A DNA stretch of 64,000 bases from assembly GCF_000526155.1 (NCBI RefSeq), contig NZ_JAFN01000001.1, positions 2,071,014 to 2,135,013 of the forward strand, read 5' to 3'. Positions 1-64,000 of this stretch are shown here, in pieces; the stretch's first letter is position 1; every line of letters begins with the position of its first letter. A program made the translations under genes and the position numbers. Origin of the DNA: Deferrisoma camini S3R1. GTDB taxonomy: Bacteria; Desulfobacterota; Deferrisomatia; Deferrisomatales; Deferrisomataceae. A model generated the notes under the pieces. That model saw only the letters and a program-made list of their open reading frames with translations, had not been told where the DNA came from and did no database searches.

Positions 1-14
1 AGGTAGTCGAACAC
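1..14 (-). CDS. 5' end of a gene running off the window (partial)
   Basis: On the minus strand a purine-rich GGAGAGG at 18-24 precedes a GTG at 14 followed by codons for Phe-Asp-Tyr, directly downstream of the acyl-CoA ligase stop. This looks like the next gene of the same operon, but only the first codons are visible, so no product can be assigned. Confidence 0.35.
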
Positions 15-24
15 GGCCCTCTCC

Positions 25-1533
25 TTACGCGCTGTGCTCCTGCCGGAGCTTGTACTTCATGACCTTGCCGCTCGGGGTGTGGGGAAGCTCCTCCACGAAC
101 CGGAACACCCTGGGGATCTTGTACCGGGCCAGCCTGGGGGCGAGGAACGCGGCCAGATCCTCCGCCTCCAAGGTCTCCCCGGCCACGGGCACCACGTAGG
201 CCACCACCGTCTCCCCCCAGGCCGGATGGGGCACCCCGATCACGGCCGCCTCGCGTACTTTGTCGTGCTCGGCGATGGCGTCCTCCACCTCCTTGGAGTA
301 CACGTTCTCGCCGCCGGTGACGATCATGTCCTTGAGGCGGTCCACGACATACAGGTACCCGTCGGCATCCATCCGGGCCACGTCGCCCGTGCGGTACCAC
401 CCGTCCCGGAACGCGGCTCGGGTGGCCTCCGGGTCCTTGAGGTATCCGGCCATGACGCTGTCCGCCTTGAGCCAGATCTCGCCCGTCTCCCCTGGGCCGG
501 CCTCCTCGGTCTCGGTCTTCATGAGCCGCAGGTCCGCTCCCGGAAGCCCCCGGCACCCGATGGACCCGGCCTTGTCCCGGTGGTCCTTGGGCCGGAGCAC
601 GGTGCCGGTGGGACCGGTCTCGGTCATGCCGTAGACCTGGTAGAACCGGTCGCTCCGGTACCGGGTCGTGAGCTCCCGCACGGTCTCCGGTGCGATGGGG
701 CCGCCGCCGTAGATCCAGGCCCGCATGGACGAGAGGTCGTAGCGGTCGAAGTCCGGGACCGTCTGGAGGGGCATCAGATAGGAGATCGGCGCCCCGAAGT
801 ACACGGTGCACCGCTCCTGCTGGATGGTCTCGAGGAAGTGAAGGGGGTGGTACTCCCGCAGAAGCACGGTCGTGCCGCCCACGTAGGCCGTGCCGAAGAA
901 CCAGTTGTTCAGGGGCGAGGAGTGCCAGATCGGCATGGCCATGAGCATCCGGTCGTCCTCGTCCAGGTGGACGGCCAGTGCCCCGGTGACGGCGGCCATG
1001 ACCACGCTTCGGTGGGTCAGCATGCATCCTTTGGGCCGGCCCGTGGTGCCGCTGGTGTACAGGATCTCGGCGAGGTCCTCGTCCGAGACCCGGACCGGGT
1101 GGTACGCCTCGGCTCCGTCGGCCCCGGTGTCGAACCGGTCGAACCCCTCGGCCGCCGAGTCCAGGGCCGCCTTTCCCACCGTGGCGGGGACCTGCCGGGC
1201 CACCGGCGCGAGGGTCCCGTCGAACAGAAACACCTTGGCCTCGCTGTGCTCCAGAATGTAAGCCACCTCCCCCGCCATGAGTTTGTGGTTCACCGGCACG
1301 ACCACGGCCCCGGCCTTGAGGGCCCCGAGCAGGGCGAACACGAAGTCCGGGGTGTTCTGGCTCATGATGGCCACGCGGTCTCCGGGGGAGATCCCCCATG
1401 CCTGGAACCGTGCGGCCACGGCCTCGGCCCTGCGCCTCAGCTCCTGGTACGTGTGGCTCTCCCCGCGGGCGCGGAGCGCCTCTTTGCGGGCCGATTGCCG
1501 GCTGTTCCGGTCTACGAGCTCAGCGAGGGTCAT
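25..1533 (-). CDS. AMP-forming acyl-CoA synthetase (ligase)
   Basis: This 502-residue protein belongs to the ANL superfamily. It activates a carboxylic acid as an acyl-adenylate and transfers it to CoA in the cytoplasm. The P-loop-like motif YTSGTTGRPKG is near residue 160, YGMTETG near residue 300, the YRTGD motif near 380, and the C-terminal lysine motif PHTPSGKVMK near 490. The start codon overlaps the end of the MerR gene by 14 bp, so the two are one transcriptional unit and translation is probably coupled. The regulator's neighbourhood suggests a fatty or branched-chain acyl substrate. The exact substrate cannot be read from the sequence. Confidence 0.9.
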   Translation of the reverse strand: MTLAELVDRNSRQSARKEALRARGESHTYQELRRRAEAVAARFQAWGISPGDRVAIMSQNTPDFVFALLGALKAGAVVVPVNHKLMAGEVAYILEHSEAKVFLFDGTLAPVARQVPATVGKAALDSAAEGFDRFDTGADGAEAYHPVRVSDEDLAEILYTSGTTGRPKGCMLTHRSVVMAAVTGALAVHLDEDDRMLMAMPIWHSSPLNNWFFGTAYVGGTTVLLREYHPLHFLETIQQERCTVYFGAPISYLMPLQTVPDFDRYDLSSMRAWIYGGGPIAPETVRELTTRYRSDRFYQVYGMTETGPTGTVLRPKDHRDKAGSIGCRGLPGADLRLMKTETEEAGPGETGEIWLKADSVMAGYLKDPEATRAAFRDGWYRTGDVARMDADGYLYVVDRLKDMIVTGGENVYSKEVEDAIAEHDKVREAAVIGVPHPAWGETVVAYVVPVAGETLEAEDLAAFLAPRLARYKIPRVFRFVEELPHTPSGKVMKYKLRQEHSA

Positions 1534-1945
1534 GGGACGCTCCTTCCTCCGAGAGGCGATCGAGGGTCTGCTCCAACGTCTCCATCGTGGCCCGGATGTC
1601 CTGCTCGAGCTCTGCCAGCTCCTTCTTCCGGCGTGCGATCTCCTCCAGTTTCGACCTTCCGTACGCCAGGCTTCGGCGGATCTGCTCGACCTCGGTCAGG
1701 TCCGTCTCGGGCATTCCGATCATCTCGGCGATCTCGTCCAGGGAGAACCCCAGCCGTTTGCCCCGAAGGATCAGCTTGAGGCGGCGCCGGTCCCCGCGGG
1801 TGTACACCCTCTGGTTACCCGCGCTGCGGCGGGGCGTCAGCAGGCCCCTCTCCTCGTAGTAGCGGATGGCTCGGGGGCTGATGTCGAACTCCGCGGCCAG
1901 CTCGGAGATGGAATAGGTCCGCTCCCCAGATCGTCCTCCGGACAC
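1520..1945 (-). CDS. MerR-family transcriptional regulator
   Basis: This 141-residue protein has a winged helix-turn-helix at residues about 10-75, with the family signature AIRYYEERGLL and the following NQRVYTRGD wing. A long helical dimerisation coiled coil fills residues 85-135. There is no C-terminal metal-binding cysteine pair, so it is probably not a metal sensor. It heads an operon with an acyl-CoA ligase, and the palindrome at 1975-1990 just upstream fits an autoregulatory operator. This resembles LiuR-type MerR regulators of acyl-CoA catabolism, which is an inference from motif and context. Confidence 0.88.
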   Translation of the reverse strand: MSGGRSGERTYSISELAAEFDISPRAIRYYEERGLLTPRRSAGNQRVYTRGDRRRLKLILRGKRLGFSLDEIAEMIGMPETDLTEVEQIRRSLAYGRSKLEEIARRKKELAELEQDIRATMETLEQTLDRLSEEGASHDPR

Positions 1946-1974
1946 GGCTCGCCTCCTCGCCCCCAGAATTAACG

Positions 1975-1990
1975 TTTACGTCAACGTAAA
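1975..1990. promoter_or_regulatory. Palindromic operator upstream of the MerR gene
   Basis: TTTACGT and ACGTAAA form perfect 7-bp inverted arms separated by two bases, 29 bp upstream of the MerR start. The arms resemble the ACGT-centred sites reported for LiuR-like MerR regulators. This is the only sharp palindrome in the 550-base gap 1946-2497. The rest of the gap holds a promoter at 2285-2312 and no convincing gene. Confidence 0.7.
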
Positions 1991-2284
1991 GGATGGCTGG
2001 CAGCCTGTCAAGCGGAAAACATCCCCGCCAGCACGAGAACCGCCGACGGGAACGGTTCGAGCGGAAGACCGGAGGGAGAGAGGGGAACGGGCACCCCCAA
2101 ACCCAAAAATCTTGAGTCTGCTCATGGGGAGGGCTTTAGTCGCATGGCGCACCGGACGATAGAGAATGCCGGAACGACTTGCATGGGACCCGAGGCCAAG
2201 CTCCGTCCGTGCTACCAGGCTCCCTTGCACAACTCCTCTCTGCCGGTAGGATACCGGGCGGGAAACGGCTCCGGAATCGCCGCC

Positions 2285-2312
2285 TTGACAAGTAGCTCAC
2301 AGGGTTTATAAG
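2285..2312 (+). promoter_or_regulatory. Sigma-70-type promoter for the mini-lipoprotein pair
   Basis: TTGACA at 2285-2290 and TATAAG at 2307-2312 are separated by 16 bp. The start of transcription would leave an untranslated leader of roughly 175-180 bases before the first mini-lipoprotein. No recognisable riboswitch was found in that leader. Confidence 0.65.
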
Positions 2313-2497
2313 CGAGCCTCGTCCCAAACAGTCGACCACCACAAGGGGACAAGACCGGCGTGGCCCGTCGGCTCCAAGGGCCGGAATCGGGCCTGCTCCC
2401 GGCGTGGTGCTCGGATTCCTTTCGGCGGTGGTATCGGCCCCACACGGGGCATCCTCGTTGGTCCGCTGGAGCCCCCAACCCGAACAGGAGGAATGTC

Positions 2498-2674
2498 ATG
2501 AAAAAGATTCTCGCGCTCGCGACCCTCGGTTTCGCCTTCGTCGCCTTCGGGTGCGCGGGCACCCAGACCCGCCAGCAGGCTCCGATCACCAAGCAGACCC
2601 AGGTCAAATGTCCCAAGTGCGGCGTGACCTTCACCGTGGGCGAGGGGCTGAAGGCGTACGAACAGACCAAGTGA
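2498..2674 (+). CDS. Small lipoprotein with a CPKCG motif (copy 1)
   Basis: The protein has 58 residues. AGGAGG at 2486-2491, six bases before the ATG, sets the start. A short signal peptide ends in a lipobox (FGCAG, Cys19), so the mature chain would be a lipid-anchored peptide of about 40 residues. It carries a single CPKCG knuckle followed by FTVGEGLKA, resembling one half of a zinc ribbon or rubredoxin knuckle; two copies or a dimer would be needed for a full four-cysteine site. A near-identical paralogue follows at 2805. Function unknown. Confidence 0.82.
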   Translation: MKKILALATLGFAFVAFGCAGTQTRQQAPITKQTQVKCPKCGVTFTVGEGLKAYEQTK

Positions 2675-2804
2675 GGACCACGGCGCCTTTCGGGGCGACG
2701 ACCGGCCCGAGCGCAACACCACGGCATTTCCCCAGGAGGCAGAGCGTTTTCACCCCGGAGCGTTTCCTCGCTCCTCAACCCAATCGATCTATAGGAGGAA
2801 CGGC

Positions 2805-2981
2805 ATGAAAAAGATCCTCGCACTCACTGTTCTCGGCTTCGCCCTCGTGGCCTTCGGGTGCGCCGGCACCCAGACCCGCCAGGAGACCCCGGTCACCAAG
2901 CAGACCAAGATCAAGTGCCCCAAGTGCGGCATGACCTTCACCGTGGGCGAGGGGCTGAAGGCGATCGAGAAGACGCGGTAG
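2805..2981 (+). CDS. Small lipoprotein with a CPKCG motif (copy 2)
   Basis: This tandem paralogue of the gene at 2498 has the same length (58 residues), the same lipobox at Cys19 and the same CPKCG-MTFTVGEGLKA core. Most differences lie in the linker and C-terminus. AGGAGG at 2793-2798 lies six bases before the ATG. The pair shares one promoter (2285-2312) and one terminator (3014-3056). The conserved knuckle against a varied linker suggests a retained metal- or thiol-related role at the membrane surface. No function is known to me. Confidence 0.82.
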   Translation: MKKILALTVLGFALVAFGCAGTQTRQETPVTKQTKIKCPKCGMTFTVGEGLKAIEKTR

Positions 2982-3013
2982 GCTCTGCGTAACGGCGAAA
3001 CCGCCAACGAGGG

Positions 3014-3056
3014 AAGCGGCGGCCGGAACGCGGATTCCGGCCGCCGCTTCGGTTTT
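3014..3056 (+). terminator. Rho-independent terminator after the mini-lipoproteins
   Basis: A perfect 15-bp stem (3014-3028 with 3035-3049), a six-base loop and a following TTTT run lie 33 bases after the second mini-lipoprotein. The convergent radical-SAM gene ends 35 bases further on. Confidence 0.88.
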
Positions 3057-3090
3057 GAACCGGAAGCTCTCCGCGGCCGAGCGCCCGGAA

Positions 3091-4560
3091 TCAGGATCGG
3101 ATCTGCGGCCGACCGGCGCAGTACGGGTCGCGGGTCTCGAAGGCGTCGAGCCCGAACCCGCTCGCGCTCGCCAGGCACCCCCCGCACACCGGCCGCACGG
3201 CGCAGCCGCGGCAGGCGCTCGGGCCCGCCCGGTACCCGGCGGCCCGGGGGGAGTCGTAGATCTCGGCCAGGCTCTGGACCCGCAGGTTCCCGATGGGAGA
3301 GGGGAACTTCCGGCAGGCGTGGACCTCTCCGTCCGGGAGCAGGCTCAGAAAGTTGAACGCCGCGCCGCACCCGAACCCCGTGCAACCGCCGAACACCGGC
3401 TCGCCCCTCTGGTACCGCAGCGGGTTGAACAGGTTGTCCTTGAGGCCCAGCATGGGGTTGGTTTGCGTGGCGGCCAGGTACTCCTCAAGGAACGCCCGGT
3501 ACCGCTCCCTCGGCACGACCGGCAGGCCGGCTCCCTCCCCCACGGGCGAGAGCCGGTTGAAGTGGAACCGGTCCACCCGGCCCCGAAGCAGCTCGGCCAA
3601 CGGCAACACCTGGTCCACGTTGTCCTGGGTCAGGGTGAGCATGACCATCGAGAACACCCCGAGCTCCCGCAGGAGGTCGAGGAACTCCAGGGTGCGCTCG
3701 AAGTGCCCGGGGCCTCGGATCGCGTCGTTGTGCTCCTCGAGACCCTCCAGGCTCACCTGGAAGACCTCGGGAGGGTGGATCGCACACAGGGCCTCGATCG
3801 GTTCACGGGGCGAGGGGTTGCCCAGCACCGTGAGCCCGAAGCCCCGGTCCGCCGCCTCGCGGTAGAGGTCGAGGAAGCGCGGGTGAAGCAGGGGGTTCCC
3901 GCCCGTGAAGGTCACGTGGCCCCGCACCCGCCGCTGCCGGCAGAATCGGTGGAGGTCGTCGAGCACCCGGACGGCCTCGGCATAGGGCAGCAGATCCCTG
4001 GCGCTGCGGTCGTAGCAGTGCCGGCACCGCAGGTCGCAGGCCTGGGTGAGGTGCCACTGCAAGGTGAACACCGGGGCGACCAGGAACTCCTCCCACCCGC
4101 GCAGGTCCACGCCGAGCTGACGGGGGTCGCGGCGGAGGAGCGGGGGTGGGGCCAGCACCAGCCCCTCGTCCTGGGCCCGGCCCAGGATCGTTTCGATCCG
4201 GCCCACCGGCACGCCCCCCTCCCGGGCCGCGTCCTCCGGGGGAATCCCCTCCACCACGATCTTGAGGGCCAGAAGGTCCTCCGGGGCTGCGGCCTTGGCC
4301 CGGGCCTCCCCCCCTGGGGGTTTCCACACCAGCACGAGCCGTTCTCCAGGGCCCGGTGGCGTAGCCGGCGGCGCGTCCGAGGCCACCAACTCCGGGAGGC
4401 CCCGCCACCCCACCCGCACGACCGAGAGAGTGGGGTTGACCGCGGCCGCTTCGGCAGGAAGCTCGGGGTCGGGGGCGGACGCCGCCTCGGAAAGGGCCCG
4501 CTCCAGGCGGGCCAGGTCCGCGGCGAAAGGGGGCGCTTTGGCATCCGTGGGTTTCGGCAT
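3091..4560 (-). CDS. Radical SAM/SPASM peptide maturase (SbtM-like)
   Basis: This 489-residue enzyme carries the radical SAM CX3CX2C motif (Cys175, Cys179, Cys182, in ACDLRCRHCYD), followed by TFTGGNPLLHP. Its cysteine-rich C-terminal SPASM region (GCTGFGCG, HACRKFPSPIGN, CRGCAVRPVCGGC, DPYC) would hold auxiliary Fe-S clusters. The first 150 residues resemble a peptide-recognition region. Such enzymes modify ribosomal peptides. The gene immediately follows the selenocysteine-rich precursor peptide at 4707-4940. That pairing and the peptide's repeats match what I recall as the SbtA/SbtM ('selenobiotic') type. The chemistry performed is not shown by the sequence. Confidence 0.88.
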   Translation of the reverse strand: MPKPTDAKAPPFAADLARLERALSEAASAPDPELPAEAAAVNPTLSVVRVGWRGLPELVASDAPPATPPGPGERLVLVWKPPGGEARAKAAAPEDLLALKIVVEGIPPEDAAREGGVPVGRIETILGRAQDEGLVLAPPPLLRRDPRQLGVDLRGWEEFLVAPVFTLQWHLTQACDLRCRHCYDRSARDLLPYAEAVRVLDDLHRFCRQRRVRGHVTFTGGNPLLHPRFLDLYREAADRGFGLTVLGNPSPREPIEALCAIHPPEVFQVSLEGLEEHNDAIRGPGHFERTLEFLDLLRELGVFSMVMLTLTQDNVDQVLPLAELLRGRVDRFHFNRLSPVGEGAGLPVVPRERYRAFLEEYLAATQTNPMLGLKDNLFNPLRYQRGEPVFGGCTGFGCGAAFNFLSLLPDGEVHACRKFPSPIGNLRVQSLAEIYDSPRAAGYRAGPSACRGCAVRPVCGGCLASASGFGLDAFETRDPYCAGRPQIRS

Positions 4561-4693
4561 CCGTCCCTATCCTTCTTGTGGCTCACCCCGCCCGAGGAAC
4601 CCGAGGCCGTTTCCCCGTCGGGCGGAACGGGGGAAACGGCCTCGCGACCTTTCGGACAGCTATCTACCGTGATCTCACCACATCCGGACGGGC

Positions 4694-4708
4694 AGCGCGG
4701 ACCGCGCT
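4694..4708 (-). promoter_or_regulatory. SECIS-like hairpin after the third UGA of the precursor
   Basis: AGCGCG and CGCGCU pair around a GUC loop that starts 29 nucleotides from the third UGA and extends beyond the TAG stop. The loop is less canonical than in the other two hairpins, but the position is right. Confidence 0.5.
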
Positions 4709-4940
4709 ACTGGTTCTTGGAGCCCGTTCAGGACCCCTGGCCTCCCGTCTTCTGCATGTCTTTGGTGCCGCCGGCACCATCTTTGGCGCCCGTTCAGCCG
4801 GTGCTACCTGCACCGGTCTTCTGGCCGGCTCAGCTCCCGTGGGCCCGCCCCGCGCAGCCCGTCAGGCCGAGGGTCGTCCCCGCCAGCAGCCCCGCCACGC
4901 TGAACCCGGCGAGCACCTTCTTCAACAGGGTGCGGTCCAT
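4707..4940 (-). CDS. Selenocysteine-containing RiPP precursor peptide (SbtA-like), three in-frame UGA codons
   Basis: A perfect Shine-Dalgarno (AGGAGGTGA at 4945-4953) precedes the ATG at 4940. The first 36 codons give a hydrophobic leader (MDRTLLKKVLAGFSVAGLL, then LTGCAG). Standard translation stops at UGA (4830-4832). Reading UGA as selenocysteine (U) continues with the same composition through UGA at 4794-4796 and 4728-4730 to a TAG at 4707-4709, giving 77 residues with U at 37, 49 and 71. The contexts are repeated: GSU-AGQK, TGU-TGAK, GSU-TGSK, in a Gly/Thr/Lys-rich core. A radical SAM/SPASM maturase follows. Automated callers will truncate or miss this gene. SelB and tRNA-Sec are not in the window. 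Confidence 0.85.
4764..4778 (-). promoter_or_regulatory. SECIS-like hairpin after the second UGA of the precursor
   Basis: GGUGCC and GGCACC pair perfectly around a GGC loop. The loop GG again lies at nucleotides 25-26 from the UGA, exactly the spacing seen for the first UGA. Confidence 0.65.
4798..4816 (-). promoter_or_regulatory. SECIS-like hairpin after the first UGA of the precursor
   Basis: In the mRNA, CCGGTGC and GCACCGG pair perfectly around the loop AGGUA. The loop GG falls at nucleotides 25-26 counted from the U of the UGA. Bacterial SECIS elements sit in this window and expose GG(U) in the apical loop; the E. coli fdhF hairpin has a very similar GC-AGGUCU-GC tip. Confidence 0.75.
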
Positions 4941-5027
4941 GTCCTCACCTCCTTTGCGTGCCCGGCCGACGCCCGGACCGCCCCACCGGGCCGACCGGAT
5001 CGGGATTCCCCATGGACCGCGGGCGCC

Positions 5028-5046
5028 GTTCGGGAGCGTCCCGAAC
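5028..5046. repeat. Inverted repeat between the P-type ATPase and the precursor gene
   Basis: GTTCGGGA and TCCCGAAC form a perfect 8-bp inverted repeat with a three-base spacer, about 80 bp upstream of the selenopeptide Shine-Dalgarno. It could be an operator of the peptide operon or a hairpin ending the ATPase transcript. No U-tract follows. Confidence 0.35.
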
Positions 5047-5191
5047 CATCGACGTTCCCGATGCACACCGACATTCCCATGGGGGATGCCGATCAAGGTA
5101 CCCGGGCCCGTCGGCTCGTCAAGCGATCACCGCGCACAGGCCCGGAGGGGCGATCCAGCCCCTGCGACTTCGGGAGCAGGAATTCGGCGCT

Positions 5192-7657
5192 CTACCGCCG
5201 CCCCCCGAAGGCGTGCAGCGGTCGGGCGAGGCGGGCGAGGAAGTGGCGATGGCGGCGCACCTCGTGTCCCATGTGGCGGTAGACCTCCACCTTGACGAAG
5301 TCGGTGACCACCGCCGAGACGACCGAGTAGCCCCACACCAGGGCGATCTCCGGCCAGGTGATGGGGGTGATCAGGCCGAAGCCGTACGCGGCCAGCAGGG
5401 TCGCCGCCAGCTTGGTGACCACCGCCGACCAGACCACGACCGGGGCCGGCCACGGGCGTTCCCAGAAGTGCCCTTTCGTGCGACCCACGAACAACACGAG
5501 GTGGCCGGCCACGGCCATCTTCAGGAACACGTAGGTCTGGATCTGGGCCACGTCCAGCTTGAGCCAGTCCATGGCGATCAGAAGCATGCCGAAGCTGCCC
5601 ACCACGCCGACGACGCCCATGGCCGTGGCCACGGTGATCACCTGGTGCATCTGCCAGCTCACCGGCCGCTGCTCCGCGCGGGTGCGGTCGTAGGCGATGG
5701 TCATGATCGGCACGTCGTTGAGGAAGGCGAGGAGGATGATCATGATCGCGGTGATCGGGTAGAAGTCGAACGCCATCATCGCCCCCACCACGAAGAACAT
5801 GATCCGGATGGTCTCGCTGATCCGGTACACCGCGTACGCGTGCATCCGCCCGAAGATCCGCCTCGCCTCCTCGATGGCGCTGATGATCACCGACAGACCC
5901 GGCTCCGTGAGCACCAGGTCGGCGGCGGCGCGGGCCGCGTCCGTGGCTCCGCTCACGGCCACCCCCACGTCCGCCTGCTTCAGCGCGGGGGCGTCGTTCA
6001 CCCCGTCCCCGGTCATGCCCGTGATGTGGCCCCGGGCTTGGAGCAGCTTGACGATGGCAAACTTGTGCTCGGGAAAGACCTCGGCAAAGCCATCGGCCCG
6101 CTCGACCGCTTCGCCGTCTCCCGCGCCGAGCCCCCCCTTCGGGTCGAGGGGAAGTCGGCTGGCCGGCAGGAGGTTGTCCCCCAACCCCAGCTTCCGCGCG
6201 ATCTGCGCCGCAATAGCCAGGTTGTCCCCCGTGACCATCTTCACGTGTACGCCGTAGGCCTCGGCCCGGGCGATGGTCTCGGCCGAATCCTCCTGGGGGG
6301 GGTCGAACAGGGAGAGAACACCGAGAAAGGTCCACTTCCCCTCGCCCACCTCCCGCCGAGCCACCCCCAAGGCCCGGTACCCTTCCGCGGCAAAGGCGTC
6401 CACCGCCTCCTGGACCTGTCGGCGCTCCTCCGCCGTGAGGGCCGACATCCCCATGATCACCTGGGGGGCCCCCTTGGCGACCTGAAACGCCCTGCCGGCC
6501 TCGTCCTCCACCGTGGCCTCGGTGCGTTTGCGCACCGGGTCGAACGGCACAAAAGCCGACACCCGGTACCTCCGAAGCGCCCCCTGATCCTCCAGTCCGT
6601 CCAGCACCGCCTGGTCGATGGCGTCCCGGTCCTCGGCCCGCGACGCCAGGGCCGCGGCCACCAGGACCTCCTGGGGGCTCGCTGCGCGCAAGACCTTGAT
6701 CTCACCCAGCGTCAGGCGGTTCTGGGTGAGGGTGCCCGTCTTGTCCGAGCACAGCACGTCCATGCTCGCCATCTCTTCGATGGATTCCAGCCGGGTCACG
6801 ATGGCCTTCTTCCGGGACAGCGCGGCCGCGCCCACGGCCATGGTCATGGAGAGCACCGCGGGCATGGCGACCGGGATGGACGCCACGGTCAAAATCAAGG
6901 CGAACTGGATCAGGTCCAGCCAGGGGGAGCCCCGGTGGAGCTGCTGGAGGAGGAGCACGGCCACCAGGGCGAGGCTCACGTAGATTAGATAGTCGCCGAT
7001 GGTCAGAACCGCCTTCTGGAAGTGGGAGACGGTCCGAGCCTGCTCCACCAGCCGGGCGGTCTTCCCGAACCGGGTGTCCTTGCCCGTGGCCACCACCTCG
7101 GCCACCACCTCGCCCTGCTTGGCCACCGTGCCCGAGTACGCCGTGTCCCCCTCCCGGACGGTCACCGGCAGGGACTCGCCGGTGAGGGCCGACTGGTCCA
7201 CGCTGAGGTAGTCCCCCTGGAGGATCTTCACATCGGCCGGGATCACGTCCCCCAGCCGCACCCGGATGACGTCGCCCGGCACCAGGGCGGACGCGTCGAT
7301 CTCCTGCCACTTTCCATCACGCAGTACCTTCGCCCTGTGGGCCAGCTGCTTCTTGAGGGCCTCCACGGCGTTGCCGGCGGTGTACTCCTGCCAGAACCCC
7401 ACCGCCGCGTTGAAGATCAGGAGGCCCACGATGATCCAGAAGTCCGCCCAATGTTGAACGACGGCCGAAAGCACCGCCGCCACCTCGATCATCCACGGGA
7501 TCGGGCCCCAGAAGTACCCGAGCAGCCGAAGCAAGGTGGAGACGCGCTCCTCCTCCAAGGCGTTCGAACCGTACTTTCGGAGCCGCAGGGCCGCCTCGCG
7601 GGACGTGAGCCCCCGGAGCTCGGCGGAGCCCTTCCGTGCCTCGCTACCCTCTCCCAT
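5192..7657 (-). CDS. Plasma-membrane-type proton-pumping P-type ATPase
   Basis: This 821-residue P-type ATPase has the subfamily IIIA layout: a cation-ATPase N-terminal segment, TGES at 159-162, the PVAMP membrane motif at 262-266, the phosphorylated aspartate in DKTGTLT (Asp305) and the hinge motif TGDGVNDAPALK. About ten membrane segments are visible. Length and motifs match archaeal and bacterial H+-ATPases related to fungal Pma1 rather than heavy-metal or Ca2+ pumps, as there is no CPC/CPx motif and no N-terminal metal domain. The start at 7657 follows AGGAGG (7666-7671); reading further upstream gives a non-homologous Gly/Arg-rich tail. It exports protons, or acts in pH homeostasis. Confidence 0.9.
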   Translation of the reverse strand: MGEGSEARKGSAELRGLTSREAALRLRKYGSNALEEERVSTLLRLLGYFWGPIPWMIEVAAVLSAVVQHWADFWIIVGLLIFNAAVGFWQEYTAGNAVEALKKQLAHRAKVLRDGKWQEIDASALVPGDVIRVRLGDVIPADVKILQGDYLSVDQSALTGESLPVTVREGDTAYSGTVAKQGEVVAEVVATGKDTRFGKTARLVEQARTVSHFQKAVLTIGDYLIYVSLALVAVLLLQQLHRGSPWLDLIQFALILTVASIPVAMPAVLSMTMAVGAAALSRKKAIVTRLESIEEMASMDVLCSDKTGTLTQNRLTLGEIKVLRAASPQEVLVAAALASRAEDRDAIDQAVLDGLEDQGALRRYRVSAFVPFDPVRKRTEATVEDEAGRAFQVAKGAPQVIMGMSALTAEERRQVQEAVDAFAAEGYRALGVARREVGEGKWTFLGVLSLFDPPQEDSAETIARAEAYGVHVKMVTGDNLAIAAQIARKLGLGDNLLPASRLPLDPKGGLGAGDGEAVERADGFAEVFPEHKFAIVKLLQARGHITGMTGDGVNDAPALKQADVGVAVSGATDAARAAADLVLTEPGLSVIISAIEEARRIFGRMHAYAVYRISETIRIMFFVVGAMMAFDFYPITAIMIILLAFLNDVPIMTIAYDRTRAEQRPVSWQMHQVITVATAMGVVGVVGSFGMLLIAMDWLKLDVAQIQTYVFLKMAVAGHLVLFVGRTKGHFWERPWPAPVVVWSAVVTKLAATLLAAYGFGLITPITWPEIALVWGYSVVSAVVTDFVKVEVYRHMGHEVRRHRHFLARLARPLHAFGGRR

Positions 7658-8306
7658 GGCAATGCCCTCCTGGGCCCGCAGGCCCCTGTCTCCCCCCCGA
7701 CTCCCCAAGACCGGCCCGCCACGATCTTCGCCAAGACACCCCCTGGGAGCGAGCTGGGACCTCCGGCAGCTGGGACCTCCGGCAGGGGAGCCGCGAACCC
7801 GGGCACGCGGGCCTGCTCGCCCCGGGGACGCCCCCAACCTACTGCGGCCGCGCCCCTCCCGCAACGCGCCCCCGGGGATGGGGACCACCCCTAACGGGTA
7901 ACAAAAATACCCACCCGGCCATCTAGTATTCGAACCCCGCCCCACTAGGATACGAAGGCAGCTTTGGCATAGCAGTTCCTGAACATTTTTTCCAAGCCAT
8001 CACGACTCGGGAGGAGGCCGCCTCCCCCCTTCCTCCCCGCGCACGGGGAACTCAAGTCCATCCGTCCCTCACGAGGCCCCGGATCTGGCCACCGGTCTAA
8101 GCGCGTTCGGCCCTTGGGGCGCGAACGGCGAGAGAAACCCCAATGGTGTCCCGCCTCCCCCGTGGGTCCCGGAACGGGCCCCCGGCCCCCCCGGCGTGTC
8201 TTCGCATACGGGCCCCTCCGGCATGGTTCCGGTGCCGGGCGGGCCGGTCTCCGTATCCGCCCGGCAAGGCGCTTTCTCTTGGTTCCGACGAGGAAGGAGG
8301 CATGTC
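7658..8306. other. Divergent intergenic region, no gene
   Basis: About 650 bases separate the divergent ATPase and lipoprotein genes. I see no coding sequence. The region holds a candidate sigma-54 promoter at 7965-7980 and short GC-rich inverted repeats such as that near 8011-8030. Confidence 0.5.
7965..7980 (+). promoter_or_regulatory. Candidate sigma-54 (-24/-12) promoter
   Basis: TGGCAT-AGCAG-TTCCT matches the -24/-12 consensus TGGCAYRNNNNTTGCW at all but one defined base (C for G in the -12 element). It points toward the lipoprotein gene at 8307. No enhancer site was identified. Confidence 0.35.
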
Positions 8307-10901
8307 ATGGGAAGGTGGAGAAGAGGCGTACAGGCAGCGCTCACCGCGGGCTCGATGTTGGTCCTGCTCGGGGGCTGCGGGGGGACGACGGACAACGGAT
8401 TGGGCACCGCGACGGGCGGCGGCACCGGCGGCTCCCGGATTGGGTTGAAAGTGGCTGTGCCGGTTCCCATCCCAACCGATTTCTGCGCGCGCATCCGGGT
8501 GAGCGGTGGGGACTTCACCCCGATCACCATGGACAAGGGGTACCCGGGCGGAACGAGCTCGGTGGAAACGGTGGTCCCAAACATCCCTGCCGGGCCCGAC
8601 CGGAGGGTGGAGCTCGGGCTGTTCGAGGACGGTGTGTGCGGAGAGTTCGGCCTGGCCGACTGGTACGGCACGGCCGTTGGCGTGAGCATCGCCCCCGGCG
8701 AGGTGACCATCGTGGAACTCACCCTCCAGTCCCTCAAGGGTCAGCCGACCACCGGGTCCATCGTGATCCGCGGCAACAAGGCCCTCACCCAACGGCGCCT
8801 GCACGGCGAGGTGGTGGGCCGGGACACCTTGGATCCGATCGCGGGGGCGGTGTGCAAGATTTTCAGCGGCCCCAATGAGATCGGAAGCGCGGTGAGCGGA
8901 TCGACCGCGGCGAACCTCGGGGTTCTCAATACCCTCGCGGAGGTGGACCTCGACACCGACACCCTCACCCTGGAGTGCACCCACCCGCTGTATCAGGCGG
9001 TCACGGAGACCGCTCTACTGATCCAAGACCCGGCCGACCCCCTGTTCGGCACCTTCATTGCGACCGTGGAGATGGTTCCGGGTGCGGCCAAGCTGCCCGT
9101 CTTCCAGGTCACCGGCAACGCGCTGTCCGAGGGGGCGGCGGGCGCTCTGGTCGAGTCCCTGGGCCTCGCCACCGAAGGAGTCCCCCTGGACGAGGGGGGG
9201 GCGTTGCGGTTCGTGGACCCGAAGCTCTATCAGGCCGTTCCCATGACGGCCCTGGGTGAGGTGCCCGAAGACGAGGAGGGGCAAGCCATCCAGGCAGAGG
9301 GGTTCGACTTCGACCAGATCGCCAAGATGCCGGTGCTGTCCCAGGCCGAGGCCTTGGCCCGGGTCAAAGAGGCGCTGGCCCAGGCCGGAGCGGACCCGGG
9401 GAAGGCCGGCGGGGCCCTGGAACCGGGCGTCTTCCTGAACAACACCCTGTTCGAGGCGTTCGATACCAAGGGGGAGGTGCTAGCCCGCACCGAGCTGGAG
9501 ACCCTGGTGAGCTACCGGTTCCGGCTCCACGGCCTGCCCCTGATCGGTCCCGGCGCGGACGTGCAGTTCTCCATGAACGGGGCCGGGCAGACCACCCAGG
9601 CCGTGTACTCCCTACCGGCCGTCCAGATGGGCGAGGAGATGGACCTGCTACCCCTGAACCAGGCCGCCGAACGGGCCCGGCGGCTCCTGCAGAGGGCGGC
9701 CGCGGCCCAGGGGCTTCCCGCCGCGGTTCGGGTGCTGCCGCCGCGGGTCGTGTACTACGCTCCCCCCCTGTCCCAGAACGTGCGGGTCATCGTTCCCCAC
9801 TACGAGTTCGGGGGCACCGTCCGGGTCGGCGACGAGGAGGTGTTCCTTCGCAACGTGCTCTTGCCCGCCGTAAAAGGCGGCCCCGAGATCTCCCTCGAGG
9901 TCACCGTGAACGGCGACGACACCGTGGTGGCCAGCGCCGTCCTGACCGGAGGCACGGAGCCGTTCACCTACCAGTGGACCTCGTCGAGCACCGCGTTGGA
10001 CCCCAAGGTGGCAACGGCAGGGCCCAACATCACCTACGTGCTCCTGCCCAAGGAGACGATCGCGGAGGAAACCGTGAGCCTGATCGTCACGGACGCCAAC
10101 GGCCTCGTGGGCTTCGCCAGCCAGACCGTGGAGGTGTCGGTGGCTCCCCCCCCCAAGCCCATGTTCCAGGTCGTTCCGATGACCGCCGGAGTCGTGGACT
10201 TCGGCGTGGAGTACGTGGGCACCTGCGGCGGCCTGCCGGGGTCGGCGGCCAACGCCTCGGGGTTCCGGAACGCGCTCCAGGGCAAGGGCTGGACGCGCCG
10301 GTTCTACTGGCCCGAGAACTCCGCTTGGGAGCAGGACTTCAAGGACCCGTCCAAACCCGGCGGGGACGACTCGAGCTGGGCCGACAACGCGGACTGGGTG
10401 TTCTACACGGGCCACGCCAACGGCAGCGGCTTCTCGTTTTGCAACAACACCCACACCGATGGGTTCCTCCGCTACACGGATGCGAAATGGGGGGACAAGG
10501 ACGTGGAGTGGATCACGATCGCGGCCTGCGGCCCGCTCCAGCAAACCTCGGGCGGCAAGTCTTGGGCAGCTAGATGGGGGCCCGCCTTTGACGGGCTTCA
10601 CATGATCATGGCCTACGCAACCACGAGCTACGACAACAGCAACGAGGGTCGTTTGCTCGCCGAGTGGGCCACCGGCAAGTCGTTCGGGTTCTTCACGTTT
10701 CCCCCCTTGCCGGTGCGCGCCGCCTGGGTCCAGACGGCCAAGCAGGTCCAGCCCAGCCAGGTCACCTGGGCGGTCATGGGGGTGATCGGCCGAAACGGAA
10801 TGTCCAACTACAACGACTACGTCCACGGTGCCGGCCCGGTGGGGCCGGACATCCGGGGAGCGGACATCGTAGGCTGGTGGAGGATCTCCGGGTCCTCGTG
10901 A
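8307..10901 (+). CDS. Large lipoprotein with Ig/PKD-like domain and DUF6345-like caspase-like C-terminus
   Basis: The protein has 864 residues. AGGAGG at 8295-8300 and a lipobox (LGGCGG, Cys24) fix the start and predict an outer-membrane or surface lipoprotein. Residues 25-520 are beta-rich with no family I recognise. An Ig/PKD-like domain follows at about 530-610 (TGGTEPFTYQW, VTDANG). The C-terminal 240 residues match my memory of DUF6345: VDFGVEYVG, then VFYTGHANG with His703, then WITIAACGP with Cys741. Two hydrophobic strands each ending in the catalytic-type His and Cys are the hallmark of clan CD cysteine peptidases, so a surface peptidase is plausible. It is convergent with a secreted serpin. 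Confidence 0.8.
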   Translation: MGRWRRGVQAALTAGSMLVLLGGCGGTTDNGLGTATGGGTGGSRIGLKVAVPVPIPTDFCARIRVSGGDFTPITMDKGYPGGTSSVETVVPNIPAGPDRRVELGLFEDGVCGEFGLADWYGTAVGVSIAPGEVTIVELTLQSLKGQPTTGSIVIRGNKALTQRRLHGEVVGRDTLDPIAGAVCKIFSGPNEIGSAVSGSTAANLGVLNTLAEVDLDTDTLTLECTHPLYQAVTETALLIQDPADPLFGTFIATVEMVPGAAKLPVFQVTGNALSEGAAGALVESLGLATEGVPLDEGGALRFVDPKLYQAVPMTALGEVPEDEEGQAIQAEGFDFDQIAKMPVLSQAEALARVKEALAQAGADPGKAGGALEPGVFLNNTLFEAFDTKGEVLARTELETLVSYRFRLHGLPLIGPGADVQFSMNGAGQTTQAVYSLPAVQMGEEMDLLPLNQAAERARRLLQRAAAAQGLPAAVRVLPPRVVYYAPPLSQNVRVIVPHYEFGGTVRVGDEEVFLRNVLLPAVKGGPEISLEVTVNGDDTVVASAVLTGGTEPFTYQWTSSSTALDPKVATAGPNITYVLLPKETIAEETVSLIVTDANGLVGFASQTVEVSVAPPPKPMFQVVPMTAGVVDFGVEYVGTCGGLPGSAANASGFRNALQGKGWTRRFYWPENSAWEQDFKDPSKPGGDDSSWADNADWVFYTGHANGSGFSFCNNTHTDGFLRYTDAKWGDKDVEWITIAACGPLQQTSGGKSWAARWGPAFDGLHMIMAYATTSYDNSNEGRLLAEWATGKSFGFFTFPPLPVRAAWVQTAKQVQPSQVTWAVMGVIGRNGMSNYNDYVHGAGPVGPDIRGADIVGWWRISGSS

Positions 10902-10916
10902 TCCGCCTGCCATGGG

Positions 10917-10957
10917 GGGCGGCGTCCGGCGAGCATCCGGGCGCCGCCCTATTTTTT
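10917..10957 (+). terminator. Rho-independent terminator
   Basis: Stem arms at 10917-10929 and 10937-10949 (one internal mismatch), a seven-base loop, then TA and six T. It lies 15 bases after the lipoprotein stop and just before the convergent serpin stop. Confidence 0.85.
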
Positions 10958-10971
10958 GGGCCCCCGAACCT

Positions 10972-12207
10972 TCAGTCGCCGCCCCTCGGCTGGGGAGGGC
11001 GGGCGAGCCTTCCGATGAAGAGGACCGCTCCGGTTCGGCGGTGCCGGATCAGAAACAGGAACGGCCGGTCCGCCCGAAACCGGACCGCCGCATCCGGCGC
11101 GGCTCCGCGGGACAGGAGCGCGCCGGTGGATGCGCTCGCCCGGGCGCCCTGCTCGTCCAGGGTAACCGAGGCCGCGTGCAGGACCCCGTCGACGAACACC
11201 CTCTCCCCCGGCACGATCCCCGAGAAGTCGGCCTGAACGGGATCGAAGGCGTCCCGTACCCCCATCTTCACCAGCGCTCCGGTCCCCCTCGGCCCCAGAT
11301 CCTCGGTTCGGCCGCAAACGGCGAACCGGGGCAGGGCCACCCGCACCGACCGGAACTCCATGGCCCCGACCAACCTCTCTAGGTAGGCCGGGGCGAGCCG
11401 GTCTTCGAACGCTCGGAGTGCCCGTCCCCGACGGGGCAGCGCCACGAGCATCGCCCACCCGCCCCCGCGAAACGGTAGCTCCACGACCTGCACCCCGTCG
11501 CGCTCGGCGTAACGAAGCCGCACCGGGGCCGGTCGGCTCATCATCCGCACCGTGCCCACGCTCCCGTCCTCCGCGTCGAACCGAGCCGAAACGGTGCGGG
11601 CCGGGTCGAACGCGTGCTCCCACACCCCCCGAAACGCCACCGCGCTCGTCACCACGAGCACGGTCCGGGCCGACAGCCGACCCGGCGGTACGAGCTCCTC
11701 GATCCGCCCCCCTGTCCGCCCCCGAACCCAGGCGTTGATCCGCTGCCGCGCCTGCTCGGGCGCCCGGGCGTAGTCCACGAACCCCACCACCGCGCCGTAC
11801 CGGCTCCGAACGGCCTTCAGGAACGGCCCGGCGAACGCGGCCCCCTCCTGCCCCCACAGGCCCAGGGCGATCCGCAGCAGCCCTCCTTCTTCGCCCGTCG
11901 GCTCCGGCCCGCCCCGGCGAAGCGGCTGCCGGATGGACGGGAGGACCGCCTCGAGCTCGGCCCGGGTTCGCCCCCGGGCCCCCTCTGCGACCGCGGTCAG
12001 CGCCAGCTCCACGGCCGGCGGGGAGACCACCACGTTGCCGTCTCGGGGACTGCACCGGTACAGCTCCAGGGCGAACCCGCTGTCCCCCGCCGCTCCATCG
12101 GGGCCAGGGGCTGGTGCGGCTTCGCTGTGGCTCCCCACGGGTGCGTGCAGCAGTGCCAACGCCGTCATCCAGACGACGAGCCGGAGAACGGCGGGAATCA
12201 CCGACAT
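10972..12207 (-). CDS. Secreted serpin-family protease inhibitor
   Basis: This 411-residue protein has a signal peptide (MSVIPAVLRLVVWMTALALL) that selects the start at 12207. The body is serpin-like: NVVVSPPAVELAL near the N-terminus, TSAVAFRGVWEHAFD, and VELPFRGGGWAMLVALP. The C-terminal signature is RADRPFLFLIRHRRTGAVLFIGR. The reactive-centre hinge DEQGARASASTG keeps the small-residue run of inhibitory serpins, although Arg replaces the usual Glu at about P13. P1 is probably within LLSRG. It would trap a serine or cysteine protease in the periplasm or outside. The convergent neighbour is a putative caspase-like lipoprotein, a tempting partner. Confidence 0.9.
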   Translation of the reverse strand: MSVIPAVLRLVVWMTALALLHAPVGSHSEAAPAPGPDGAAGDSGFALELYRCSPRDGNVVVSPPAVELALTAVAEGARGRTRAELEAVLPSIRQPLRRGGPEPTGEEGGLLRIALGLWGQEGAAFAGPFLKAVRSRYGAVVGFVDYARAPEQARQRINAWVRGRTGGRIEELVPPGRLSARTVLVVTSAVAFRGVWEHAFDPARTVSARFDAEDGSVGTVRMMSRPAPVRLRYAERDGVQVVELPFRGGGWAMLVALPRRGRALRAFEDRLAPAYLERLVGAMEFRSVRVALPRFAVCGRTEDLGPRGTGALVKMGVRDAFDPVQADFSGIVPGERVFVDGVLHAASVTLDEQGARASASTGALLSRGAAPDAAVRFRADRPFLFLIRHRRTGAVLFIGRLARPPQPRGGD

Positions 12208-12343
12208 GGCCCCCCTCGGGGGGGCCCGCCCCTTTTTCCTGCCCCGCGCACCCGCATCGCAACCCATCGTCATCGTCTGGCTCCGTTGAACGCCGGTCCC
12301 ACCGGGGGATGCAAGCCCCCGTTCCGACGACGTGAACCCTACG

Positions 12344-12362
12344 CCGCTCTGTAGCAGAGCGG
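12344..12362. repeat. Inverted repeat between serpin and acyl-CoA ligase
   Basis: CCGCTCTG and CAGAGCGG are perfect 8-bp arms with a TAG spacer. It lies in the 373-base gap 12208-12580 between divergent genes and may be an operator. A TTGACA at 12428-12433 lies downstream without a good -10. No gene was found in the gap. Confidence 0.35.
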
Positions 12363-12580
12363 GGCGAGGAAGCAAGGGGCACCGGGCCCCCGATCCGGCC
12401 CCGCCGTTCTCCACAACGTTTTTTGTCTTGACAGGAGGATCAAGGTCTGACAGGTTGCTGACCGGGCGCCCAGTCAACTCGGGCTGGCGGTGTTTGCTGA
12501 TGGCGCTTCGAATCAAACGCAGGTGTGCCGCGCCCCATGCGGACCGCCCCCAACCCCCAGCGGGGAAAGGAGGACAGGCC

Positions 12581-14254
12581 ATGACGGTTGCGACCGTGAA
12601 GGGGTTCCCGTCGACCTCGGGGGACGACTACCCGCTCAACCTGCTCGCGTTCCTCCAGCATGCGGCCCGCACGTACCCGGAGGTGGAGGTGGTGTCCCGC
12701 CGGCTGGACGGAAGCCTGGTTCGCTACACCTACGGGGAGGTCTATCGCCGCGTGTGCCGGCTGGCCAACGCCCTTCGGAAGCTGGGGGTGCGGCCCGGGG
12801 ACCGGATCGGGGCCCTGGACTGGAACACCCACCGGTACTTGGAGTCGTACTTTGCCGTGGCCGGCCTGGGGGCCGTGCTCCTCCAGGTCAACCCGCGGAT
12901 CTCGGTGGCCGAGCGCCGGTACGTGCTCGAGCACAGCGGTGCGAGGTTCCTGCTGGTGAGCGAGTCCCTGCTGCCCGTGATCGAGCCGTTGGCCGGGGAC
13001 CTGCCCGGGGTGGAGGGGTACGTGGTCCTGAGCGATGGGGACGCGGGCGGGGTCCGGACCCGTCTCTCCCCGGTGTACGGCTACGAGGAGCTGCTGGCGG
13101 AGGCGCCGGAGGAGATCGAGTGGCCCGCGGTGGACGAGACCTCGGCCGCCACGGCCTGCTACACCTCGGGCACCACCGGCAGGCCCAAGGGGGTGTACCA
13201 CTCCCACCGGGCCCTGTATCTCCATACCCTCACGATGGGCCTGATGGTGGGACTGCGGGCGCGGGACGTGGTGATGCAGACCGTGCCCATGTTCCACGCC
13301 CAGGGGTGGGGCCTCTTTTTCTGCGCGCCCCTGGCCGGGGCCAAGCTGGTGCTCCCGGGGCGCTACACGCTGGAGGACCCCTCGCCCCTGGTGGGCCTGC
13401 TGGTGGCCGAGAAGGTGACGGTCACCTGCGGGGCGCCGGCGATCTTCCTGCCCATGCTGGAGCACCTGCGCCGGCTCGACCCCAAGCCCGACCTCTCCGG
13501 GCTCCGGATGCTCTCAGGGGCCACCGAGCCGCCCCTGTCGATGATGCGCGGGTTCTGGGAGCTCGGGGGCGCCGAGGTGATCCACGCGTACGGCGCCACC
13601 GAGACCGCGCCACTGGCCACGATGAACCTCCTCAAGCCGTCCCTCGAGGGCCTGGGGGCCGAGGAGCGCTGGGACCTGCGTCGCAAGCAGGGGCTTCCGG
13701 TGTGCGGGATCGACCTGAAGGTGGTGACCCCGGACGGCCGGGAGGCCCCGGCCGACGGGAAGACCGTGGGCGAGGTGTGGATCCGGGGGCCGTGGGTCAC
13801 CACCTCGTACCACGACGACCAGCGCACGGCCGAGGCGTTCTCCGAGGGGTACTGGCGCAGCGGCGACGCCGGCACCATCGACCCCAACGGCTACCTGAAG
13901 ATCACGGACCGGTTCAAGGACCTGATCAAGAGCGGGGGCGAGTGGATCTCGTCCATCGACCTGGAGAACGCCATCATGGCCCATCCCCTGGTGAAGGAAG
14001 CGGCCGTCATCGGCGTGCCCCATCCCAAGTGGGAGGAGAGGCCCCTGGCCCTGGTGGTGCTCCAGGAGGAGGCAAAGGGCCGGGTCTCCGAGCAGGAGAT
14101 CCGGGAGTCCCTGCTGCCCCGGTTCGCCCGGTGGCAGCTCCCCGACGAGGTGCTGTTCGTCGACGAGATCCCCAAGACGAGCGTGGGCAAGTTCGCCAAA
14201 CGGGTGCTCCGCGACACCTACCGCAACCGGTACGGCGGGGGGCCCGAGCGGTGA
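12581..14254 (+). CDS. Long-chain-type acyl-CoA synthetase (AMP-forming)
   Basis: This 557-residue ANL enzyme heads the plus-strand acyl-CoA degradation cluster. Motifs: YTSGTTGRPKGVYHSH (about residue 188), YGATETAP, YWRSGDAG and the C-terminal PKTSVGKFAKR with the adenylation lysine. AAAGGAGG (12566-12573) seven bases before the ATG fixes the start. The best match by pattern is the medium/long-chain fatty-acid ligase group (AlkK-like). The stop codon is supplied by the first unit of a 7-mer repeat array (GTGATCG) that fills the gap to the next gene. Confidence 0.88.
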   Translation: MTVATVKGFPSTSGDDYPLNLLAFLQHAARTYPEVEVVSRRLDGSLVRYTYGEVYRRVCRLANALRKLGVRPGDRIGALDWNTHRYLESYFAVAGLGAVLLQVNPRISVAERRYVLEHSGARFLLVSESLLPVIEPLAGDLPGVEGYVVLSDGDAGGVRTRLSPVYGYEELLAEAPEEIEWPAVDETSAATACYTSGTTGRPKGVYHSHRALYLHTLTMGLMVGLRARDVVMQTVPMFHAQGWGLFFCAPLAGAKLVLPGRYTLEDPSPLVGLLVAEKVTVTCGAPAIFLPMLEHLRRLDPKPDLSGLRMLSGATEPPLSMMRGFWELGGAEVIHAYGATETAPLATMNLLKPSLEGLGAEERWDLRRKQGLPVCGIDLKVVTPDGREAPADGKTVGEVWIRGPWVTTSYHDDQRTAEAFSEGYWRSGDAGTIDPNGYLKITDRFKDLIKSGGEWISSIDLENAIMAHPLVKEAAVIGVPHPKWEERPLALVVLQEEAKGRVSEQEIRESLLPRFARWQLPDEVLFVDEIPKTSVGKFAKRVLRDTYRNRYGGGPER

Positions 14255-14399
14255 TCGGTGACGGGTGACGGGTAACGGGTAACGGGTAACGGGTGACGGG
14301 TGACGGAGGCTCAGGTGACCCCTCACCTGTCACCTGTGACCCGTCACCTGTCACGGAAGTCCCCACCCGTCACTGGCCACCGATCACCCGTCACCGACT
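14251..14399. repeat. 7-mer tandem repeat array, GTGACGG type
   Basis: About eight head-to-tail variants of GTGACGG/GTAACGG are followed by the inverted form (CCGTCAC/CTGTCAC). The stop codon of the upstream ligase lies in the first unit. The array fills essentially the whole gap. Confidence 0.8.
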
Positions 14400-14418
14400 T
14401 TCACCGGAGGTTCCAACC

Positions 14419-15870
14419 ATGGCAGGCATCGTCGCGTTCGGGGCCCACCTGCCCCGGTACCGGCTCGACCGGGGCCGGATCCTGAAGGCCGTGGGCTGGG
14501 CCCAGCCCGCCACGGCGGCCCGAGCCCGGGGACAGAAGGCCGTGGCCAACCACGACGAGGACGCCATCACCGTGGCCGTGGCCGCGGCCCGAAACGCCGG
14601 GGCCTTCGGGCCCGGGGCCGGGGTGGGTTCCCTCTACCTCGCATCCACGAGCGCCCCGTACGCCGAGCGCCAGAACAGCGCCATCGCAGCCGAGGCCCTG
14701 GGCCTGGGCGACGCGGTGCGCTCGGCCGACGTCACGGGCTCGGCCCGAGCCGGCACCACGGCCCTGCTGGCGGCCCTGGCGGACGTGACCTCGGGCCGGG
14801 CGGGGCGGGCCCTGGTGTGCGCGGGCGAGGTACGCCGGGCCAGGCCGGGCAGCGTGGAGGAGCACCTCCTCGGCGACGCTGGCGCGGCCGTGTGCGTGGG
14901 GGAGGAGGGGGGGCTGGCCGAGCTGATGGGCTCCCACTCGGTGTCCTGCGACTTCCCCGACCGGGTTCGGGGCTCGGACCGGTCCCTGGGGCGCTCCTGG
15001 GAGGAGCGATGGGTCCGCGACGAGGGCCTCCTGGGCCTTCTGCCGGACGCCGTGTCGGCCTACCTGGCGCGGTGCGGGCTGGAGCCGGGGGCGTTCTCGA
15101 AGGTGGTGCTCCCGGTCGCCTCCCTCCGGGACGCGGCGCGGGTGGCCCGGGCGTTGGGCCTCGCCCCCGAGGTCCTGGTGCATCCCCTGGCCGACCGGGT
15201 GGGGCACACCGGGGCGGCCCACCCCCTGCTCCTGCTGTGCCGGGCCCTGGAGGAGGCCGAGCCGGGCGAGGAGATCCTGGTGGTGGGGTTCGGCAGCGGG
15301 GTCGACGTGCTCCACTTTCGGGTCACCGACGCGGTCCGGTCGTTCCGGCCGAGGCGCACGGTCGGCGAGCTCCTGAAGATGGGCAAGGACCTGGGCTCCT
15401 ACGAGAGGTACGCGGCGTTCCGGGATCTCCTGGCGGTGGAGACCGGCATGCGGGGGGAGTTCGAGCCCGAGACCCCCATGTCGGTGGTGTGGCGCCACCG
15501 CCGGACCATCCTGGGGCTCGTGGGCAGCCGCTGCCGGCGGTGCGGGACGCCCCAGTTCCCGCCCCAGCGGGTGTGCGCCAACGGAGAGTGCCGCGCCGTG
15601 GACGAGATGGAGCCCTACCCCTTCGCGGACAGGGCCTCTCGGGTGTTCAGCTACACGGCCGACCTCCTGGCCTGGAGCCCGAACCCGCCGCTGATCTACG
15701 GCGTCGTCGACTTCGACGGCGGCGGACGGATGATGATGGAGTTCACCGACTGCGACCTCGAGGACCTGGCCGTGGGCCTGCCGGTGGACCTCGTGTTCCG
15801 CCGGAAGTACCACGACCGACAGCGGGGCATTCACACGTACTTCTGGAAGTGCGTGCCGGCGGCCTCCTGA
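14419..15870 (+). CDS. HMG-CoA-synthase-like protein fused to a DUF35 zinc-ribbon/OB-fold domain
   Basis: The protein has 483 residues. The N-terminal 330 form a thiolase-fold HMG-CoA-synthase-like domain; residues about 345-483 form a DUF35 module with a rubredoxin-type zinc ribbon (GSRCRRCGTPQFPP, VCANGEC) and an OB-fold. In archaeal-type HMG-CoA synthases the nucleophile lies in an ACKAGT motif; here the same place reads SARAGT, with Ala109 replacing Cys. The catalytic Glu region (SESHPY) reads STSAPY. It therefore probably does not make HMG-CoA, and may act as a channelling or scaffold partner of the thiolase encoded next, as in thiolase/HMGCS/DUF35 complexes. GGAGG at 14406 supports the start. 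Confidence 0.82.
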   Translation: MAGIVAFGAHLPRYRLDRGRILKAVGWAQPATAARARGQKAVANHDEDAITVAVAAARNAGAFGPGAGVGSLYLASTSAPYAERQNSAIAAEALGLGDAVRSADVTGSARAGTTALLAALADVTSGRAGRALVCAGEVRRARPGSVEEHLLGDAGAAVCVGEEGGLAELMGSHSVSCDFPDRVRGSDRSLGRSWEERWVRDEGLLGLLPDAVSAYLARCGLEPGAFSKVVLPVASLRDAARVARALGLAPEVLVHPLADRVGHTGAAHPLLLLCRALEEAEPGEEILVVGFGSGVDVLHFRVTDAVRSFRPRRTVGELLKMGKDLGSYERYAAFRDLLAVETGMRGEFEPETPMSVVWRHRRTILGLVGSRCRRCGTPQFPPQRVCANGECRAVDEMEPYPFADRASRVFSYTADLLAWSPNPPLIYGVVDFDGGGRMMMEFTDCDLEDLAVGLPVDLVFRRKYHDRQRGIHTYFWKCVPAAS

Positions 15871-16049
15871 GGAAGGCCCTGGGGGCGTCTGCAGGCGCAG
15901 GCTCCTACCGGCGGGCAGAGCAGGCCGGCTGCCAGCGGCACGGTCGCCCGCAGCCCTCCCGCCAGCGCCGGAGGGTTTTCTTCGACCGACGACCAGCGAC
16001 CGAGGACCGAAGTTCTTGGGAGCATCGTCAGAGACGCCCGCGGGGCCGT

Positions 16050-16077
16050 CTAGAGACTAGAAACTAGGGACTAGACC
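16050..16077. repeat. 7-mer tandem repeat array, CTAGARA type
   Basis: Four consecutive 7-mers: CTAGAGA, CTAGAAA, CTAGGGA, CTAGACC. The same type recurs at 20166, 44336, 45537 and 62428. Confidence 0.8.
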
Positions 16078-16155
16078 ATGCTTCCCGGACCGTGAGGTGG
16101 AGGCGAAGAGGCATGGTAATGCCTAGAACATGTGAAAATCCGGGAGGTTTTCAAG

Positions 16156-16187
16156 CCTCCCAGCGTCCCAACCTCCTAGCGTCCTAG
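16156..16187. repeat. 8-mer tandem repeat array, CCTCCYAG type
   Basis: Four consecutive 8-mers (CCTCCCAG, CGTCCCAA, CCTCCTAG, CGTCCTAG) end 26 bases before the thiolase start. Confidence 0.75.
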
Positions 16188-16213
16188 CGGAAGTTACATG
16201 GAAGGAGACGGCC

Positions 16214-17410
16214 ATGGCGAGCGGGATCCGGGACAAGGTGGCGATCGTGGGGATGGGGTGCACGCGGTTCGGCGAGCGGTGGGACGCGGACGCCGCGGAC
16301 CTGATCGTGGAGGCGTTCCAGGAGGCCTTGGAGGACGCCGGCATCGGGCCCGAGGAGGTCCAGGCCGCGTGGCTCGGGACCTGCTTCGAGGAGGTCCACC
16401 TGGGCAAGAGCGGCATCCCCTTGGCCCAGGCCCTGAAGCTGCCCGGCATCCCCGTGACCCGGGTCGAGAACTTCTGCGCCACCGGCACCGAGGCGTTCCG
16501 GGGCGCGTGCTACGCCGTGGCCTCGGGCGCCTGCGACATCGCCCTGGCCCTGGGGGTGGAGAAGCTCAAGGACACCGGGTACGGGGGGCTCCCGGGGTTC
16601 GACACCGCCATGGGCACCCTGAACCGGTTCATCCTGCCCGCGTTCACGGCACCGGGGGGGTTCGCCCTGATGGCCACCCGCTACTTTGCCGAGCACGGCA
16701 TCTCGCCCGAGGAGGGCAAGATGGCGCTCGCCCGCATCTCGGTCAAGAGCCACCGGGCCGGGGCCATGAACCCCAAGGCCCACCTGCGCACCGAGATCAC
16801 CCCGGAGCAGGTGCTCCAGGCGCCGATCGTGGCCTGGCCCCTGGGCCTGTTCGACTGCTGCGGCGTGAGCGACGGGGCGGCCGCCGCCATCGTGACAACC
16901 CCCGAGATCGCCCGGTCGCTCCGGCCGGACCCCGTGCTGGTGAAAGCGCTCCAAATCGCGGCCACGTCGGGCGAGGAGCTCTACACCACCAACTGGGACG
17001 GCACCCACCTGCCCACCACGGCCCGGGCGGCGGCCCGCGCCTACGAGGAGGCCGGGGTGCGCAGCCCCCGGGACGAGATCGGGGTCCTCGAGCTCCACGA
17101 CTGCTTCTCGATCACCGAGCTCGTCACCTACGAGGACCTGGGCATCTCTCCCCGGGGCCGGGCCATCCGGGACGTGAACGACGGGCTGTTCGAGCTGGAG
17201 GGGGCGATCCCGTGCCAGCCCGACGGGGGCCTGAAGTGCTTCGGCCACCCCATCGGCGCCTCCGGGATCCGGATGATCTACGAGGTGTACAAGCAGCTCC
17301 AGCACAGGGCCGGCCCCCGGCAGGTGAAGGACCCGAAGCTGGGGCTCACCCACAACCTGGGGGGCATCCCCCTGTTCAGCGTGTGCAGCATCGGGATCTT
17401 CGGGCTGTGA
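16214..17410 (+). CDS. Thiolase-family protein (SCP-x type acetyl-CoA acetyltransferase)
   Basis: This 398-residue protein has the thiolase fold in the SCP-x/lipid-transfer subgroup: TRVENFCATGTEA with the nucleophilic Cys88, LELHDCFSITEL, GGLKCFGHPIGASG with the His, and THNLGG near the C-terminus. It would cleave or form a 3-oxoacyl-CoA. SCP-x thiolases usually pair with a DUF35 protein, here fused to the upstream HMGCS-like partner, so a complex of the two products is likely. GGAAGGAGA at 16200-16208 precedes the ATG. Confidence 0.88.
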   Translation: MASGIRDKVAIVGMGCTRFGERWDADAADLIVEAFQEALEDAGIGPEEVQAAWLGTCFEEVHLGKSGIPLAQALKLPGIPVTRVENFCATGTEAFRGACYAVASGACDIALALGVEKLKDTGYGGLPGFDTAMGTLNRFILPAFTAPGGFALMATRYFAEHGISPEEGKMALARISVKSHRAGAMNPKAHLRTEITPEQVLQAPIVAWPLGLFDCCGVSDGAAAAIVTTPEIARSLRPDPVLVKALQIAATSGEELYTTNWDGTHLPTTARAAARAYEEAGVRSPRDEIGVLELHDCFSITELVTYEDLGISPRGRAIRDVNDGLFELEGAIPCQPDGGLKCFGHPIGASGIRMIYEVYKQLQHRAGPRQVKDPKLGLTHNLGGIPLFSVCSIGIFGL

Positions 17411-17416
17411 GCAAAC

Positions 17417-17450
17417 CACCCGTCACTGATCACCCGTCACGCGTCACCGC
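17417..17450. repeat. 7-mer tandem repeat array, CCGTCAC type
   Basis: CCGTCAC, TGATCAC, CCGTCAC and GCGTCAC in series follow the thiolase stop. This is the inverted orientation of the GTGACGG type. Confidence 0.7.
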
Positions 17451-17537
17451 TTTTCGAGCCTCCCCGCCGTGCGACCGACGAACCTTCTCCCGGGCGGCCC
17501 GGGGGGCTCCCAACCCTTTTGGAGACAGGAGGTGGCC

Positions 17538-19250
17538 ATGATCCTCGCATCCCAGGGGCAGATCCGCAGGTACACCGAGCTGGGCTGTTGGGGGGAGCGC
17601 ACCCTCCTGGACGACTTTCGGGACCACGTCCGCCACACCCCCGAACGCACCGCCGTGGTGGACCCGCCGAACAAGGAGCAGCTCATGGGGCTGGCCCCGG
17701 AGCGGGTCTCCTACAAGGCCCTCCACCGGGCGGTGGAAGGGGTGGCCACGGCCCTACGGGCCGCGGGCCTGGAGAAGGACGACGTGGTCCTGGCCCAGAT
17801 CCCGAACAGCTGGGAGCTGGCCATGCTCTACCTCGCGGTGGCGCGGGCCGGCGGGGTGCTCTCGCCCGTGCCCGTGCAGTGGCGCTCGCGGGAGCTCGCC
17901 TACGTGGCCCGGCTGACCCGGGCCAGGGCGTTCGTGACGGTGGAGTCGCACCGGGGGTTCGATCACCTGGCCCAGGCCAGGGCCCTGGCGGAGCAAGTGC
18001 CCTCCCTCCGGCAGGTGCTCTCCGTGGCCGAGATCCGGCGCATGGCCCGGGAGACCCCGGATCCGGGGCTCGACCGGATCCGGGTGGACGCCAACGACGT
18101 CTTCACGATCTGCTGGACCTCGGGGACCGAGGCCCAACCCAAGGGCTGCCCCCTCAGCCACAACAACTGGAGGTGCCAGGCCTCCCTGGCCGCATCGGCC
18201 GGCCTGCGGCCGGGGGACGTCCTGCTCACCGCCGGGCCGCTGGTGAACATGGGGGCCCTGGGCACGGTGTACGCCCCCTGGCTGGTCCTGGGGGGGACCA
18301 TGGTTCTCCACCACCCGTTCGACCCGGCCCTGCTGCTTCGGCAGATGGTGGAGGAGAAGATCCACTACACGCTCCTGGTGCCGGCGGTGGTGAACCTGAT
18401 CCTCAAGCACCCCGCGGCAGACTCCTTCGACCTCGGGGGGATCCGCAGCATCACGGTGGGCTCGGCCCCCCCGTCCCTGTGGGCCATGCGCGAGTTCAAG
18501 CGCCGATGGGACATCGACATCGGCAACATCTGGGGCCAGAACGAGGGAACCGGCCTCGTGTCCACCTCCGGAGACGTCCCCGACATGGAGGTCCGGGTCG
18601 ACCACTTTCCGCGCTACGGCGTCAAGGGCCGCACGTGGGCCTCGCCCGTCACCCGGTTCGTGGAGACCCGGGTGGTGGACGAGCAGGACCGGGAACTCGT
18701 CCAGGACGGGGCGGTGGGCGAACTCCTGTACCGCGGCCCCAACGTGATGCCGGGTTACTTCAACCGGCCCGACCTGAACGAGCAGGCCTTCGACGAGGAG
18801 GGGTTCTTCCGCACCGGCGACCTGTTCCGGATCCGGGGGGAGCACTACCTGAGCTTCGTGGACCGGAAGAAGGACATCATCATCCGGGGCGGGATGAACA
18901 TCAGCGCCCAGGAGGTGGAGAACCTGATCCTCGCCCACCCCGACGTGCAGGACGCGGCCGTGGTGGGCATGCCCGACCAGGACCTGGGCGAGCGCTGCTG
19001 CGCCTACGTGGTGCCCCGGGCCGGCGCGCGGATCCGCCTGGAGGACCTGACCTCGTTCATGCGGGATCAGGGCGTGGCCGTGTACAAGCTGCCCGAGCGG
19101 CTCGAGCTCGTGGATCAGATCCCCCGGAACCCGGTGGGCAAGGTGCTGAAGGCAAGGCTCCGGGAGGACATCCGCGCGAAGCTGGCGCAGAGTGTGGAGG
19201 GGAACCGGGCAGACCCGAGAGAGGAAAACTCCGACACCAAGGAGACGTGA
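17538..19250 (+). CDS. AMP-forming acyl-CoA ligase (carboxylic acid:CoA ligase)
   Basis: The protein has 570 residues. AGGAGGT at 17527-17533 selects the start at 17538. Motifs: ICWTSGTEAQPKGCPLSH (about residue 195), IWGQNEGTG, FFRTGDLFR, the Gly-rich DRKKDIIIRGGMNIS and the catalytic-lysine motif NPVGKVLK. The pattern is close to the group containing cyclohexanecarboxylate/benzoate and dihydroxybenzoate ligases, so an alicyclic or aromatic acid substrate is possible but unproven. It is the second ligase of this cluster. Confidence 0.87.
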   Translation: MILASQGQIRRYTELGCWGERTLLDDFRDHVRHTPERTAVVDPPNKEQLMGLAPERVSYKALHRAVEGVATALRAAGLEKDDVVLAQIPNSWELAMLYLAVARAGGVLSPVPVQWRSRELAYVARLTRARAFVTVESHRGFDHLAQARALAEQVPSLRQVLSVAEIRRMARETPDPGLDRIRVDANDVFTICWTSGTEAQPKGCPLSHNNWRCQASLAASAGLRPGDVLLTAGPLVNMGALGTVYAPWLVLGGTMVLHHPFDPALLLRQMVEEKIHYTLLVPAVVNLILKHPAADSFDLGGIRSITVGSAPPSLWAMREFKRRWDIDIGNIWGQNEGTGLVSTSGDVPDMEVRVDHFPRYGVKGRTWASPVTRFVETRVVDEQDRELVQDGAVGELLYRGPNVMPGYFNRPDLNEQAFDEEGFFRTGDLFRIRGEHYLSFVDRKKDIIIRGGMNISAQEVENLILAHPDVQDAAVVGMPDQDLGERCCAYVVPRAGARIRLEDLTSFMRDQGVAVYKLPERLELVDQIPRNPVGKVLKARLREDIRAKLAQSVEGNRADPREENSDTKET

Positions 19251-19291
19251 CGTCATCCGTCACCGATCACCCGTCACCCATTACTGATTCT
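19251..19291. repeat. 7-mer tandem repeat array, CCGTCAC type
   Basis: Five to six degenerate units (CGTCATC, CGTCACC, GATCACC, CGTCACC, CATTACT) fill the gap between the ligase stop and the Shine-Dalgarno of the SDR gene. Confidence 0.7.
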
Positions 19292-19306
19292 CCAGGAGTA
19301 AAGCCC

Positions 19307-20131
19307 ATGGAAAGGATGCTCGAAGGGAAGGTCAGCGTGATCACCGGTGCCGGCCGCGGGATCGGCCGCAGCGCCGCGCTTCTGTTTGCCTCGGAGGGGG
19401 CCCGGGTGGTGGTGAGCGACCTGGACGAGGGCCCGGCCCGCGAGGTGGTGGACGAGATCCGTGCCCGGGGCGGCGAGGCCGTGGCCGTGGTGGGGGACGT
19501 GACCGCCGAGGGGTTTGCCGAGAGGCTGGTGCAAACCGCGGTGGAGAGCTTCGGCCCTTCCATCGACGTGCTGGTGAACAATGCCGGGTACACCTGGGAC
19601 GGGGTGGTCCACAAGATGACCGACGAGCAGTGGGAGGCCATGTGGAGGGTTCACTGCACCGCCCCGTTTCGCATCGTGCGGGCCGCCGCCCCCTACATCC
19701 GGGACGCGGCCAAGCGGGACATGGAGCAGGGCCGGCGGGTCCACCGGAAGATCATCAACGTGAGCTCGGTGGCCGGCACCGACGGAAATCCGGGCCAGAT
19801 CAACTACTCCACGGCCAAGGCCGGGATCTTGGGGTTCACCCGGACCCTGGCCCGGGAGTGGGGCCGGTTCAACGTGAACGTGAACGCCGTGGCCTACGGC
19901 TGGATCGAGACCCGGCTCACCCGGGCCAAGGATGAGGACACCGTGATCGAGGCCGGGGGCACCCGCATCCCGGTGGGGGTGCCCCGCCAGCAGCTCGAGG
20001 TGTTCCGGGCCCTGATTCCCCTGGGCCGGCCCGGCACCCCGGAGGAGGCCGCGCGGGTCATGCTGTTCCTGGCCTCTCCCCTGTCGGACTACGTGTCGGG
20101 TCAGGTGATCAAGGTCACCGGCGGCTGGTGA
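19307..20131 (+). CDS. Short-chain dehydrogenase/reductase (3-hydroxyacyl-CoA dehydrogenase or FabG-like)
   Basis: This 274-residue classical SDR has the cofactor motif TGAGRGIG near residue 15, LVNNAG near 87, catalytic Ser in NVSSVAG, and YSTAK with the catalytic Tyr and Lys. It ends with the FabG-like SGQVIKVTGGW. In this cluster it would oxidise a 3-hydroxyacyl-CoA for the thiolase. Residues about 205-240 (ETRLTRAKDED to RQQLEVFRAL) form a longer substrate loop than in FabG. AGGAG (19294-19298) precedes the ATG by eight bases. Confidence 0.88.
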   Translation: MERMLEGKVSVITGAGRGIGRSAALLFASEGARVVVSDLDEGPAREVVDEIRARGGEAVAVVGDVTAEGFAERLVQTAVESFGPSIDVLVNNAGYTWDGVVHKMTDEQWEAMWRVHCTAPFRIVRAAAPYIRDAAKRDMEQGRRVHRKIINVSSVAGTDGNPGQINYSTAKAGILGFTRTLAREWGRFNVNVNAVAYGWIETRLTRAKDEDTVIEAGGTRIPVGVPRQQLEVFRALIPLGRPGTPEEAARVMLFLASPLSDYVSGQVIKVTGGW

Positions 20132-20165
20132 AGCCGGGAAGCCTCTCCGGCCCCTGCGGGGCCGT

Positions 20166-20238
20166 CTAGAGACTAGAGACTGGAAACTAGAGACTAGGAA
20201 AAGAGGTTTTCAGCCTCCAAGCCTCCCAGCCTTCCAGC
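20166..20238. repeat. Composite 7-mer and 8-mer repeat array
   Basis: Five CTAGARA-type 7-mers (20166-20200) are followed by CAGCCTCC-type 8-mers (20211-20238). After them comes the short palindrome GGGCCGAAGGCCC, which also follows an 8-mer remnant near 62590. Confidence 0.75.
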
Positions 20239-20274
20239 GGGCCGAAGGCCCAAAATACCGGCAAGGAGAGCGTG

Positions 20275-21117
20275 ATGATCCATCTGGACGCCGTGGGGGA
20301 GGTGCTCGGGCCCTTCGTGCACCGCTACTCCTGGCGCGACGTGGTCCTCTATCACCTCGGCATCGGGGCCCGGGCCTCCGATCTGGAGTATGTGTACGAG
20401 GGGGTGGCGGGGGGGCTCCGGGTGTGCCCGTCCTTTGCCGTGGTTCCGGTCCTGGCCCCCTACATGGCCGTGCTCCGGCGGCTTCGGGTGCCCGTGGCGA
20501 GCATCCTCCACGGGGAGCAGACGATCCGGCTCCACGGCCCCCTCCCGCCCGAGGGGGAGTTCCACACCACGGCCCGGGCGTCCGCCGTGTACGACAAGGG
20601 CAAGGCGGCGCTGCTGATCGCGGAGAGCCGCACCACCGACGCGTCGGGCGCCCTCCTGTTCGAGACCCGGGCCGCCGTGCTGTGCCGGGGCATGGGGGGA
20701 TGGGGCGGGGACCCCGGGCCCCGACCGGAGCCTCGGACCGTCCCCGGCGACCGCCCCCCGGACTTCGAGGCGAGCGAGCCAACGGCCGAGAACCAGGCCG
20801 CCCTCTACCGCCTCTGCGGGGACACCAACCCCCTGCACATCGACCCGGCCGCGGCCCGGGCCGCCGGGTTTCCCCGGCCGATCCTCCACGGGCTGTGCAC
20901 CTTCGGGTTCGTCTGCCGGGCCGTGGTGTCCCGGGCCTGCGGGGGAAATCCGACCCGCCTGCGGGAAATGGGGGTGCGATTCGTCGCGCCCGTGTTCCCG
21001 GGCCAGACCATCACCACCCGGGGCTGGCGGGTGGGGCCGGGCACCTACCACCTGGGGGTATCCACGGAGTCGGGGGAGGTGCTGAGCAACGCCTACGCCA
21101 GGGTGGACGAGGGGTGA
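20275..21117 (+). CDS. MaoC-family enoyl-CoA hydratase (two hot-dog domains)
   Basis: This 280-residue protein resembles (R)-specific enoyl-CoA hydratase 2. It has an N-terminal hot-dog domain with no catalytic residues and a C-terminal MaoC domain with the hydratase signature DTNPLHIDPAAA followed by PILHGLCTFGF. It would hydrate a trans-2-enoyl-CoA in the same pathway as the flanking SDR and acyl-CoA dehydrogenase. AAGGAG at 20263-20268 favours the ATG at 20275 over the in-frame GTG at 20272. Confidence 0.88.
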   Translation: MIHLDAVGEVLGPFVHRYSWRDVVLYHLGIGARASDLEYVYEGVAGGLRVCPSFAVVPVLAPYMAVLRRLRVPVASILHGEQTIRLHGPLPPEGEFHTTARASAVYDKGKAALLIAESRTTDASGALLFETRAAVLCRGMGGWGGDPGPRPEPRTVPGDRPPDFEASEPTAENQAALYRLCGDTNPLHIDPAAARAAGFPRPILHGLCTFGFVCRAVVSRACGGNPTRLREMGVRFVAPVFPGQTITTRGWRVGPGTYHLGVSTESGEVLSNAYARVDEG

Positions 21118-21148
21118 CCGGATCTCGAAGCACGAGGAGCGAGGGATC

Positions 21149-22285
21149 ATGTACCAGGCAGAGCATCGAATCTTCCGCGAGGCCTTCCGCCGGTTCCTGG
21201 ACCGGGAGGTGGTTCCCCACATCGACCGGTGGGAGGCGGATGGGATCGTCCCCCGGGAGGCGTGGGCCAAGCTCGGCGCGGCCGGGTTCCTGTGCCCCTG
21301 GCTCCCCGAGGAGTACGGGGGCAGCGGGGCCGACTTCCTCTACTCGGTGGTCATCGCCGAGGAGCTGGCCCGGGCCGGCGCGGTGGGGCTCATGGCCCCG
21401 CTCCACAGCGACATCGTGGTCCCGTACCTCTACCACCTGGGCACCGAGGAGCAGAGGCGCCGGTGGCTGCCCGGGTGGGCCTCGGGCGAGATCATCACGG
21501 CCGTGGCCATGTCCGAGCCCAACGCGGGCTCCGACCTGGCCGCCCTCAAGACCTGGGCTCGCCGGGAGGGGGACGAGTACGTGATCAACGGCAGCAAGAT
21601 CTTCATCTCCAACGGCATCAACGCCGACCTGGTGGTGGTGGCCTGCCGCACCGACCGGGACGCCCCGCCGTCCCGGGGGATCAGCCTGATCTGTGTGGAG
21701 GCCGACGCCCCGGGCTTCAAGCGGGGCCGGAAGCTCGAGAAGATGGGCCTTCGCTCCCAGGACACGGCCGAGCTGGTGTTCGACGAGTGCCGGGTGCCGG
21801 CGGGGAACCTGCTGGGCCAGGAGAACCGGGGGTTCCATCACATGATGGCCCACCTCCAGCAGGAGCGGCTCGTGTGCGCCGTGATGGCCCAGGCCATGGC
21901 CGAGGCCATGCTCGACATGACCGTGGCCTACGCCACCGAGCGCAAGGCCTTCGGCCGGCCCGTCGCGGCGTTCCAGCACAACGCGTTCAAGATCGTGGAC
22001 ATGGCCACCGAGATCAAGATGGGCCGGGCGTTCCTGGACCAGCTCGTCCGCCGGCACCTGGCCGGGGACGACATCGTGACCGACGTGTCCATGGCCAAGG
22101 CGTGGATCGCGGAGATGGCCAACCGGGTGGCGTACCACTGCGTGCAGCTCCACGGCGGGTACGGGTACATGGAGGAGTACCCGATCTGCCGGTTCTACCG
22201 CGACGTGCGGCCCTTTGCGATCTTCGCGGGCACCACCGAGATCATGAAGCTCATCGTGGCCCGAAACATGGGGCTCCTGGGTTGA
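21149..22285 (+). CDS. Acyl-CoA dehydrogenase
   Basis: This 378-residue FAD flavoprotein has the family fold: AMSEPNAGSDLA for FAD/substrate contacts near residue 123, GSKIFISNG, FGRPVAAFQ, and YGGYGYMEEYPICRFYRD near the C-terminus. It oxidises an acyl-CoA to the enoyl-CoA and passes electrons to ETF. The terminal motif reads FAGTTEIM, without the YEGT glutamate of medium-chain enzymes; many bacterial members share this and place the base elsewhere. It sits 31 bases after the MaoC gene. Confidence 0.9.
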   Translation: MYQAEHRIFREAFRRFLDREVVPHIDRWEADGIVPREAWAKLGAAGFLCPWLPEEYGGSGADFLYSVVIAEELARAGAVGLMAPLHSDIVVPYLYHLGTEEQRRRWLPGWASGEIITAVAMSEPNAGSDLAALKTWARREGDEYVINGSKIFISNGINADLVVVACRTDRDAPPSRGISLICVEADAPGFKRGRKLEKMGLRSQDTAELVFDECRVPAGNLLGQENRGFHHMMAHLQQERLVCAVMAQAMAEAMLDMTVAYATERKAFGRPVAAFQHNAFKIVDMATEIKMGRAFLDQLVRRHLAGDDIVTDVSMAKAWIAEMANRVAYHCVQLHGGYGYMEEYPICRFYRDVRPFAIFAGTTEIMKLIVARNMGLLG

Positions 22286-22366
22286 CTCGGCCGGCCCGTC
22301 GCCCGTACCGTTCCGCCGGGCCCGGCACGGGCCGGGGATGCAGAGCGTGAAGGCAGGAGAGATCCC

Positions 22367-22984
22367 ATGGGAACGGGCAGCACGGCCGGGGACACCTTTG
22401 GTCAGATCCTGGAGGCGGCCAAGGAGCTCTTCTACGAGAAGGGCTACGAGAACGCGACCACCCGCGAGATCACGGATCGGGCCGGCATCACCAAGGCCGC
22501 CATGTACTACCACTTCAGGAACAAGCAGGAGATCCTGTACACCATCTGCCTCCAGGCGGCGGACGAGCTCATCGGGAACATGCGCGAGGCCATCGCGGCG
22601 AGCCGGCAGGAGCCGGGCGGAGACCTGCGCGGGCAGATGCGGCGGATCCTGCTGAGCTACGCCAACACCTACCTGAAGAACAAGATCTTCAACAAGATCC
22701 TGCTCCACGACATCGAGTACCTGGACGAAGACAAGAAGCGGGTGATCCTGGACAAGGAGAAGGAGAACGTCCGCCAACTCCGGGGCTTCCTGGAGGGCCT
22801 GATCGAGCGGGGCGCGCTCCGGCCCGTGAACCCCACCGTGATGACCTTCAGCCTGATCAGCACCCTCCACTGGCTGTTCTTCTGGTACCGGGAGGGCGGC
22901 CCCCTGACCCTGGAGCAGGTGATCGACGAGATCGTGGACCTGTTCCTGTTCGGAAGCGCGGCCGCCCGCCCACCGGCGGGGTGA
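22367..22984 (+). CDS. TetR-family transcriptional regulator
   Basis: The protein has 205 residues. An N-terminal TetR HTH (FYEKGYENATTREITDRAGITKAAMYYHF) precedes a helical ligand domain with the FLEGLIERG segment typical of FadR/PsrA-like acyl-CoA sensors. It lies inside the acyl-CoA degradation cluster and is its probable regulator. GGAGAGATCCC precedes the ATG. No clear operator was found. Confidence 0.88.
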   Translation: MGTGSTAGDTFGQILEAAKELFYEKGYENATTREITDRAGITKAAMYYHFRNKQEILYTICLQAADELIGNMREAIAASRQEPGGDLRGQMRRILLSYANTYLKNKIFNKILLHDIEYLDEDKKRVILDKEKENVRQLRGFLEGLIERGALRPVNPTVMTFSLISTLHWLFFWYREGGPLTLEQVIDEIVDLFLFGSAAARPPAG

Positions 22985-23037
22985 GGTCGGGCCGTCGGAA
23001 TGGGGCTGCCCCTGCGCACCCAAAGGAGACTTCGTTC

Positions 23038-23832
23038 ATGAGCGGCAAGGTCCGGACCGAGATGCGAGACGGGGTGGCTTTTCTGACCCTCCACCGCCCC
23101 GAGGCCCTCAACGCGCTGGATCCCGAGATGGCCCGGGACCTCCGAACGGCCGCCGAGGCCGTGGGGGAGGATGACGCGGTGCGCTGCGTGGTGCTCCAGG
23201 GGGCGGGGGAGCACTTCATGGCGGGGGGCGACGTCGGCTTCTTCCGGCGGCAGATCGAGACCGCCGGATCGGAGGCGGCCGTGATCCCCCGCGAGGTGTT
23301 TCGCGACGCCCACGGCGCGATCCTGGCCCTGCGGCGGATGCCCAAGCCGGTGATCGCCAGCGTGCGGGGGGCCGCGGCCGGCTACGGGGTGAGCCTGGTG
23401 GCCGCGTGCGACCTGGCCCTCGCGGCCGAGGGCAGCGTGTTCACCCTGGCCTACTGCCACATTGGGGCGAGCCCCGACGGAGGGGCCACCTACTTCCTTC
23501 CCCGCACCGTGGGGTTCAAGCGCACCATGGAGATGATGCTCCTCGGCGGCCGCTACGATGCGCACGCTGCCCTTGCCATGGGCCTGGTCAACCGGGTCGT
23601 GCCCGGGGAGGACCTGGAGCGGGAGACCGCCGCCCTGGCCGCCCGGCTCGCATCGGGGCCGTCCGAGGCCTATGCCCGGGGCAAGGCCCTGGTGAACGCC
23701 TCGTTCCGGCACACCCTGGAGGAGCAGCTGGACGCGGAGGAGGAGGCGTTCCTGGCGTGCGCCGCCACCCCGGACTTTGCCGAGGGCGTCCGGGCCTTCT
23801 GCGAGAAACGCCCCGCGCGATTCCGCGGCTGA
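23038..23832 (+). CDS. Enoyl-CoA hydratase/isomerase (crotonase family)
   Basis: This 264-residue crotonase-fold protein has LHRPEALNALD, the oxyanion-hole segment EHFMAGGDVGFF and the second oxyanion glycine region AAGYGVSLVAACDLALA. The catalytic pair is only partly conserved (one acidic position in GASPDGGAT), so it may be a hydratase or an isomerase. AAAGGAGA (23022-23029) selects the ATG at 23038, 53 bases after the TetR stop. It is the last gene of the cluster. Confidence 0.87.
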   Translation: MSGKVRTEMRDGVAFLTLHRPEALNALDPEMARDLRTAAEAVGEDDAVRCVVLQGAGEHFMAGGDVGFFRRQIETAGSEAAVIPREVFRDAHGAILALRRMPKPVIASVRGAAAGYGVSLVAACDLALAAEGSVFTLAYCHIGASPDGGATYFLPRTVGFKRTMEMMLLGGRYDAHAALAMGLVNRVVPGEDLERETAALAARLASGPSEAYARGKALVNASFRHTLEEQLDAEEEAFLACAATPDFAEGVRAFCEKRPARFRG

Positions 23833-23871
23833 GACCAAGTTGCATCCAAAGCTATCGGCCCCCTGCTCAGA

Positions 23872-24058
23872 GGGGCAAGGGACCTGCCGGAGAGCCGGGC
23901 GCGGCCCCTTGGCTCGCCGCGCAGCGCCTCCGGCGTCTGGACTGCGAAAGGGTGCGGATTCCAACGGGTTGCCATGAAGCCAGCTCCCCCGCCCCGTGCC
24001 TGCGCGGCGAATCTCAATGCCTGGCTTCGCGCCCGGCCGGAGGCAGGTCCCTTGCCCC
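23872..24058. mobile_element. 187-bp palindromic MITE/REP-like element, copy 1
   Basis: It begins with GGGGCAAGGGACCTGCC and ends with the perfect reverse complement; the arms extend imperfectly inward (GCCGGGCGC and GCGCCCGG), so the whole unit can fold. A second copy of exactly the same length lies at 58423-58609. It has no coding capacity and fills most of the gap 23833-24123. Confidence 0.8.
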
Positions 24059-24123
24059 GCCCCCGGATACGTATCCGATGGATGGCAACTTGGTATGAGA
24101 CCACGAGGGGAGGGCGTGTACCG

Positions 24124-25236
24124 TCAGCCCTTTTCCGAATCGAGCCCCGCCAACGCCAAGGCCTCCCCCCGGCCGAGCCCCACCCTCTCGCCGGCCTCGA
24201 GGATCTCCTCCCAGGTAACGGCATCCACCGGAATTCCATGCCTCTGCCGCTCGGCCGCGGCCAGGCGCTCGGGCTCCCCGGCCACGAGCACCGGCTCGGC
24301 CGGCTGGGCCGGAGGCGACGCCTTGGCGTATGCCACCATGGCGTCGATCTCGGCCTGCATCCACTCCGGGTCGCCGAACCGCCCCGGGTCGATCAGAACG
24401 CTGAACAGGTTGTTTACGATCGCCCCCTTCCGGGGGATGGCCGGCTGGATCGTGCCGCCCCCCGAGAGCACCCCGGCCAGGAGCTCGGCGACCAGGGCGA
24501 GCCCATAGCCCTTGTGCTCCCCCACGGGGAGGAGCGCCCCTCGACGATCCTGCCGGAACATCACCTTCGGATCCTGGGTGGGCCGGCCTTCCTCGTCGAC
24601 CAGGTGCCCCTCGGGCACGAGCTCCCCCTTGTTCATGAGCAGCCGCACCTTGCCCAGCGCGATGCGGCTCGTGGCCATGTCGAGGAGGATCGGGCCCTCC
24701 CGGCCCGGCCGGGGGATCGTCACGCACACCGGGTTCGTGCCGAACCGGGCGTCGCCTCCCCGGAACGGAGCCATCAGGGGCGGATGGTCCTGCACGTTGA
24801 CCCAGTGGAGCGAGACCAGCCCGCCCTCGGCCGCCTGCTCCCCATAGGTGCCGACCCGTCCCACGTGGTGGGCGTGCCGAAGGGTCACCACCGACACCCC
24901 GAGGGCGCGGCAGCGCTCGATCCCGGCGGCGATGGCCTCCCGGGCCACCCGCTGACCGTAGCCGCGCCCCCCCTCGAACCGCAGGATCGGCCCTTCGTCC
25001 GCCAGCAGCCGGGCCGGGGTGTTGGGGTGAAGCAGCCCCTCCCCCACGAACCTCACGTAGTAGGGGATCATCCCCACCCCGTGGCTGTCGTGCCCGGCCA
25101 GGTTGGCCCGGACCAGATGCTCGGCCACCACCCGGGCCTCGTCGGGCTCGCTTCCCGCCCGGCACAGAACGGCCTCCGCCAGCCGCTGGAGGGCACCGAA
25201 CGGTATGCGAATCTCACGGTTACCGGACACGATCAT
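24124..25236 (-). CDS. Malate/L-lactate dehydrogenase family (Ldh2) oxidoreductase
   Basis: This 370-residue NAD(P)-dependent oxidoreductase of the Ldh2/ComC/YlbC fold has the motifs GHDSHGVGMIPYYVRF near residue 50, HAHHVGRVGTYGEQAAEGG near 125, and GEHKGYGLALVAELLAGVLSGG. It reduces a 2-oxoacid or oxidises a 2-hydroxyacid; the exact substrate is open. AGGAGGAGG directly abuts the ATG at 25236, so the GTG at 25230 may be the better-spaced start. Transcribed alone. Confidence 0.85.
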   Translation of the reverse strand: MIVSGNREIRIPFGALQRLAEAVLCRAGSEPDEARVVAEHLVRANLAGHDSHGVGMIPYYVRFVGEGLLHPNTPARLLADEGPILRFEGGRGYGQRVAREAIAAGIERCRALGVSVVTLRHAHHVGRVGTYGEQAAEGGLVSLHWVNVQDHPPLMAPFRGGDARFGTNPVCVTIPRPGREGPILLDMATSRIALGKVRLLMNKGELVPEGHLVDEEGRPTQDPKVMFRQDRRGALLPVGEHKGYGLALVAELLAGVLSGGGTIQPAIPRKGAIVNNLFSVLIDPGRFGDPEWMQAEIDAMVAYAKASPPAQPAEPVLVAGEPERLAAAERQRHGIPVDAVTWEEILEAGERVGLGRGEALALAGLDSEKG

Positions 25237-25315
25237 CCTCCTCCTGCCCCAGGTTCCCGGCCCCGGCCCCACATAGAAACGTGGGTGCGGGCAGCTACCG
25301 AGGGGCGCGGCTCGG

Positions 25316-26818
25316 CTACTGGTACGACATCCTGTCCTGGATTCCTTCCCTGGATGCCGGGTCAAAGATTCCCTTCTCCTTGGCCTCCTCAATCCACTGC
25401 TGCCGCAACCCCTTGAGAAACCTCTTCTTTTCCTCGACCAGCTTCCCGTAGGGAAGCCCGATCAACGCCTGGGCCTTCTCCTTGGTCGAGAAGTCGGGCG
25501 CCTCGTAGTCACCAGCCCCATACTTGGCGAGAATCGCCCGCAGCTTCACCCGCGCCTCCTGGGCCTTGGCGATGGCGCTGCCCAGGACCCGGAGCACCTC
25601 CTCCGGGGCGTGGAAGAACGCCCCGTGGGCGGCCACGGCGTAGTCCCAACGCCACTGCCCGTGACGGATGTCCTGCAGCGCCGGCCGCATCTCCTCCTCG
25701 GTGGCCCCCAGATCCCAGGCCTTGGCCGCCTCCAGGTGAGCCCGGGCGAGGATGTCCATGGCGAGGCGGGACAGCTCGTCCCTGCGCTCCCTCTTCCTCT
25801 CGACGACCGCCCTGAGCTCCTCCGGGTCCGAGTCGTGGCAGTTCAAACAGGTGTCTTCCATGGCGTCGAGGGGATTGCCGATCTGGTGGGAAGTGAAGCT
25901 GGCACCTCCCTCGCTCTTCACGGGCATGTGGCAATCGGCGCACGTGACCCCGTTCCGGCCGTGGGTCCCGGTCACGAAGGTCTCGTAGCCCGGGTGCTGG
26001 GCCTTGAGCATCGGGGCCCTGCTGAGCTTGTGGGTCCAGTCGACGAATCCGCGCTCGTCGTAGTACGCCTCCATCGCCTCGGCCGACAGGCCCTTGTCCC
26101 ACGGGAACGTCACCACCCCGGCGATCTTGTCCTCGCCGCTGGCGTCCTTCCACGGCGTTTTCTTGAAGTAGTACTCGGAGTGGCACTGGGCGCAGACCAG
26201 GGAGCGCATCTCCTCCTTGCCCGCGTCCGCGAACCTGAGGCTGCCCTCGGCATCCAGGGCCCGTTTCAGGTAGTCGCGGGTCACGGTCAAGGCCATGGTC
26301 TGGCTGTCGTGACAGTCCGCACACCCGATCGGGTTGGCGATCTCGCCGCCGTGGCGCGCCCACTTGCCGGTGAAAAAGTCCTTCTCTCCGATCTTCGCGA
26401 TCAGCCGCGGCACGTCGGGGGACTTGCAGGTCCAGCACGCGGTGGGCATGGGGCCGGAGTTGCCGTCCACCGGCGCGCCGGTGCGCAGGGTGTTGATGTT
26501 GTCTTCCAACGCGTAGGCGTGTCCCCTGGGGGCGTTGTAGTCCTTGGAAAAGCCGTACCCGGCCCACAACACCACCAGCGCCGGCTCCTTCTTCAACATG
26601 TCGGTGATACGGTCGCTCTTCCGGGTGCCCAGGAAGGTCGCGTACTGCCGGGGGTAGTACTTGCCCCACACAGAGCTACGCGGCTCGAATCTCCCGATCT
26701 GCGGCGCCGGCTCTTTCCCTTCCTGGGCGGCATCGCCCTCCCCCACCACGAACCCGAGCAGGACCAGGGGAACCCCTAGGGCGGCGGTGCCCAAACACAA
26801 CAGCGTGAGGCGCTTCAT
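25316..26818 (-). CDS. nrfA: Ammonia-forming cytochrome c nitrite reductase (NrfA)
   Basis: This 500-residue exported pentaheme cytochrome has the diagnostic lysine-ligated heme site CWTCK at 128-132 plus CADCH, CAQCH, CADCH and CLNCH. The catalytic region (QCHSEYYF) and the Ca-site region are present. A signal peptide (MKRLTLLCLGTAALGVPLVLL) fixes the start at 26818, giving a periplasmic enzyme that reduces nitrite to ammonium with six electrons. The usual quinol-oxidising partner nrfH is not adjacent on either side. The 250-base gap upstream contains no gene. Confidence 0.93.
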   Translation of the reverse strand: MKRLTLLCLGTAALGVPLVLLGFVVGEGDAAQEGKEPAPQIGRFEPRSSVWGKYYPRQYATFLGTRKSDRITDMLKKEPALVVLWAGYGFSKDYNAPRGHAYALEDNINTLRTGAPVDGNSGPMPTACWTCKSPDVPRLIAKIGEKDFFTGKWARHGGEIANPIGCADCHDSQTMALTVTRDYLKRALDAEGSLRFADAGKEEMRSLVCAQCHSEYYFKKTPWKDASGEDKIAGVVTFPWDKGLSAEAMEAYYDERGFVDWTHKLSRAPMLKAQHPGYETFVTGTHGRNGVTCADCHMPVKSEGGASFTSHQIGNPLDAMEDTCLNCHDSDPEELRAVVERKRERRDELSRLAMDILARAHLEAAKAWDLGATEEEMRPALQDIRHGQWRWDYAVAAHGAFFHAPEEVLRVLGSAIAKAQEARVKLRAILAKYGAGDYEAPDFSTKEKAQALIGLPYGKLVEEKKRFLKGLRQQWIEEAKEKGIFDPASREGIQDRMSYQ

Positions 26819-27066
26819 CGGATCCTCTCCTTCCCGAGAAAAAGGAAACTCGCCGAAGACATCGCAGTCTACCGGCTCGACAGACCAAGACAAGTGCGGG
26901 GAGGAGAGTCGACCGGGCCCCTGCCAAGGGGCGTGGCGACATTCGCCCTTCAAACCTCCACGCGAGGGGGAAGCCGATCACGGGCAACTCTCTGCAGACT
27001 GGCAGCCAGATCCCGGGAAACCGTGATGAGGTCGCCTGGATTCCGGAGGTGGAAGGTGTTCCTTTT

Positions 27067-28350
27067 TCAAAACAGGTCGTTCGACAGCGCGGCCTGGCCC
27101 GCCCCCTCCCGCCGCGCCCGGTAGGCCCGGGCCAGGTCCAGGAACATCTCCAGGCGAAGGTCCGGGTCCCCGGCGGTCTCGTCCACGTAGAACACCCGGA
27201 TCGGGATGCCGCCGTGGTCGCGGCGGACCCGGGGGTACACGGCCTCGGAGACCACGCCGTTCATGCACCCGAAGGGGCTCACGTCCATCACCGCGTCCGC
27301 CCCGCGCCCCTGGAGGTACACGGCCTTGCCCACGCTCATCACCATCTCCCCCAGGGCCCCCTCCCAGGGCAGGTACGGGGCGGCCAGGTCCAGGATCTCC
27401 TCCACGCCGTGGGGCTCGGGCCGGTCGTCCAAGAACCCGGCGAACGCCGCCTCGAGCTCGTGCTCGTCCCGGCGCTGGACCCACTGGGACAGCCGGGCCC
27501 CCAGCATCGCCCGGGACAAGGCCCGGCCCCGGCGGCGAAGCTCGTACGCCTCCCACGCGTTCACGTACCACACCCACTCCCCGATCCCGGAGAGCCACGC
27601 CTCGGCTCCCAGGGCCTCGAGGCGCCGCACGATGCCGTGGTTGCTGAACACGCTCAGGCGGCAGAAGATCTCCCCCACGACCCCCACCAGCACCCGGTCG
27701 GCGGGCGCCACCGGAACCGCCCGGAACCTCCCGGCCGCCCGCCGCAGGCTCTCCACCACCCGCTCCCGCCGCTCGGCCGTGGTGCCCGAGGGGGCCTCCA
27801 GGGCCCGGCACAGCTCCTCCAGGGACTCTTCGTAGGCCCGGTCGGCCCGGCCGGCCTCCCCCTCGTAGGGGCGCGTGCGCAGCAGGGCCCGGCGCAGCAG
27901 GTCGGCCCCCACCGTGGCCCACCACAGGGTCCGGCGGAGATCCCGGGCGGCGTCGGCCACGTCGCGGTACCCCTCGTCCGAGTTGGGGGAGACCAGGGCC
28001 ACGTCGCCGTACCCGAGCCGGTCGAGCAGCCGTCGCAGGAACGGAGCGTACTGGCCGAACCGGCACGGCCCCGTGGTGGTGGGCATCATGAACGCGGCCC
28101 GGGCCGGGTCGAACCCCGGGCGGTCCATGGCCTCGAAGAGCTCCGCCAGGGTCACCACCTGGGGGTAGCACTCCTCCCCCGAGGTGTGCCGCTTGGCCAG
28201 CTCCAGGGCCCGGGCCCCGGCCGGGGGGCACACCCGGGCGTCCACCCCGACCGAGCGCAGGGCCGCGGCGTACGTCCGGCTGGCGCCCTCGCACATCCGC
28301 GGGATGAACACCACCCGGTCCCTCACGCGGTCTGCCGACGTGCCCACCAT
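27067..28350 (-). CDS. Acyl-CoA dehydratase activase-related protein, C-terminal component
   Basis: This 427-residue protein has the cysteine-bearing segments FIPRMCEGASRTYAAAL, HTSGEECYPQVV, TTTGPCRFGQYAP and SPFGCMNG seen in the C-terminal part of large BcrAD/BadFG activase proteins (HgdB-related fold, probable Fe-S ligation). It starts inside the 3' end of the 1026-residue partner and overlaps it by 28 bp in another frame. In relatives as I recall them these regions often form one chain of about 1450 residues, so the two products probably work as a complex. The start at 28350 has a weak ribosome site, consistent with translational coupling. Confidence 0.83.
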   Translation of the reverse strand: MVGTSADRVRDRVVFIPRMCEGASRTYAAALRSVGVDARVCPPAGARALELAKRHTSGEECYPQVVTLAELFEAMDRPGFDPARAAFMMPTTTGPCRFGQYAPFLRRLLDRLGYGDVALVSPNSDEGYRDVADAARDLRRTLWWATVGADLLRRALLRTRPYEGEAGRADRAYEESLEELCRALEAPSGTTAERRERVVESLRRAAGRFRAVPVAPADRVLVGVVGEIFCRLSVFSNHGIVRRLEALGAEAWLSGIGEWVWYVNAWEAYELRRRGRALSRAMLGARLSQWVQRRDEHELEAAFAGFLDDRPEPHGVEEILDLAAPYLPWEGALGEMVMSVGKAVYLQGRGADAVMDVSPFGCMNGVVSEAVYPRVRRDHGGIPIRVFYVDETAGDPDLRLEMFLDLARAYRARREGAGQAALSNDLF

Positions 28351-31300
28351 CGCAACACCCCTTTGCTGTCCAGGTACGCCTCGCACCGGGTCAGGAAGCC
28401 GGCGTCGTTGCCGTGGCCGTCGAACTGGAGCACCAGGAACGGCTTGCCGGCGGCCTCCTCGCAGAACTGCTTCACGTAGGAGTCGGGACCGCACTTGAAG
28501 TTGGTCAGGTACACCAGGTGGAGCCGGTGCCGCCCCGAGGTCAGCCGGGCCGCCTGGAGGATCCGGCGGCCGTAGTGCCAGTACAGGTTCGGGTTCAGGT
28601 CCCGGATGCCCACCCGCTCCACCGGGAGCACGTCGAAGGGCAGCACGTTGGCCCCGTAGAAGCGCCGGAGCTTCTGGGGGATGTGGAGGTTGAGCCCGGG
28701 GTCGTACAGGTTGTAGGGCCTTCCCACGATCACCACCCCCGCCTCCCCGGTGCGCTCCAGGGTGGCCAGGGCCTCGCTGCCGGCCCGGGCCATGGCCCGC
28801 CGGAACCCCTCCCGGGCCGCGTAGGCCGCCCGCACGGCCCGGCGGTGGCGCGCCCGGGAGCCCCCGAAGCGCCGGAAGGTGCCCCACAGGGCCCGCTCCA
28901 CCGCGGCCGGGCCCTCGCCGAACCGCACCAGGGGGGCGAGCACCCGGGCCCCCGCCCCCTCCACCTCCGGGCTCGCCCGGATCACGAAGGGCGCGGTCTG
29001 GCCCCACGGGCACAGGTAGGAGGGGATGCCCCCCTCCCCCTCGGCAGGCTCGGCATCGATCACGTTGGGCAAGAGCACCGCGTCCACGCCCCGGTCCAGT
29101 AGGTCCAGCACGTGGCCGTGGGCCACCTGCACCGGGAAGCACGGCTCGGCCACGGCCGCCTCGGCCCCCCGGTCGGCCAGGGCCGGGGTGGTGGGGCCCG
29201 AGAGCCGCACCTCCAGGCCCAGGGCCTGGAGGTACGCCCGCCAGAACGGGAGCTGGTCGACGAAGTACAGGCACCTGGGGATCCCCACCGCCGGGCCCCG
29301 GGCGGGCTCCCGGAGGGCCTGCCGGAGCCGCGGGTCCTCCACCAGCTCCGCCGGGTCGACCGCCAACAGGGACTCCCGAAGGGCGAACAGGTCGGGGATG
29401 ACGGGCTCCCGCGTGCCCTCGGCCGGCCGGCGGTACCGCTCGCCGCACCGGTCGCCCCAGTAGCTCCGGCGGTTCCCCACCCGGTACTCCTGCACGTCGC
29501 AGCGGTTCGAGCACCCCTGGCACGTGAACACCCGCACCGGCCGGGCCTCGTCCCCCAGGCGGAAGCCCCGGAACCGGCTCGGGCTCCCCAGGGTCCGGCG
29601 CCGCTCCCGGGCGAGCAGGGCGGCGCCGTAGGCCCCCAGCACCCCGTTGTGGGGGGGCACCACGACGGTCTTGCCGAGCACCTTGGAGAAGGCCGCCGCC
29701 ACGGCGTCGTTGTACGCGGTGCCGCCCTGGAAGAAGATCACGTCCCCGATGCTCCGGCCCTTCACGACCCGGTTCAGGTAGTTCTGGACCACGGCGTAGG
29801 CGAGGCCGGCCACGATGTCCGCCACGCCGGCGCCCCCGGCCTTCAGGCCGGCCACGTCCCGCTCCATGAACACGGTGCACCGCTCCCCCAGGCGCGCCGG
29901 CCGCCGCGACGACAGGGCCAGCCGGGCGAACTCCCCCTCGATCCGGACCCCGAGGATCGCGGCCTGCTCCTCCAGGAACGACCCGGTGCCGGCGGCGCAC
30001 GCCTCGTTCATGGCGAAGTCCACCACCACCCCGTCCGTCAGGCGGATGAACTTGGCGTCCTGCCCCCCGATCTCGAAGATCGTGTCCACCACCGAGCCCA
30101 GGTGCCGCCGGGCGATGTCGAAGGCCCCGGTCTTGTGGGCCGTGATCTCGTCCACCACCAGGTCCGCGCCCACGAGCTCGCCCACGAGCTCCCGGCCGGA
30201 GCCGGTGGTGGCGCACCCCGCCACCCGGAGCCCGGGGCCCAGGTCGGCCTCGATCCGCCGGAGGCCCTCCCGCACCACCTGGACCGGCCGGCCCCGGGTC
30301 CGGAGGTAGATCTCGTGGACCAGGTCCCCGTCGGCGTCGACGCACACCAGGTTGGTGCTCACCGAGCCCACATCGATGCCCACGTAGACCTCTGCCCCTG
30401 CCGGCAGGGCCTTGGGCCGGACCCGGTCCCGGAGCACCACCACCCCGGCCATGTCCAGGGGCTCCCACGGCTCCCCGGGCCCGGGCGGCGCCGCCGCCCG
30501 CACCGCCACGCCCCCGGCCGGCTCCCGCCCAAGCCCCCCCAGGGCGGCGCCCACCGCCCCCCAGTGGCAGGGATGCTCGGGCACCAGGAGCCCCCCGTCC
30601 AGGGAGAACACCCCCCGCACCGCCTCCACCACGGCCCGGTTCAGGGCCACGCCCCCCACCAGGGCCGCAGGTCCCTCCACCGGCCGGGCCTTCACCACGC
30701 TCGTGCGGAAGTTCCGGGCGATGGCCTCGCACAGGCCCCGGAGCACCTCGGCCGGGCTCGCCCCTTTTTGCTGGGCGTGGATCATGTCGCTCTTGGCAAA
30801 CACGGAGCAGCGGCCGGCGATCTTGGCGGCCCGCTCCGCCCGCAGGGCCTCGGGCCCCATCTCGTCCACCCCGAACCCCAGGCGCAGGGCCTGCTGGTCG
30901 AGGAACGCCCCGGTGCCCGCGGCGCACTCGCTGTTGGTGTCGTAGTCGAGCAGGGGGACCTCCACGCCCTCCCCCGCCCCGGCGATCCGGAGGTACCGGG
31001 CGCTCTCGCCCCCGATCTCGAACACGGTGCGCACCCCCGGCAGCAGAAGCCCGACGGCCCGGGCCAGGGCCCGCAGGTCGTGCTCCCACACCGCGCCGGT
31101 CCGCGCGGCCAGGGGGCGGCCCGCGGCGCCGGTGAGTCGCACGGTCCAGCCCTCGGACGCCGGCCCCAGGGCCCGGCGCAGCCTCTCCAGCAACTCCTCG
31201 GCCGCACCCACAGGGTCCCCCCCGCCCCTCGTCGGCGCCACGGCGTACAGGCGGTACCCCGGCGGGCCGGTGCCGAACGGGTCCAGCAGCCCCGGGGCCC

Positions 31301-31403
31301 GAACGTCCGCCTCCGGAAGGACCGAGGGCACCAGCACCACGGCCTTCACCGCCACGGACCCCACGTCGCAGCCCACCGCGAGCCCCTTGCCCTTCCTCCC
31401 CAT
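28323..31403 (-). CDS. Tandem BcrAD/BadFG ATPase (2-hydroxyacyl-CoA dehydratase-type activase)
   Basis: This 1026-residue protein contains two ASKHA-fold ATPase modules. The first starts at VGCDVGSVAVKAVV (about residue 12) with its Fe-S cysteine in SECAAGTGAFLDQQA. The second starts at VGIDVGSVSTNLV (about 340), with FEIGGQDAKFI and NEACAAGTGSFLEEQA. A cysteine-rich segment (FTCQGCSNRCDVQEY) and a DUF2229 domain follow. These proteins drive ATP-dependent single-electron transfer at low potential. AGGAGGGAGG upstream selects the ATG at 31403 over the in-frame GTG at 31424. Its target is not in this window. Confidence 0.88.
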   Translation of the reverse strand: MGRKGKGLAVGCDVGSVAVKAVVLVPSVLPEADVRAPGLLDPFGTGPPGYRLYAVAPTRGGGDPVGAAEELLERLRRALGPASEGWTVRLTGAAGRPLAARTGAVWEHDLRALARAVGLLLPGVRTVFEIGGESARYLRIAGAGEGVEVPLLDYDTNSECAAGTGAFLDQQALRLGFGVDEMGPEALRAERAAKIAGRCSVFAKSDMIHAQQKGASPAEVLRGLCEAIARNFRTSVVKARPVEGPAALVGGVALNRAVVEAVRGVFSLDGGLLVPEHPCHWGAVGAALGGLGREPAGGVAVRAAAPPGPGEPWEPLDMAGVVVLRDRVRPKALPAGAEVYVGIDVGSVSTNLVCVDADGDLVHEIYLRTRGRPVQVVREGLRRIEADLGPGLRVAGCATTGSGRELVGELVGADLVVDEITAHKTGAFDIARRHLGSVVDTIFEIGGQDAKFIRLTDGVVVDFAMNEACAAGTGSFLEEQAAILGVRIEGEFARLALSSRRPARLGERCTVFMERDVAGLKAGGAGVADIVAGLAYAVVQNYLNRVVKGRSIGDVIFFQGGTAYNDAVAAAFSKVLGKTVVVPPHNGVLGAYGAALLARERRRTLGSPSRFRGFRLGDEARPVRVFTCQGCSNRCDVQEYRVGNRRSYWGDRCGERYRRPAEGTREPVIPDLFALRESLLAVDPAELVEDPRLRQALREPARGPAVGIPRCLYFVDQLPFWRAYLQALGLEVRLSGPTTPALADRGAEAAVAEPCFPVQVAHGHVLDLLDRGVDAVLLPNVIDAEPAEGEGGIPSYLCPWGQTAPFVIRASPEVEGAGARVLAPLVRFGEGPAAVERALWGTFRRFGGSRARHRRAVRAAYAAREGFRRAMARAGSEALATLERTGEAGVVIVGRPYNLYDPGLNLHIPQKLRRFYGANVLPFDVLPVERVGIRDLNPNLYWHYGRRILQAARLTSGRHRLHLVYLTNFKCGPDSYVKQFCEEAAGKPFLVLQFDGHGNDAGFLTRCEAYLDSKGVLRWWARRQTA

Positions 31404-31755
31404 CTGGACCTCCCTCCTTCTCACCGGCCGGCGGATGGGGCCAGCATACCAACAGCGGACGGATAGGAAAGGAGCAGAGAGCAGGCTGGGACGTTGGGAG
31501 GTCAGACGCTCGGAAGCCAGGGGGGACCGCCGGCCAGGCTCCGATGGGGTTCGTCAAGTCCTCCCATCGGGCACGGGCGATCGGGGGAGGGGCAGAGGGT
31601 TCCGTGCCCACCCGCGGCGCGTACTCTCACGCCCCGCAGCGGACCAAACCGAGGCGCCCCCTGCGAGGGTGTCAGCGGATCGGTTCAAGCCATCGACTCA
31701 AAGCGCTTTTTCAACAGATTCCCCCATCCAGCAATGAATTCGTCATGTGCGGCTC
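31404..31755. other. Intergenic region, no gene
   Basis: About 350 bases without a convincing gene. A degenerate 8-mer array (GGCTGGGA, CGTTGGGA and variants) lies at about 31484-31523. The remainder shows no recognised element. Confidence 0.4.
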
Positions 31756-32274
31756 TCACGCGGTCAAGATGAACCCCGTGAGCGCGAGGGCCGCCGCGGC
31801 GACCAGGCCGCAGAAGACGCCGAACAGCGCCACAGCATAGGTGTCCACCACCGGCCGACCGTTCACGGTCGTCCACGGTGAGGCAAAGGCGTGGGCCACC
31901 CGGTCGCCTTTGGTGATCTCGTCGTAGACCGCCTCAGGAACGGTGAACGTCTCGCCCCCGACCCCGATCTCGAACGTGTAGACGTTCCCAGCTCGGCCGA
32001 AACTCTGCTTCTCCCACACCTCGCCCGAGAACGAGGGGATCTTGAACAGCCACAGATGGACACATGCCGCGAGAACCAACCCCACCCCCCAGACGGCCAG
32101 GACCGCCTTTCCCTTGGCGGCCGGGCCCATGCGCTCCGAGCCCTGAGAACGGGGCTCCGGGCCCGGGCCGCGCCCCTGCCGCCGGGCGACCCATGCGATC
32201 GCCCCGCCGAGGGCGAGCAGGATTGCCAGGGTGGCGCCGAAGCTGGGTAAGAACACGTCCAAGAACGTCTGCAT
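31756..32274 (-). CDS. Hypothetical membrane protein
   Basis: The 172-residue protein has three hydrophobic stretches: LPSFGATLAILLALGGAIAW at the N-terminus, KAVLAVWGVGLVLAACVHLW in the middle and ALFGVFCGLVAAAALALTGF at the C-terminus. The loop of about 70 residues between segments two and three (FEIGVGGETFTVPEAVYDEI, KGDRV) looks like a small beta domain. I do not recognise a family. The start at 32274 is chosen because the first membrane segment follows directly. Confidence 0.65.
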   Translation of the reverse strand: MQTFLDVFLPSFGATLAILLALGGAIAWVARRQGRGPGPEPRSQGSERMGPAAKGKAVLAVWGVGLVLAACVHLWLFKIPSFSGEVWEKQSFGRAGNVYTFEIGVGGETFTVPEAVYDEITKGDRVAHAFASPWTTVNGRPVVDTYAVALFGVFCGLVAAAALALTGFILTA

Positions 32275-32309
32275 GATTCCCCTCGGTCCCGGCGGGTGCT
32301 CCGCCCCCC

Positions 32310-32813
32310 TCAGTGCCAACCCAGATCGGCGAGGAGCAGCCCCACCACGCTGCGCCGGTTGTGGTCGCGAGTGTACCGCTCGGCCGCCTCCCGAGCCGTC
32401 TCCTCGCTGGCCCAGGCCCCCACCACGTCGTGGTGCGCCCCCTTGGGATAGGGCTCCCGCAGCACCACGAACAGGTGGTTGGGCCACCGTTCCCGAGGGA
32501 GCTCATCAGAAGACGGATACGGAACGGGTGGATCCGGCAGGAGCGGGGAGCGCCGCGGAGCACGTCGCTTGCTGCCCGGCGGAGGGTGGAACGCAATCCG
32601 CTTCTCCAGCAGCCAGAGCTGAGTGTAGCCGTAAGGGAAGCACCGCTCCGCCGCTTCCATCCAGCCCTCCGACGGCGGGAACAACCCGGTGAACCGCTGC
32701 TCCCGGTTCGTCAGGTAGAGGAACCAGAGAGGGGTGGAGGGCTCGCCCGCGGTGCCGAACGGCGTCCGCCAAGGACGAACCGAGAAGGGGAACTCCTTTT
32801 GGTAGATCGGCAC
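32310..32813 (-). CDS. Hypothetical protein
   Basis: An open frame of 167 residues starts at GTG 32813; a further in-frame GTG lies at 32885. It is rich in Trp, Pro and charged residues (RPWRTPFG, PLWFLYLTN, NHLFVVLREPYPKG, TRDHNRRSVVGLLLADLGWH). No signal peptide, membrane segment or known motif is visible. It precedes the membrane protein at 31756-32274 on the same strand by 35 bases, so they may be co-transcribed. Function unknown. Confidence 0.55.
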   Translation of the reverse strand: MPIYQKEFPFSVRPWRTPFGTAGEPSTPLWFLYLTNREQRFTGLFPPSEGWMEAAERCFPYGYTQLWLLEKRIAFHPPPGSKRRAPRRSPLLPDPPVPYPSSDELPRERWPNHLFVVLREPYPKGAHHDVVGAWASEETAREAAERYTRDHNRRSVVGLLLADLGWH

Positions 32814-33080
32814 GGGAAGGACTCCAAGCGGAGGGGCAGCACGGACCCACGTCTTGCCGGGAAGAGGGCATCCCACCGGTAGCACAGAGCGGGATAGGAC
32901 TCAACCGCCGAACTGCGAGCGAAGATCCCCGGGTACCAGCCCCCTACCAAGACAAACCGGTCGAATGGCTCAGGCGCGATGGGGACAGGCGGTCGGAGGC
33001 TGGGCACGAGGCCCGCCCTCCGGCTGAGAGGGCAGGGCCGGACCGCGACAAGAGGGCTGCCACCGTGGCACGGCTCGGGA

Positions 33081-33533
33081 TCAGGCGGGCTCGGGCGGCC
33101 GGACCACCAGCACCGGACATGGCGCTTGCCGGAGGACCCGGTCCGTGACACTGCCCAGGAAGAACCGCGGCACCGCGGGGCGGCTGTGTGACGCCATCAC
33201 GATCAGGTCCGCCCTCTCCTGCCGCGCCCGAGCCAGGATCGAGGTCACGGGGTCGCCCTTCTCGATCACGGTGGTGGTGGCCACCCCCTCCGCCACAAAC
33301 CGCTCGTGGGCCCGATTGAGGGTGTTCTCGTGGTGTGCTCGGATCTCCCGCTCGAACTCCTCCGGCACCGACAGCTCGTAGTACAGCCCGAACCGCTCCG
33401 GAGCGAAGTCAAACGCCGAGCACAAGACCACCCGGGCGCCGAACGCCTTGGCCAACGGCAGCGCGGCATCCACCGCCAGGCTGCACAGCTTTGATCCGTC
33501 CAGGGGGATCAGGATCGTCCGGTAGGCTTTCAT
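33081..33533 (-). CDS. Universal stress protein (UspA family)
   Basis: This 150-residue UspA-fold protein begins with YRTILIPLDGSKLCSLAVDAAL and ends with VLRQAPCPVLVVRPP. The ATP-binding loop is degenerate: MASHSRPAVPRFFLGSVTDRVL keeps GSV but has Pro-Arg in place of GxxG. Nucleotide binding is therefore possible but not certain. AGGAGG six bases before the ATG at 33533 fixes the start. Cytoplasmic stress-related role inferred from the family. Confidence 0.88.
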   Translation of the reverse strand: MKAYRTILIPLDGSKLCSLAVDAALPLAKAFGARVVLCSAFDFAPERFGLYYELSVPEEFEREIRAHHENTLNRAHERFVAEGVATTTVIEKGDPVTSILARARQERADLIVMASHSRPAVPRFFLGSVTDRVLRQAPCPVLVVRPPEPA

Positions 33534-33758
33534 GGCAACCCTCCTCTTTCGCATCCGCTGTGGCAGCACCGCCCAAAGCAAGGCGCGCGCTGCCTCACAT
33601 TCACTCATTTGGATGCGGGAAAAGGAGGGGCGTTACACTCCTCGCAGCCGTCACAGAATACAGGCCTACCGGGACCTCCAGGCAACTTCGGGCCTTCGGC
33701 CTGGCGGGCCTCTCCTCGATCACCGTCCCGAGCCGCTCCAGGAACGCCGCTCGCTTCT

Positions 33759-35006
33759 TCAAAGCGCTCCGAACGGCAGGGCGGTCACGCCGGGCCCCAG
33801 AGGGAGCACGACGTCCCCAGGGTGCACCACGTACCCCGGCATCGCCCGGTCCCCAAAGTCCTTTTGGAAGCGCCGGATCGCAGAAGCCATGGCCGGGCGT
33901 GGCGTGGCGGACAGCTTCACCTCGATGGGGACGAGATTCTGGCCGGCCTCCACCACGAAATCCACCTCTGAGCCTGCGGCGGTTCGCCAGAAGTACACCT
34001 GCGGATCCACGCCGCGGTGTGCGTAGGCCTTCACGAGTTCGCAGAGCACCGCGGTCTCCAGGATGGCTCCCCCCAGGGGGCCGGCAGCCGCGTGGTCCGG
34101 GTCCTTCAGACCCGTCAGATAGCAGAGCGTGCCGACGTCTGTGAAATAGACCTTTGGGGTCTTGACGAGCCGCTTTCCTACGTTGGCGAAGTAGGGGCGA
34201 AGGACGATGACCTGGTAGGTGGCCTCCAGCACGGACAGCCATGCCTTGACCGTGTTGACGGCCACTCCGAGGTCCCGAGCGATATCGCTCAGGTTCAGGA
34301 GTTGGGCGCTTCTGGCGGCAAGCATCCGGAGGAAGTTCTGGAACTGGGTGAGGTCCCCGACCTGCCGAAGCGTCCGGACGTCCCGTTCGAGGTACGTCTG
34401 GATGTAGCTCCCGTGCCACAGGCTCACATCCCGCCGGGGGTGAGCCACGAGCTCTGGGTACCCCCCCCGGAGAAATCGCTCCCAAAGCTCGCGGTACGCC
34501 AGGGGCTTCCCGGCCGGCGGCGGGGCCCCGGGTTCCCACGGCAGCGGAAGCTGCGGCCTTCCCTCCGCCTCCCGCCTCGAAAGGGGGAGAAGGCGAAGCA
34601 TCGCGGCACGGCCTGCCAACGACTCGGTCACCCTCTGCATGAGCAGGAGGTTCTGCGAACCGGTCAGCAGGAACTGCCCGGTCTGGTGCCGATCGGCATC
34701 GATCTTCTCTTTGATGTAGGGAAGGAGGTCCGGGGCGTACTGGACCTCGTCCAGGATCACGGGAGGCGGATACATCTCGAGGAAAGTCCGCGGATCTTCC
34801 TCCGCAGCCGCCCGCACATCGGGCGGCTCAAGGGAGACATATCGGTAACGCCTTCCAAAGAGGCGCTTGAGAAGCGTGGTCTTGCCAGACTGCCGCGGGC
34901 CGGTCAGCACTACGGCAGGGAACTCCTCGGCCGCCCTCCGGAGGACGGGCTCCAGCGACCTTGGGATATATGGGCTCATGGCAGGCTTTTTGTCGATATT
35001 TTGCAT
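33759..35006 (-). CDS. AAA-type ATPase with DUF4143 domain
   Basis: The 415-residue protein has a Walker A GPRQSGKTTLLKRLFG near residue 36, Walker B PPVILDEVQYAP near 85 and sensor LLTGSQN, followed by a DUF4143 domain ending in a restriction-nuclease-like patch (VYFWRTAAGSEVDFVVE, PIEVKLSATP). Such ATPases are common in accessory regions and their role is unsettled. Two starts are possible: 35006, which lies inside an inverted repeat, or Met10 at 34979; neither has a good ribosome site. Confidence 0.82.
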   Translation of the reverse strand: MQNIDKKPAMSPYIPRSLEPVLRRAAEEFPAVVLTGPRQSGKTTLLKRLFGRRYRYVSLEPPDVRAAAEEDPRTFLEMYPPPVILDEVQYAPDLLPYIKEKIDADRHQTGQFLLTGSQNLLLMQRVTESLAGRAAMLRLLPLSRREAEGRPQLPLPWEPGAPPPAGKPLAYRELWERFLRGGYPELVAHPRRDVSLWHGSYIQTYLERDVRTLRQVGDLTQFQNFLRMLAARSAQLLNLSDIARDLGVAVNTVKAWLSVLEATYQVIVLRPYFANVGKRLVKTPKVYFTDVGTLCYLTGLKDPDHAAAGPLGGAILETAVLCELVKAYAHRGVDPQVYFWRTAAGSEVDFVVEAGQNLVPIEVKLSATPRPAMASAIRRFQKDFGDRAMPGYVVHPGDVVLPLGPGVTALPFGAL

Positions 35007-35023
35007 TTTGATTGCAAAATATC
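34995..35023. promoter_or_regulatory. Inverted repeat over the DUF4143 ATPase start
   Basis: GATATTTTGCA and TGCAAAATATC are perfect 11-bp arms with a seven-base AT-rich centre, unusual in this GC-rich DNA. The repeat overlaps the upstream candidate start codon, so it may be an operator, with the gene starting at 34979. It might also mark the end of an inserted segment. Confidence 0.5.
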
Positions 35024-35112
35024 ACCAGCAAGACTCTCCGGCAACTCCCAAAATCAGATCCAGCAGAGTCGGGGCTCAAGGGCACGCTGCTGCGCAGTTG
35101 CCTAGCGCTCCC

Positions 35113-35510
35113 TCACGCACGCGCTACCGTGTCCCTGCCCAAAACGTCCCGAAGCACCTCCGGCTCCGCCCGGGCCACCCTCCGCCCACGCGCCAAGCAC
35201 CGGCTCGCGCCCGATCGCCCAAGCCCTAGAATCCTCCCCACCTCCGTAGCCTGCAGCCCCAGCACGTCCACCCCAACGTGGCGCACCAGCCCCCGTGCGT
35301 CGCTCACGCTCGAATCCGTGCTCCGCCGCAGCACTCGCTCTAGTTCCAGCCCGTAGCGCACAGCCACCCGCTCCACCACCTCGTCTACTGTCCACGGCGG
35401 CCGCAACACGTCCCGTAACTCCTCCCGACGCCACAGTTCCTCCACGAACGCCCCGCTTCCCAGCACCCGCTCGTCGTATGCCTCCCTTTCCTCCCCCGTC
35501 CCGGCCGAGG
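35113..35510 (-). pseudogene. C-terminal remnant of an IS200-like/REP-associated (Y1) transposase
   Basis: The open frame retains only the C-terminal part of a RayT-type protein: YDERVLGSGAFVEELWR and a DnaA-like HTH tail (VDEVVERVAVRYGLELE, GLQATEVGRILGLGRSG). The Y1 catalytic domain (HUH, Tyr) is missing upstream, where the toxin-antitoxin promoter region now lies. It is presumably inactive. Confidence 0.65.
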
Positions 35511-35524
35511 GTCGGGCTTCCCCT

Positions 35525-35555
35525 TGTGGCTCTTTTGGACTATGTTGTAGCCACA
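35525..35555 (+). promoter_or_regulatory. Candidate autoregulatory operator of the toxin-antitoxin operon
   Basis: TGTGGCT and AGCCACA are perfect 7-bp arms 17 bp apart, ending 22 bp before the antitoxin ATG. Phd-type antitoxins repress their own promoters through such repeats. Confidence 0.5.
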
Positions 35556-35577
35556 CCGAGTATTCGGAGGATGGCAC

Positions 35578-35841
35578 ATGCAGGCTTCCGTTCGAACCGT
35601 CAAGAACCGCTTGAGTGAGTTCCTCCGCCGGGTGCAGCGGGGCGAGGAAATCATCGTGACCTCCCGCAACCGACCGGTGGCGAAGATCGTGCCCCTGGCA
35701 CCGGAGGACACCTGCCGGGTCCCGAGCCGGGAGGACGTCATTGAGGAACTCGCAGCCCTTCGGTCTTCCCTCTCAGGATCGCTCACGGGCGAACCCCTGA
35801 GCCGGACCGTGCTTGAACTTCGCAAGGTGGAACGGTTTTGA
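35578..35841 (+). CDS. Phd/YefM-family antitoxin
   Basis: The 87-residue protein has the Phd/YefM N-terminal fold (TVKNRLSEFLRRVQRGEEIIVTS, RPVAKIVP) and a C-terminal toxin-binding tail. GGAGG lies eight bases before the ATG. It overlaps the PIN toxin gene by four bases, the standard coupled arrangement. It would bind DNA upstream and neutralise the nuclease encoded next. Confidence 0.88.
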   Translation: MQASVRTVKNRLSEFLRRVQRGEEIIVTSRNRPVAKIVPLAPEDTCRVPSREDVIEELAALRSSLSGSLTGEPLSRTVLELRKVERF

Positions 35842-36269
35842 GGCTCTACTTCGACACCAGCGCCGTGGTGCCGCTGTACGTGCCGGAGCCGGCTTCTCCC
35901 CGCGCCTCGGAACGACTCCGGGATGCCACGACCCTCTTCGTATCGTGGCTCACCGAGGTGGAATTCCGCTCGGCCCTGGCCCTCAAGACGCAGGCCAAGG
36001 CCCTGGAGCCCGATTCGGCGAAGCGAGTACTCAAAACCTTCCAACGCCACATCGACCAAAGGGTCTACGAACTCCTCTCAGTGGATCGGGAGGTCTTTGC
36101 TCAAGCGGCCGCGTGGCTCGAGCGGTTCGACACGCCGCTTCGATCCCTCGACGCCCTTCACCTCGCGTGCTGCCAGCAGGCCGAGTGCGTTCTGGTCACC
36201 CTCGACGAAGGCCTTTCCCGTGCGGCTCGGCATCTCGGCGTGCCGTGCGATTTCCTCGGGGCAGAGTGA
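35838..36269 (+). CDS. PIN-domain ribonuclease toxin (VapC-like)
   Basis: This 143-residue PIN-domain protein has the acidic set Asp6 (YFDTSA), Glu40/Glu42 (LTEVEF), Asp105 (LDALHLA) and Asp123 (TLDEGL), so it is predicted to be catalytically competent. It starts at TTG in a TTGA overlap with the antitoxin stop. As a VapC-like toxin it would cleave RNA when the Phd-type antitoxin is lost. The operon sits among transposase remnants, suggesting horizontal arrival. Confidence 0.88.
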   Translation: MRLYFDTSAVVPLYVPEPASPRASERLRDATTLFVSWLTEVEFRSALALKTQAKALEPDSAKRVLKTFQRHIDQRVYELLSVDREVFAQAAAWLERFDTPLRSLDALHLACCQQAECVLVTLDEGLSRAARHLGVPCDFLGAE

Positions 36270-36480
36270 GCCGCTCTAGACACGCGTGGACCGTCCTCGG
36301 ATTTCATGACGGCCCCGCCGACCTGCTCCGAGAAGGCCTTCGATCCCGGGTGATTCCGAAAGAATAACTGAATAACCGAACAGCGTCGCTCCCCCCGACG
36401 ATGTCCCCAAGCCCCCGAGGGTCGGGTTGACGGGGGATGGGTGAGAACAACTTTATAACTTGTCAGCGTCCCCTCCCCCC

Positions 36481-36762
36481 AAGCGGGAGATCTGGGCGAT
36501 GAGGTACTACCGGCGGTGGTACTACTGGGCGACGCACAGCCGGTTGGAGCCCGTGAAACGGGTGGCGAAGATGGTGCACAGTCGGCTCTACGGGGTGATG
36601 AACTACTTTCGCCATCGGATCACGAACGCCATGACGGAAGGCCTGAACTCAAGGCTGGACGCCATCTGGCGCAAAGCCCGAGGGTACCGGAACAAGGCGA
36701 GGTACCGGCTGGTGATCCTGTTCCACCTGGGCGGCCTCCCCATGGACCCCGTTACCCACTAA
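36481..36762 (+). pseudogene. C-terminal remnant of an ISL3-family (IS204/IS1001/IS1096/IS1165) transposase
   Basis: The frame encodes only the last part of an ISL3 DDE transposase: RYYRRWYYWATHSRLEP, HRITNAMTEGLNSRLD and GYRNKARYRLVILFHLGGL. The Glu in AMTEGLNS is the catalytic glutamate region; the two aspartates are missing. A decayed IS fragment beside the integron. Confidence 0.75.
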
Positions 36763-37302
36763 AAAGTCGGAAGAACCTTCTTTGCAACCACCTGACGGGC
36801 CGGGGCATGGGAGCCGTTTCGTCTAACTGGGACGATGGGGTCTCAGCCGCGCGTTGCACCCGAAGAACTCTCCGTTTGCGCTCCGAGCGCGCGTGCCCCG
36901 GGTGCCTCGGCCCTTCGACCCGAGCCCATGTCGCTTTGATTGGACCCATGCCCCGGGCCCCGCTGGTTTGTGTGACGTCCCGGTCTTCGGGGTTCGTGCT
37001 CTGCCCCTCCCCCGAGCCGCGCTACGAACTGGACAGGTCAACCACCTGAGCCCCACCGCAAAGAGTCGGCCGGCACGAGGGCACGAAGCTGTTTCTACCG
37101 GCGAGGCCCGGCTTTTCAAGGACCTCAGCCAAACGACCGTCGATACGTGTTTGGTGCAGACACGAACGTCCGCAAACCCGAAAACCAGCAAACGAAGTCA
37201 GAGACCGAAACCACCGACGCTGGGACCCGTCACTTACGCAAAACCGAGAAAAACCTCGGTTCAGGGACCGTTTTCGCCTTGACCGGAGGAGGCCATATAC
37301 GT
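36763..37302. other. Non-coding stretch between the ISL3 remnant and the integron array
   Basis: I find no gene in these 540 bases. A small hairpin (AACCGAG/CTCGGTT) lies at 37242-37261. GTCTAAC at about 36821 fits the attC half-core consensus, but no matching partner or stem was found. It probably holds decayed mobile DNA. Confidence 0.4.
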
Positions 37303-37303
37303 G

Positions 37304-37945
37304 TTAGGCCTTTAAACAAAAATCTACAAATTCTTTTCCGAAATGTGAAAGTTGAACTTGTTCCTGTAATGCATTATCCTGTCCCCCACCTATCGTAAAA
37401 CTTCCTTGAAAAGACATTAAGAATCCATACGATTTCAACCTTCCAATAGCTCCTACAATAGCATACTGGTCTGTACCCGGTTTTTTAATATTGCCTACCA
37501 AGACAGCTCCTGGCTGAGAGCTGATGAAAGCTAAAAGTTCACATCCAAGGAGACTCATATCTGCAAGAGTTTGTAGAAAATACTTCCGCTTATCGAAGTC
37601 ATTAGTAATTGGTTTTCTTAATGTATTTTTGAAATAATTTTTAAAAAATTGTCGTTTCTCCTCTAATGGCTCTGTTTCCACCTTTTCATTCAATTCTTCA
37701 AGAATAGCTGCTAAAGCTTCTTTGTTTTGTTTATCGACAGAAGCAATCTGATCGCGAATTTCGTTTATCTCTTCAGCCAATTCGGCATAGAAACTTTCTA
37801 TCCGCTTAAAGCGTTTTTCCTGTTTCGCACCAAAATAAATAACAGACAACGGTGCCCCAACGTAAGGGATAGCCTGCATCGCTGCCTCTATTACCAGGTC
37901 CCTTTTCTCGGAACTACTGAGTTTATTACTGCTTTTCTCTTCCAT
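37304..37945 (-). CDS. Integron cassette 3 protein, unknown function
   Basis: This 213-residue protein begins with a charged, Ser-rich segment, then a short hydrophobic stretch (AAMQAIPYVGAPLSVIYFG), a long predicted coiled coil at 45-115 and a compact C-terminal domain ending QLSHFGKEFVDFCLKA. The pattern (hydrophobic patch, coiled coil, small winged-helix-like tail) recalls small defence or abortive-infection proteins, but I do not recognise a family. Its TAA stop lies inside the array's end core site (GCCTAAC), as is typical for cassettes. Codon use is AT-rich and foreign to the host. Confidence 0.72.
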   Translation of the reverse strand: MEEKSSNKLSSSEKRDLVIEAAMQAIPYVGAPLSVIYFGAKQEKRFKRIESFYAELAEEINEIRDQIASVDKQNKEALAAILEELNEKVETEPLEEKRQFFKNYFKNTLRKPITNDFDKRKYFLQTLADMSLLGCELLAFISSQPGAVLVGNIKKPGTDQYAIVGAIGRLKSYGFLMSFQGSFTIGGGQDNALQEQVQLSHFGKEFVDFCLKA

Positions 37946-37960
37946 CGTATATTTTTATAG

Positions 37961-38029
37961 GCCTAACGACCAAGCTGTGCGGCGCAAACGGAGCGCAGCG
38001 GAGTTTGCGTCCGAACGAGCGCCTTGTTA
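37961..38029. other. attC site of cassette 2, interrupted by IS630
   Basis: GCCTAAC at 37961-37967 and GTTA at 38026-38029 bracket a stem with CGCAAAC/GTTTGCG arms. Joined to GCGG at 39136-39139 (IS and target duplication removed), it becomes a 73-bp site about 90 percent identical to the attC at 39589-39661. Confidence 0.82.
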
Positions 38030-39133
38030 CTAATACCTACAAAAGTATTGCCAGTTCCCTACGGGGCGTATCGGCAACTTGGGGCCAGGAAAAACCCTCG
38101 AATCTTGTCTGGCATCCGCTGCAACGAGCGCAGGGCGGAGAGGACCCGAGCCTTCAGGTCCTCCTTCGATTGCATCAACTCCCGGGCCACTCGCCGCTTC
38201 ACCTGCGACCACACCAGTTCGTCTGGATTGAGTTCCGGCGAGTACGGCGGAAGGAAAAACAGCGTGATCTTCCCGTCCATCTCCTCCAACAACTCCCGAA
38301 CCCTTTTGGCACGGTGAATCGCATGCCGATCCACGATCAGGAAGATCTTCTGCTCCACCCCGGCGGCCAACCGCCTCAAGAACGTGCAAAACACCTCCGC
38401 CGTCACCGTACCCTCGTGCACCATGAACCGAAACTCACCCCGAGGGCTCACGGCCGAGAGCATGTTCACCGAAAAGCGCTTCCCCGTCGCCTTCACCACC
38501 GGCGTGCGCCCCGCCTCCGCCCACGTGTGCCCCTTGTGGTAGTCCGACCGGATCCCAGACTCGTCCGCAAAGAAGATCAGGGCGTTCTCCTTGCGCGCCC
38601 GTTTGCGGATCTTCGGGTACTCCTCCTCCCGCCACTTCTCCACCAAGGCCGGGTTCTGCTGGTACGCCCGGTGAAGCGGCCTCTGCGGCGTGAACCCCAA
38701 GGCCCGCATCACCCGCCCCACCGAGACTTCGCTCAACCGAACCCCAAACTTCCAGCGGATCAACTCTCGAATCATGCCCAACGTCCACAGGGCAAACGGA
38801 AAGCTCATCTGCTGCGGGTTCTTGTCTCGGACCGTGTGGGCGATCCATGCCATCTGCGCCGCCGTCAGCTTCGGAGGCCGCCCCGTCTTGGGCTTGTTTC
38901 GAAGCGCCTCCTCACCCCCGTAATGGAAGCGCTCGATCCAGCGGTAGATCGTCCGCGGATTGATGTCCAGGGTCTTGGCGAGTTGCTCAGGGCTGACCCC
39001 TTCGCGTACCTGGCGCACCACCCGGATGCGCAAGGCTTCCTGAGCTTTTTTGTCGAGCGATCGGTTGTCTGTTCTTCGTTTACATTTCATGCGCTCATAC
39101 TAGCACATCCGGCAATACTTTTGAAGGTCTTAG
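38030..39133 (-). mobile_element. IS630-family insertion sequence
   Basis: The element is 1104 bp, flanked by TA duplications (38028-38029 and 39134-39135) as expected for IS630/Tc1. The ends are imperfect inverted repeats of about 23 bp (GGCAATACTTTTG, one mismatch, AGGT, one mismatch, TTAG). It carries one intact transposase gene and interrupts the core site of an integron attC. Confidence 0.9.
38059..39090 (-). CDS. IS630-family transposase
   Basis: This 343-residue protein has an N-terminal HTH pair (VSPEQLAKTLDINPRTIYRWI, then RPPKLTAAQ) and a DDE domain with Asp in FFADESG, Asp in FLIVDRHAIH and Glu in YSPELNPDELVW. It is full length with no frameshift, so the element may be active. 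It lies within matching terminal repeats. Confidence 0.93.
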   Translation of the reverse strand: MKCKRRTDNRSLDKKAQEALRIRVVRQVREGVSPEQLAKTLDINPRTIYRWIERFHYGGEEALRNKPKTGRPPKLTAAQMAWIAHTVRDKNPQQMSFPFALWTLGMIRELIRWKFGVRLSEVSVGRVMRALGFTPQRPLHRAYQQNPALVEKWREEEYPKIRKRARKENALIFFADESGIRSDYHKGHTWAEAGRTPVVKATGKRFSVNMLSAVSPRGEFRFMVHEGTVTAEVFCTFLRRLAAGVEQKIFLIVDRHAIHRAKRVRELLEEMDGKITLFFLPPYSPELNPDELVWSQVKRRVARELMQSKEDLKARVLSALRSLQRMPDKIRGFFLAPSCRYAP

Positions 39134-39254
39134 TAGCGGTTTATTCACCAAATTTAATGCCAAGTGCTTCTTTTATTTTGTCGCTACGTGACGCATTATG
39201 AAGTGGATCACCACTATGCGTACTATTCGACAAACCTATAAGATTTTTTTGAGC

Positions 39255-39557
39255 CTATAATATTTGCTCCATTTTGGGAAACAATTTCCAACTTGAAAGA
39301 GCATCATAAAACGGAATTCTCCAACAGCTCGCTATGAGTTCTGCTGCTAGCTTCCGTGTTTCAATAGATGCTTCCCTATTTACTTCATCAGTTCCGACTC
39401 CGGGATTGGGATATACATCTGCGTAGAACAGTAAGTGATGTTCTATTTTCGCAATGCATTCCCGTTGAACTTGCCAAGGCTCTACAAATAACTTCAGGAT
39501 AATTTGCCCTATAACGAATACTGCAACACCTGAAATAATAGTAAGAAAAATACTCAT
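39255..39557 (-). CDS. Integron cassette 2 protein, truncated by an in-frame TAG
   Basis: A 100-residue membrane-anchored protein: one N-terminal membrane segment (TIISGVAVFVIGQIILKLF), then FVEPWQVQRECIAKIEHHLLFYADVY and ETRKLAAELIASCWRIPFYD. This matches my memory of a protein family frequent in integron cassettes. Translation stops at TAG (39255-39257), but the frame continues for 37 sensible codons (AQKNLIGLSNSTHSGD and KIKEALGIKFGE) to a TAA at 39141, next to the attC core. The intact gene was therefore probably 39141-39557, and the TAG is a nonsense mutation or is suppressed. Confidence 0.72.
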   Translation of the reverse strand: MSIFLTIISGVAVFVIGQIILKLFVEPWQVQRECIAKIEHHLLFYADVYPNPGVGTDEVNREASIETRKLAAELIASCWRIPFYDALSSWKLFPKMEQIL

Positions 39558-39588
39558 TATACTTGCTTTAGTTTCCTTTCTCTATTAC

Positions 39589-39661
39589 CGCTAACGACCA
39601 AGCTGTGCGGCGCAAACGAAGCGCAGCGTAGTTTGCGTCCGAACGAGCGTATTGTTAGGGC
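39589..39661. other. attC recombination site of cassette 1
   Basis: The 73-bp site runs from CGCTAAC (39589-39595) to GTTAGGG (39654-39660). CGCAAAC and GTTTGCG arms plus outer imperfect pairing form the folded bottom-strand structure recognised by IntI. Only about seven positions differ from the attC at 37961, so the array has a host-typical attC like those of other chromosomal integrons. Confidence 0.85.
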
Positions 39662-39669
39662 TTGATTCC

Positions 39670-40245
39670 TTACTTAAAGAACAGGACATACAATGTTGCA
39701 CCAATAAGCGAAAGGTAGATAAATAAGCGCTGAAGTATTTTTTCGGAATTAGAGAAGACTTTGCTATATATGTACTCACCACGCTCCGCACGAACCACTA
39801 AAGATATAGTGGCCAAAAATGCCATTATTAATGCATACGGCAATAGTAAGACAGTCAAAATGTTTAGCTCTTCGCCTCTAAATTTGCCATCTATCCATAG
39901 ATAGAATCCCCAACCAAGCCCAAGCGACATGATATTAAAAGGTGCTAAAATAAGATCAGTGGAAACCTTACCTAGAACATATATTGGAATATTTTCTTTG
40001 CCATCTTTTAAGAACAGATCTTTGATGCAAAGCGCCACACCCCCAAAAAATAGTCCAATCACTCCTATAATCTGGGCAAAGTGCGACGAGGCAGTAACCT
40101 TGATCGCCTCTCTTATCTTTTCTCCAGCCAAATTATTCATATAAAAACTTATTTTATATAGCCCTAACCCGATCAAGAACCACAATAAAAACCTATATAC
40201 GATATCGACGATCTTATTATTCTTTAGTGTCTCTAACATATCCAT
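39670..40245 (-). CDS. Integron cassette 1 protein, multi-spanning membrane protein
   Basis: A 191-residue protein with about five hydrophobic segments (IVDIVYRFLLWFLIGLGLY, FAQIIGVIGLFFGGVALC, LILAPFNIMSLGLGWGFYLW, ILTVLLLPYALIMAFLATI, LFIYLSLIGATLYVLFF). No known family. The ATG at 40245 lies 15 bp inside the attI core, and ATG at 40239 is an alternative. Its stop is nine bases from the attC core. As the first cassette it is best placed for expression from a promoter in the intI/attI region. Confidence 0.72.
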   Translation of the reverse strand: MDMLETLKNNKIVDIVYRFLLWFLIGLGLYKISFYMNNLAGEKIREAIKVTASSHFAQIIGVIGLFFGGVALCIKDLFLKDGKENIPIYVLGKVSTDLILAPFNIMSLGLGWGFYLWIDGKFRGEELNILTVLLLPYALIMAFLATISLVVRAERGEYIYSKVFSNSEKILQRLFIYLSLIGATLYVLFFK

Positions 40246-40259
40246 GCCACTCTGTCCTT

Positions 40260-40331
40260 GCCCTAACAGGGTCTTATGCGGACGTCCGCATAAGAATTTT
40301 ATCTTGACGTCGGCATAATGCGCTGTAGGCT
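40260..40331. promoter_or_regulatory. attI site and intI promoter region
   Basis: GCCCTAAC at 40260-40267 (GTTAGGGC in cassette orientation) is the attI core. A perfect 22-bp palindrome with arms CTTATGCGGAC and GTCCGCATAAG follows at 40273-40294. Its right half (GACGTCSGCATAA) is repeated directly 25 bp later at 40306-40318. TTGACG (40304-40309) with TAGGCT 16 bp on is a candidate intI promoter. The repeats may be extra IntI sites or an operator. Confidence 0.65.
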
Positions 40332-40375
40332 GACGAACCGCGCCCGCGCGCGAATGCCAGCCCAGGAGGCGCGCC

Positions 40376-41818
40376 ATGGCTTCCCGACTTCCAACCCAGG
40401 GGATGCCCTCGGCCAAGGCAAGAACGTTTTGGAAGCGCTACCGGAATGTTCTCGGGAACGAGGGGATACGTGGGAAGGCTGCGGACTGGTGCGTTCGTCG
40501 CGCCCAACACTTTGTCCGCTACGGAACCGGGGGGAAAATTGCCGACCGCTCCCCCGAAGATGTTCGGGCTTATTTCTCCCGCTACCTGACGAAGCCTACG
40601 CTGGAGGCGTGGCAAGTCGGCCAGTGGGTCGATGCCGTGCGCCTGCTTTACACCATGCTCAACACTCCTTGGGCGTCCGGTTTCGAATGGGAGCGCTGGA
40701 AGGAGCCGCACCTTCACTTTCCAGACACCATTGAGCGTTACACCCGAAGGGGTGCCCTCGCGGTGCCCGAAAGCGCCCGTCGTTTTCGCGACACGCCTCA
40801 AGGGTTCGGGGTCGTCGACCGTTTCCCCGAAGCGTTCCGGCGTCTGCGAAGGGAACTCCGGTCGCGCCATTACTCGATCCGGACCGAAGACTCGTATGAA
40901 AACTGGGTTCGGCGTTTCCTGACGTTTTCCGAGGGGACAACTCTCGACGAACTGGGGGCGGAAAAGGTCAGAGACTATCTCGGGTACCTCGCAGAGGTCC
41001 GGAAGGTCTCGGCGAGCACCCAAACCCAGGCTCTGTGCGCATTGGCGTTTTTCTTCGACAAGGTCCTGGAACGCCCCCTGGGCGATCTCGGGGATTTTTC
41101 CAAAGCGAGGCAGCGCCGTCGCCTCCCCACCGTGCTGTCCCGCTCCGAGGTCGAACGTCTGTTGGCGGAACTGTCCGGAACCCATGCCTTGGTGGCTGGC
41201 CTCCTCTACGGATCCGGACTCCGGCTGATGGAGGCCCTGCGCCTGCGGGTGAAGGACCTCGACTTCGATCGCCGACAGATCGTGGTCCGGGACGGCAAGG
41301 GCGCAAAGGATCGGATCACCGTGTTCCCCGAGCGCTACTTGGAGCCCTTTCGGGCCCACTTGGCCCGAGCCAGAAGGCTTTTCGAGGCCGACAGGGCCAA
41401 TCGAATCCCTGGCGTGTACATCTGGCCCGCGCTCGCCCGGAAATATCCTTCTGCCGGCACCGAATGGCCGTGGCAGTGGGTCTTCCCCTCGAGCAAGCTG
41501 TCCACAGACCCAAGGTCGGGGATCGTGCGGCGCCACCACATCCATGAGGCTGGGGTCCAGAAGGCGGTCCGGCTGGCCGCGAAGAGGGCTGGGATCGCAA
41601 AGCCCGTTTCCCCCCACACCTTGCGCCATTCGTTTGCCACCCACATGCTTGAGGCCGGTTCGGACATCCGGACGGTTCAGGAACTGCTCGGCCATGCGGA
41701 TGTGTCGACGACCATGATTTACACCCACGTGCTCAACCGGCCCGGCCTTGCCGTCCGGAGCCCTGCCGACTTCGGAGACCCTGCGGCCCAACGAGAACCG
41801 TTCCAACCCACCCCTTGA
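40376..41818 (+). CDS. intI: Integron integrase (tyrosine recombinase) with an N-terminal extension
   Basis: The 480-residue protein carries the tyrosine recombinase set Arg283 ([11 protein letters not shown]), His414 and Arg417 (PHTLRHSF), His440 ([10 protein letters not shown]) and Tyr449 (MIYTHV). The IntI-specific inserted domain is present ([19 protein letters not shown] then PWQWVFPS), which separates it from XerC/D. Ordinary IntI has about 320-340 residues and starts near residue 152 here ([16 protein letters not shown]). The first 150 residues form an additional helical segment resembling a second core-binding domain. AGGAGG (40364-40369) precedes the ATG by six bases, so the long start is well supported. 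Confidence 0.92.
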
Positions 41819-41824
41819 CGCAAA

Positions 41825-41859
41825 ACGGCCGCAAGCGCCTCGACGGGCGTTGCGGCCGT
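41825..41859 (+). terminator. Hairpin after intI
   Basis: ACGGCCGCAA and TTGCGGCCGT are perfect 10-bp arms with a 15-base loop, starting six bases after the intI stop. There is no T-run, so it may be a weak terminator or a structural element. Confidence 0.45.
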
Positions 41860-42155
41860 GGGTGATCATCAGGGTCTGGTGTCGGGACATCGCCTCCCCC
41901 GGTCGATTTCCCTGCTGTAGCGTGTTCCCTCTGTATACGGGCGCGCGCTCGTCCGTGTCAAGTCGGGAGGGGACGAGGGTCGTTTGCCCGCCACCCATCA
42001 CCCTGGCCCTCTCCGTTTCAGAGATCAAGGGTCAGAGGCCAGAAGGCGGGGGTGGGGAGAGACGAATACGGCAGGCTGCACGCCGGGTGCGCTCGGGGGA
42101 GGGGAGGCGACTGCAGCGTGGTTCATCCCAGCAGCGCAGCGAAGGCCAGGTAATA
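41860..42155. other. Intergenic region, no gene
   Basis: About 300 bases between the intI hairpin and the MITE. No gene, tRNA or repeat was recognised. Confidence 0.4.
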
Positions 42156-42423
42156 CTAAGGCCTACGAAGGTATTGCCGGACGCGGGTGGGGGGCTGGCT
42201 CCGGCCGGGCGCGAGTGCGGCACCCTTTTCGCCGCGCCTTCGCATGCCGTTGTCAGCCCGGTAGGCCGGGGCGCCGGTGGCGGAAGATCCGGAACTTCCA
42301 AGGCGATTCAGGCTTGGTGAGGGCGCGGCGATGTGAGGGGCCGCGCCCGGCTCTCCACCAGCCCCCCACCCGCTGGTTCCCTTGTGAAGGCCGGGGATCT
42401 GGCAATACTTCCGTTGATATTAG
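42156..42423. mobile_element. 268-bp MITE with IS630-type ends
   Basis: It is flanked by TA (42154-42155 and 42424-42425). Its ends (left, inverted: GGCAATACCTTCGTAGG then TTAG; right: GGCAATACTTCCGTTG then TTAG) match the terminal repeats of the IS630 element at 38030-39133. The interior has no ORF and is unrelated to the IS, so it is a non-autonomous relative. Its right end supplies the stop codon of the DUF2085-like gene. Confidence 0.78.
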
Positions 42424-42872
42424 TAAAGGAACGCGGCGATCCCAGCGGAAAACCCGGAGGAGAATAGGAACCACACGCTGCCTGTGCCGTCAGAACTGCC
42501 GCGCACCCGGCGGTAAGCCCCGTGCACGACCGTTGGCAAGCTGAGGAGGAATCCGAGTCCCAAGTATACGATCGCCCCCTCCTTGGACGGGACCTCGGCC
42601 GTTTGTGGCACCCGGAACACGATGCCCAGTGCCACCGATGCAGCCATTCCCCCACAGTAGCCGAGGCAACGGCTGCAAAGCTGCCAGGTCTGCATGACTC
42701 GCTGTTTGCAGGGAAGGCCCGTAAAGCAGAGGAAGGCGTATCCGTAGGAAGCCAAGGCCAGCACGGCCATGGCTTTGGCTACCCAGGGGGTGGGCAGATA
42801 GGCGGCTACTGTCGCGGCGACCGCAACCGCGAGTGCCTGAAGCCCGCGGTCAGGGTTTCTGGAGCCACTCAC
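42420..42872 (-). CDS. Small membrane protein, DUF2085-like
   Basis: The 150-residue protein has about four hydrophobic segments and the cysteine motif CKQRVMQTWQLCSRCLGYCGG, close to the DUF2085 signature (CxRCxGxYxG). Function unknown. It follows a 66-residue membrane protein with a 23-bp overlap, so the two form an operon. The stop codon and final codon lie at the edge of the 268-bp MITE, so the C-terminus was probably altered by its insertion. Confidence 0.7.
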   Translation of the reverse strand: MSGSRNPDRGLQALAVAVAATVAAYLPTPWVAKAMAVLALASYGYAFLCFTGLPCKQRVMQTWQLCSRCLGYCGGMAASVALGIVFRVPQTAEVPSKEGAIVYLGLGFLLSLPTVVHGAYRRVRGSSDGTGSVWFLFSSGFSAGIAAFLY

Positions 42873-43050
42873 GAATCCGGTTCGGTCCCATGCAGGCGAT
42901 GCCGAACAGGACCACCGATAAGATCACGCCGGGGAAGCCCGCCCAGGACTTTGTCATGGTGTAGTACAAAGCCAGCCCTCCCAGGATCGGCGCCAGAACG
43001 ACCAGAAACTCGGAGAAGAGTAGATCGGCCAGATTCCGTTTCTCCATCAT
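42850..43050 (-). CDS. Small hypothetical membrane protein
   Basis: A 66-residue protein ([12 protein letters not shown] start) with two membrane segments ([19 protein letters not shown] and [17 protein letters not shown]). AAGGAG at 43060-43065 selects the ATG at 43050. It overlaps the DUF2085-like gene by 23 bp. No known family. Confidence 0.65.
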
Positions 43051-43220
43051 GGGCTCTCTCTCCTTGCGGGGGGCCACCACGCCGTCCGGGTACAGCCTCC
43101 CTTTCGGCCCCACCATCCCGATCTTGAGCATGTGAGACTAACCCAGCGGGTGGTGAAGTGCAAGAAAGGACTTGAGGAACTGTTCATCCGATGGGAGCAA
43201 GGGGCCAGCCGACAGGCTCC

Positions 43221-43254
43221 AAAAAACCCGCCCCGGCGGGGTGCGCCGGGGCGG
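43221..43254 (-). terminator. Rho-independent terminator of the sucD operon
   Basis: On the minus strand a perfect 11-bp stem (43254-43244 with 43238-43228) with a five-base loop is followed by a T-run (AAAAAA at 43221-43226 on the plus strand). It ends the long minus-strand gene train, 25 bases after sucD. Confidence 0.88.
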
Positions 43255-43278
43255 TGGTTCGTTCGGGGGGTATGACGC

Positions 43279-44148
<870 letters not shown>

Positions 44149-44162
44149 TTTCTACTCCCTTC

Positions 44163-44194
44163 GGGAGGCTGGGAGGCTGGGAAGCTAGGAGGCT
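44163..44194. repeat. 8-mer tandem repeat array, GGGAGGCT type
   Basis: Four units: GGGAGGCT, GGGAGGCT, GGGAAGCT, AGGAGGCT, lying directly upstream of sucD. Confidence 0.75.
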
Positions 44195-44335
44195 AACCCC
44201 TTTTTCCCGGCCTCGTCGCTGCTTTCATCGATTTGTTACGGAACGGACCGCCTGCGTTCCCCCTTTGCCCCGGTCCTCTCCCCTTGGGTGCAAGCGGGGG
44301 CCGGGCGCGCCCGCTCGTCGGCGCGGCGCAAACCC

Positions 44336-44370
44336 CTTCTAGTTTCTAGTTTCCAGTCTCTAGTTTCTAG
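44336..44370. repeat. 7-mer tandem repeat array, TTTCTAG type
   Basis: Five units (CTTCTAG, TTTCTAG, TTTCCAG, TCTCTAG, TTTCTAG) overlap the 3' end of sucC. The sucC stop codon and its Arg-Asn end are encoded by the array. Confidence 0.8.
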
Positions 44371-45523
44371 CTGCCGCCACCACCTTTTCGGCCGCCTCGC
44401 TCATGGTCTCGGCCGTGATGATGGGCAGGCCGCTCTCGGCCAGCATCTTCCGGCCCAGCTCCACGTTGGTGCCCTGGAGGCGCACCACCAGGGGCACCCG
44501 GAGGTCCACGGTCTTGGCCGCGGTGATGATGCCCTCGGCGATGGTGTCGCAGCGCATGATGCCGCCGAAGATGTTCACCAGCACGGCCTCCACCTTGGGG
44601 TCGGACAGGATGAGCTGGAACGCCCGGGTCACCTGCTCGGCGCTGGCCCCGCCGCCCACGTCGAGGAAGTTGGCGGGCTCGGCGCCGTAGTGCTTGATGA
44701 TGTCCATGGTGGCCATGGCGAGCCCCGCGCCGTTCACCATGCACCCGATGCTGCCGTCGAGGCTGATGTAGGACAGGCCGAACCTGGACGCCTCGAGCTC
44801 CCGGGGGTCCTCCTCGGTCTCGTCCCGCAGGGCCTCGATGTCCTTGTGGCGGTACAGGGCGTTGTTGTCGAAGTTCATCTTGGCGTCGAGCGCCAGCACC
44901 TGGCCGTCGCCCGTGACCACCAGGGGGTTGATCTCGGCCAGGCTCGCGTCGGTGTCCACGAACGCCCGGTACAGGCCCGCGATGAACTTCTGGGCGTTCT
45001 TGGCGGCGTCGCCCTTGAGGCCCAGGCCGTAGGCCAGCTTGCGGGTGTGGAACCCCATGAGCCCCACGGCCGGGTCCACCGGCTGCTTGAGGATCTTCTC
45101 GGGGGTCTTGGCGGCCACCTCCTCGATCTCCATGCCGCCCTCGGTGGAGGCCATGATGGTCACGAACCCGGTGGCCCGGTCCACCACGATGCCCAGGTAC
45201 AGCTCCTGGGCGATGTCGCACCCCTCCTCCACGTAGACCTTGAGGACCTCTTTGCCGGCCGGGCCGGTCTGGTGGGTCACCAGCTTGGAGCCCAGCATGG
45301 CGGCCGCGGCCTCCCGGGCCTCGACCGGGCCCTTGACCACCTTGACCCCGCCGGCCTTGCCCCGGCCACCCGCGTGGATCTGGGCCTTGACCACCACGAC
45401 CGGGGTGCCCAGCTCACGAGCGGCCGCCTCGGCCTCGTCGGGGGTGGTGGCCACGATGCCCCGGGGCACGGCCACCCCGTAGCGCTTCAGGATCTCTTTG
45501 GCTTGGTACTCGTGGATGTTCAT
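44360..45523 (-). CDS. sucC: Succinate-CoA ligase, beta subunit
   Basis: The 387-residue ATP-grasp subunit starts with [20 protein letters not shown], the family's hallmark, and has the nucleotide-site segment [17 protein letters not shown] and [14 protein letters not shown] near the dimer and CoA interface. It pairs with the downstream sucD. The C-terminal Arg-Asn-stop is contributed by an intergenic 7-mer repeat that invades the coding end. Confidence 0.96.
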
Positions 45524-45536
45524 GGAGCCCTCCGGG

Positions 45537-45572
45537 CTAGAAACCAGAGACTAGAGACTAGAAACTAGCTAG
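45537..45572. repeat. 7-mer tandem repeat array, CTAGARA type
   Basis: CTAGAAA, CCAGAGA, CTAGAGA, CTAGAAA and two CTAG remnants, 14 bases upstream of the sucC start. Another two-unit fragment is at about 45671. Confidence 0.78.
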
Positions 45573-45744
45573 ATACTGCCGTTCTTGCCGCTCCGCACGG
45601 CCGAGCTTTGGGACCGAGAGGAGCCCGTAATCCAAGCGGCGGATGTCCGGCGCGCACGGCGCGCCCTATGCTCTAGAAACTAGGCGAAAAGCAAGAGCGC
45701 AGAACCCGTCCCACGGGAGATCCGAACACGCCCCGAAACAGAAA

Positions 45745-45776
45745 ACCACGAACGACTCACGACCAACGACGAACGG
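45745..45776. repeat. 7-mer tandem repeat array, ACGACSA type
   Basis: ACCACGA, ACGACTC, ACGACCA, ACGACGA, ACGG immediately after the tfrA stop. The same type in inverted orientation is near 48399-48421. Confidence 0.7.
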
Positions 45777-45783
45777 CCCCTCA

Positions 45784-47460
45784 CTAGCGGATCGTCCCGT
45801 GATAGTGGGCCGTGAGCTGGCGCATCTTTACGTCGGGCGTGGTGTAGTCGGGCAGGAGCATGGGCGAGATCCGGCTCGGGTCCACGCCCGCCTCCTCCAG
45901 CTCCCGCACGAACTCCCGCACGTGGTCCAGGGTGGGCTCGCCCGGTTCCTCGGCCAGGCTCTTCGCGTACTCGGCCGCGTTGCGGCCGGCGCGGCGGCCG
46001 AACACGGTGATGTCCAGCAGCGAGTTGCCCATGAGCCGGTTCTCGCCGTGCACCCCGCCCGTGACCTCGCCCGCGGCAAACAGCCCCGGCACCGCGGTCT
46101 CGGCGTTGGGGGTGATCTTGAGCCCGCCGTTCTGGTAATGGAGCGTGGGGTACACGAGCATCGGCTCCTTGCGGATGTCGATGCCGTAGCGCATGAACTG
46201 CACGAACTTGGCCGGCAGCTCCCGCTCGATGGTGCCCGGGCCCTCCAGCTCCTCGATCATGGGCGAGTCGAGCCACACGCCGTACCGGCCCACCGGGGTC
46301 ACGATGCCGTTGCCCCGCTCCACGCACTCGCGGATGATGGCCGCGCTCTCCACGTCGCGGGGCTCGCGCTCGAACACGAACTGCTCGCCGTGGACGTTGA
46401 GCAGGTTCGCCCCCAGCCCCCTCACCTTCTCGGTGATCAAAAGCCCCACGTTCTGCTCGGGGTATGCCGCGCCGGTGGGATGGTACTGGGTGGAGTGCAT
46501 GAAGTCCAGGGGCACCCCGGCCCGGTAGCCCATGACCAGGCCGTCGGCCGTGGCGCCGTAGTGGTTGGTGGTGGCGAACCCCTGGATGTGGAGCCGGCCG
46601 AACCCGCCGGTGGCCAGCACCACGGCCTTGGACCGCACCACGAAGTACTCCTCGGTCTCCATGTTGTACAGGAGCGCCCCGCAGGCCCGGCCCTGGGCGT
46701 CCTTGAGGATCTCGACCGCGGCCGAGAACTCCATGACCTCGATCCGGTCGGGCCGGTTCCGGGCCTCGTCGCGGAGCACCCGCATGATCTCGGACCCGGT
46801 CATGTCGCCGGCCGAGTGCATGCGCTTGCGGCTGGTGCCGCCGCCGTGGCGCACCCGCATGCGGCCGTCGGGCAGCTTGTCGAACATCATGCCCAGGCTC
46901 TCGAGCCACGAGATCACCAGGGGCGCGTCCCGGGTGAGCGCCGCCACCAGGTCGGGCCGGTTGGTGAAGTGGCCGCCGCCGATGGTGTCGAGGAAGTGGA
47001 AGTAGGGGCTGTCCACCTCCTGGTCGGCGCCCTGGATGCCGCCCTCGGCCATCACGGTGTTGGCGTCGCCGTGGCGCAGCTTGGTGGCCAGGATCACCCT
47101 GCACCCGTTATCGGAGGCCAGGAGCGCGGCCGCCGTGCCGCCCCCGCCCCCGCCGATCACCAGCACGTCGGTGGTTTGGGTGGGCAGAACCGAGAAGTCC
47201 ACCTTGTCCGGGGGAATCCGCGGGTAGGCCTCGAGCACGTCCACGAACTCCTCGGGGTACACCTCGCCCTTGTTGGGGCCCACCCGCACCTCGCGCCGGC
47301 CCTCGGGCTTGTAGTCGGGGTGGAACTTCCGGAGCACCTCCTCGCGCTCCTCCAGGGTCATGGCCGGGAAGTACTCGCCCCGCCGGGTGCGCTCGATGCG
47401 CTCGGCCCGGGTGGCCTCGACCCGCTTGATCAGCTCCTTCATCTCCGGTGTGTAGCCCAT
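45784..47460 (-). CDS. Soluble fumarate reductase/succinate dehydrogenase flavoprotein (TfrA-like)
   Basis: The protein has 558 residues. After an N-terminal extension of about 90 residues comes the FAD Rossmann motif VLVIGGGGGGTAAALLA. Then follow HGDANTVMAEGGIQGA, HGGGTSRKRMHSAGDMTG, the substrate-site HSTQYHPTG and GEVTGGVHGENRLMGNSLLDITVFGRRAG. It catalyses fumarate/succinate interconversion. The N-terminal extension, and a partner with two 4Fe-4S motifs instead of a membrane-anchored SdhB, match thiol:fumarate-reductase-like soluble enzymes. No membrane anchor gene is nearby, and the Hdr cluster lies upstream. Confidence 0.88.
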   Translation of the reverse strand: MGYTPEMKELIKRVEATRAERIERTRRGEYFPAMTLEEREEVLRKFHPDYKPEGRREVRVGPNKGEVYPEEFVDVLEAYPRIPPDKVDFSVLPTQTTDVLVIGGGGGGTAAALLASDNGCRVILATKLRHGDANTVMAEGGIQGADQEVDSPYFHFLDTIGGGHFTNRPDLVAALTRDAPLVISWLESLGMMFDKLPDGRMRVRHGGGTSRKRMHSAGDMTGSEIMRVLRDEARNRPDRIEVMEFSAAVEILKDAQGRACGALLYNMETEEYFVVRSKAVVLATGGFGRLHIQGFATTNHYGATADGLVMGYRAGVPLDFMHSTQYHPTGAAYPEQNVGLLITEKVRGLGANLLNVHGEQFVFEREPRDVESAAIIRECVERGNGIVTPVGRYGVWLDSPMIEELEGPGTIERELPAKFVQFMRYGIDIRKEPMLVYPTLHYQNGGLKITPNAETAVPGLFAAGEVTGGVHGENRLMGNSLLDITVFGRRAGRNAAEYAKSLAEEPGEPTLDHVREFVRELEEAGVDPSRISPMLLPDYTTPDVKMRQLTAHYHGTIR

Positions 47461-47480
47461 GGCGATTCTCCGTGTTCGGC

Positions 47481-47532
47481 TTGGCGGCTAGGCGGCTGGG
47501 CAGCTGGGCAGCCAGGCGGCTAGGCGGCTCGG
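47481..47532. repeat. 8-mer tandem repeat array, TAGGCGGC type
   Basis: Six units of TWGGCGGC/TGGGCAGC between tfrB and tfrA, ending in a longer GC-rich inverted segment. Confidence 0.78.
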
Positions 47533-47563
47533 CCGCCGCCCAGCGTGAGCGCGCCCGGCGCGC

Positions 47564-48346
47564 TCACAAGTACGTCTTGTCCTCCGGCTCCCAGCCCGTG
47601 GAGTCGAGGGGCTCGATCTCCCGCTCCACGTAGCGCTTGCGAAGCTCCTCGTGGTCCATCTTGGTCAGGTCCTCCAGCACCCCGTCGTACTTGCCGGCCT
47701 GGATCTCCTCTACCCGCTTCTCCAGGTGCGCGGCCCGGGGCAGCAGGTACTTCCCGTAGAGCCGCCGGCAGAGCTGGGCCACGTGGTAGTGGGCGATCTG
47801 GGCCGGGCACCGGGCCGAGCACAGGCCGCACTGGATGCAGTCGAACGACACCCGGGCGGCCCGGGCGACGTCGCCCCGCATGGCCGCGTTGATGTACTCC
47901 ATCACGTCGATGTCCATGGGGCAGGCCCGGGTGCAGGTGTTGCAGCCCACGCACTTCATGATCTCGGGGTACAGGGCCGCCACCACCTCGCCCGTGGCCT
48001 CGAGCGCCTCGAGGTCGTACACGGCCTTGTTCGCCGGGAAGAACGGGATCTGGGCCAGGATCATGTTCTCCTGGATCACGGTCTGGCAGGCCAGGCCGAA
48101 GTGGAGCTGGAAGTCCCCCTGGATCCGCCACACCGTGGGGCAGGCCCCGCAGATCCCCCCCCGGCACCCGCAGGCCCGGATGAACTGGTACCCCGCGTAC
48201 TCGATGGCCTTCTGGATGGTGAGGGTCTCGGGCAGGAGGTACTTCTTGCCCATGATGTACACGGGCACCGTGCGCGCCCCCTCCGGCAGGATGGGGCGGT
48301 CTCCGCTCGCGATGACCTCGATCTTCTTTGTGGCTTGCGCGCTCAT
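47564..48346 (-). CDS. Fumarate reductase iron-sulfur subunit (TfrB-like)
   Basis: The 260-residue protein has an N-terminal 2Fe-2S ferredoxin-like domain (RACGCRGGICGACP near residues 57-70, with a later Cys) and a C-terminal dicluster with CVGCNTCTRACP and CIQCGLCSARCP. This matches the N-terminal half of thiol:fumarate reductase subunit B; the HdrB-like CCG half of methanogen TfrB is absent and is supplied by separate hdrB genes upstream. It passes electrons between the flavoprotein and the Hdr modules, by inference. Confidence 0.87.
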   Translation of the reverse strand: MSAQATKKIEVIASGDRPILPEGARTVPVYIMGKKYLLPETLTIQKAIEYAGYQFIRACGCRGGICGACPTVWRIQGDFQLHFGLACQTVIQENMILAQIPFFPANKAVYDLEALEATGEVVAALYPEIMKCVGCNTCTRACPMDIDVMEYINAAMRGDVARAARVSFDCIQCGLCSARCPAQIAHYHVAQLCRRLYGKYLLPRAAHLEKRVEEIQAGKYDGVLEDLTKMDHEELRKRYVEREIEPLDSTGWEPEDKTYL

Positions 48347-48355
48347 GGCCAGACT

Positions 48356-48480
48356 CCGTGAGTCGTGAATCGTAAATCGTGAATCGTTGAACCGCCGCGG
48401 GTCGTTGGTCGTTCGTCGTTGGTGGCCGGTCGCAGTCGGCCGGGCTGCCCAGCCGCCTAGCCGCCAGGCCGCCCAGCCGT
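48356..48480. repeat. Composite repeat region between tfrB and the FdhB-like gene
   Basis: Three repeat types follow one another: AATCGTG 7-mers (about 48359-48384), GTCGTTG/GTCGTTC 7-mers (about 48399-48421) and CCGCCTAG/CCGCCAGG 8-mers (about 48441-48480). No gene. Confidence 0.72.
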
Positions 48481-48482
48481 CC

Positions 48483-49622
48483 TCACTCCCCTGCTCCCGA
48501 CTCCTCCTGGAGCTCGTCCTCGCGAAACACGGTGAGGGGGATGGGGTCGTCGAGGCTTCGGCCGGGCTCGTACTCCAGCATGGCCTGGACGCCCTGGGCC
48601 ACGCTCCGGAACAGGGTGGCCACCGGCAGGCCCATGGGGCAGGCCGTTTCGCACAGGCCGCAGCCGATGCACGACGTGGCCATGTGGTTCAGCCGGGTCA
48701 GGTGGAACAGCACGGTCTCGGCCGGCATCCGCTGGGCCCCCTTGCGCTCGGCCCACCGGGCGTACAGCTCGCCCGGGTGGTCGAAGGTGGGGCTCTTGAA
48801 GATGCACTGCTTGCAGTAGCAGATGGGGCAGTTCTCCATGCAGTTGTAGCAGCGGATGCAGGTGGCGAACGCCTCCTTGAGGCCCTCGATCCCCCGGGCC
48901 TCGGCCCGGAACCGCTCGAACAGCTCGTCCCGGGCCTTCCGGCGCCGGGCCGCCAGGGCCTCTACCGCCTCGGCCCGGCCGGCCGGCGGGTCGGCCGGGA
49001 ACGAGGCCAGGCCGACCCCGGCCAAACGGTCGGCCCACTCGTCCTCGGCCTCGACCGCCACGCCGCCGGCCCCGGCCCCGAAGGTCAGGAGTCGGATCTG
49101 GCCCCAGGCCGCGGCCGGGTGCTCGCACACGGTGCAGGCCGTGCGCAGGGAGAGCCCCTCGGGCGCGGCCGGCTCGCCGGCGGCCGCCGCGAGCAGGGAC
49201 CGGGAGGCATCGGCCGGGTCCAGGCCCGAGGCCTGGAACGCGGTGACCTCCACGGTGCCCGGGCAGTCCACGGTCACGAACACCACCCGCTCGGTGCGGA
49301 TCTGCTGGAGCTTGATCAGCTCCACGGCGGCCCGGGCCTCGCACGGCCGGAGCACCACCGCCACCCGGCGGCCGGGATCGGTGAAGGTCAGGTTCGACAC
49401 GGCCCGGGCCCCCTGCACCGGCATCACCGGCGACCAGGGGTTGGCGCCCTGCAGGCGGGCCGGATCGGCGAACAGCCCTAGGGCCGTGGTGCCGCCGGCG
49501 GCCCGGGCCGGCACCAGCACCTCGTCCACCAGGTCGTGTTCCAGCAGGCCCCTGAGCAGGGCCTCGGCCGCGGCCAAGGGGTCGGAGTGGGAAGGGAGAG
49601 CACCCGTTTTCATCGTTTCCAT
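48483..49622 (-). CDS. FdhB/FrhB-like iron-sulfur protein of the Hdr cluster
   Basis: The 379-residue protein has an N-terminal F420-dehydrogenase-beta-like region with VVLRPCEARAAVELIKLQQI and a C-terminal ferredoxin part with CIRCYNCMENCPICYCKQC and CIGCGLCETACP. Such subunits sit next to hdrA and flpD in many Desulfobacterota and feed electrons from formate, H2 or NAD(P)H into Hdr. Which donor is used here is unknown, as no hydrogenase or formate dehydrogenase catalytic subunit is in the window. Alternative start Met4 at 49613 has a better-spaced ribosome site. Confidence 0.82.
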   Translation of the reverse strand: METMKTGALPSHSDPLAAAEALLRGLLEHDLVDEVLVPARAAGGTTALGLFADPARLQGANPWSPVMPVQGARAVSNLTFTDPGRRVAVVLRPCEARAAVELIKLQQIRTERVVFVTVDCPGTVEVTAFQASGLDPADASRSLLAAAAGEPAAPEGLSLRTACTVCEHPAAAWGQIRLLTFGAGAGGVAVEAEDEWADRLAGVGLASFPADPPAGRAEAVEALAARRRKARDELFERFRAEARGIEGLKEAFATCIRCYNCMENCPICYCKQCIFKSPTFDHPGELYARWAERKGAQRMPAETVLFHLTRLNHMATSCIGCGLCETACPMGLPVATLFRSVAQGVQAMLEYEPGRSLDDPIPLTVFREDELQEESGAGE

Positions 49623-49640
49623 CCTAGGGATGCGGGAGAA

Positions 49641-50084
49641 CTACACGTCCCAGTGTTGCTTGAACTCGCAGGGGCCCATGGCCCGGATCGCCTCGGTCAT
49701 CTCGGTGACGGTCTCGGCGAACTTCTTGCCCTCGCTCGCGCTGATCCACCGCAGCCAGATCCGGTCCTCGGGGATCCCGAGCTGCCCCAGGATGTTCCGC
49801 AGGATCGCCACCCGGCGCCGGGCCTTGTAGTTGCCCGACTCGTAGTGGCAGTCGCCCGGGTGGCACCCGCCGATCAGCACGCCGTCGGCCCCGTCCATCA
49901 GGGCCTTGAGCACGTACACCACGTCCACCGCGCCCGAGCACATCAGGTGGACCACCCGGATGTTCGGGGGGTACTGCTGCCGGGTGGTCCCGGCCAGGTC
50001 GGCGCCGGTGTAGGTGCACCAGTGGCACAGGAAGGCCACGATCCTGGGTTCGAACGCCTCGGTCTTGGGGGCTGTGTCAGCCAT
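49641..50084 (-). CDS. FlpD/MvhD-family iron-sulfur protein
   Basis: The 147-residue protein has the FlpD/MvhD pattern: IVAFLCHWCTYTGADLAG at the start, IRVVHLMCSGAVD, GVLIGGCHPGDCHYESGNYKA and the conserved ISASEGKKFAETV tail. It carries a 2Fe-2S cluster and links an electron-donating dehydrogenase to HdrA. AAAGGA eight bases before the ATG fixes the start. It lies between a double HdrA and the FdhB-like protein. Confidence 0.9.
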   Translation of the reverse strand: MADTAPKTEAFEPRIVAFLCHWCTYTGADLAGTTRQQYPPNIRVVHLMCSGAVDVVYVLKALMDGADGVLIGGCHPGDCHYESGNYKARRRVAILRNILGQLGIPEDRIWLRWISASEGKKFAETVTEMTEAIRAMGPCEFKQHWDV

Positions 50085-50116
50085 GGGAAAATCCTTTCCG
50101 CTGGGCGGCTCGGCAG

Positions 50117-50300
50117 CTAGCCCGCATTATTCATGAAGCCTTCTGCTGCAACCGCCGATTGCACGCCATCTCGGGGCGTGCTCGCGCCTCGGGGCTCGAC
50201 GTACCGTCCAGTACGCCTGCACCCCTCGTTGCTGCGCTTGCCCCGATCTACCGCACACTCGACGGTTTCGCGACGAACGCTCATGAATAATGCGGGCTAG
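50117..50300. mobile_element. 184-bp MITE with 20-bp perfect terminal inverted repeats
   Basis: CTAGCCCGCATTATTCATGA at 50117-50136 is repeated in perfect inverse at 50281-50300. The unit lies inside an 8-mer repeat array (CTGGGCGG on the left, CTAGGCGG on the right), so CTAG or TA is the likely target duplication. No coding capacity; the interior has CTCGGGGC-type short repeats. Confidence 0.85.
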
Positions 50301-50345
50301 GCGGCCGGGCGGCCAGGAACCATCCGCTGGCGGCAAGCCGCCGCT

Positions 50346-53300
50346 TCATCCCAAAAGCTCGTCCAGCGCCATGAGCATCTGCTTGGGGCTCGAGCCGTAC
50401 TGTTGGGCCGCCTTGTTGGGGCACGCCATGGTGCAGGCCCCGCAGGCCCGGCACAGCACCGGATCGACCCGGGCCACGTTCTCGTCCATGTCGAGGCTGC
50501 GGGCGCCGTAGGGGCACACCTCCACGCACACCCCGCACCGGGAGCAGATCTTCTCCACCACGTACGACACGTTCTCGGACACCGGCCGCGCCCCCCGGCC
50601 CACCACGGCGGCGCACCGGCCCGCGGCCGCGCCCGCGTGCACCAGGCTCTCTTCGATGTGCTTGGGGCCGTGGCAGAGCCCGGCCAGGTACACCCCGGGG
50701 CGGGTCGCGTCGGCCAGGGCGGCCTTGGGGTTCTTCTCGCGGAAGAACCCGTGGGCATCCACCTCGACCCCGTACAGGTCGGCCAGGCGGGCGTTTTCGG
50801 CCGCGTCGGGCGCCATGCCCACCGAAAGGACCACCCAGTCGGCCTCCTCGGTGACCTCTTGGCCCAGGGCCGGGTCGGTGTAGCGCACCCGCACCCGCTC
50901 GCCGTCCGGCTCCACCCGGGGCCGGCGGTCGAGGTCGTAGGGCACGAACACCACCCCCCGGTCCCGGGCGTCCCGGTACTGGGCCTCGTACGTGCCGTAG
51001 GCCCGGAGGTCCCGGTACAGCACGGTGATCCCCGCGCCGGGGTGGAGGTCCAGGAGCCGCCGGGCGTTCTTGAGGGCGTGGGTGCAGCACACCCGGGAGC
51101 ACCAGGGGCGGCACCCCTCGGCCTCCTCCCGGCTCTCCACGCACTGGATCATCACCACCCGGCCCTCCGGGACCCGGCCCTCGGCCAGCAGGGCCTCGAA
51201 CTCCTTCTGGGTCACGATGCGGGGGCTCTGGCCATAGCCGTAGGACCGGGGCTCGGCCTCCCGGGCGCCGGTGGCCAGCACCACCGCGCCGTGGAGCAGC
51301 TCCACCTCGCCCTCGGGGGTCCGGAGCACCGAGCGAAACGCGCCCAGCCGGCCCGTGGCCGCCTCGACCCGGGTGCCCAGGTGCACCTTCACGGCCGGGT
51401 GGGCCTCGACCCGGGCGGCCAGATCCTCGCGCAGCGCCTGGGGGTCGCCGCCCCGCAGGGTGAACCGGGACGTGGCCAGGTTTCCGCCCAGGGCCGGCTC
51501 CTTCTCCACCAGGTGCACCGACAGGCCCAGGCCGGCCAGGCGGAGCGCCGCCTCCATGCCGGCCGCACCGCCGCCCACCACGAGCACCGTGCGCTCCAGG
51601 CTCTCGGAGCGCAGCTCGGGGAACCCGGCGTACCACGCCTCGCGCACCGCCGCGGCCACGGCGTCGGCCGCGGCCCGGGTGCCGCCCCCGGCCTCGAGGC
51701 AGGCCTCGCGCAGGTTCGCCACGGTCACCAGCCCCGGGTGGAACCCGCTGCGGCGGAGCACGCCCCTCACCAGCTGCTCGACGATCCGGTGGGAGCAGGC
51801 GCCGAGCACCAGGCGGTTGGCCTCGGCCGCCGCGAACCGGTTGCGCACCTCCTCGAGGCCGGCCCGGGAGCAGGCATGGGCCACCCGCTCCACGGCCACC
51901 ACCCCGGGCACCTCTCGGGCGGCCCGGTCCAGGGCGTCGAAGTCGGCCCGGTCGGTGTTGAACCCCTCGCACTCGCACAGGACCACGGCCACCCGGGGCT
52001 CCTCGCCCCGGAAGTCGGCCGGCGCCGGGAGCCGGGGCCCCTCGGCCGCATCGGCCGCACCCAGCCGCTCGGCCGCCAGGGCCGCGGCCCGGGCGCCGTC
52101 GAGCACCGACTCGGGGATGTCCCGGGGCTCCCGGAACGCCCCGGCCAGGTACACCCCCGGCACGGCCGTGGCGCAGGGCTCGAACTCGGGCCCGCCGCCG
52201 AACCCCGAGGCGTCCGGCTCCGCGCCGAAGGCCCGCAGCAGGTCCTGGCCGGCCGTGCCGGGGCAGAACCCGGTGGACAGCACCACCAGGTCGTGGGGCA
52301 CCTCGGCGCTGGCCGGGCCCTCGCCCGCCACCTGGAGGAGCAGGTCCCGGCTCCCCGGCACCTCGCGCACCACCGACGGCACGGCCCGCACGAACCGGAT
52401 GCCCGCGGCCTCGGCCCGGCGCAGGTACGCCTCGTAGCCCTTGCCGAAGGTCCGCAGGTCCATGTAGTACACCGTGACCTCGGCCTCGGGGAGCCGCTCC
52501 TTGGCGAACAGGGCCTGCTTCAGGGCGAACATGCAGCACACCGAGGAGCAGTGGCCCTGGCCGCCCTCGGCGTCGCGGCTGCCCACGCACTGGACGAACG
52601 CGATGCTCCGGGGCGGGCGGCCGTCCGAGGGCCGCACCGGCCGGCCCGACGAGGGGCTGCCCGCGGCAAGCATCCGCTCGAACCGCACCGCGGAGAGCAC
52701 GTTGGGGTACCGGCCGTACCCGAGCTCCTCCTTGCGGCTGGCCGGGAACGCGTCGGCGCCCGGCGCCAGCACCACGGCCCCGGCCTCGACCACGACCTCC
52801 CGGGGCTCTGCGTCGAGATCGATGGCCCCGGGATCACAGGCCTCCACGCACTTGCCGCATCGGGTGCAGGCGTCGGGGTCGACCACGTAGGCCTTGCCCA
52901 CGGCCTTGGGGTAGTACCGGAACACGGCCTTGCGGGTCTCGAGCCCATCGCCGAACTCCCGGGGCACCGAGACCGGGCACACCTCTTCGCAGGCCCCGCA
53001 GTCGGTGCAGGCGTCCGGGTCCACGCAGGTGGGCCGCTGCGCGATCCGCACCCGGAACCGGCCCTCGGCGTCCCGCTCCACCCCCTCCACGGCGGCAAAG
53101 GTCACCACCTCCACGTTGGGGTGGAGCTCGCACTGGACGAACGGGCAGTAGGTGGGGGTGTCGCAGGCCATGAAGCACACCCCGCACGACTGGGTGGGGA
53201 ACTGGTTGTCCAGGAGCGGGAAGAACCCGCCCAGGGCCGGCCGCGCCTCCACCAGCACCACCCTCCGGCCCTGCTCGGCCAGCACCAGGGCGGCCTGCAT

Positions 53301-53375
53301 GCCCGCGAGCCCGCCGCCCACCACCAGCGCGGTGTCGGAGCCCTGCCCGGTCTGTTCGTTCAACGCCTCATCCAT
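50346..53375 (-). CDS. Double-headed HdrA-like flavoprotein
   Basis: The 1009-residue protein contains two successive HdrA-type flavoprotein modules. The first has an FAD motif (ALVVGGGLAGMQAALVLAE) near residue 15, a cysteine motif (CGVCFMACDTPTYCPF), ferredoxin clusters (CTDCGACEEVCP, CTRCGKCVEACD) and FVQCVGSRD. The second begins near residue 460 with the HdrA N-terminal CCEC-like piece (VVLCECEGFNTD), an FAD motif (VLVVGGGAAGMEAALRLAG) near 590 and C-terminal clusters (CSRCGVCVEVCPYGA, CRACGACTMACP). HdrA is the flavin bifurcation subunit. A tandem fusion resembles QmoA/QmoB-like joining. Confidence 0.87.
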   Translation of the reverse strand: MDEALNEQTGQGSDTALVVGGGLAGMQAALVLAEQGRRVVLVEARPALGGFFPLLDNQFPTQSCGVCFMACDTPTYCPFVQCELHPNVEVVTFAAVEGVERDAEGRFRVRIAQRPTCVDPDACTDCGACEEVCPVSVPREFGDGLETRKAVFRYYPKAVGKAYVVDPDACTRCGKCVEACDPGAIDLDAEPREVVVEAGAVVLAPGADAFPASRKEELGYGRYPNVLSAVRFERMLAAGSPSSGRPVRPSDGRPPRSIAFVQCVGSRDAEGGQGHCSSVCCMFALKQALFAKERLPEAEVTVYYMDLRTFGKGYEAYLRRAEAAGIRFVRAVPSVVREVPGSRDLLLQVAGEGPASAEVPHDLVVLSTGFCPGTAGQDLLRAFGAEPDASGFGGGPEFEPCATAVPGVYLAGAFREPRDIPESVLDGARAAALAAERLGAADAAEGPRLPAPADFRGEEPRVAVVLCECEGFNTDRADFDALDRAAREVPGVVAVERVAHACSRAGLEEVRNRFAAAEANRLVLGACSHRIVEQLVRGVLRRSGFHPGLVTVANLREACLEAGGGTRAAADAVAAAVREAWYAGFPELRSESLERTVLVVGGGAAGMEAALRLAGLGLSVHLVEKEPALGGNLATSRFTLRGGDPQALREDLAARVEAHPAVKVHLGTRVEAATGRLGAFRSVLRTPEGEVELLHGAVVLATGAREAEPRSYGYGQSPRIVTQKEFEALLAEGRVPEGRVVMIQCVESREEAEGCRPWCSRVCCTHALKNARRLLDLHPGAGITVLYRDLRAYGTYEAQYRDARDRGVVFVPYDLDRRPRVEPDGERVRVRYTDPALGQEVTEEADWVVLSVGMAPDAAENARLADLYGVEVDAHGFFREKNPKAALADATRPGVYLAGLCHGPKHIEESLVHAGAAAGRCAAVVGRGARPVSENVSYVVEKICSRCGVCVEVCPYGARSLDMDENVARVDPVLCRACGACTMACPNKAAQQYGSSPKQMLMALDELLG

Positions 53376-53392
53376 AGCGACTCATCCAGGAG

Positions 53393-53430
53393 CGGTGATC
53401 GGGTGACCGGTGACGAGTGACGGGTCACTG
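53393..53430. repeat. 7-mer tandem repeat array, GGTGACS type
   Basis: GGTGATC, GGGTGAC, CGGTGAC, GAGTGAC, GGGTCAC fill the gap between hdrB and the double hdrA. Confidence 0.7.
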
Positions 53431-53439
53431 TCTGCCACC

Positions 53440-54399
53440 TCACCGAAACAGCGGCGACGGGTCCACCAGGTGCTTCTTCCACCACTTCTCCCTGCCCGGG
53501 ACCCCCAGGGCCGCGCCCAGGAGCTCGGTGACGTAGAGAACCGGCAGGCCCTGGCCTTTCTGGCGCATGTCCAGGTTGGCCTGGCACAGCCCGCACGACA
53601 CCACCACCGCCTGGGCCCCGGCCTCCCGGGCCCGGGCCACGAGCCCCGAGCACAGGGCCTCGGCCCGGTCGGGGTGGGTGATGCCCAGGTCCGCGCCGCA
53701 GCAGTCCACCTTGTACGACCAGTCCAGGGCCTGGGCCCCCACGGCCTCGCAGGCCCGCTCCAGGGTGGTGGGGTTCTCCCACGAGCGCCGGCCGGTCACC
53801 CTGGGCGGCCGCACCAGTTGGCAGCCGTAGTAAGCAACGACCTTGAGGCCCTGGAGCGGCCGCTTCACCCCGGCCTTCAACGCCTCGATCACCCCGGGCC
53901 GCTCCAGCCAGTCGAGCAGGCTCAGCACGCCCACGCCCTTGCCCCACCGGAACCCCAGGGTGTCCTCGATCTTCCGGGCGTCGGGGTCGCCCGCCTCCAG
54001 GGCGACCCGGGCCTTCTGCACGTTGTTGTAGCACCCGGCGCAGGGCACCAGCACGTCCCGGCCCATGCGCTGGGCGATGGCCAGGTTGCGGGCCGGGAGC
54101 CCCAGGCCCACCACCCGGTCCATGGTGTGCGCCGACGCCCCCCCGCAGCAGTTCCAGTCGGGCAGCTCCCGCAGCCTCCACCCCAGGGCGCGGAACACCC
54201 CCTCGGTGGACTCGTTGAACTCCCACGCCGTGGAGTGGGCGGTACAGCCCGGGTAGTAAGAAAGCTCCCTTTGGGTGCTGGAAGGCTGGGAAGCTAGAAA
54301 GCTGGAAGGCTCTCTAGTCCTTTGCTTGTCTGCCACGGTCGCCCTCTTTGGAATCTCCCCAGGCATGGAGAACGGGTTGTCTCTCGCCATGGCCGCCAC
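53440..54399 (-). CDS. hdrB: HdrB-like CCG-domain heterodisulfide reductase subunit
   Basis: The protein has two CCG domains, LPDWNCCGGASAH with upstream LSYYPGCTAHS, and YKVDCCGADLGI with CGLCQANLD, the ligands of the noncubane Fe-S clusters of HdrB. The family normally starts at the ELSYYPGCT segment. Here the only in-frame start codons lie about 45 codons upstream (GTG 54399, ATG 54390, ATG 54366). The intervening SSFLASQPSS segment is encoded by an intergenic 8-mer repeat array, so the start is uncertain and the N-terminus may be an acquired extension. Confidence 0.8.
   Translation of the reverse strand: MAAMARDNPFSMPGEIPKRATVADKQRTREPSSFLASQPSSTQRELSYYPGCTAHSTAWEFNESTEGVFRALGWRLRELPDWNCCGGASAHTMDRVVGLGLPARNLAIAQRMGRDVLVPCAGCYNNVQKARVALEAGDPDARKIEDTLGFRWGKGVGVLSLLDWLERPGVIEALKAGVKRPLQGLKVVAYYGCQLVRPPRVTGRRSWENPTTLERACEAVGAQALDWSYKVDCCGADLGITHPDRAEALCSGLVARAREAGAQAVVVSCGLCQANLDMRQKGQGLPVLYVTELLGAALGVPGREKWWKKHLVDPSPLFR
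54277..54315. repeat. 8-mer repeat array inside the hdrB reading frame
   Basis: Units GCTGGAAG, GCTGGGAA, GCTAGAAA, GCTGGAAG lie within the open frame before the conserved HdrB N-terminus. They are the same type as the intergenic array at 58332-58366. Confidence 0.7.
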
Positions 54400-54579
54400 G
54401 GGGTTTTCCCTTCCAGATTTCCGTTGCGCGCGTTGCGTGAGATCCTGAACTTCACGCCGCGGCCTGGACTACTTCAACGGCTTGTCTCTCGCCACGATCG
54501 CCAAGATCGCCACGGGTTTCCCATTCCGATCTTCGTTGCGGGCGTTGCGTGAGCCCCCAACTTCACGCCGCAGCTGGGA
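54370..54579. repeat. Tandem direct repeat of about 100 bp
   Basis: Two diverged copies, 54370-54468 and 54475-54579, share CTTGTCTCTCGCCA-type starts, CGTTGCGTGAG in the middle and AACTTCACGCCGC near the end. They fill the gap between hdrC and hdrB; the first copy overlaps the candidate hdrB start codons. Confidence 0.75.
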
Positions 54580-54598
54580 CCGAGACCCTGCCGGCCGC

Positions 54599-55117
54599 CT
54601 AGCTGCCCAGCCGAAAAATCTTCTCCACCTCCGCCTTGCCCTGGATGCCCTTGGGCAGCACCGGGATCTTGCCCTTGGCGAACAGCTTCAGGCCCACGCC
54701 CAGGTCCGTGAGGAAGTCGCGGGTCTTGAGCTTGTAGGCCGCGAGCATGGTGGCCTCGTGCACCCGGCCGAACCGGCGGGCGCTCGCCAGGAACGCCTCG
54801 TGGAACGCGAGCACGGCCGGCTCGGGCACCCGCCGGCCCTCCCGGCGGGCCAGCGACCGCAGGGCGTCCATGATGGGGCCCAGGTAGATGCCGTTGGGGC
54901 ACCGGGTGCCGCAGGTGTCGCAGCCCACGCACATCCAGATGGTCTTCGAGCCGAGCAGCGCGTCGCGCATGCCCCGCTGGATCATGCGCACCACGCCGTG
55001 GTTGGGCCACTCATACCAGGACACGGTGGGGCACCCGGCCGTGCACTTCTTGCACTGGTAGCACCGGCTCAGGTTCTGCCCGCTCAGCTCCTGGACCTCT
55101 GTCGCAAAAGGATGCAT
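54599..55117 (-). CDS. hdrC: HdrC-like iron-sulfur subunit
   Basis: The 172-residue protein has two 4Fe-4S motifs, CYQCKKCTAGCP and CVGCDTCGTRCP, in the HdrC arrangement, followed by a helical domain with EAFLASARRFGRVHE. It links HdrA and HdrB of this module. The last codons (Arg-Leu-Gly-Ser-stop) come from an 8-mer repeat array. Paralogue of the gene at 59537-59950. Confidence 0.9.
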   Translation of the reverse strand: MHPFATEVQELSGQNLSRCYQCKKCTAGCPTVSWYEWPNHGVVRMIQRGMRDALLGSKTIWMCVGCDTCGTRCPNGIYLGPIMDALRSLARREGRRVPEPAVLAFHEAFLASARRFGRVHEATMLAAYKLKTRDFLTDLGVGLKLFAKGKIPVLPKGIQGKAEVEKIFRLGS

Positions 55118-55169
55118 GGGGCTCCCTTCGGTCGCTGCCTGGCGGCGGGGCGGCTGAGACCTCTCCCCC

Positions 55170-55205
55170 CGCAGCCTAGCCGCCTAGCCGTCCGGCTGCC
55201 CAGCC
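55170..55205. repeat. 8-mer tandem repeat array, CCGCCTAG type
   Basis: CAGCCTAG, CCGCCTAG, CCGTCCGG, CTGCCCAG, CCG overlap the 3' end of hdrA; the hdrA stop codon lies in the array. Confidence 0.75.
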
Positions 55206-56911
55206 GTAAACACCTCGATCTCGCCGATCACCTGCTCGGGGCTGTCGTTCTTGAGCCGGCAGGCCTTGTTGGGGCACACGGCCACGCAGGCGCCGCAGCC
55301 CTGGCACAGGGCCTCGTTCACCCGGCTGTGGCCCACGGCCCGGTCCACCTCGCGGGCGCCGTAGGGGCAGATGGGCACGCACAGGCCGCAGGCCGAGCAC
55401 CGGTCCGGGTCCACGGCCGCCACCAGGGGATCCTGGCTCAGCTCCTCGGCCGCGAACAGGCTCTGGATCTTCGAGGCCGTGGCCATGGCCTGGGCCACCG
55501 AGTCGGTGATGTCCTTGGGGTACTGGCCCGCGCCCGCCAGGTACACCCCCCGGGTGGAGCTCTCCACCGGCCGCAGCTTGATGTGGCTCTCCTGGAAGAA
55601 CCCGTTCTGGTCCACCCCCGCCCGCATGAGGCTCGACACCTCCTCGAACCCCGGGGCCGGCTCCACGGCCTGGGCCAGCACCACCAGGTCGGCGTCGAGC
55701 TCGATCTTCTCGCCGGTCAGGGTGTCGGCGGTCCACAGCCGCAGCCGGTCCCCCTCCTGCCACACCCGGCTCACCCGGCCCCGCACGTACACCAGGCCCG
55801 CCTCCTCGATGTTGCGCTGGCAGTACTCCTCGGTGAGCTTGCAGTCCGTGCGCACGTCCATGAACGACACCACGGCTCGGCCCTCCGGGGTGAGGTCCCG
55901 AAACAGGCGGGCCTGCTTGTTGGTGTACAGGCAGCACACCCGCGAGCAGTAGGGCTTGTGGTTCTCGGGGTCCCGGCTGCCCGAGCACTGGATGAACACC
56001 ACGTCCCGCACGGGTCGGCCGTCCGAGGGTCGGGCCACGGGCCGGCCGCCCTCGGCCGCCTCGCGCAGGAGCTCCTCGAACCGCAGGGCGTCGATCACGT
56101 CCGGGATCTCGCCGGCCCCATACTCCCCCATCCGCTCCACCGGGTACAGCCGGTACCCCGTGGCCACCACGATCGCGCCCACGGTCTCCTCCACCGGCAC
56201 GGAGTCCTCGGTGGCGATCTCCACCCGGAAGTTGCCCACGTACCCCTCGACCGCGGTGACCCGGCTCGAGGTGAACAGCCGCACCTTCGGGTGGTTGCGC
56301 AGGGCCTCGACCCGGGGCCCCAGAATGTCGCGGGCGTCCTCGTGGAACGGGAAGGTCTTGTAGAGCCGCCGCACGTTGCCCCCGGGCTCTGGCAGCCGCT
56401 CCACCACCAGGGTCTCGAACCCGGCGTCGGCCAGCTCGAGGGCCGCGGTGATGCCCGCGATGCCCGCGCCCACCACCAGGGCCCGCTTGGTCAGGGGCAC
56501 CCGGATCGCCTCCAGGGCCGCGTTGCGGCGCACCTTCTCGAGGGTGGCCTGGATGATGTGGAAGGCCTTGCGGGTGGCGGCCTCCTTGTCCCCCTGATGG
56601 ACCCAGGAGCACTGCTCCCGGATGTTGGCGATCTCCACCAGGTAGGGGTTCAGCCCCACCGATGCCGCGGCCCGGCGGAACGTGGTCTCGTGCATCCGGG
56701 GCGAGCACGACGCCACCACCACCCGGTCGAGCCGGTGCTCCCGGATGCCGGTCTTCACCCGGTCCTGCCCCGGGTCGGAGCACATGTACATGTAGTTCTC
56801 GGCGTGGACCACGTCGGGCACGCGGCGGAGCATCTCCACCAGGCGGTCCACGTCCACCGTGCCCGCGATGTTGGAGCCACACCAGCAGATGAACACACCG
56901 ATCCGGGCCAT
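55184..56911 (-). CDS. hdrA: HdrA-like flavoprotein (full-length)
   Basis: The 575-residue protein has the HdrA N-terminal domain (MARIGVFICWCGSNIAGTVD), SCSPRMHETTFR, an FAD motif (ALVVGAGIAGITAALELAD) near residue 150, FIQCSGSRDPEN, CSRVCCLYTNKQA, and two C-terminal clusters (CSACGLCVPICPYGA, CQGCGACVAVCPNKA). It is predicted to be the bifurcating FAD subunit of an HdrABC complex. The ATG at 56911 has GAGG at good spacing; the in-frame GTG at 56917 is too close. The C-terminus (Gln-Pro-Asp-Gly-stop) is encoded by repeat DNA. Confidence 0.9.
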   Translation of the reverse strand: MARIGVFICWCGSNIAGTVDVDRLVEMLRRVPDVVHAENYMYMCSDPGQDRVKTGIREHRLDRVVVASCSPRMHETTFRRAAASVGLNPYLVEIANIREQCSWVHQGDKEAATRKAFHIIQATLEKVRRNAALEAIRVPLTKRALVVGAGIAGITAALELADAGFETLVVERLPEPGGNVRRLYKTFPFHEDARDILGPRVEALRNHPKVRLFTSSRVTAVEGYVGNFRVEIATEDSVPVEETVGAIVVATGYRLYPVERMGEYGAGEIPDVIDALRFEELLREAAEGGRPVARPSDGRPVRDVVFIQCSGSRDPENHKPYCSRVCCLYTNKQARLFRDLTPEGRAVVSFMDVRTDCKLTEEYCQRNIEEAGLVYVRGRVSRVWQEGDRLRLWTADTLTGEKIELDADLVVLAQAVEPAPGFEEVSSLMRAGVDQNGFFQESHIKLRPVESSTRGVYLAGAGQYPKDITDSVAQAMATASKIQSLFAAEELSQDPLVAAVDPDRCSACGLCVPICPYGAREVDRAVGHSRVNEALCQGCGACVAVCPNKACRLKNDSPEQVIGEIEVFTAGQPDG

Positions 56912-56944
56912 TGGCACCTCGGATGTACGTTGGGACGCTTCGCG

Positions 56945-57028
56945 TCTGCTGGGCGGCTAGGCAGCTTGGCAGCCGGGCTGCCCAGCCGCCTGGCCGCCTA
57001 GCCGCCGCGCTGCCTAGCCGCCCAGCCG
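56945..57028. repeat. 8-mer tandem repeat array between two hdrA genes
   Basis: About ten degenerate units change orientation in the middle (CTGGGCGG/CTAGGCAG, then CCGCCTGG/CCGCCTAG), forming an imperfect palindrome. The array supplies the stop codon of the upstream hdrA at 57014-57016. Confidence 0.78.
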
Positions 57029-58318
57029 TTTCAAAAACCCCTGCACCCGGCTTGCCGCGGCCGAGGCGTGGGCCACCGTGTCGGCGATGTCCCGGGGGCC
57101 CTGGGCGCATCCGGCCACGAACACGCCCTCGCGCACCGTGTCGGTGGAGCCGACCTTGTAGTGGGTCTCGCGGAAGAACCCGTTCTCGTCCACCTCGATG
57201 CCCAGCACCCGGGCCAACTCCGCCTGCTCGGGGTTGGGCACCAGGGCCTGGGCCAGCACCACCATGTCGGCCCTCACCTCCAGGGCCTGGCCGGAGAGGG
57301 TGTCGGCGCCCCACACCACGACCCGGCCGTCCTCCCGGAAGATCCGGCTCACCCGGCCCCGCACGTACACCAGCCCCTCCTCCTCGGTGGACTGCTGCAG
57401 GAACTCCTCGTAGCCCTTCCCGGTGCACCTGAGGTCCATGTAGAACAGGGTGGCCCGGCCGTCGTGGACCTTGTGGCGGTACAGGCGGGCGTGCTTGGCC
57501 GAGTACATGCAGCAGATCCGCGAGCAGTAAGGCCGGTGGTTCTCGGGATCCCGGCTGCCCGAGCACTGGATGAACACCACGTGCTTGGGCTCGGTGCCGT
57601 CCGAAGGCCGGAGCACCTTGCCCGCGGTGGGGCCCGAGGCCGAGAGCATCCGCTCCATGGCCAGGGCGTCGATCACGTCGGGCACCTGCCCGGCCCCGTA
57701 CTCGGCCATGGCCGACAGGGGGTACAGGTCGAACCCGGTGGCCACCACCACGGCAGCCACCTCCTCTTCGGAGAACGACTCGGCCTGCTCGTACTCGATG
57801 GCCCCCACCGGGCAGACCTTGGCGCACACCCCGCACTTGCCCCGGGTCAGGTACCGGCAGTTTTCGGCGTCGATCACGGGCTTGTTGGGCACGGCCTGGG
57901 GCGACAGGGTGTAGATCGCCTTCTTGACCCCCACGCCCCGTTCGAAGGGGTTGGTCTTGACCTTGGAGGGGCACTTCTCCTGGCACGCGCCGCACCCGGT
58001 GCACTTGGCCCAGTCCACGTAGGAGGGCTTGTGCCGGATCCGTACCCGGAACGCGCCCGGCTCGCCCTCGAACCCCACCACCTCGGAGTACACGTGGAGC
58101 CGGATGTTGGGGTGCTGACCGGTCTCCACCGTGCGGGGGGTCAGCGTGCACTGGGCGCAGTCCAGGGTCGGGAACGTCTCGGAGAGCTGGAGCATGCGGC
58201 CGCCCACGCTGGGGAGCCGCTCCACCAGCACCACCTCGTGGCCCGCGTCGGCCAGGTCGATGGCCGCCGTGATGCCCGCGATGCCGCCTCCGATGACCAG
58301 TACCCGTTTCGTCGCCAT
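57014..58318 (-). CDS. HdrA-like flavoprotein (short form)
   Basis: This 434-residue HdrA relative lacks the N-terminal domain and starts directly with the FAD motif (RVLVIGGGIAGITAAIDLAD). It has LDCAQCTLTPR, a ferredoxin insert (CTGCGACQEKCP, CGVCAKVCP), FIQCSGSRDPENHRPYCSRICCMY and an FAD-binding C-terminus, without the C-terminal ferredoxin of the longer form. It resembles QmoA-like proteins. It pairs with the upstream hdrCB (59950-58649). Its C-terminal Gly-Gly-stop is encoded by an 8-mer repeat. Confidence 0.87.
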   Translation of the reverse strand: MATKRVLVIGGGIAGITAAIDLADAGHEVVLVERLPSVGGRMLQLSETFPTLDCAQCTLTPRTVETGQHPNIRLHVYSEVVGFEGEPGAFRVRIRHKPSYVDWAKCTGCGACQEKCPSKVKTNPFERGVGVKKAIYTLSPQAVPNKPVIDAENCRYLTRGKCGVCAKVCPVGAIEYEQAESFSEEEVAAVVVATGFDLYPLSAMAEYGAGQVPDVIDALAMERMLSASGPTAGKVLRPSDGTEPKHVVFIQCSGSRDPENHRPYCSRICCMYSAKHARLYRHKVHDGRATLFYMDLRCTGKGYEEFLQQSTEEEGLVYVRGRVSRIFREDGRVVVWGADTLSGQALEVRADMVVLAQALVPNPEQAELARVLGIEVDENGFFRETHYKVGSTDTVREGVFVAGCAQGPRDIADTVAHASAAASRVQGFLKRLGG

Positions 58319-58331
58319 CTGGGGTCTCGTG

Positions 58332-58366
58332 ATGCTAGAAGGCTAGAAAGCCGGAAGGCTGGGAGG
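58332..58366. repeat. 8-mer tandem repeat array, GCTAGAAG type
   Basis: GCTAGAAG, GCTAGAAA, GCCGGAAG, GCTGGGAG, GCC upstream of the short hdrA. Confidence 0.75.
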
Positions 58367-58422
58367 CCACAAAGCCCCACGTGCCAAACCGGCAGTCAGA
58401 CCGGGACGCCCTCTCGGATCGG

Positions 58423-58609
58423 GGGGCAAGGGACCTGCCGGAGAGCCGGGCGCGGCCCCTTCGCTCGCCGCGCAGCGCCTCCGGCGTTCGGACCGCGAAA
58501 CGGTGCCCCTCCCATCCAGCCGCCATGGAACCAACTCCCGCGTCTCGTGCCTGCGCGGCGAATCCCAAAGCCCGGCTTCGCGCCCGGCCGGAGGCAGGTC
58601 CCTTGCCCC
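58423..58609. mobile_element. 187-bp palindromic MITE/REP-like element, copy 2
   Basis: It has the same 17-bp perfect ends and the same length as the copy at 23872-24058, with scattered internal differences. It occupies most of the 330-base gap 58319-58648 between hdrB and hdrA; the rest of the gap is 8-mer repeat and unassigned sequence. Confidence 0.82.
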
Positions 58610-58648
58610 GCCCTCCGCAGGAGCGAGCCCGCTTCGTCGCCAGGGCGA

Positions 58649-59524
58649 TCATGCCGCCTCGTCTCCGAGCGCCTGGAGGACCGGCACGGGGTCCACGGCG
58701 TGGCGCTCGGCCGAGAGGAGGTCGAGCCCCTCCCCCAGGGCCACGGCCAGCAGCTCCGTGAAGTAGAGCACCGGAACGCCCCGGAACCCCTTGTCGGCCT
58801 TGGCCATCTCGGCCTGCCGGTCGTCCAGGTTGAACTGGCACAGGGGGCAGGCGGTCACCACCAGGTCCGCGCCCCGGGCCCGGGCCGAGCCGATGATCTC
58901 CCGGGAGCAACGGGTGGCCATGGCGTCGGAGTGGACCACCTGGAACGCGCCGCAGCACTCGCTCTTCATGGGGTAGTCCACGGGCTCCGCGCCCAGGGCG
59001 GCCAGCAGGTCCTCGAAGATCCGGGGCCGGTCGGGGTCGTCCATCTGCATCTCGGCCTTGGGCCGCAGGAGCAGACACCCGTAGAACGGGGCCACCTTGA
59101 GCCCCTCGAGGCGCCGGGCCACCTTCTCGGCCAGGGCGTCGAACCCCACCTCGTCCCGGAGCACCTCCAGGTAGTGGAGCACGGCCAGGTCGCCCGCGTA
59201 GTCCTCGTCGATGAAGTCCGTGACCTTGGCCCGGCGCTCCGGGTTGGTCTGCATCACGTGGTTCGTGCGCTTGAGCACGTTGTGGCACACGGCGCACAGG
59301 GTCACCAGCTTGTCCGACGCCTTGCGGGCCCGGGCCAGCACCCGGGTCGGCGAGGCCAGGGCCATGTCGTAGTCCTCGGCCAGGGGGAAGGTGGCGCCGC
59401 AGCAGGTCCAGTAGGGCATCTCCTCCAGGGTGAACCCCAGACGTTCCCCCGCCCTTTTGGCGGCTTCGTCGAAGGCCTTGGCCTTGGTATACAGGGTGCA
59501 GCCGGGAAAGTACGTGAGATTCAT
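58649..59524 (-). CDS. hdrB: HdrB-like CCG-domain heterodisulfide reductase subunit
   Basis: This 291-residue protein starts at the canonical MNLTYFPGCTLYTKA. It has two CCG domains (YWTCCGATF with CAVCHNV, and KSECCGAF with CPLCQFNLDDRQ), which bind the two noncubane 4Fe-4S clusters where disulfide chemistry takes place. GGAG lies eight bases before the ATG. It follows hdrC by 12 bases. The true disulfide or other substrate in a non-methanogen is unknown. Confidence 0.92.
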   Translation of the reverse strand: MNLTYFPGCTLYTKAKAFDEAAKRAGERLGFTLEEMPYWTCCGATFPLAEDYDMALASPTRVLARARKASDKLVTLCAVCHNVLKRTNHVMQTNPERRAKVTDFIDEDYAGDLAVLHYLEVLRDEVGFDALAEKVARRLEGLKVAPFYGCLLLRPKAEMQMDDPDRPRIFEDLLAALGAEPVDYPMKSECCGAFQVVHSDAMATRCSREIIGSARARGADLVVTACPLCQFNLDDRQAEMAKADKGFRGVPVLYFTELLAVALGEGLDLLSAERHAVDPVPVLQALGDEAA

Positions 59525-59536
59525 CGCAAGCTCCGG

Positions 59537-59950
59537 TCAGCTGAGCGGCACGAACTTGCGGGACGCGCTGATCAGCAGGATCTGGGGGACCCGCTTCAGG
59601 TACTCGGGGGGCAGGTCCTGGAGCCGGATCTCGTTTCGGCCCTTGCGCAGCTGGAGCATCCGCACGGCCTCCATGATCCGGGCCAGGTCCACGCCCTTGG
59701 GGCACACGGCCCGGCACTGGAGGCACGAGGCGCAGATCCACGGGGTGTTGGCCTCGAGCACCCTCTCCTCGAGCCCGAGCTGGAGGTACCGGATCACCTG
59801 GTTGGGGAGCATGTCCATCTCGGGCGTGGCCGGGCAGGCGGCCGAGCACTTGCCGCACTGGTAGCACCGGTACACGCTCTGGGCGGCCACCTCCTCGATC
59901 TTCCGGATCCGGTCGTTTCCGATCTGTTCCGTTTCGATCCGCACGCGCAT
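59537..59950 (-). CDS. hdrC: HdrC-like iron-sulfur subunit
   Basis: The 137-residue protein has CYQCGKCSAACP and CASCLQCRAVCP, the two 4Fe-4S motifs of HdrC, and a short helical tail. It carries electrons between HdrA and HdrB. GGAGA nine bases before the ATG supports the start. The gap to fumB is an 8-mer repeat array. Confidence 0.92.
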   Translation of the reverse strand: MRVRIETEQIGNDRIRKIEEVAAQSVYRCYQCGKCSAACPATPEMDMLPNQVIRYLQLGLEERVLEANTPWICASCLQCRAVCPKGVDLARIMEAVRMLQLRKGRNEIRLQDLPPEYLKRVPQILLISASRKFVPLS

Positions 59951-59965
59951 GATGTCGATTCTCCC

Positions 59966-60031
59966 GGCTGGGCGGCTGGGCGGCTGGGCGGCTAGGCAGC
60001 TAGGCGGCCTTCTAGCCTCCTAGCCTTCCAG
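59966..60031. repeat. 8-mer tandem repeat array, GGCTGGGC type
   Basis: About eight units, first TGGGCGGC/TAGGCAGC, then CCTCCTAG/CCTTCCAG, separate hdrC from fumB and overlap the fumB stop. Confidence 0.8.
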
Positions 60032-60571
60032 CGCGTAACGCTTCCGGCCCTCTTCGTACAGGTCGCCGCCGTGGGCGTCGTTCACCACCACCACGGGGAA
60101 GTCCTTCACCTCGAGGCGGCGGATCGCCTCGGGGCCCAGGTCCTCGTAGGCCACGATCTCGGCCGAGAGGATCCGCTTGGAGATCAGGGCTGCCGCCCCG
60201 CCCACCGCCCCGAAGTACACGGCCTTGTGCCGCCGCAGGGCCTCCTTGACCTCGTCGGAGCGCTTGCCCTTGCCGATCATACCCTTGAGGCCGTGGGCCA
60301 CGAGCACCGGGCTGTAGGGGTCCATCCGGTACGAGGTGGTGGGGCCGGCCGAGCCGATGGGCCGGCCCGGCGGGGCCGGGGTGGGGCCCACGAAGTAGAT
60401 GATCTGCCCCTCAAGGTCGAACGGCAGGGGCTCGCCCTTTTCGATCAGCTCCACGAGCCGGGCGTGGGCCGCGTCGCGGGCGGTGTACACGAACCCCGAC
60501 AGCAGCACCTGGTCGCCCGCGCGCAGGCGCTCCACGTCCGCGTCGGACAGGGGTGGCGTCAGCCGGATCAC
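60020..60571 (-). CDS. fumB: Class I fumarate hydratase, C-terminal (beta) subunit
   Basis: The 183-residue protein corresponds to the C-terminal domain of class I iron-sulfur fumarases and tartrate dehydratase beta: LLSGFVYTARDAAHARL, YFVGPTPAPPGRPIGSAGPTTSYRMD, GMIGKG and YFGAVGGAAALIS. It starts at GTG 60571 in a four-base GTGA overlap with the alpha-subunit stop, so translation is coupled. Malate-fumarate interconversion. Its stop codon falls in an 8-mer repeat (CTGGAAGGCTAG). The symbol marks the beta subunit of the split enzyme. Confidence 0.92.
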   Translation of the reverse strand: MIRLTPPLSDADVERLRAGDQVLLSGFVYTARDAAHARLVELIEKGEPLPFDLEGQIIYFVGPTPAPPGRPIGSAGPTTSYRMDPYSPVLVAHGLKGMIGKGKRSDEVKEALRRHKAVYFGAVGGAAALISKRILSAEIVAYEDLGPEAIRRLEVKDFPVVVVNDAHGGDLYEEGRKRYALEG

Positions 60572-61410
60572 AGCTCCACCTCCTTGTGCCGGGCCGAGTG
60601 GCACTGGATGTTCACGGCCACCGGCAGGCTCGCGATGTGGCACGGGTGGACCTCGATGTGCACGTCCAGGCTGGTGGTGGTTCCGCCCAGCCCGGCCGGA
60701 CCGATGCCCAGGCGGTTGACCTCGGCCAGGAGCTCCTCCTCCAGGTCGCCGTAGAACGGGTCGGGGTTCCGATCGCCCACCGGCCGCAGCAGGGCCCGCT
60801 TGGCCAGGAGGGCTGCGATCTCGAAGGTGCCCCCGATCCCCACCCCCACGATGGTGGGCGGGCAGGGGTTGGGGCCGGCCTGGCGCACCCGGTCGATCAC
60901 GAACCGCTTCACCCCCTCGACCCCGTCGGCGGGTTTGAGCATGGCGATGCCGCTCATGTTCTCGCTGCCCCCGCCCTTGGGCGCGAACGTGATCCGGACC
61001 CGGTCGCCGGGCACCAGCCGCACGTGGACCACGGCCGGGGTGTTGTCGCCGGTGTTCTTTCGCCGCAGGGGGTCGGCCACGATGGACTTGCGCAGGTACC
61101 CCTCCCGGTAGCCCTGCCGCACCCCCTCGTTCACGGCCTCGTACAGGTCGCCGCCCACCAGATGCACGTCCTGGCCCAGGTCCACGAACACCACGGCGAA
61201 CCCGGTGTCCTGGCACAGGGGCAGGCCCTCGTCCCGGGCGATCCGGGCGTTCTCCAGCAGCTGGGCCAGCACGTCGCGGCCGGTGGGGCTCTGCTCCCCC
61301 TCCCGGAACCGCTCGAACGCGGCCACCACGTCGTCGCCCAGCCGGGTGTTGGCCTCGACCGACAGCCGGCGCACGGCCTCGGTGATCCGCTCGACGGAAA
61401 CCTCTCGCAT
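60568..61410 (-). CDS. fumA: Class I fumarate hydratase, N-terminal (alpha) subunit
   Basis: This 280-residue subunit binds the 4Fe-4S cluster. Cysteines lie in LPLCQDTGFAVVF, in GPNPCPPTIVGVGIGG and in VNIQCHSARHKE. Family motifs RKNTGDNTPAVVH and KGGGSENMS are present. It forms the heterodimeric fumarase with the beta subunit. GGAGAGG precedes the ATG. A LysR regulator lies immediately upstream on the same strand. Confidence 0.94.
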   Translation of the reverse strand: MREVSVERITEAVRRLSVEANTRLGDDVVAAFERFREGEQSPTGRDVLAQLLENARIARDEGLPLCQDTGFAVVFVDLGQDVHLVGGDLYEAVNEGVRQGYREGYLRKSIVADPLRRKNTGDNTPAVVHVRLVPGDRVRITFAPKGGGSENMSGIAMLKPADGVEGVKRFVIDRVRQAGPNPCPPTIVGVGIGGTFEIAALLAKRALLRPVGDRNPDPFYGDLEEELLAEVNRLGIGPAGLGGTTTSLDVHIEVHPCHIASLPVAVNIQCHSARHKEVEL

Positions 61411-61518
61411 GGACGCCTCTCCGTTACGGGTGGATGGGCCCGACGGCCTCCAACCCCTGTGAACGTGTGGGATCCTAACAGCGGTTTTGCTTAAATGAAA
61501 GTTGGAAGTTTTTAACGG

Positions 61519-61530
61519 ATACTGAAGTAT
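61519..61530. promoter_or_regulatory. Candidate LysR operator upstream of fumAB
   Basis: ATACT-GA-AGTAT is a short perfect dyad in the 123-base AT-rich gap between lysR and fumA, of the size and position expected for a LysR-type site. No other control element was recognised there. Confidence 0.35.
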
Positions 61531-61533
61531 TGC

Positions 61534-62412
61534 TTATGGTGAACAGATCTCGCGGAGGGTGTCGTAGAGAAAGTCGGTGATCGCCCGGCCGGGGTGGCGC
61601 CTCTTCTCGTAGATGCCCACCCGTCGCCTCAGCTGGGGGTCGCCGAAGGGAAGGAGGGAGAACCGGCGGGAGGCCTCGTGGAGGCGGGCCCGGTTCAGCG
61701 GCACCACGGCCACGCCGAGGCCCTGCTCCACCAGGCTCAGCACGGCCTCCATGGAGTCCAGCTCTATCACGTCCCGGGGCCGGATGCCCCGGGCCATGAG
61801 CTGGCCCTCCACCATGGCCCCGGTCCAGGCGGTCTTGTCAAACCGAACGAACGGCAGGTCCCGGAACCATTCCACATCGTCCCGCGCCGTCATGCCGGGG
61901 GGGCCCACCACGTAAAAAGGCTCCTCGTCGTAGGCCCGCCACTCGCAGTGGGCCGGCAGGGCGTAGGGAGGCTCGCTGATCAGGGCCACGTCCAGGTCGG
62001 CCTCCTCCACCCGCGGGGCCAGGGCGTCGGAGATGCCCGACCGGATCCGGACCTGGAGCTGGGGGTAGGTTCGCTTCAGGGCGGCCAGGGCCTCGGGCAC
62101 CGGCCCGGTCAGGGCCGACGGGATCACCCCGAGCACGATCGCCCCGGGCAGGCTGCCCTCGGGGTTGAGCTGGGCCCGGAGCTCGTCGTACAGGGCCAGG
62201 ATCTCCTCGGCCCGCTCCAAGGCAAGGCGGCCGGCCGCGTTGAACCGCGGCCGGCCGCCGGAGCGATCGAACAGCTCGACCCCGAACTCCTCCTCCAGGG
62301 CCTTCATCTGCAGGCTCACCGCGGCCTGGGTGAGCCCCACCTGGGCCGCTGCCGCGGCAAAGCTTCCTTTCCGGCCGATGGCCACCAGGGTGCGAAGGGC
62401 CCTCAACGACAT
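61534..62412 (-). CDS. LysR-family transcriptional regulator
   Basis: The 292-residue protein has the LysR N-terminal HTH (GSFAAAAAQVGLTQAAVSLQMKALE) and a periplasmic-binding-like effector domain from about residue 90. It lies between mdh and fumAB on the same strand and probably regulates this C4-dicarboxylate gene train. The ribosome site before ATG 62412 is weak. The effector is unknown. Confidence 0.9.
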   Translation of the reverse strand: MSLRALRTLVAIGRKGSFAAAAAQVGLTQAAVSLQMKALEEEFGVELFDRSGGRPRFNAAGRLALERAEEILALYDELRAQLNPEGSLPGAIVLGVIPSALTGPVPEALAALKRTYPQLQVRIRSGISDALAPRVEEADLDVALISEPPYALPAHCEWRAYDEEPFYVVGPPGMTARDDVEWFRDLPFVRFDKTAWTGAMVEGQLMARGIRPRDVIELDSMEAVLSLVEQGLGVAVVPLNRARLHEASRRFSLLPFGDPQLRRRVGIYEKRRHPGRAITDFLYDTLREICSP

Positions 62413-62427
62413 GGGGTGTCGGCTCCG

Positions 62428-62462
62428 CTAGAGGCTAGAAACTAGAGACTAGAAACTAGAAA
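62428..62462. repeat. 7-mer tandem repeat array, CTAGARA type
   Basis: Five perfect-register units (CTAGAGG, CTAGAAA, CTAGAGA, CTAGAAA, CTAGAAA) upstream of lysR: the cleanest array of this type in the window. Confidence 0.85.
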
Positions 62463-62612
62463 TCTCGGGGAGCTCGGCCCATCAGCAGGGCGGACGCTCC
62501 ACCAGACCCCATGCCCCCGGGCAAATGACTGTCGCCAACCCGCGGGCAGGGGTTCTGCGGCTCAGGGGCTTCCCAGCTCTTACGCCGCCCAGCGGGCCGA
62601 AGGCCCAAAGCC

Positions 62613-63545
<933 letters not shown>

Positions 63546-63646
63546 TCATCCTCCCGTTTCCCGTTCGTGCACAAGTTGCTCCCGGACCGGCGGAGAACGC
63601 CGGTCCACCAAGGGCCGGCATCCTAGCACCCGCCCCGTTTTTCAGC

Positions 63647-63661
63647 AACGCTAAAAGCGTT
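63647..63661. repeat. Short dyad upstream of mdh
   Basis: AACGC-TAAAA-GCGTT is a perfect 5-bp inverted repeat about 105 bp before the mdh start, in the 284-base divergent gap 63543-63826. It is a possible operator. No gene lies in the gap. Confidence 0.3.
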
Positions 63662-63826
63662 GGAGTATGGCTAAAGAGGGCGGCGGTTGGCCGCTGACCG
63701 TGGGTCGTCGGTTTGGGGTCCCGCTCCGGCGGGCGGCCCCGGCCGTGCAGCCTTCTTGACGCGGCCCGCCCAGGGCCGCATTGTTTGGGCGCACCACAGG
63801 ACCGATCCGCGCGCGGAGGGGAGGTC

Positions 63827-64000
63827 ATGAGACGAATCGTGGTCGGAATCACCGGTGCAAGCGGGGTGGTGTACGGGGTGCGCCTCCTCCAGGTGCTGCG
63901 GCAGATGCCGGCCGTGGAGACCCACCTGATCCTGTCGGCCGCGGCCCGCCAGACCCTGGTGCTGGAGACCGAGTGGGCCCCCGAAACGGTGGAAGCCTTG
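63827..64000 (+). CDS. ubiX: Flavin prenyltransferase UbiX (partial, runs off the window)
   Basis: The first 58 residues are visible: RRIVVGITGASGVVYGVRLL with the FMN-binding GASG, then a strand ending in HLILSAAARQTL. UbiX/Pad1 makes prenylated FMN for UbiD-type decarboxylases. GGAGGGGAGG precedes the ATG. It is divergent from mdh. Confidence 0.93.
   Translation, partial: MRRIVVGITGASGVVYGVRLLQVLRQMPAVETHLILSAAARQTLVLETEWAPETVEAL

What the first reader, a model, noticed from the sequence alone, without database searches (positions are those of the whole stretch)
4707..4940. Hidden RiPP precursor with three in-frame UGA (selenocysteine) codons
A 36-codon hydrophobic leader with a perfect ribosome site ends at UGA. 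Reading that UGA and two more as Sec gives a 77-residue peptide whose Sec residues sit in repeated contexts (GSU-AGQK, TGU-TGAK, GSU-TGSK) within a Gly/Thr/Lys-rich core, ending at TAG. A radical SAM/SPASM enzyme follows. This fits a multi-selenocysteine ribosomal natural product of the SbtA/SbtM ('selenobiotic') type, a name I give from memory. Standard gene callers would miss it.
Basis: partly seen in the sequence, partly recalled or inferred. Interest (0 to 1): 0.95.

Follow-up and report, generated by a model that had tools for sequence, protein, structure and literature searches.

The report
Three-selenocysteine lipopeptide and its maturase
A bacterium carries a hidden gene for a small, likely exported peptide with three in-frame UGA codons, each followed by an RNA hairpin of the type that directs selenocysteine insertion, next to the gene of a radical SAM enzyme that is predicted to convert the selenocysteines into ring-shaped groups that would trap metal ions; the pair is of a known but little-studied kind whose function is untested.

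Summary
sbtA (4940-4707) is a 77-codon frame with UGA at codons 37, 49 and 71 and a TAG stop. Its leader matches TIGR04081 (SbtA) over the cut-off, and the next gene is SbtM (TIGR04082, 676 bits; cut-off 350). The genome has SelA, SelB, SelD and tRNA-Sec.

Three things go beyond it. (1) Each UGA is followed by a bSECIS-type hairpin. The repeated GAGST/GAGGT peptide motif is largely the coding shadow of that hairpin; here the last hairpin contains the stop codon. (2) The leader looks like a secretion signal, with a lipobox (LTGC). (3) SbtM's N-terminal domain models like the recognition domain of HvfC/NGO1945, the partner protein of the oxygen-using enzymes that make copper-binding thiooxazole peptides ("captophorins").

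Best reading: an anaerobic, selenium counterpart of captophorins, a lipid-anchored selenooxazole metal trap. Sec insertion is very likely; SbtM modification likely (published for a homologue); export probable; metal binding is inference.

The parts
4707..4940 (-). sbtA: 77-codon precursor gene with three in-frame UGA (Sec) codons, ATG to TAG
   Evidence: translation; TIGR04081 38.9 bits over cut-off 30.5
4946..4953 (-). ribosome-binding site AGGAGGTG of sbtA
   Evidence: sequence
4857..4940 (-). signal-peptide-like leader, aa 1-28
   Evidence: KK then uncharged hydrophobic stretch; family statistics
4854..4865 (-). lipobox L-T-G-C, Cys29 as predicted lipidation site
   Evidence: sequence; family lipobox counts
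4830..4832 (-). UGA codon 37 (Sec)
4798..4816 (-). bSECIS-type hairpin of UGA37: stem 7, loop AGGTA, loop starts 20 nt after UGA; codes for the G-A-G-S-T motif
4794..4796 (-). UGA codon 49 (Sec)
4763..4779 (-). bSECIS-type hairpin of UGA49: stem 6, loop CGGCG, loop starts 20 nt after UGA; codes for G-A-G-G-T
4728..4730 (-). UGA codon 71 (Sec)
4692..4710 (-). bSECIS-type hairpin of UGA71: stem 7, loop GGTCC, loop starts 24 nt after UGA; the TAG stop codon lies in its 5' arm
   Evidence: not found by model R1
3091..4560 (-). sbtM: radical SAM/SPASM maturase, 489 aa
   Evidence: TIGR04082 676 bits, cut-off 350; Pfam Radical_SAM and SPASM
4141..4545 (-). SbtM aa 6-140: domain with a recognition-element fold like NGO1945/HvfC
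4015..4038 (-). SbtM radical SAM CxxxCxxC motif, Cys175/179/182
   Evidence: invariant in 26 aligned SbtM
3202..3369 (-). SbtM SPASM domain, aa 398-453
   Evidence: Pfam PF13186; invariant Cys

Best explanation
The window encodes a 77-residue SbtA-type precursor with three in-frame UGA codons, each followed by a selenocysteine-insertion-type RNA hairpin, and the next gene encodes its radical SAM maturase SbtM, which is predicted to turn the selenocysteines into selenooxazoles on a peptide that is likely exported as a lipoprotein and would bind soft metal ions such as copper. Steps. (1) SelB would read UGA37, 49 and 71 as Sec, each with its own hairpin about 20-24 nt downstream (hairpins shown; insertion inferred). 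(2) SbtM's N-terminal HvfC-like domain would hold the precursor, probably by its signal-peptide leader, while the radical SAM/SPASM core takes four hydrogens from each Sec to form a 5-selenooxazole (reported for a homologous SbtM with Cys and Sec peptides; inferred here). (3) The general secretion and lipoprotein route would export the peptide, lipidate Cys29 and leave a 49-residue anchored peptide with three seleno-rings (lipobox and LspA shown; processing inferred). (4) The seleno-rings would chelate Cu(I) or similar soft metals at the cell envelope, as thiooxazoles do in captophorins (inferred by analogy).
For: Family: TIGR04081 and TIGR04082 over their cut-offs. Sec: SelB, tRNA-Sec, SelA, and SelD with its own in-frame TGA. 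Hairpins: of 166 internal UGAs in relatives plus window, 145 have the hairpin, against a mean of 11.6 in shuffles and 23.6 or 39.0 in synonymous-codon nulls. Of 92 last UGAs 74 have it (shuffles 6.5). In a gapless alignment of 56 sites (of 93 eligible, all chosen for having a stem), 78 cells show changes on both sides, against 20 in shuffles and 2-16 in slid registers. The published bSECIS rules fit (PMC13188914, passages). Sec/Cys exchange: 19 Cys sites in the same motif. Two genomes with Cys-type precursors (L077, L031) have no SelB hit; four of four Sec-type genomes tested have one. Export: 93 of 97 leaders have no charge at aa 9-26 and all 97 have a basic residue at aa 2-9; 45 of 97 have a lipobox ending at aa 26-31, and 34 of the other 52 have an [AV]xA site. 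The SbtM tree needs 15 changes of lipobox state, 6 forced by well-supported branches. LspA is present. No other gene is conserved nearby: SbtM in 68 of 71 loci, the next family in 6 of 71. Thiooxazole link: a homologous SbtM gives a thiooxazole, minus four H (PMC11002830, passages). Its product is listed with 5-thiooxazole peptides by UV (PMC13097082, passages; PMC12538549, passages). SbtM's N-domain has its best PDB match in 3dee, which PMC13097082 names as a partner protein (PME1) of such pathways (passages). HvfC is the commonest non-self NCBIfam family, in 10 of 75 N-domains scanned (of 105 available), best E 4.8e-6. In L077 sbtA-sbtM lies between a CusA/CzcA efflux system and a DoxX protein whose only NCBIfam hit is HvfX, below cut-off.
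Confidence: 0.6

Rival explanations
1. A secreted antimicrobial or signalling selenopeptide ('selenobacteriocin'): SbtM modifies the core, the leader is removed and the core acts on other cells.
For: The family is listed as 'Selenobacteriocin' in PMC13188914 (table row, passage). A core with repeated modified residues is typical of RiPP natural products (general knowledge).
Against: No conserved exporter, leader protease or immunity gene near SbtM: the next most frequent gene family is in 6 of 71 loci (ORF calling was rough in GC-rich loci). The leader ends in a lipobox or AxA site in most of 97 (45 and 34), which would keep the product at the envelope or in the periplasm.
Confidence: 0.15
2. 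A redox or selenium-storage lipoprotein: the Sec residues act as unmodified selenols or transiently modified ones, for example against peroxide or mercury.
For: Most known prokaryotic selenoprotein families are thought to act in redox reactions (PMC9312934, abstract in the listing). Some relatives have redox-like pairs: U-S-S-U in L017, L070 and one L073 peptide, C-P-K-C in the Cys paralogue of L101.
Against: A homologous SbtM removes four hydrogens from Cys/Sec peptides (PMC11002830, passages), which would consume the selenol. The window's core has no such pair; its Sec residues are 12 and 22 residues apart.
Confidence: 0.15
3. UGA37 is a true stop and the gene makes a 36-residue peptide; the rest is not translated.
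For: The one predicted homologue found ends there.
Against: Codon-wise conservation past UGA37 in L007 and L008, the hairpin after each UGA, Sec-type cores in most relatives with Cys at the same motif in a few, and a Sec system in the genome.
Confidence: 0.02

Closest known systems
SbtA/SbtM thio(seleno)oxazole RiPP (TIGR04081/TIGR04082; Lewis et al. 2021, not held, known here through passages of PMC11002830 and PMC13097082)
   Same: Leader model, maturase model, Sec in S/G/T-G/S-U contexts, gene order
   Different: Three Sec with a hairpin each and a lipobox; PMC13188914 lists the family as SGUG with 2 Sec. Among 92 peptides (window included), 2 and 3 hairpin-backed UGAs are about equally common: 36 and 35.
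Captophorins: bufferins, oxazolin, fontiphorin (MNIO + PME1 partner HvfC/BufC)
   Same: Reported product is a 5-thiooxazole in both; signal-peptide precursors; an HvfC/NGO1945-like recognition domain
   Different: The oxidising enzyme is a radical SAM/SPASM protein with the recognition domain fused to it, not an O2-using MNIO with a separate partner; Sec instead of Cys; copper binding untested
RiPP-lipoprotein hybrids such as DybA (PMC12636315, passages)
   Same: RiPP precursor with an N-terminal lipobox signal, modified before export
   Different: Different enzyme, motif and product; DybA lipidation was shown in E. coli, here it is predicted
E. coli fdhF SECIS
   Same: TGC-AGGTCT-GCA apical hairpin resembles TGC-AGGTA-GCA here
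   Different: fdhF has an extra base in the stem, and its loop starts 17 nt after UGA, against 20-24 here

Membership tests
SbtA (TIGR04081) | leader match over the curated cut-off | tested here: met
   38.9 bits, cut-off 30.5
SbtA (TIGR04081) | in-frame UGA read as Sec, with SECIS element | tested here: met
   three UGAs, hairpin after each; actual Sec insertion not testable here
SbtA (TIGR04081) | adjacent SbtM gene | tested here: met
SbtM (TIGR04082) | curated cut-off | tested here: met
   676 bits, cut-off 350
SbtM (TIGR04082) | CxxxCxxC and SPASM cysteines | tested here: met
   invariant in 26 aligned sequences; Pfam
SbtM (TIGR04082) | thio(seleno)oxazole formation | not testable with these tools
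   needs in vitro assay
Captophorin (MNIO/PME1) pathway | MNIO enzyme installs the thiooxazole | tested here: not met
   the maturase is a radical SAM/SPASM protein; no other conserved neighbour gene
Captophorin (MNIO/PME1) pathway | PME1-type recognition domain | tested here: inconclusive
Captophorin (MNIO/PME1) pathway | signal peptide on precursor | tested here: met
   by sequence features only, no SignalP run
Captophorin (MNIO/PME1) pathway | copper binding | not testable with these tools
   none
Bacterial lipoprotein | n-region, h-region, lipobox | tested here: met
   KK, uncharged aa 9-26, LTGC29
Bacterial lipoprotein | LspA in genome | tested here: met
   150.7 bits, cut-off 25
Bacterial lipoprotein | lipidated Cys | not testable with these tools
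   none

The most novel reading that the evidence does not exclude
SbtA/SbtM is the anaerobic selenium branch of the copper-trapping thiooxazole peptides: an HvfC-type recognition domain was fused to a radical SAM enzyme in place of the oxygen-using MNIO, so that anaerobes can make lipid-anchored multi-selenooxazole metal traps at the cell envelope. The precursor's repeats are written by the RNA: the GAGST blocks exist because they encode the selenocysteine hairpins, and only the S/G-U-G/S-G-x-K units are chemistry.
Probability: 0.4. Interest if true: 0.85.

Novelty: new member of a known kind. Interest (0 to 1): 0.65.

Why it matters
It makes the open function of 'selenobacteriocins' testable: if they are the anaerobic, selenium counterpart of copper-trapping thiooxazole peptides, two unrelated oxidases have been recruited to the same chemistry with a related recognition domain. 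It also gives a clean case in which a conserved peptide repeat is the shadow of an RNA signal, which matters for anyone predicting RiPP cores from sequence logos. And it adds a peptide with three Sec codons in 41 residues, each with its own hairpin, one sharing its stem with the stop codon.

Tried and rejected
Plus strand of the given coordinates: a different open frame, not followed. Rfam on 4600-5000: no hit at E up to 1. PDB sequence search with the N-domain profile: only a chance hit, E 0.15.

Metal link through neighbours: RND pumps lie within the fetched flanks in 6 of 71 loci, but by sequence they look mixed; only L077 was scanned and is CusA/CzcA-type. I reject this as family-wide evidence. 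SelB co-occurrence is too weak to carry weight; completeness of the genomes is not told. PF22106 in 80 genomes: 0 over cut-off, but the Caulobacter control is also below the cut-off, so absence of captophorin partners cannot be claimed; one hit (G282, 14.9 bits, third of the list) lies inside SbtM.

Model R1 was built from 56 of 93 eligible internal sites and did not find the third, stop-overlapping hairpin. My strict hairpin rule also misses E. coli fdhF, so it under-counts. 'Last UGA' includes genuine stops and read-through tails: 9 'U-x-U' final UGAs look like true stops, 2 of 9 with hairpin; of the other 249, 217 have it. The GAGST test (129 of 166 internal, 12 of 92 last, 1 of 19 Cys) uses a loose pattern. 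A looser search for precursors at 19 loci, mostly those without a leader match, turned up one contig-edge fragment (L033), not counted. The tree is the quick method with 103 rows, 87 labelled. A publication linking SbtM to HvfC/PME1, or SbtA to lipoprotein signals, was not seen in searches; Lewis et al. 2021 could not be read.

Full report
WHAT IS THERE. The feature lies on the minus strand. Reading 4940 to 4707 with UGA as Sec gives 77 residues with U37, U49 and U71 and a TAG stop. The ribosome site is AAAGGAGGTG before the ATG. The leader matches NCBIfam TIGR04081, SbtA precursor, at 38.9 bits (cut-off 30.5), and the next gene, 4560-3091, matches TIGR04082, SbtM, at 676 bits (cut-off 350). 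One SbtM and one SbtA over cut-off were found in the 4.24-Mb genome. SelB, tRNA-Sec by Rfam and ARAGORN, SelA and SelD with an in-frame TGA in CG-U-AAK are present. In the close relatives L007 and L008 all three UGAs are kept. sbtA is 220 and 222 of 231 bases identical, while the 150 bases upstream are 122 and 130 of 150.

RELATIVES. A scan of genome contigs with SbtM kept 80 loci of 158 confirmed. A search of 395 genomes of the phylum found 39 with SbtM over the cut-off, the window's own among them; 29 new loci were fetched. After removing 5 duplicates, 104 SbtM loci remained. Of 95 with at least 1000 nt upstream, 85 had a leader match and 10 had none; in all there were 96 candidate SbtA in 89 loci. 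The leader model was seeded on 16 peptides. Counting hairpin-backed UGAs, 0, 1, 2, 3, 4 and 5 per peptide occur in 1, 13, 36, 35, 6 and 1 of 92 peptides, window included. Cys stands in the same motif at 19 sites: Cys-type precursors in L077, L031 and L084, a Cys paralogue beside a Sec one in L101, and mixed ones in L058, L072 and L091. The genomes of L077 and L031 have no SelB hit, that of L084 has one, and four of four Sec-type genomes tested have one.

THE RNA. Each window UGA is followed by a hairpin: loop AGGTA at 20 nt, CGGCG at 20 nt, GGTCC at 24 nt. This fits the published bSECIS model: loop of 3-9 nt with G in the first two places, 16-37 nt from UGA (PMC13188914, passages). E. coli fdhF, fetched for comparison, has TGC-AGGTCT-GCA. 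Over 166 internal UGAs, 145 have the hairpin. Dinucleotide shuffles give 11.6 on average, at most 19. Random synonymous codons give 23.6 (pooled usage) or 39.0 (own usage), at most 36 and 51. So the RNA is selected beyond the peptide, although related loci are not independent. In 56 sites aligned without gaps (of 93 eligible, all with a stem by choice), 78 cells are changed on both sides against 20 in shuffles; the count of such pairs (5 of 6) is itself not above shuffles. The hairpin of the internal sites, as in the window's first, is written GGT GCA GGT AGC ACC and reads Gly-Ala-Gly-Ser-Thr. A GAGST-like motif follows 129 of 166 internal Sec, 12 of 92 last Sec and 1 of 19 Cys. After the last Sec the hairpin often lies at or beyond the stop codon: of the 74 last sites with a hairpin, the stop precedes the loop in 58 and overlaps the 5' arm in 31, as in the window, where TAG is part of the stem. 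The repeat is therefore largely an RNA shadow, and the chemical unit is probably S/G-U-G/S-G-x-K (inference).

THE LEADER. Of 97 leaders (96 plus window), 93 have no charged residue at aa 9-26 and all have a basic one at aa 2-9. 45 have a lipobox ending at aa 26-31, mostly L/V/M-x-G-C at 28/29, and 34 of the other 52 have an [AV]xA site before the core. The SbtM tree needs at least 15 changes of lipobox state (6 forced by starred branches; shuffled mean about 29). Alternation of type I and type II cleavage sites behind one hydrophobic stretch is what signal peptides do; no SignalP was available. LspA is present. SbtM is found in 68 of 71 long loci and no other gene family in more than 6, so the pair seems to need no exporter or protease of its own. 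The ORF calling behind this was rough in GC-rich loci such as L007.

MECHANISM. A homologous SbtM removes four hydrogens from Cys and Sec peptides, and NMR of the Cys product gave a thiooxazole (PMC11002830, passages; original paper not held). Later papers list that product with the 5-thiooxazole peptides by UV (PMC13097082, PMC12538549, passages). Bufferins use thiooxazoles to sequester copper in the periplasm and carry signal peptides, about 16% of Buf2 with lipoprotein signals (PMC12452194, passages); a RiPP precursor has been shown to be lipidated by the general pathway (PMC12636315, passages). MNIOs use molecular oxygen (PMC13097082); radical SAM enzymes work without it (established knowledge). 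Put together: SbtA/SbtM likely does anaerobically, and with selenium, what captophorin pathways do with oxygen and sulphur. In the Cys-type Omnitrophota locus L077 (phylum name recalled) the pair lies between a CusA/CzcA efflux system (TIGR00914, 1026 bits, cut-off 701) and a DoxX protein whose only NCBIfam hit is HvfX (61.8 bits, cut-off 80). That is the setting expected, but it is one locus of 71.

VERDICT. Observation confirmed, interpretation supported, kind known (PMC13188914 lists it as 'Selenobacteriocin'). New here, as far as searches show: the RNA origin of the repeat, the signal-peptide nature of the leader and the HvfC-like domain of SbtM. It is not filed as a captophorin, because the enzyme is not an MNIO; 'works like one' is the inference.

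Noticed in passing
window 2498-2674 (+) and 2805-2981 (+): Two near-identical tandem 58-aa putative lipoproteins with a lipobox and a CPKCG knuckle, beyond the 3' end of sbtM; not found beside sbtM in L007-L115 by a pattern search.
   Followed up: partly
window 4603-4643 (-): Strong inverted repeat (GAGGCCGTTTCCCC ... GGGGAAACGGCCTC) between sbtA and sbtM, possibly an attenuator or processing site that sets the SbtA:SbtM ratio.
   Followed up: no
L053, sbtA codon 29: In the Olavius Delta 4 endosymbiont the lipobox Cys position itself is UGA (LSAU), without a hairpin: a natural loss of the lipidation site, a sequencing error, or a selenocysteine at the lipobox.
   Followed up: no
L077 1029-9200: Candidatus Aceula locus: CusB-like, CusA/CzcA-type efflux, Cys-type sbtA, sbtM, DoxX/HvfX-like protein, NDH-2-like oxidoreductase.
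   Followed up: yes
L101: Two SbtA paralogues at one locus, one with four Sec and GAGST motifs, one with Cys only and none.
   Followed up: partly
L138 (own genome, C1:2413483-2413530): Weak R1 hit (15.8 bits) at a double TGA followed by GGTGC-AGGTT-GTACC; could be chance or another selenoprotein.
   Followed up: partly
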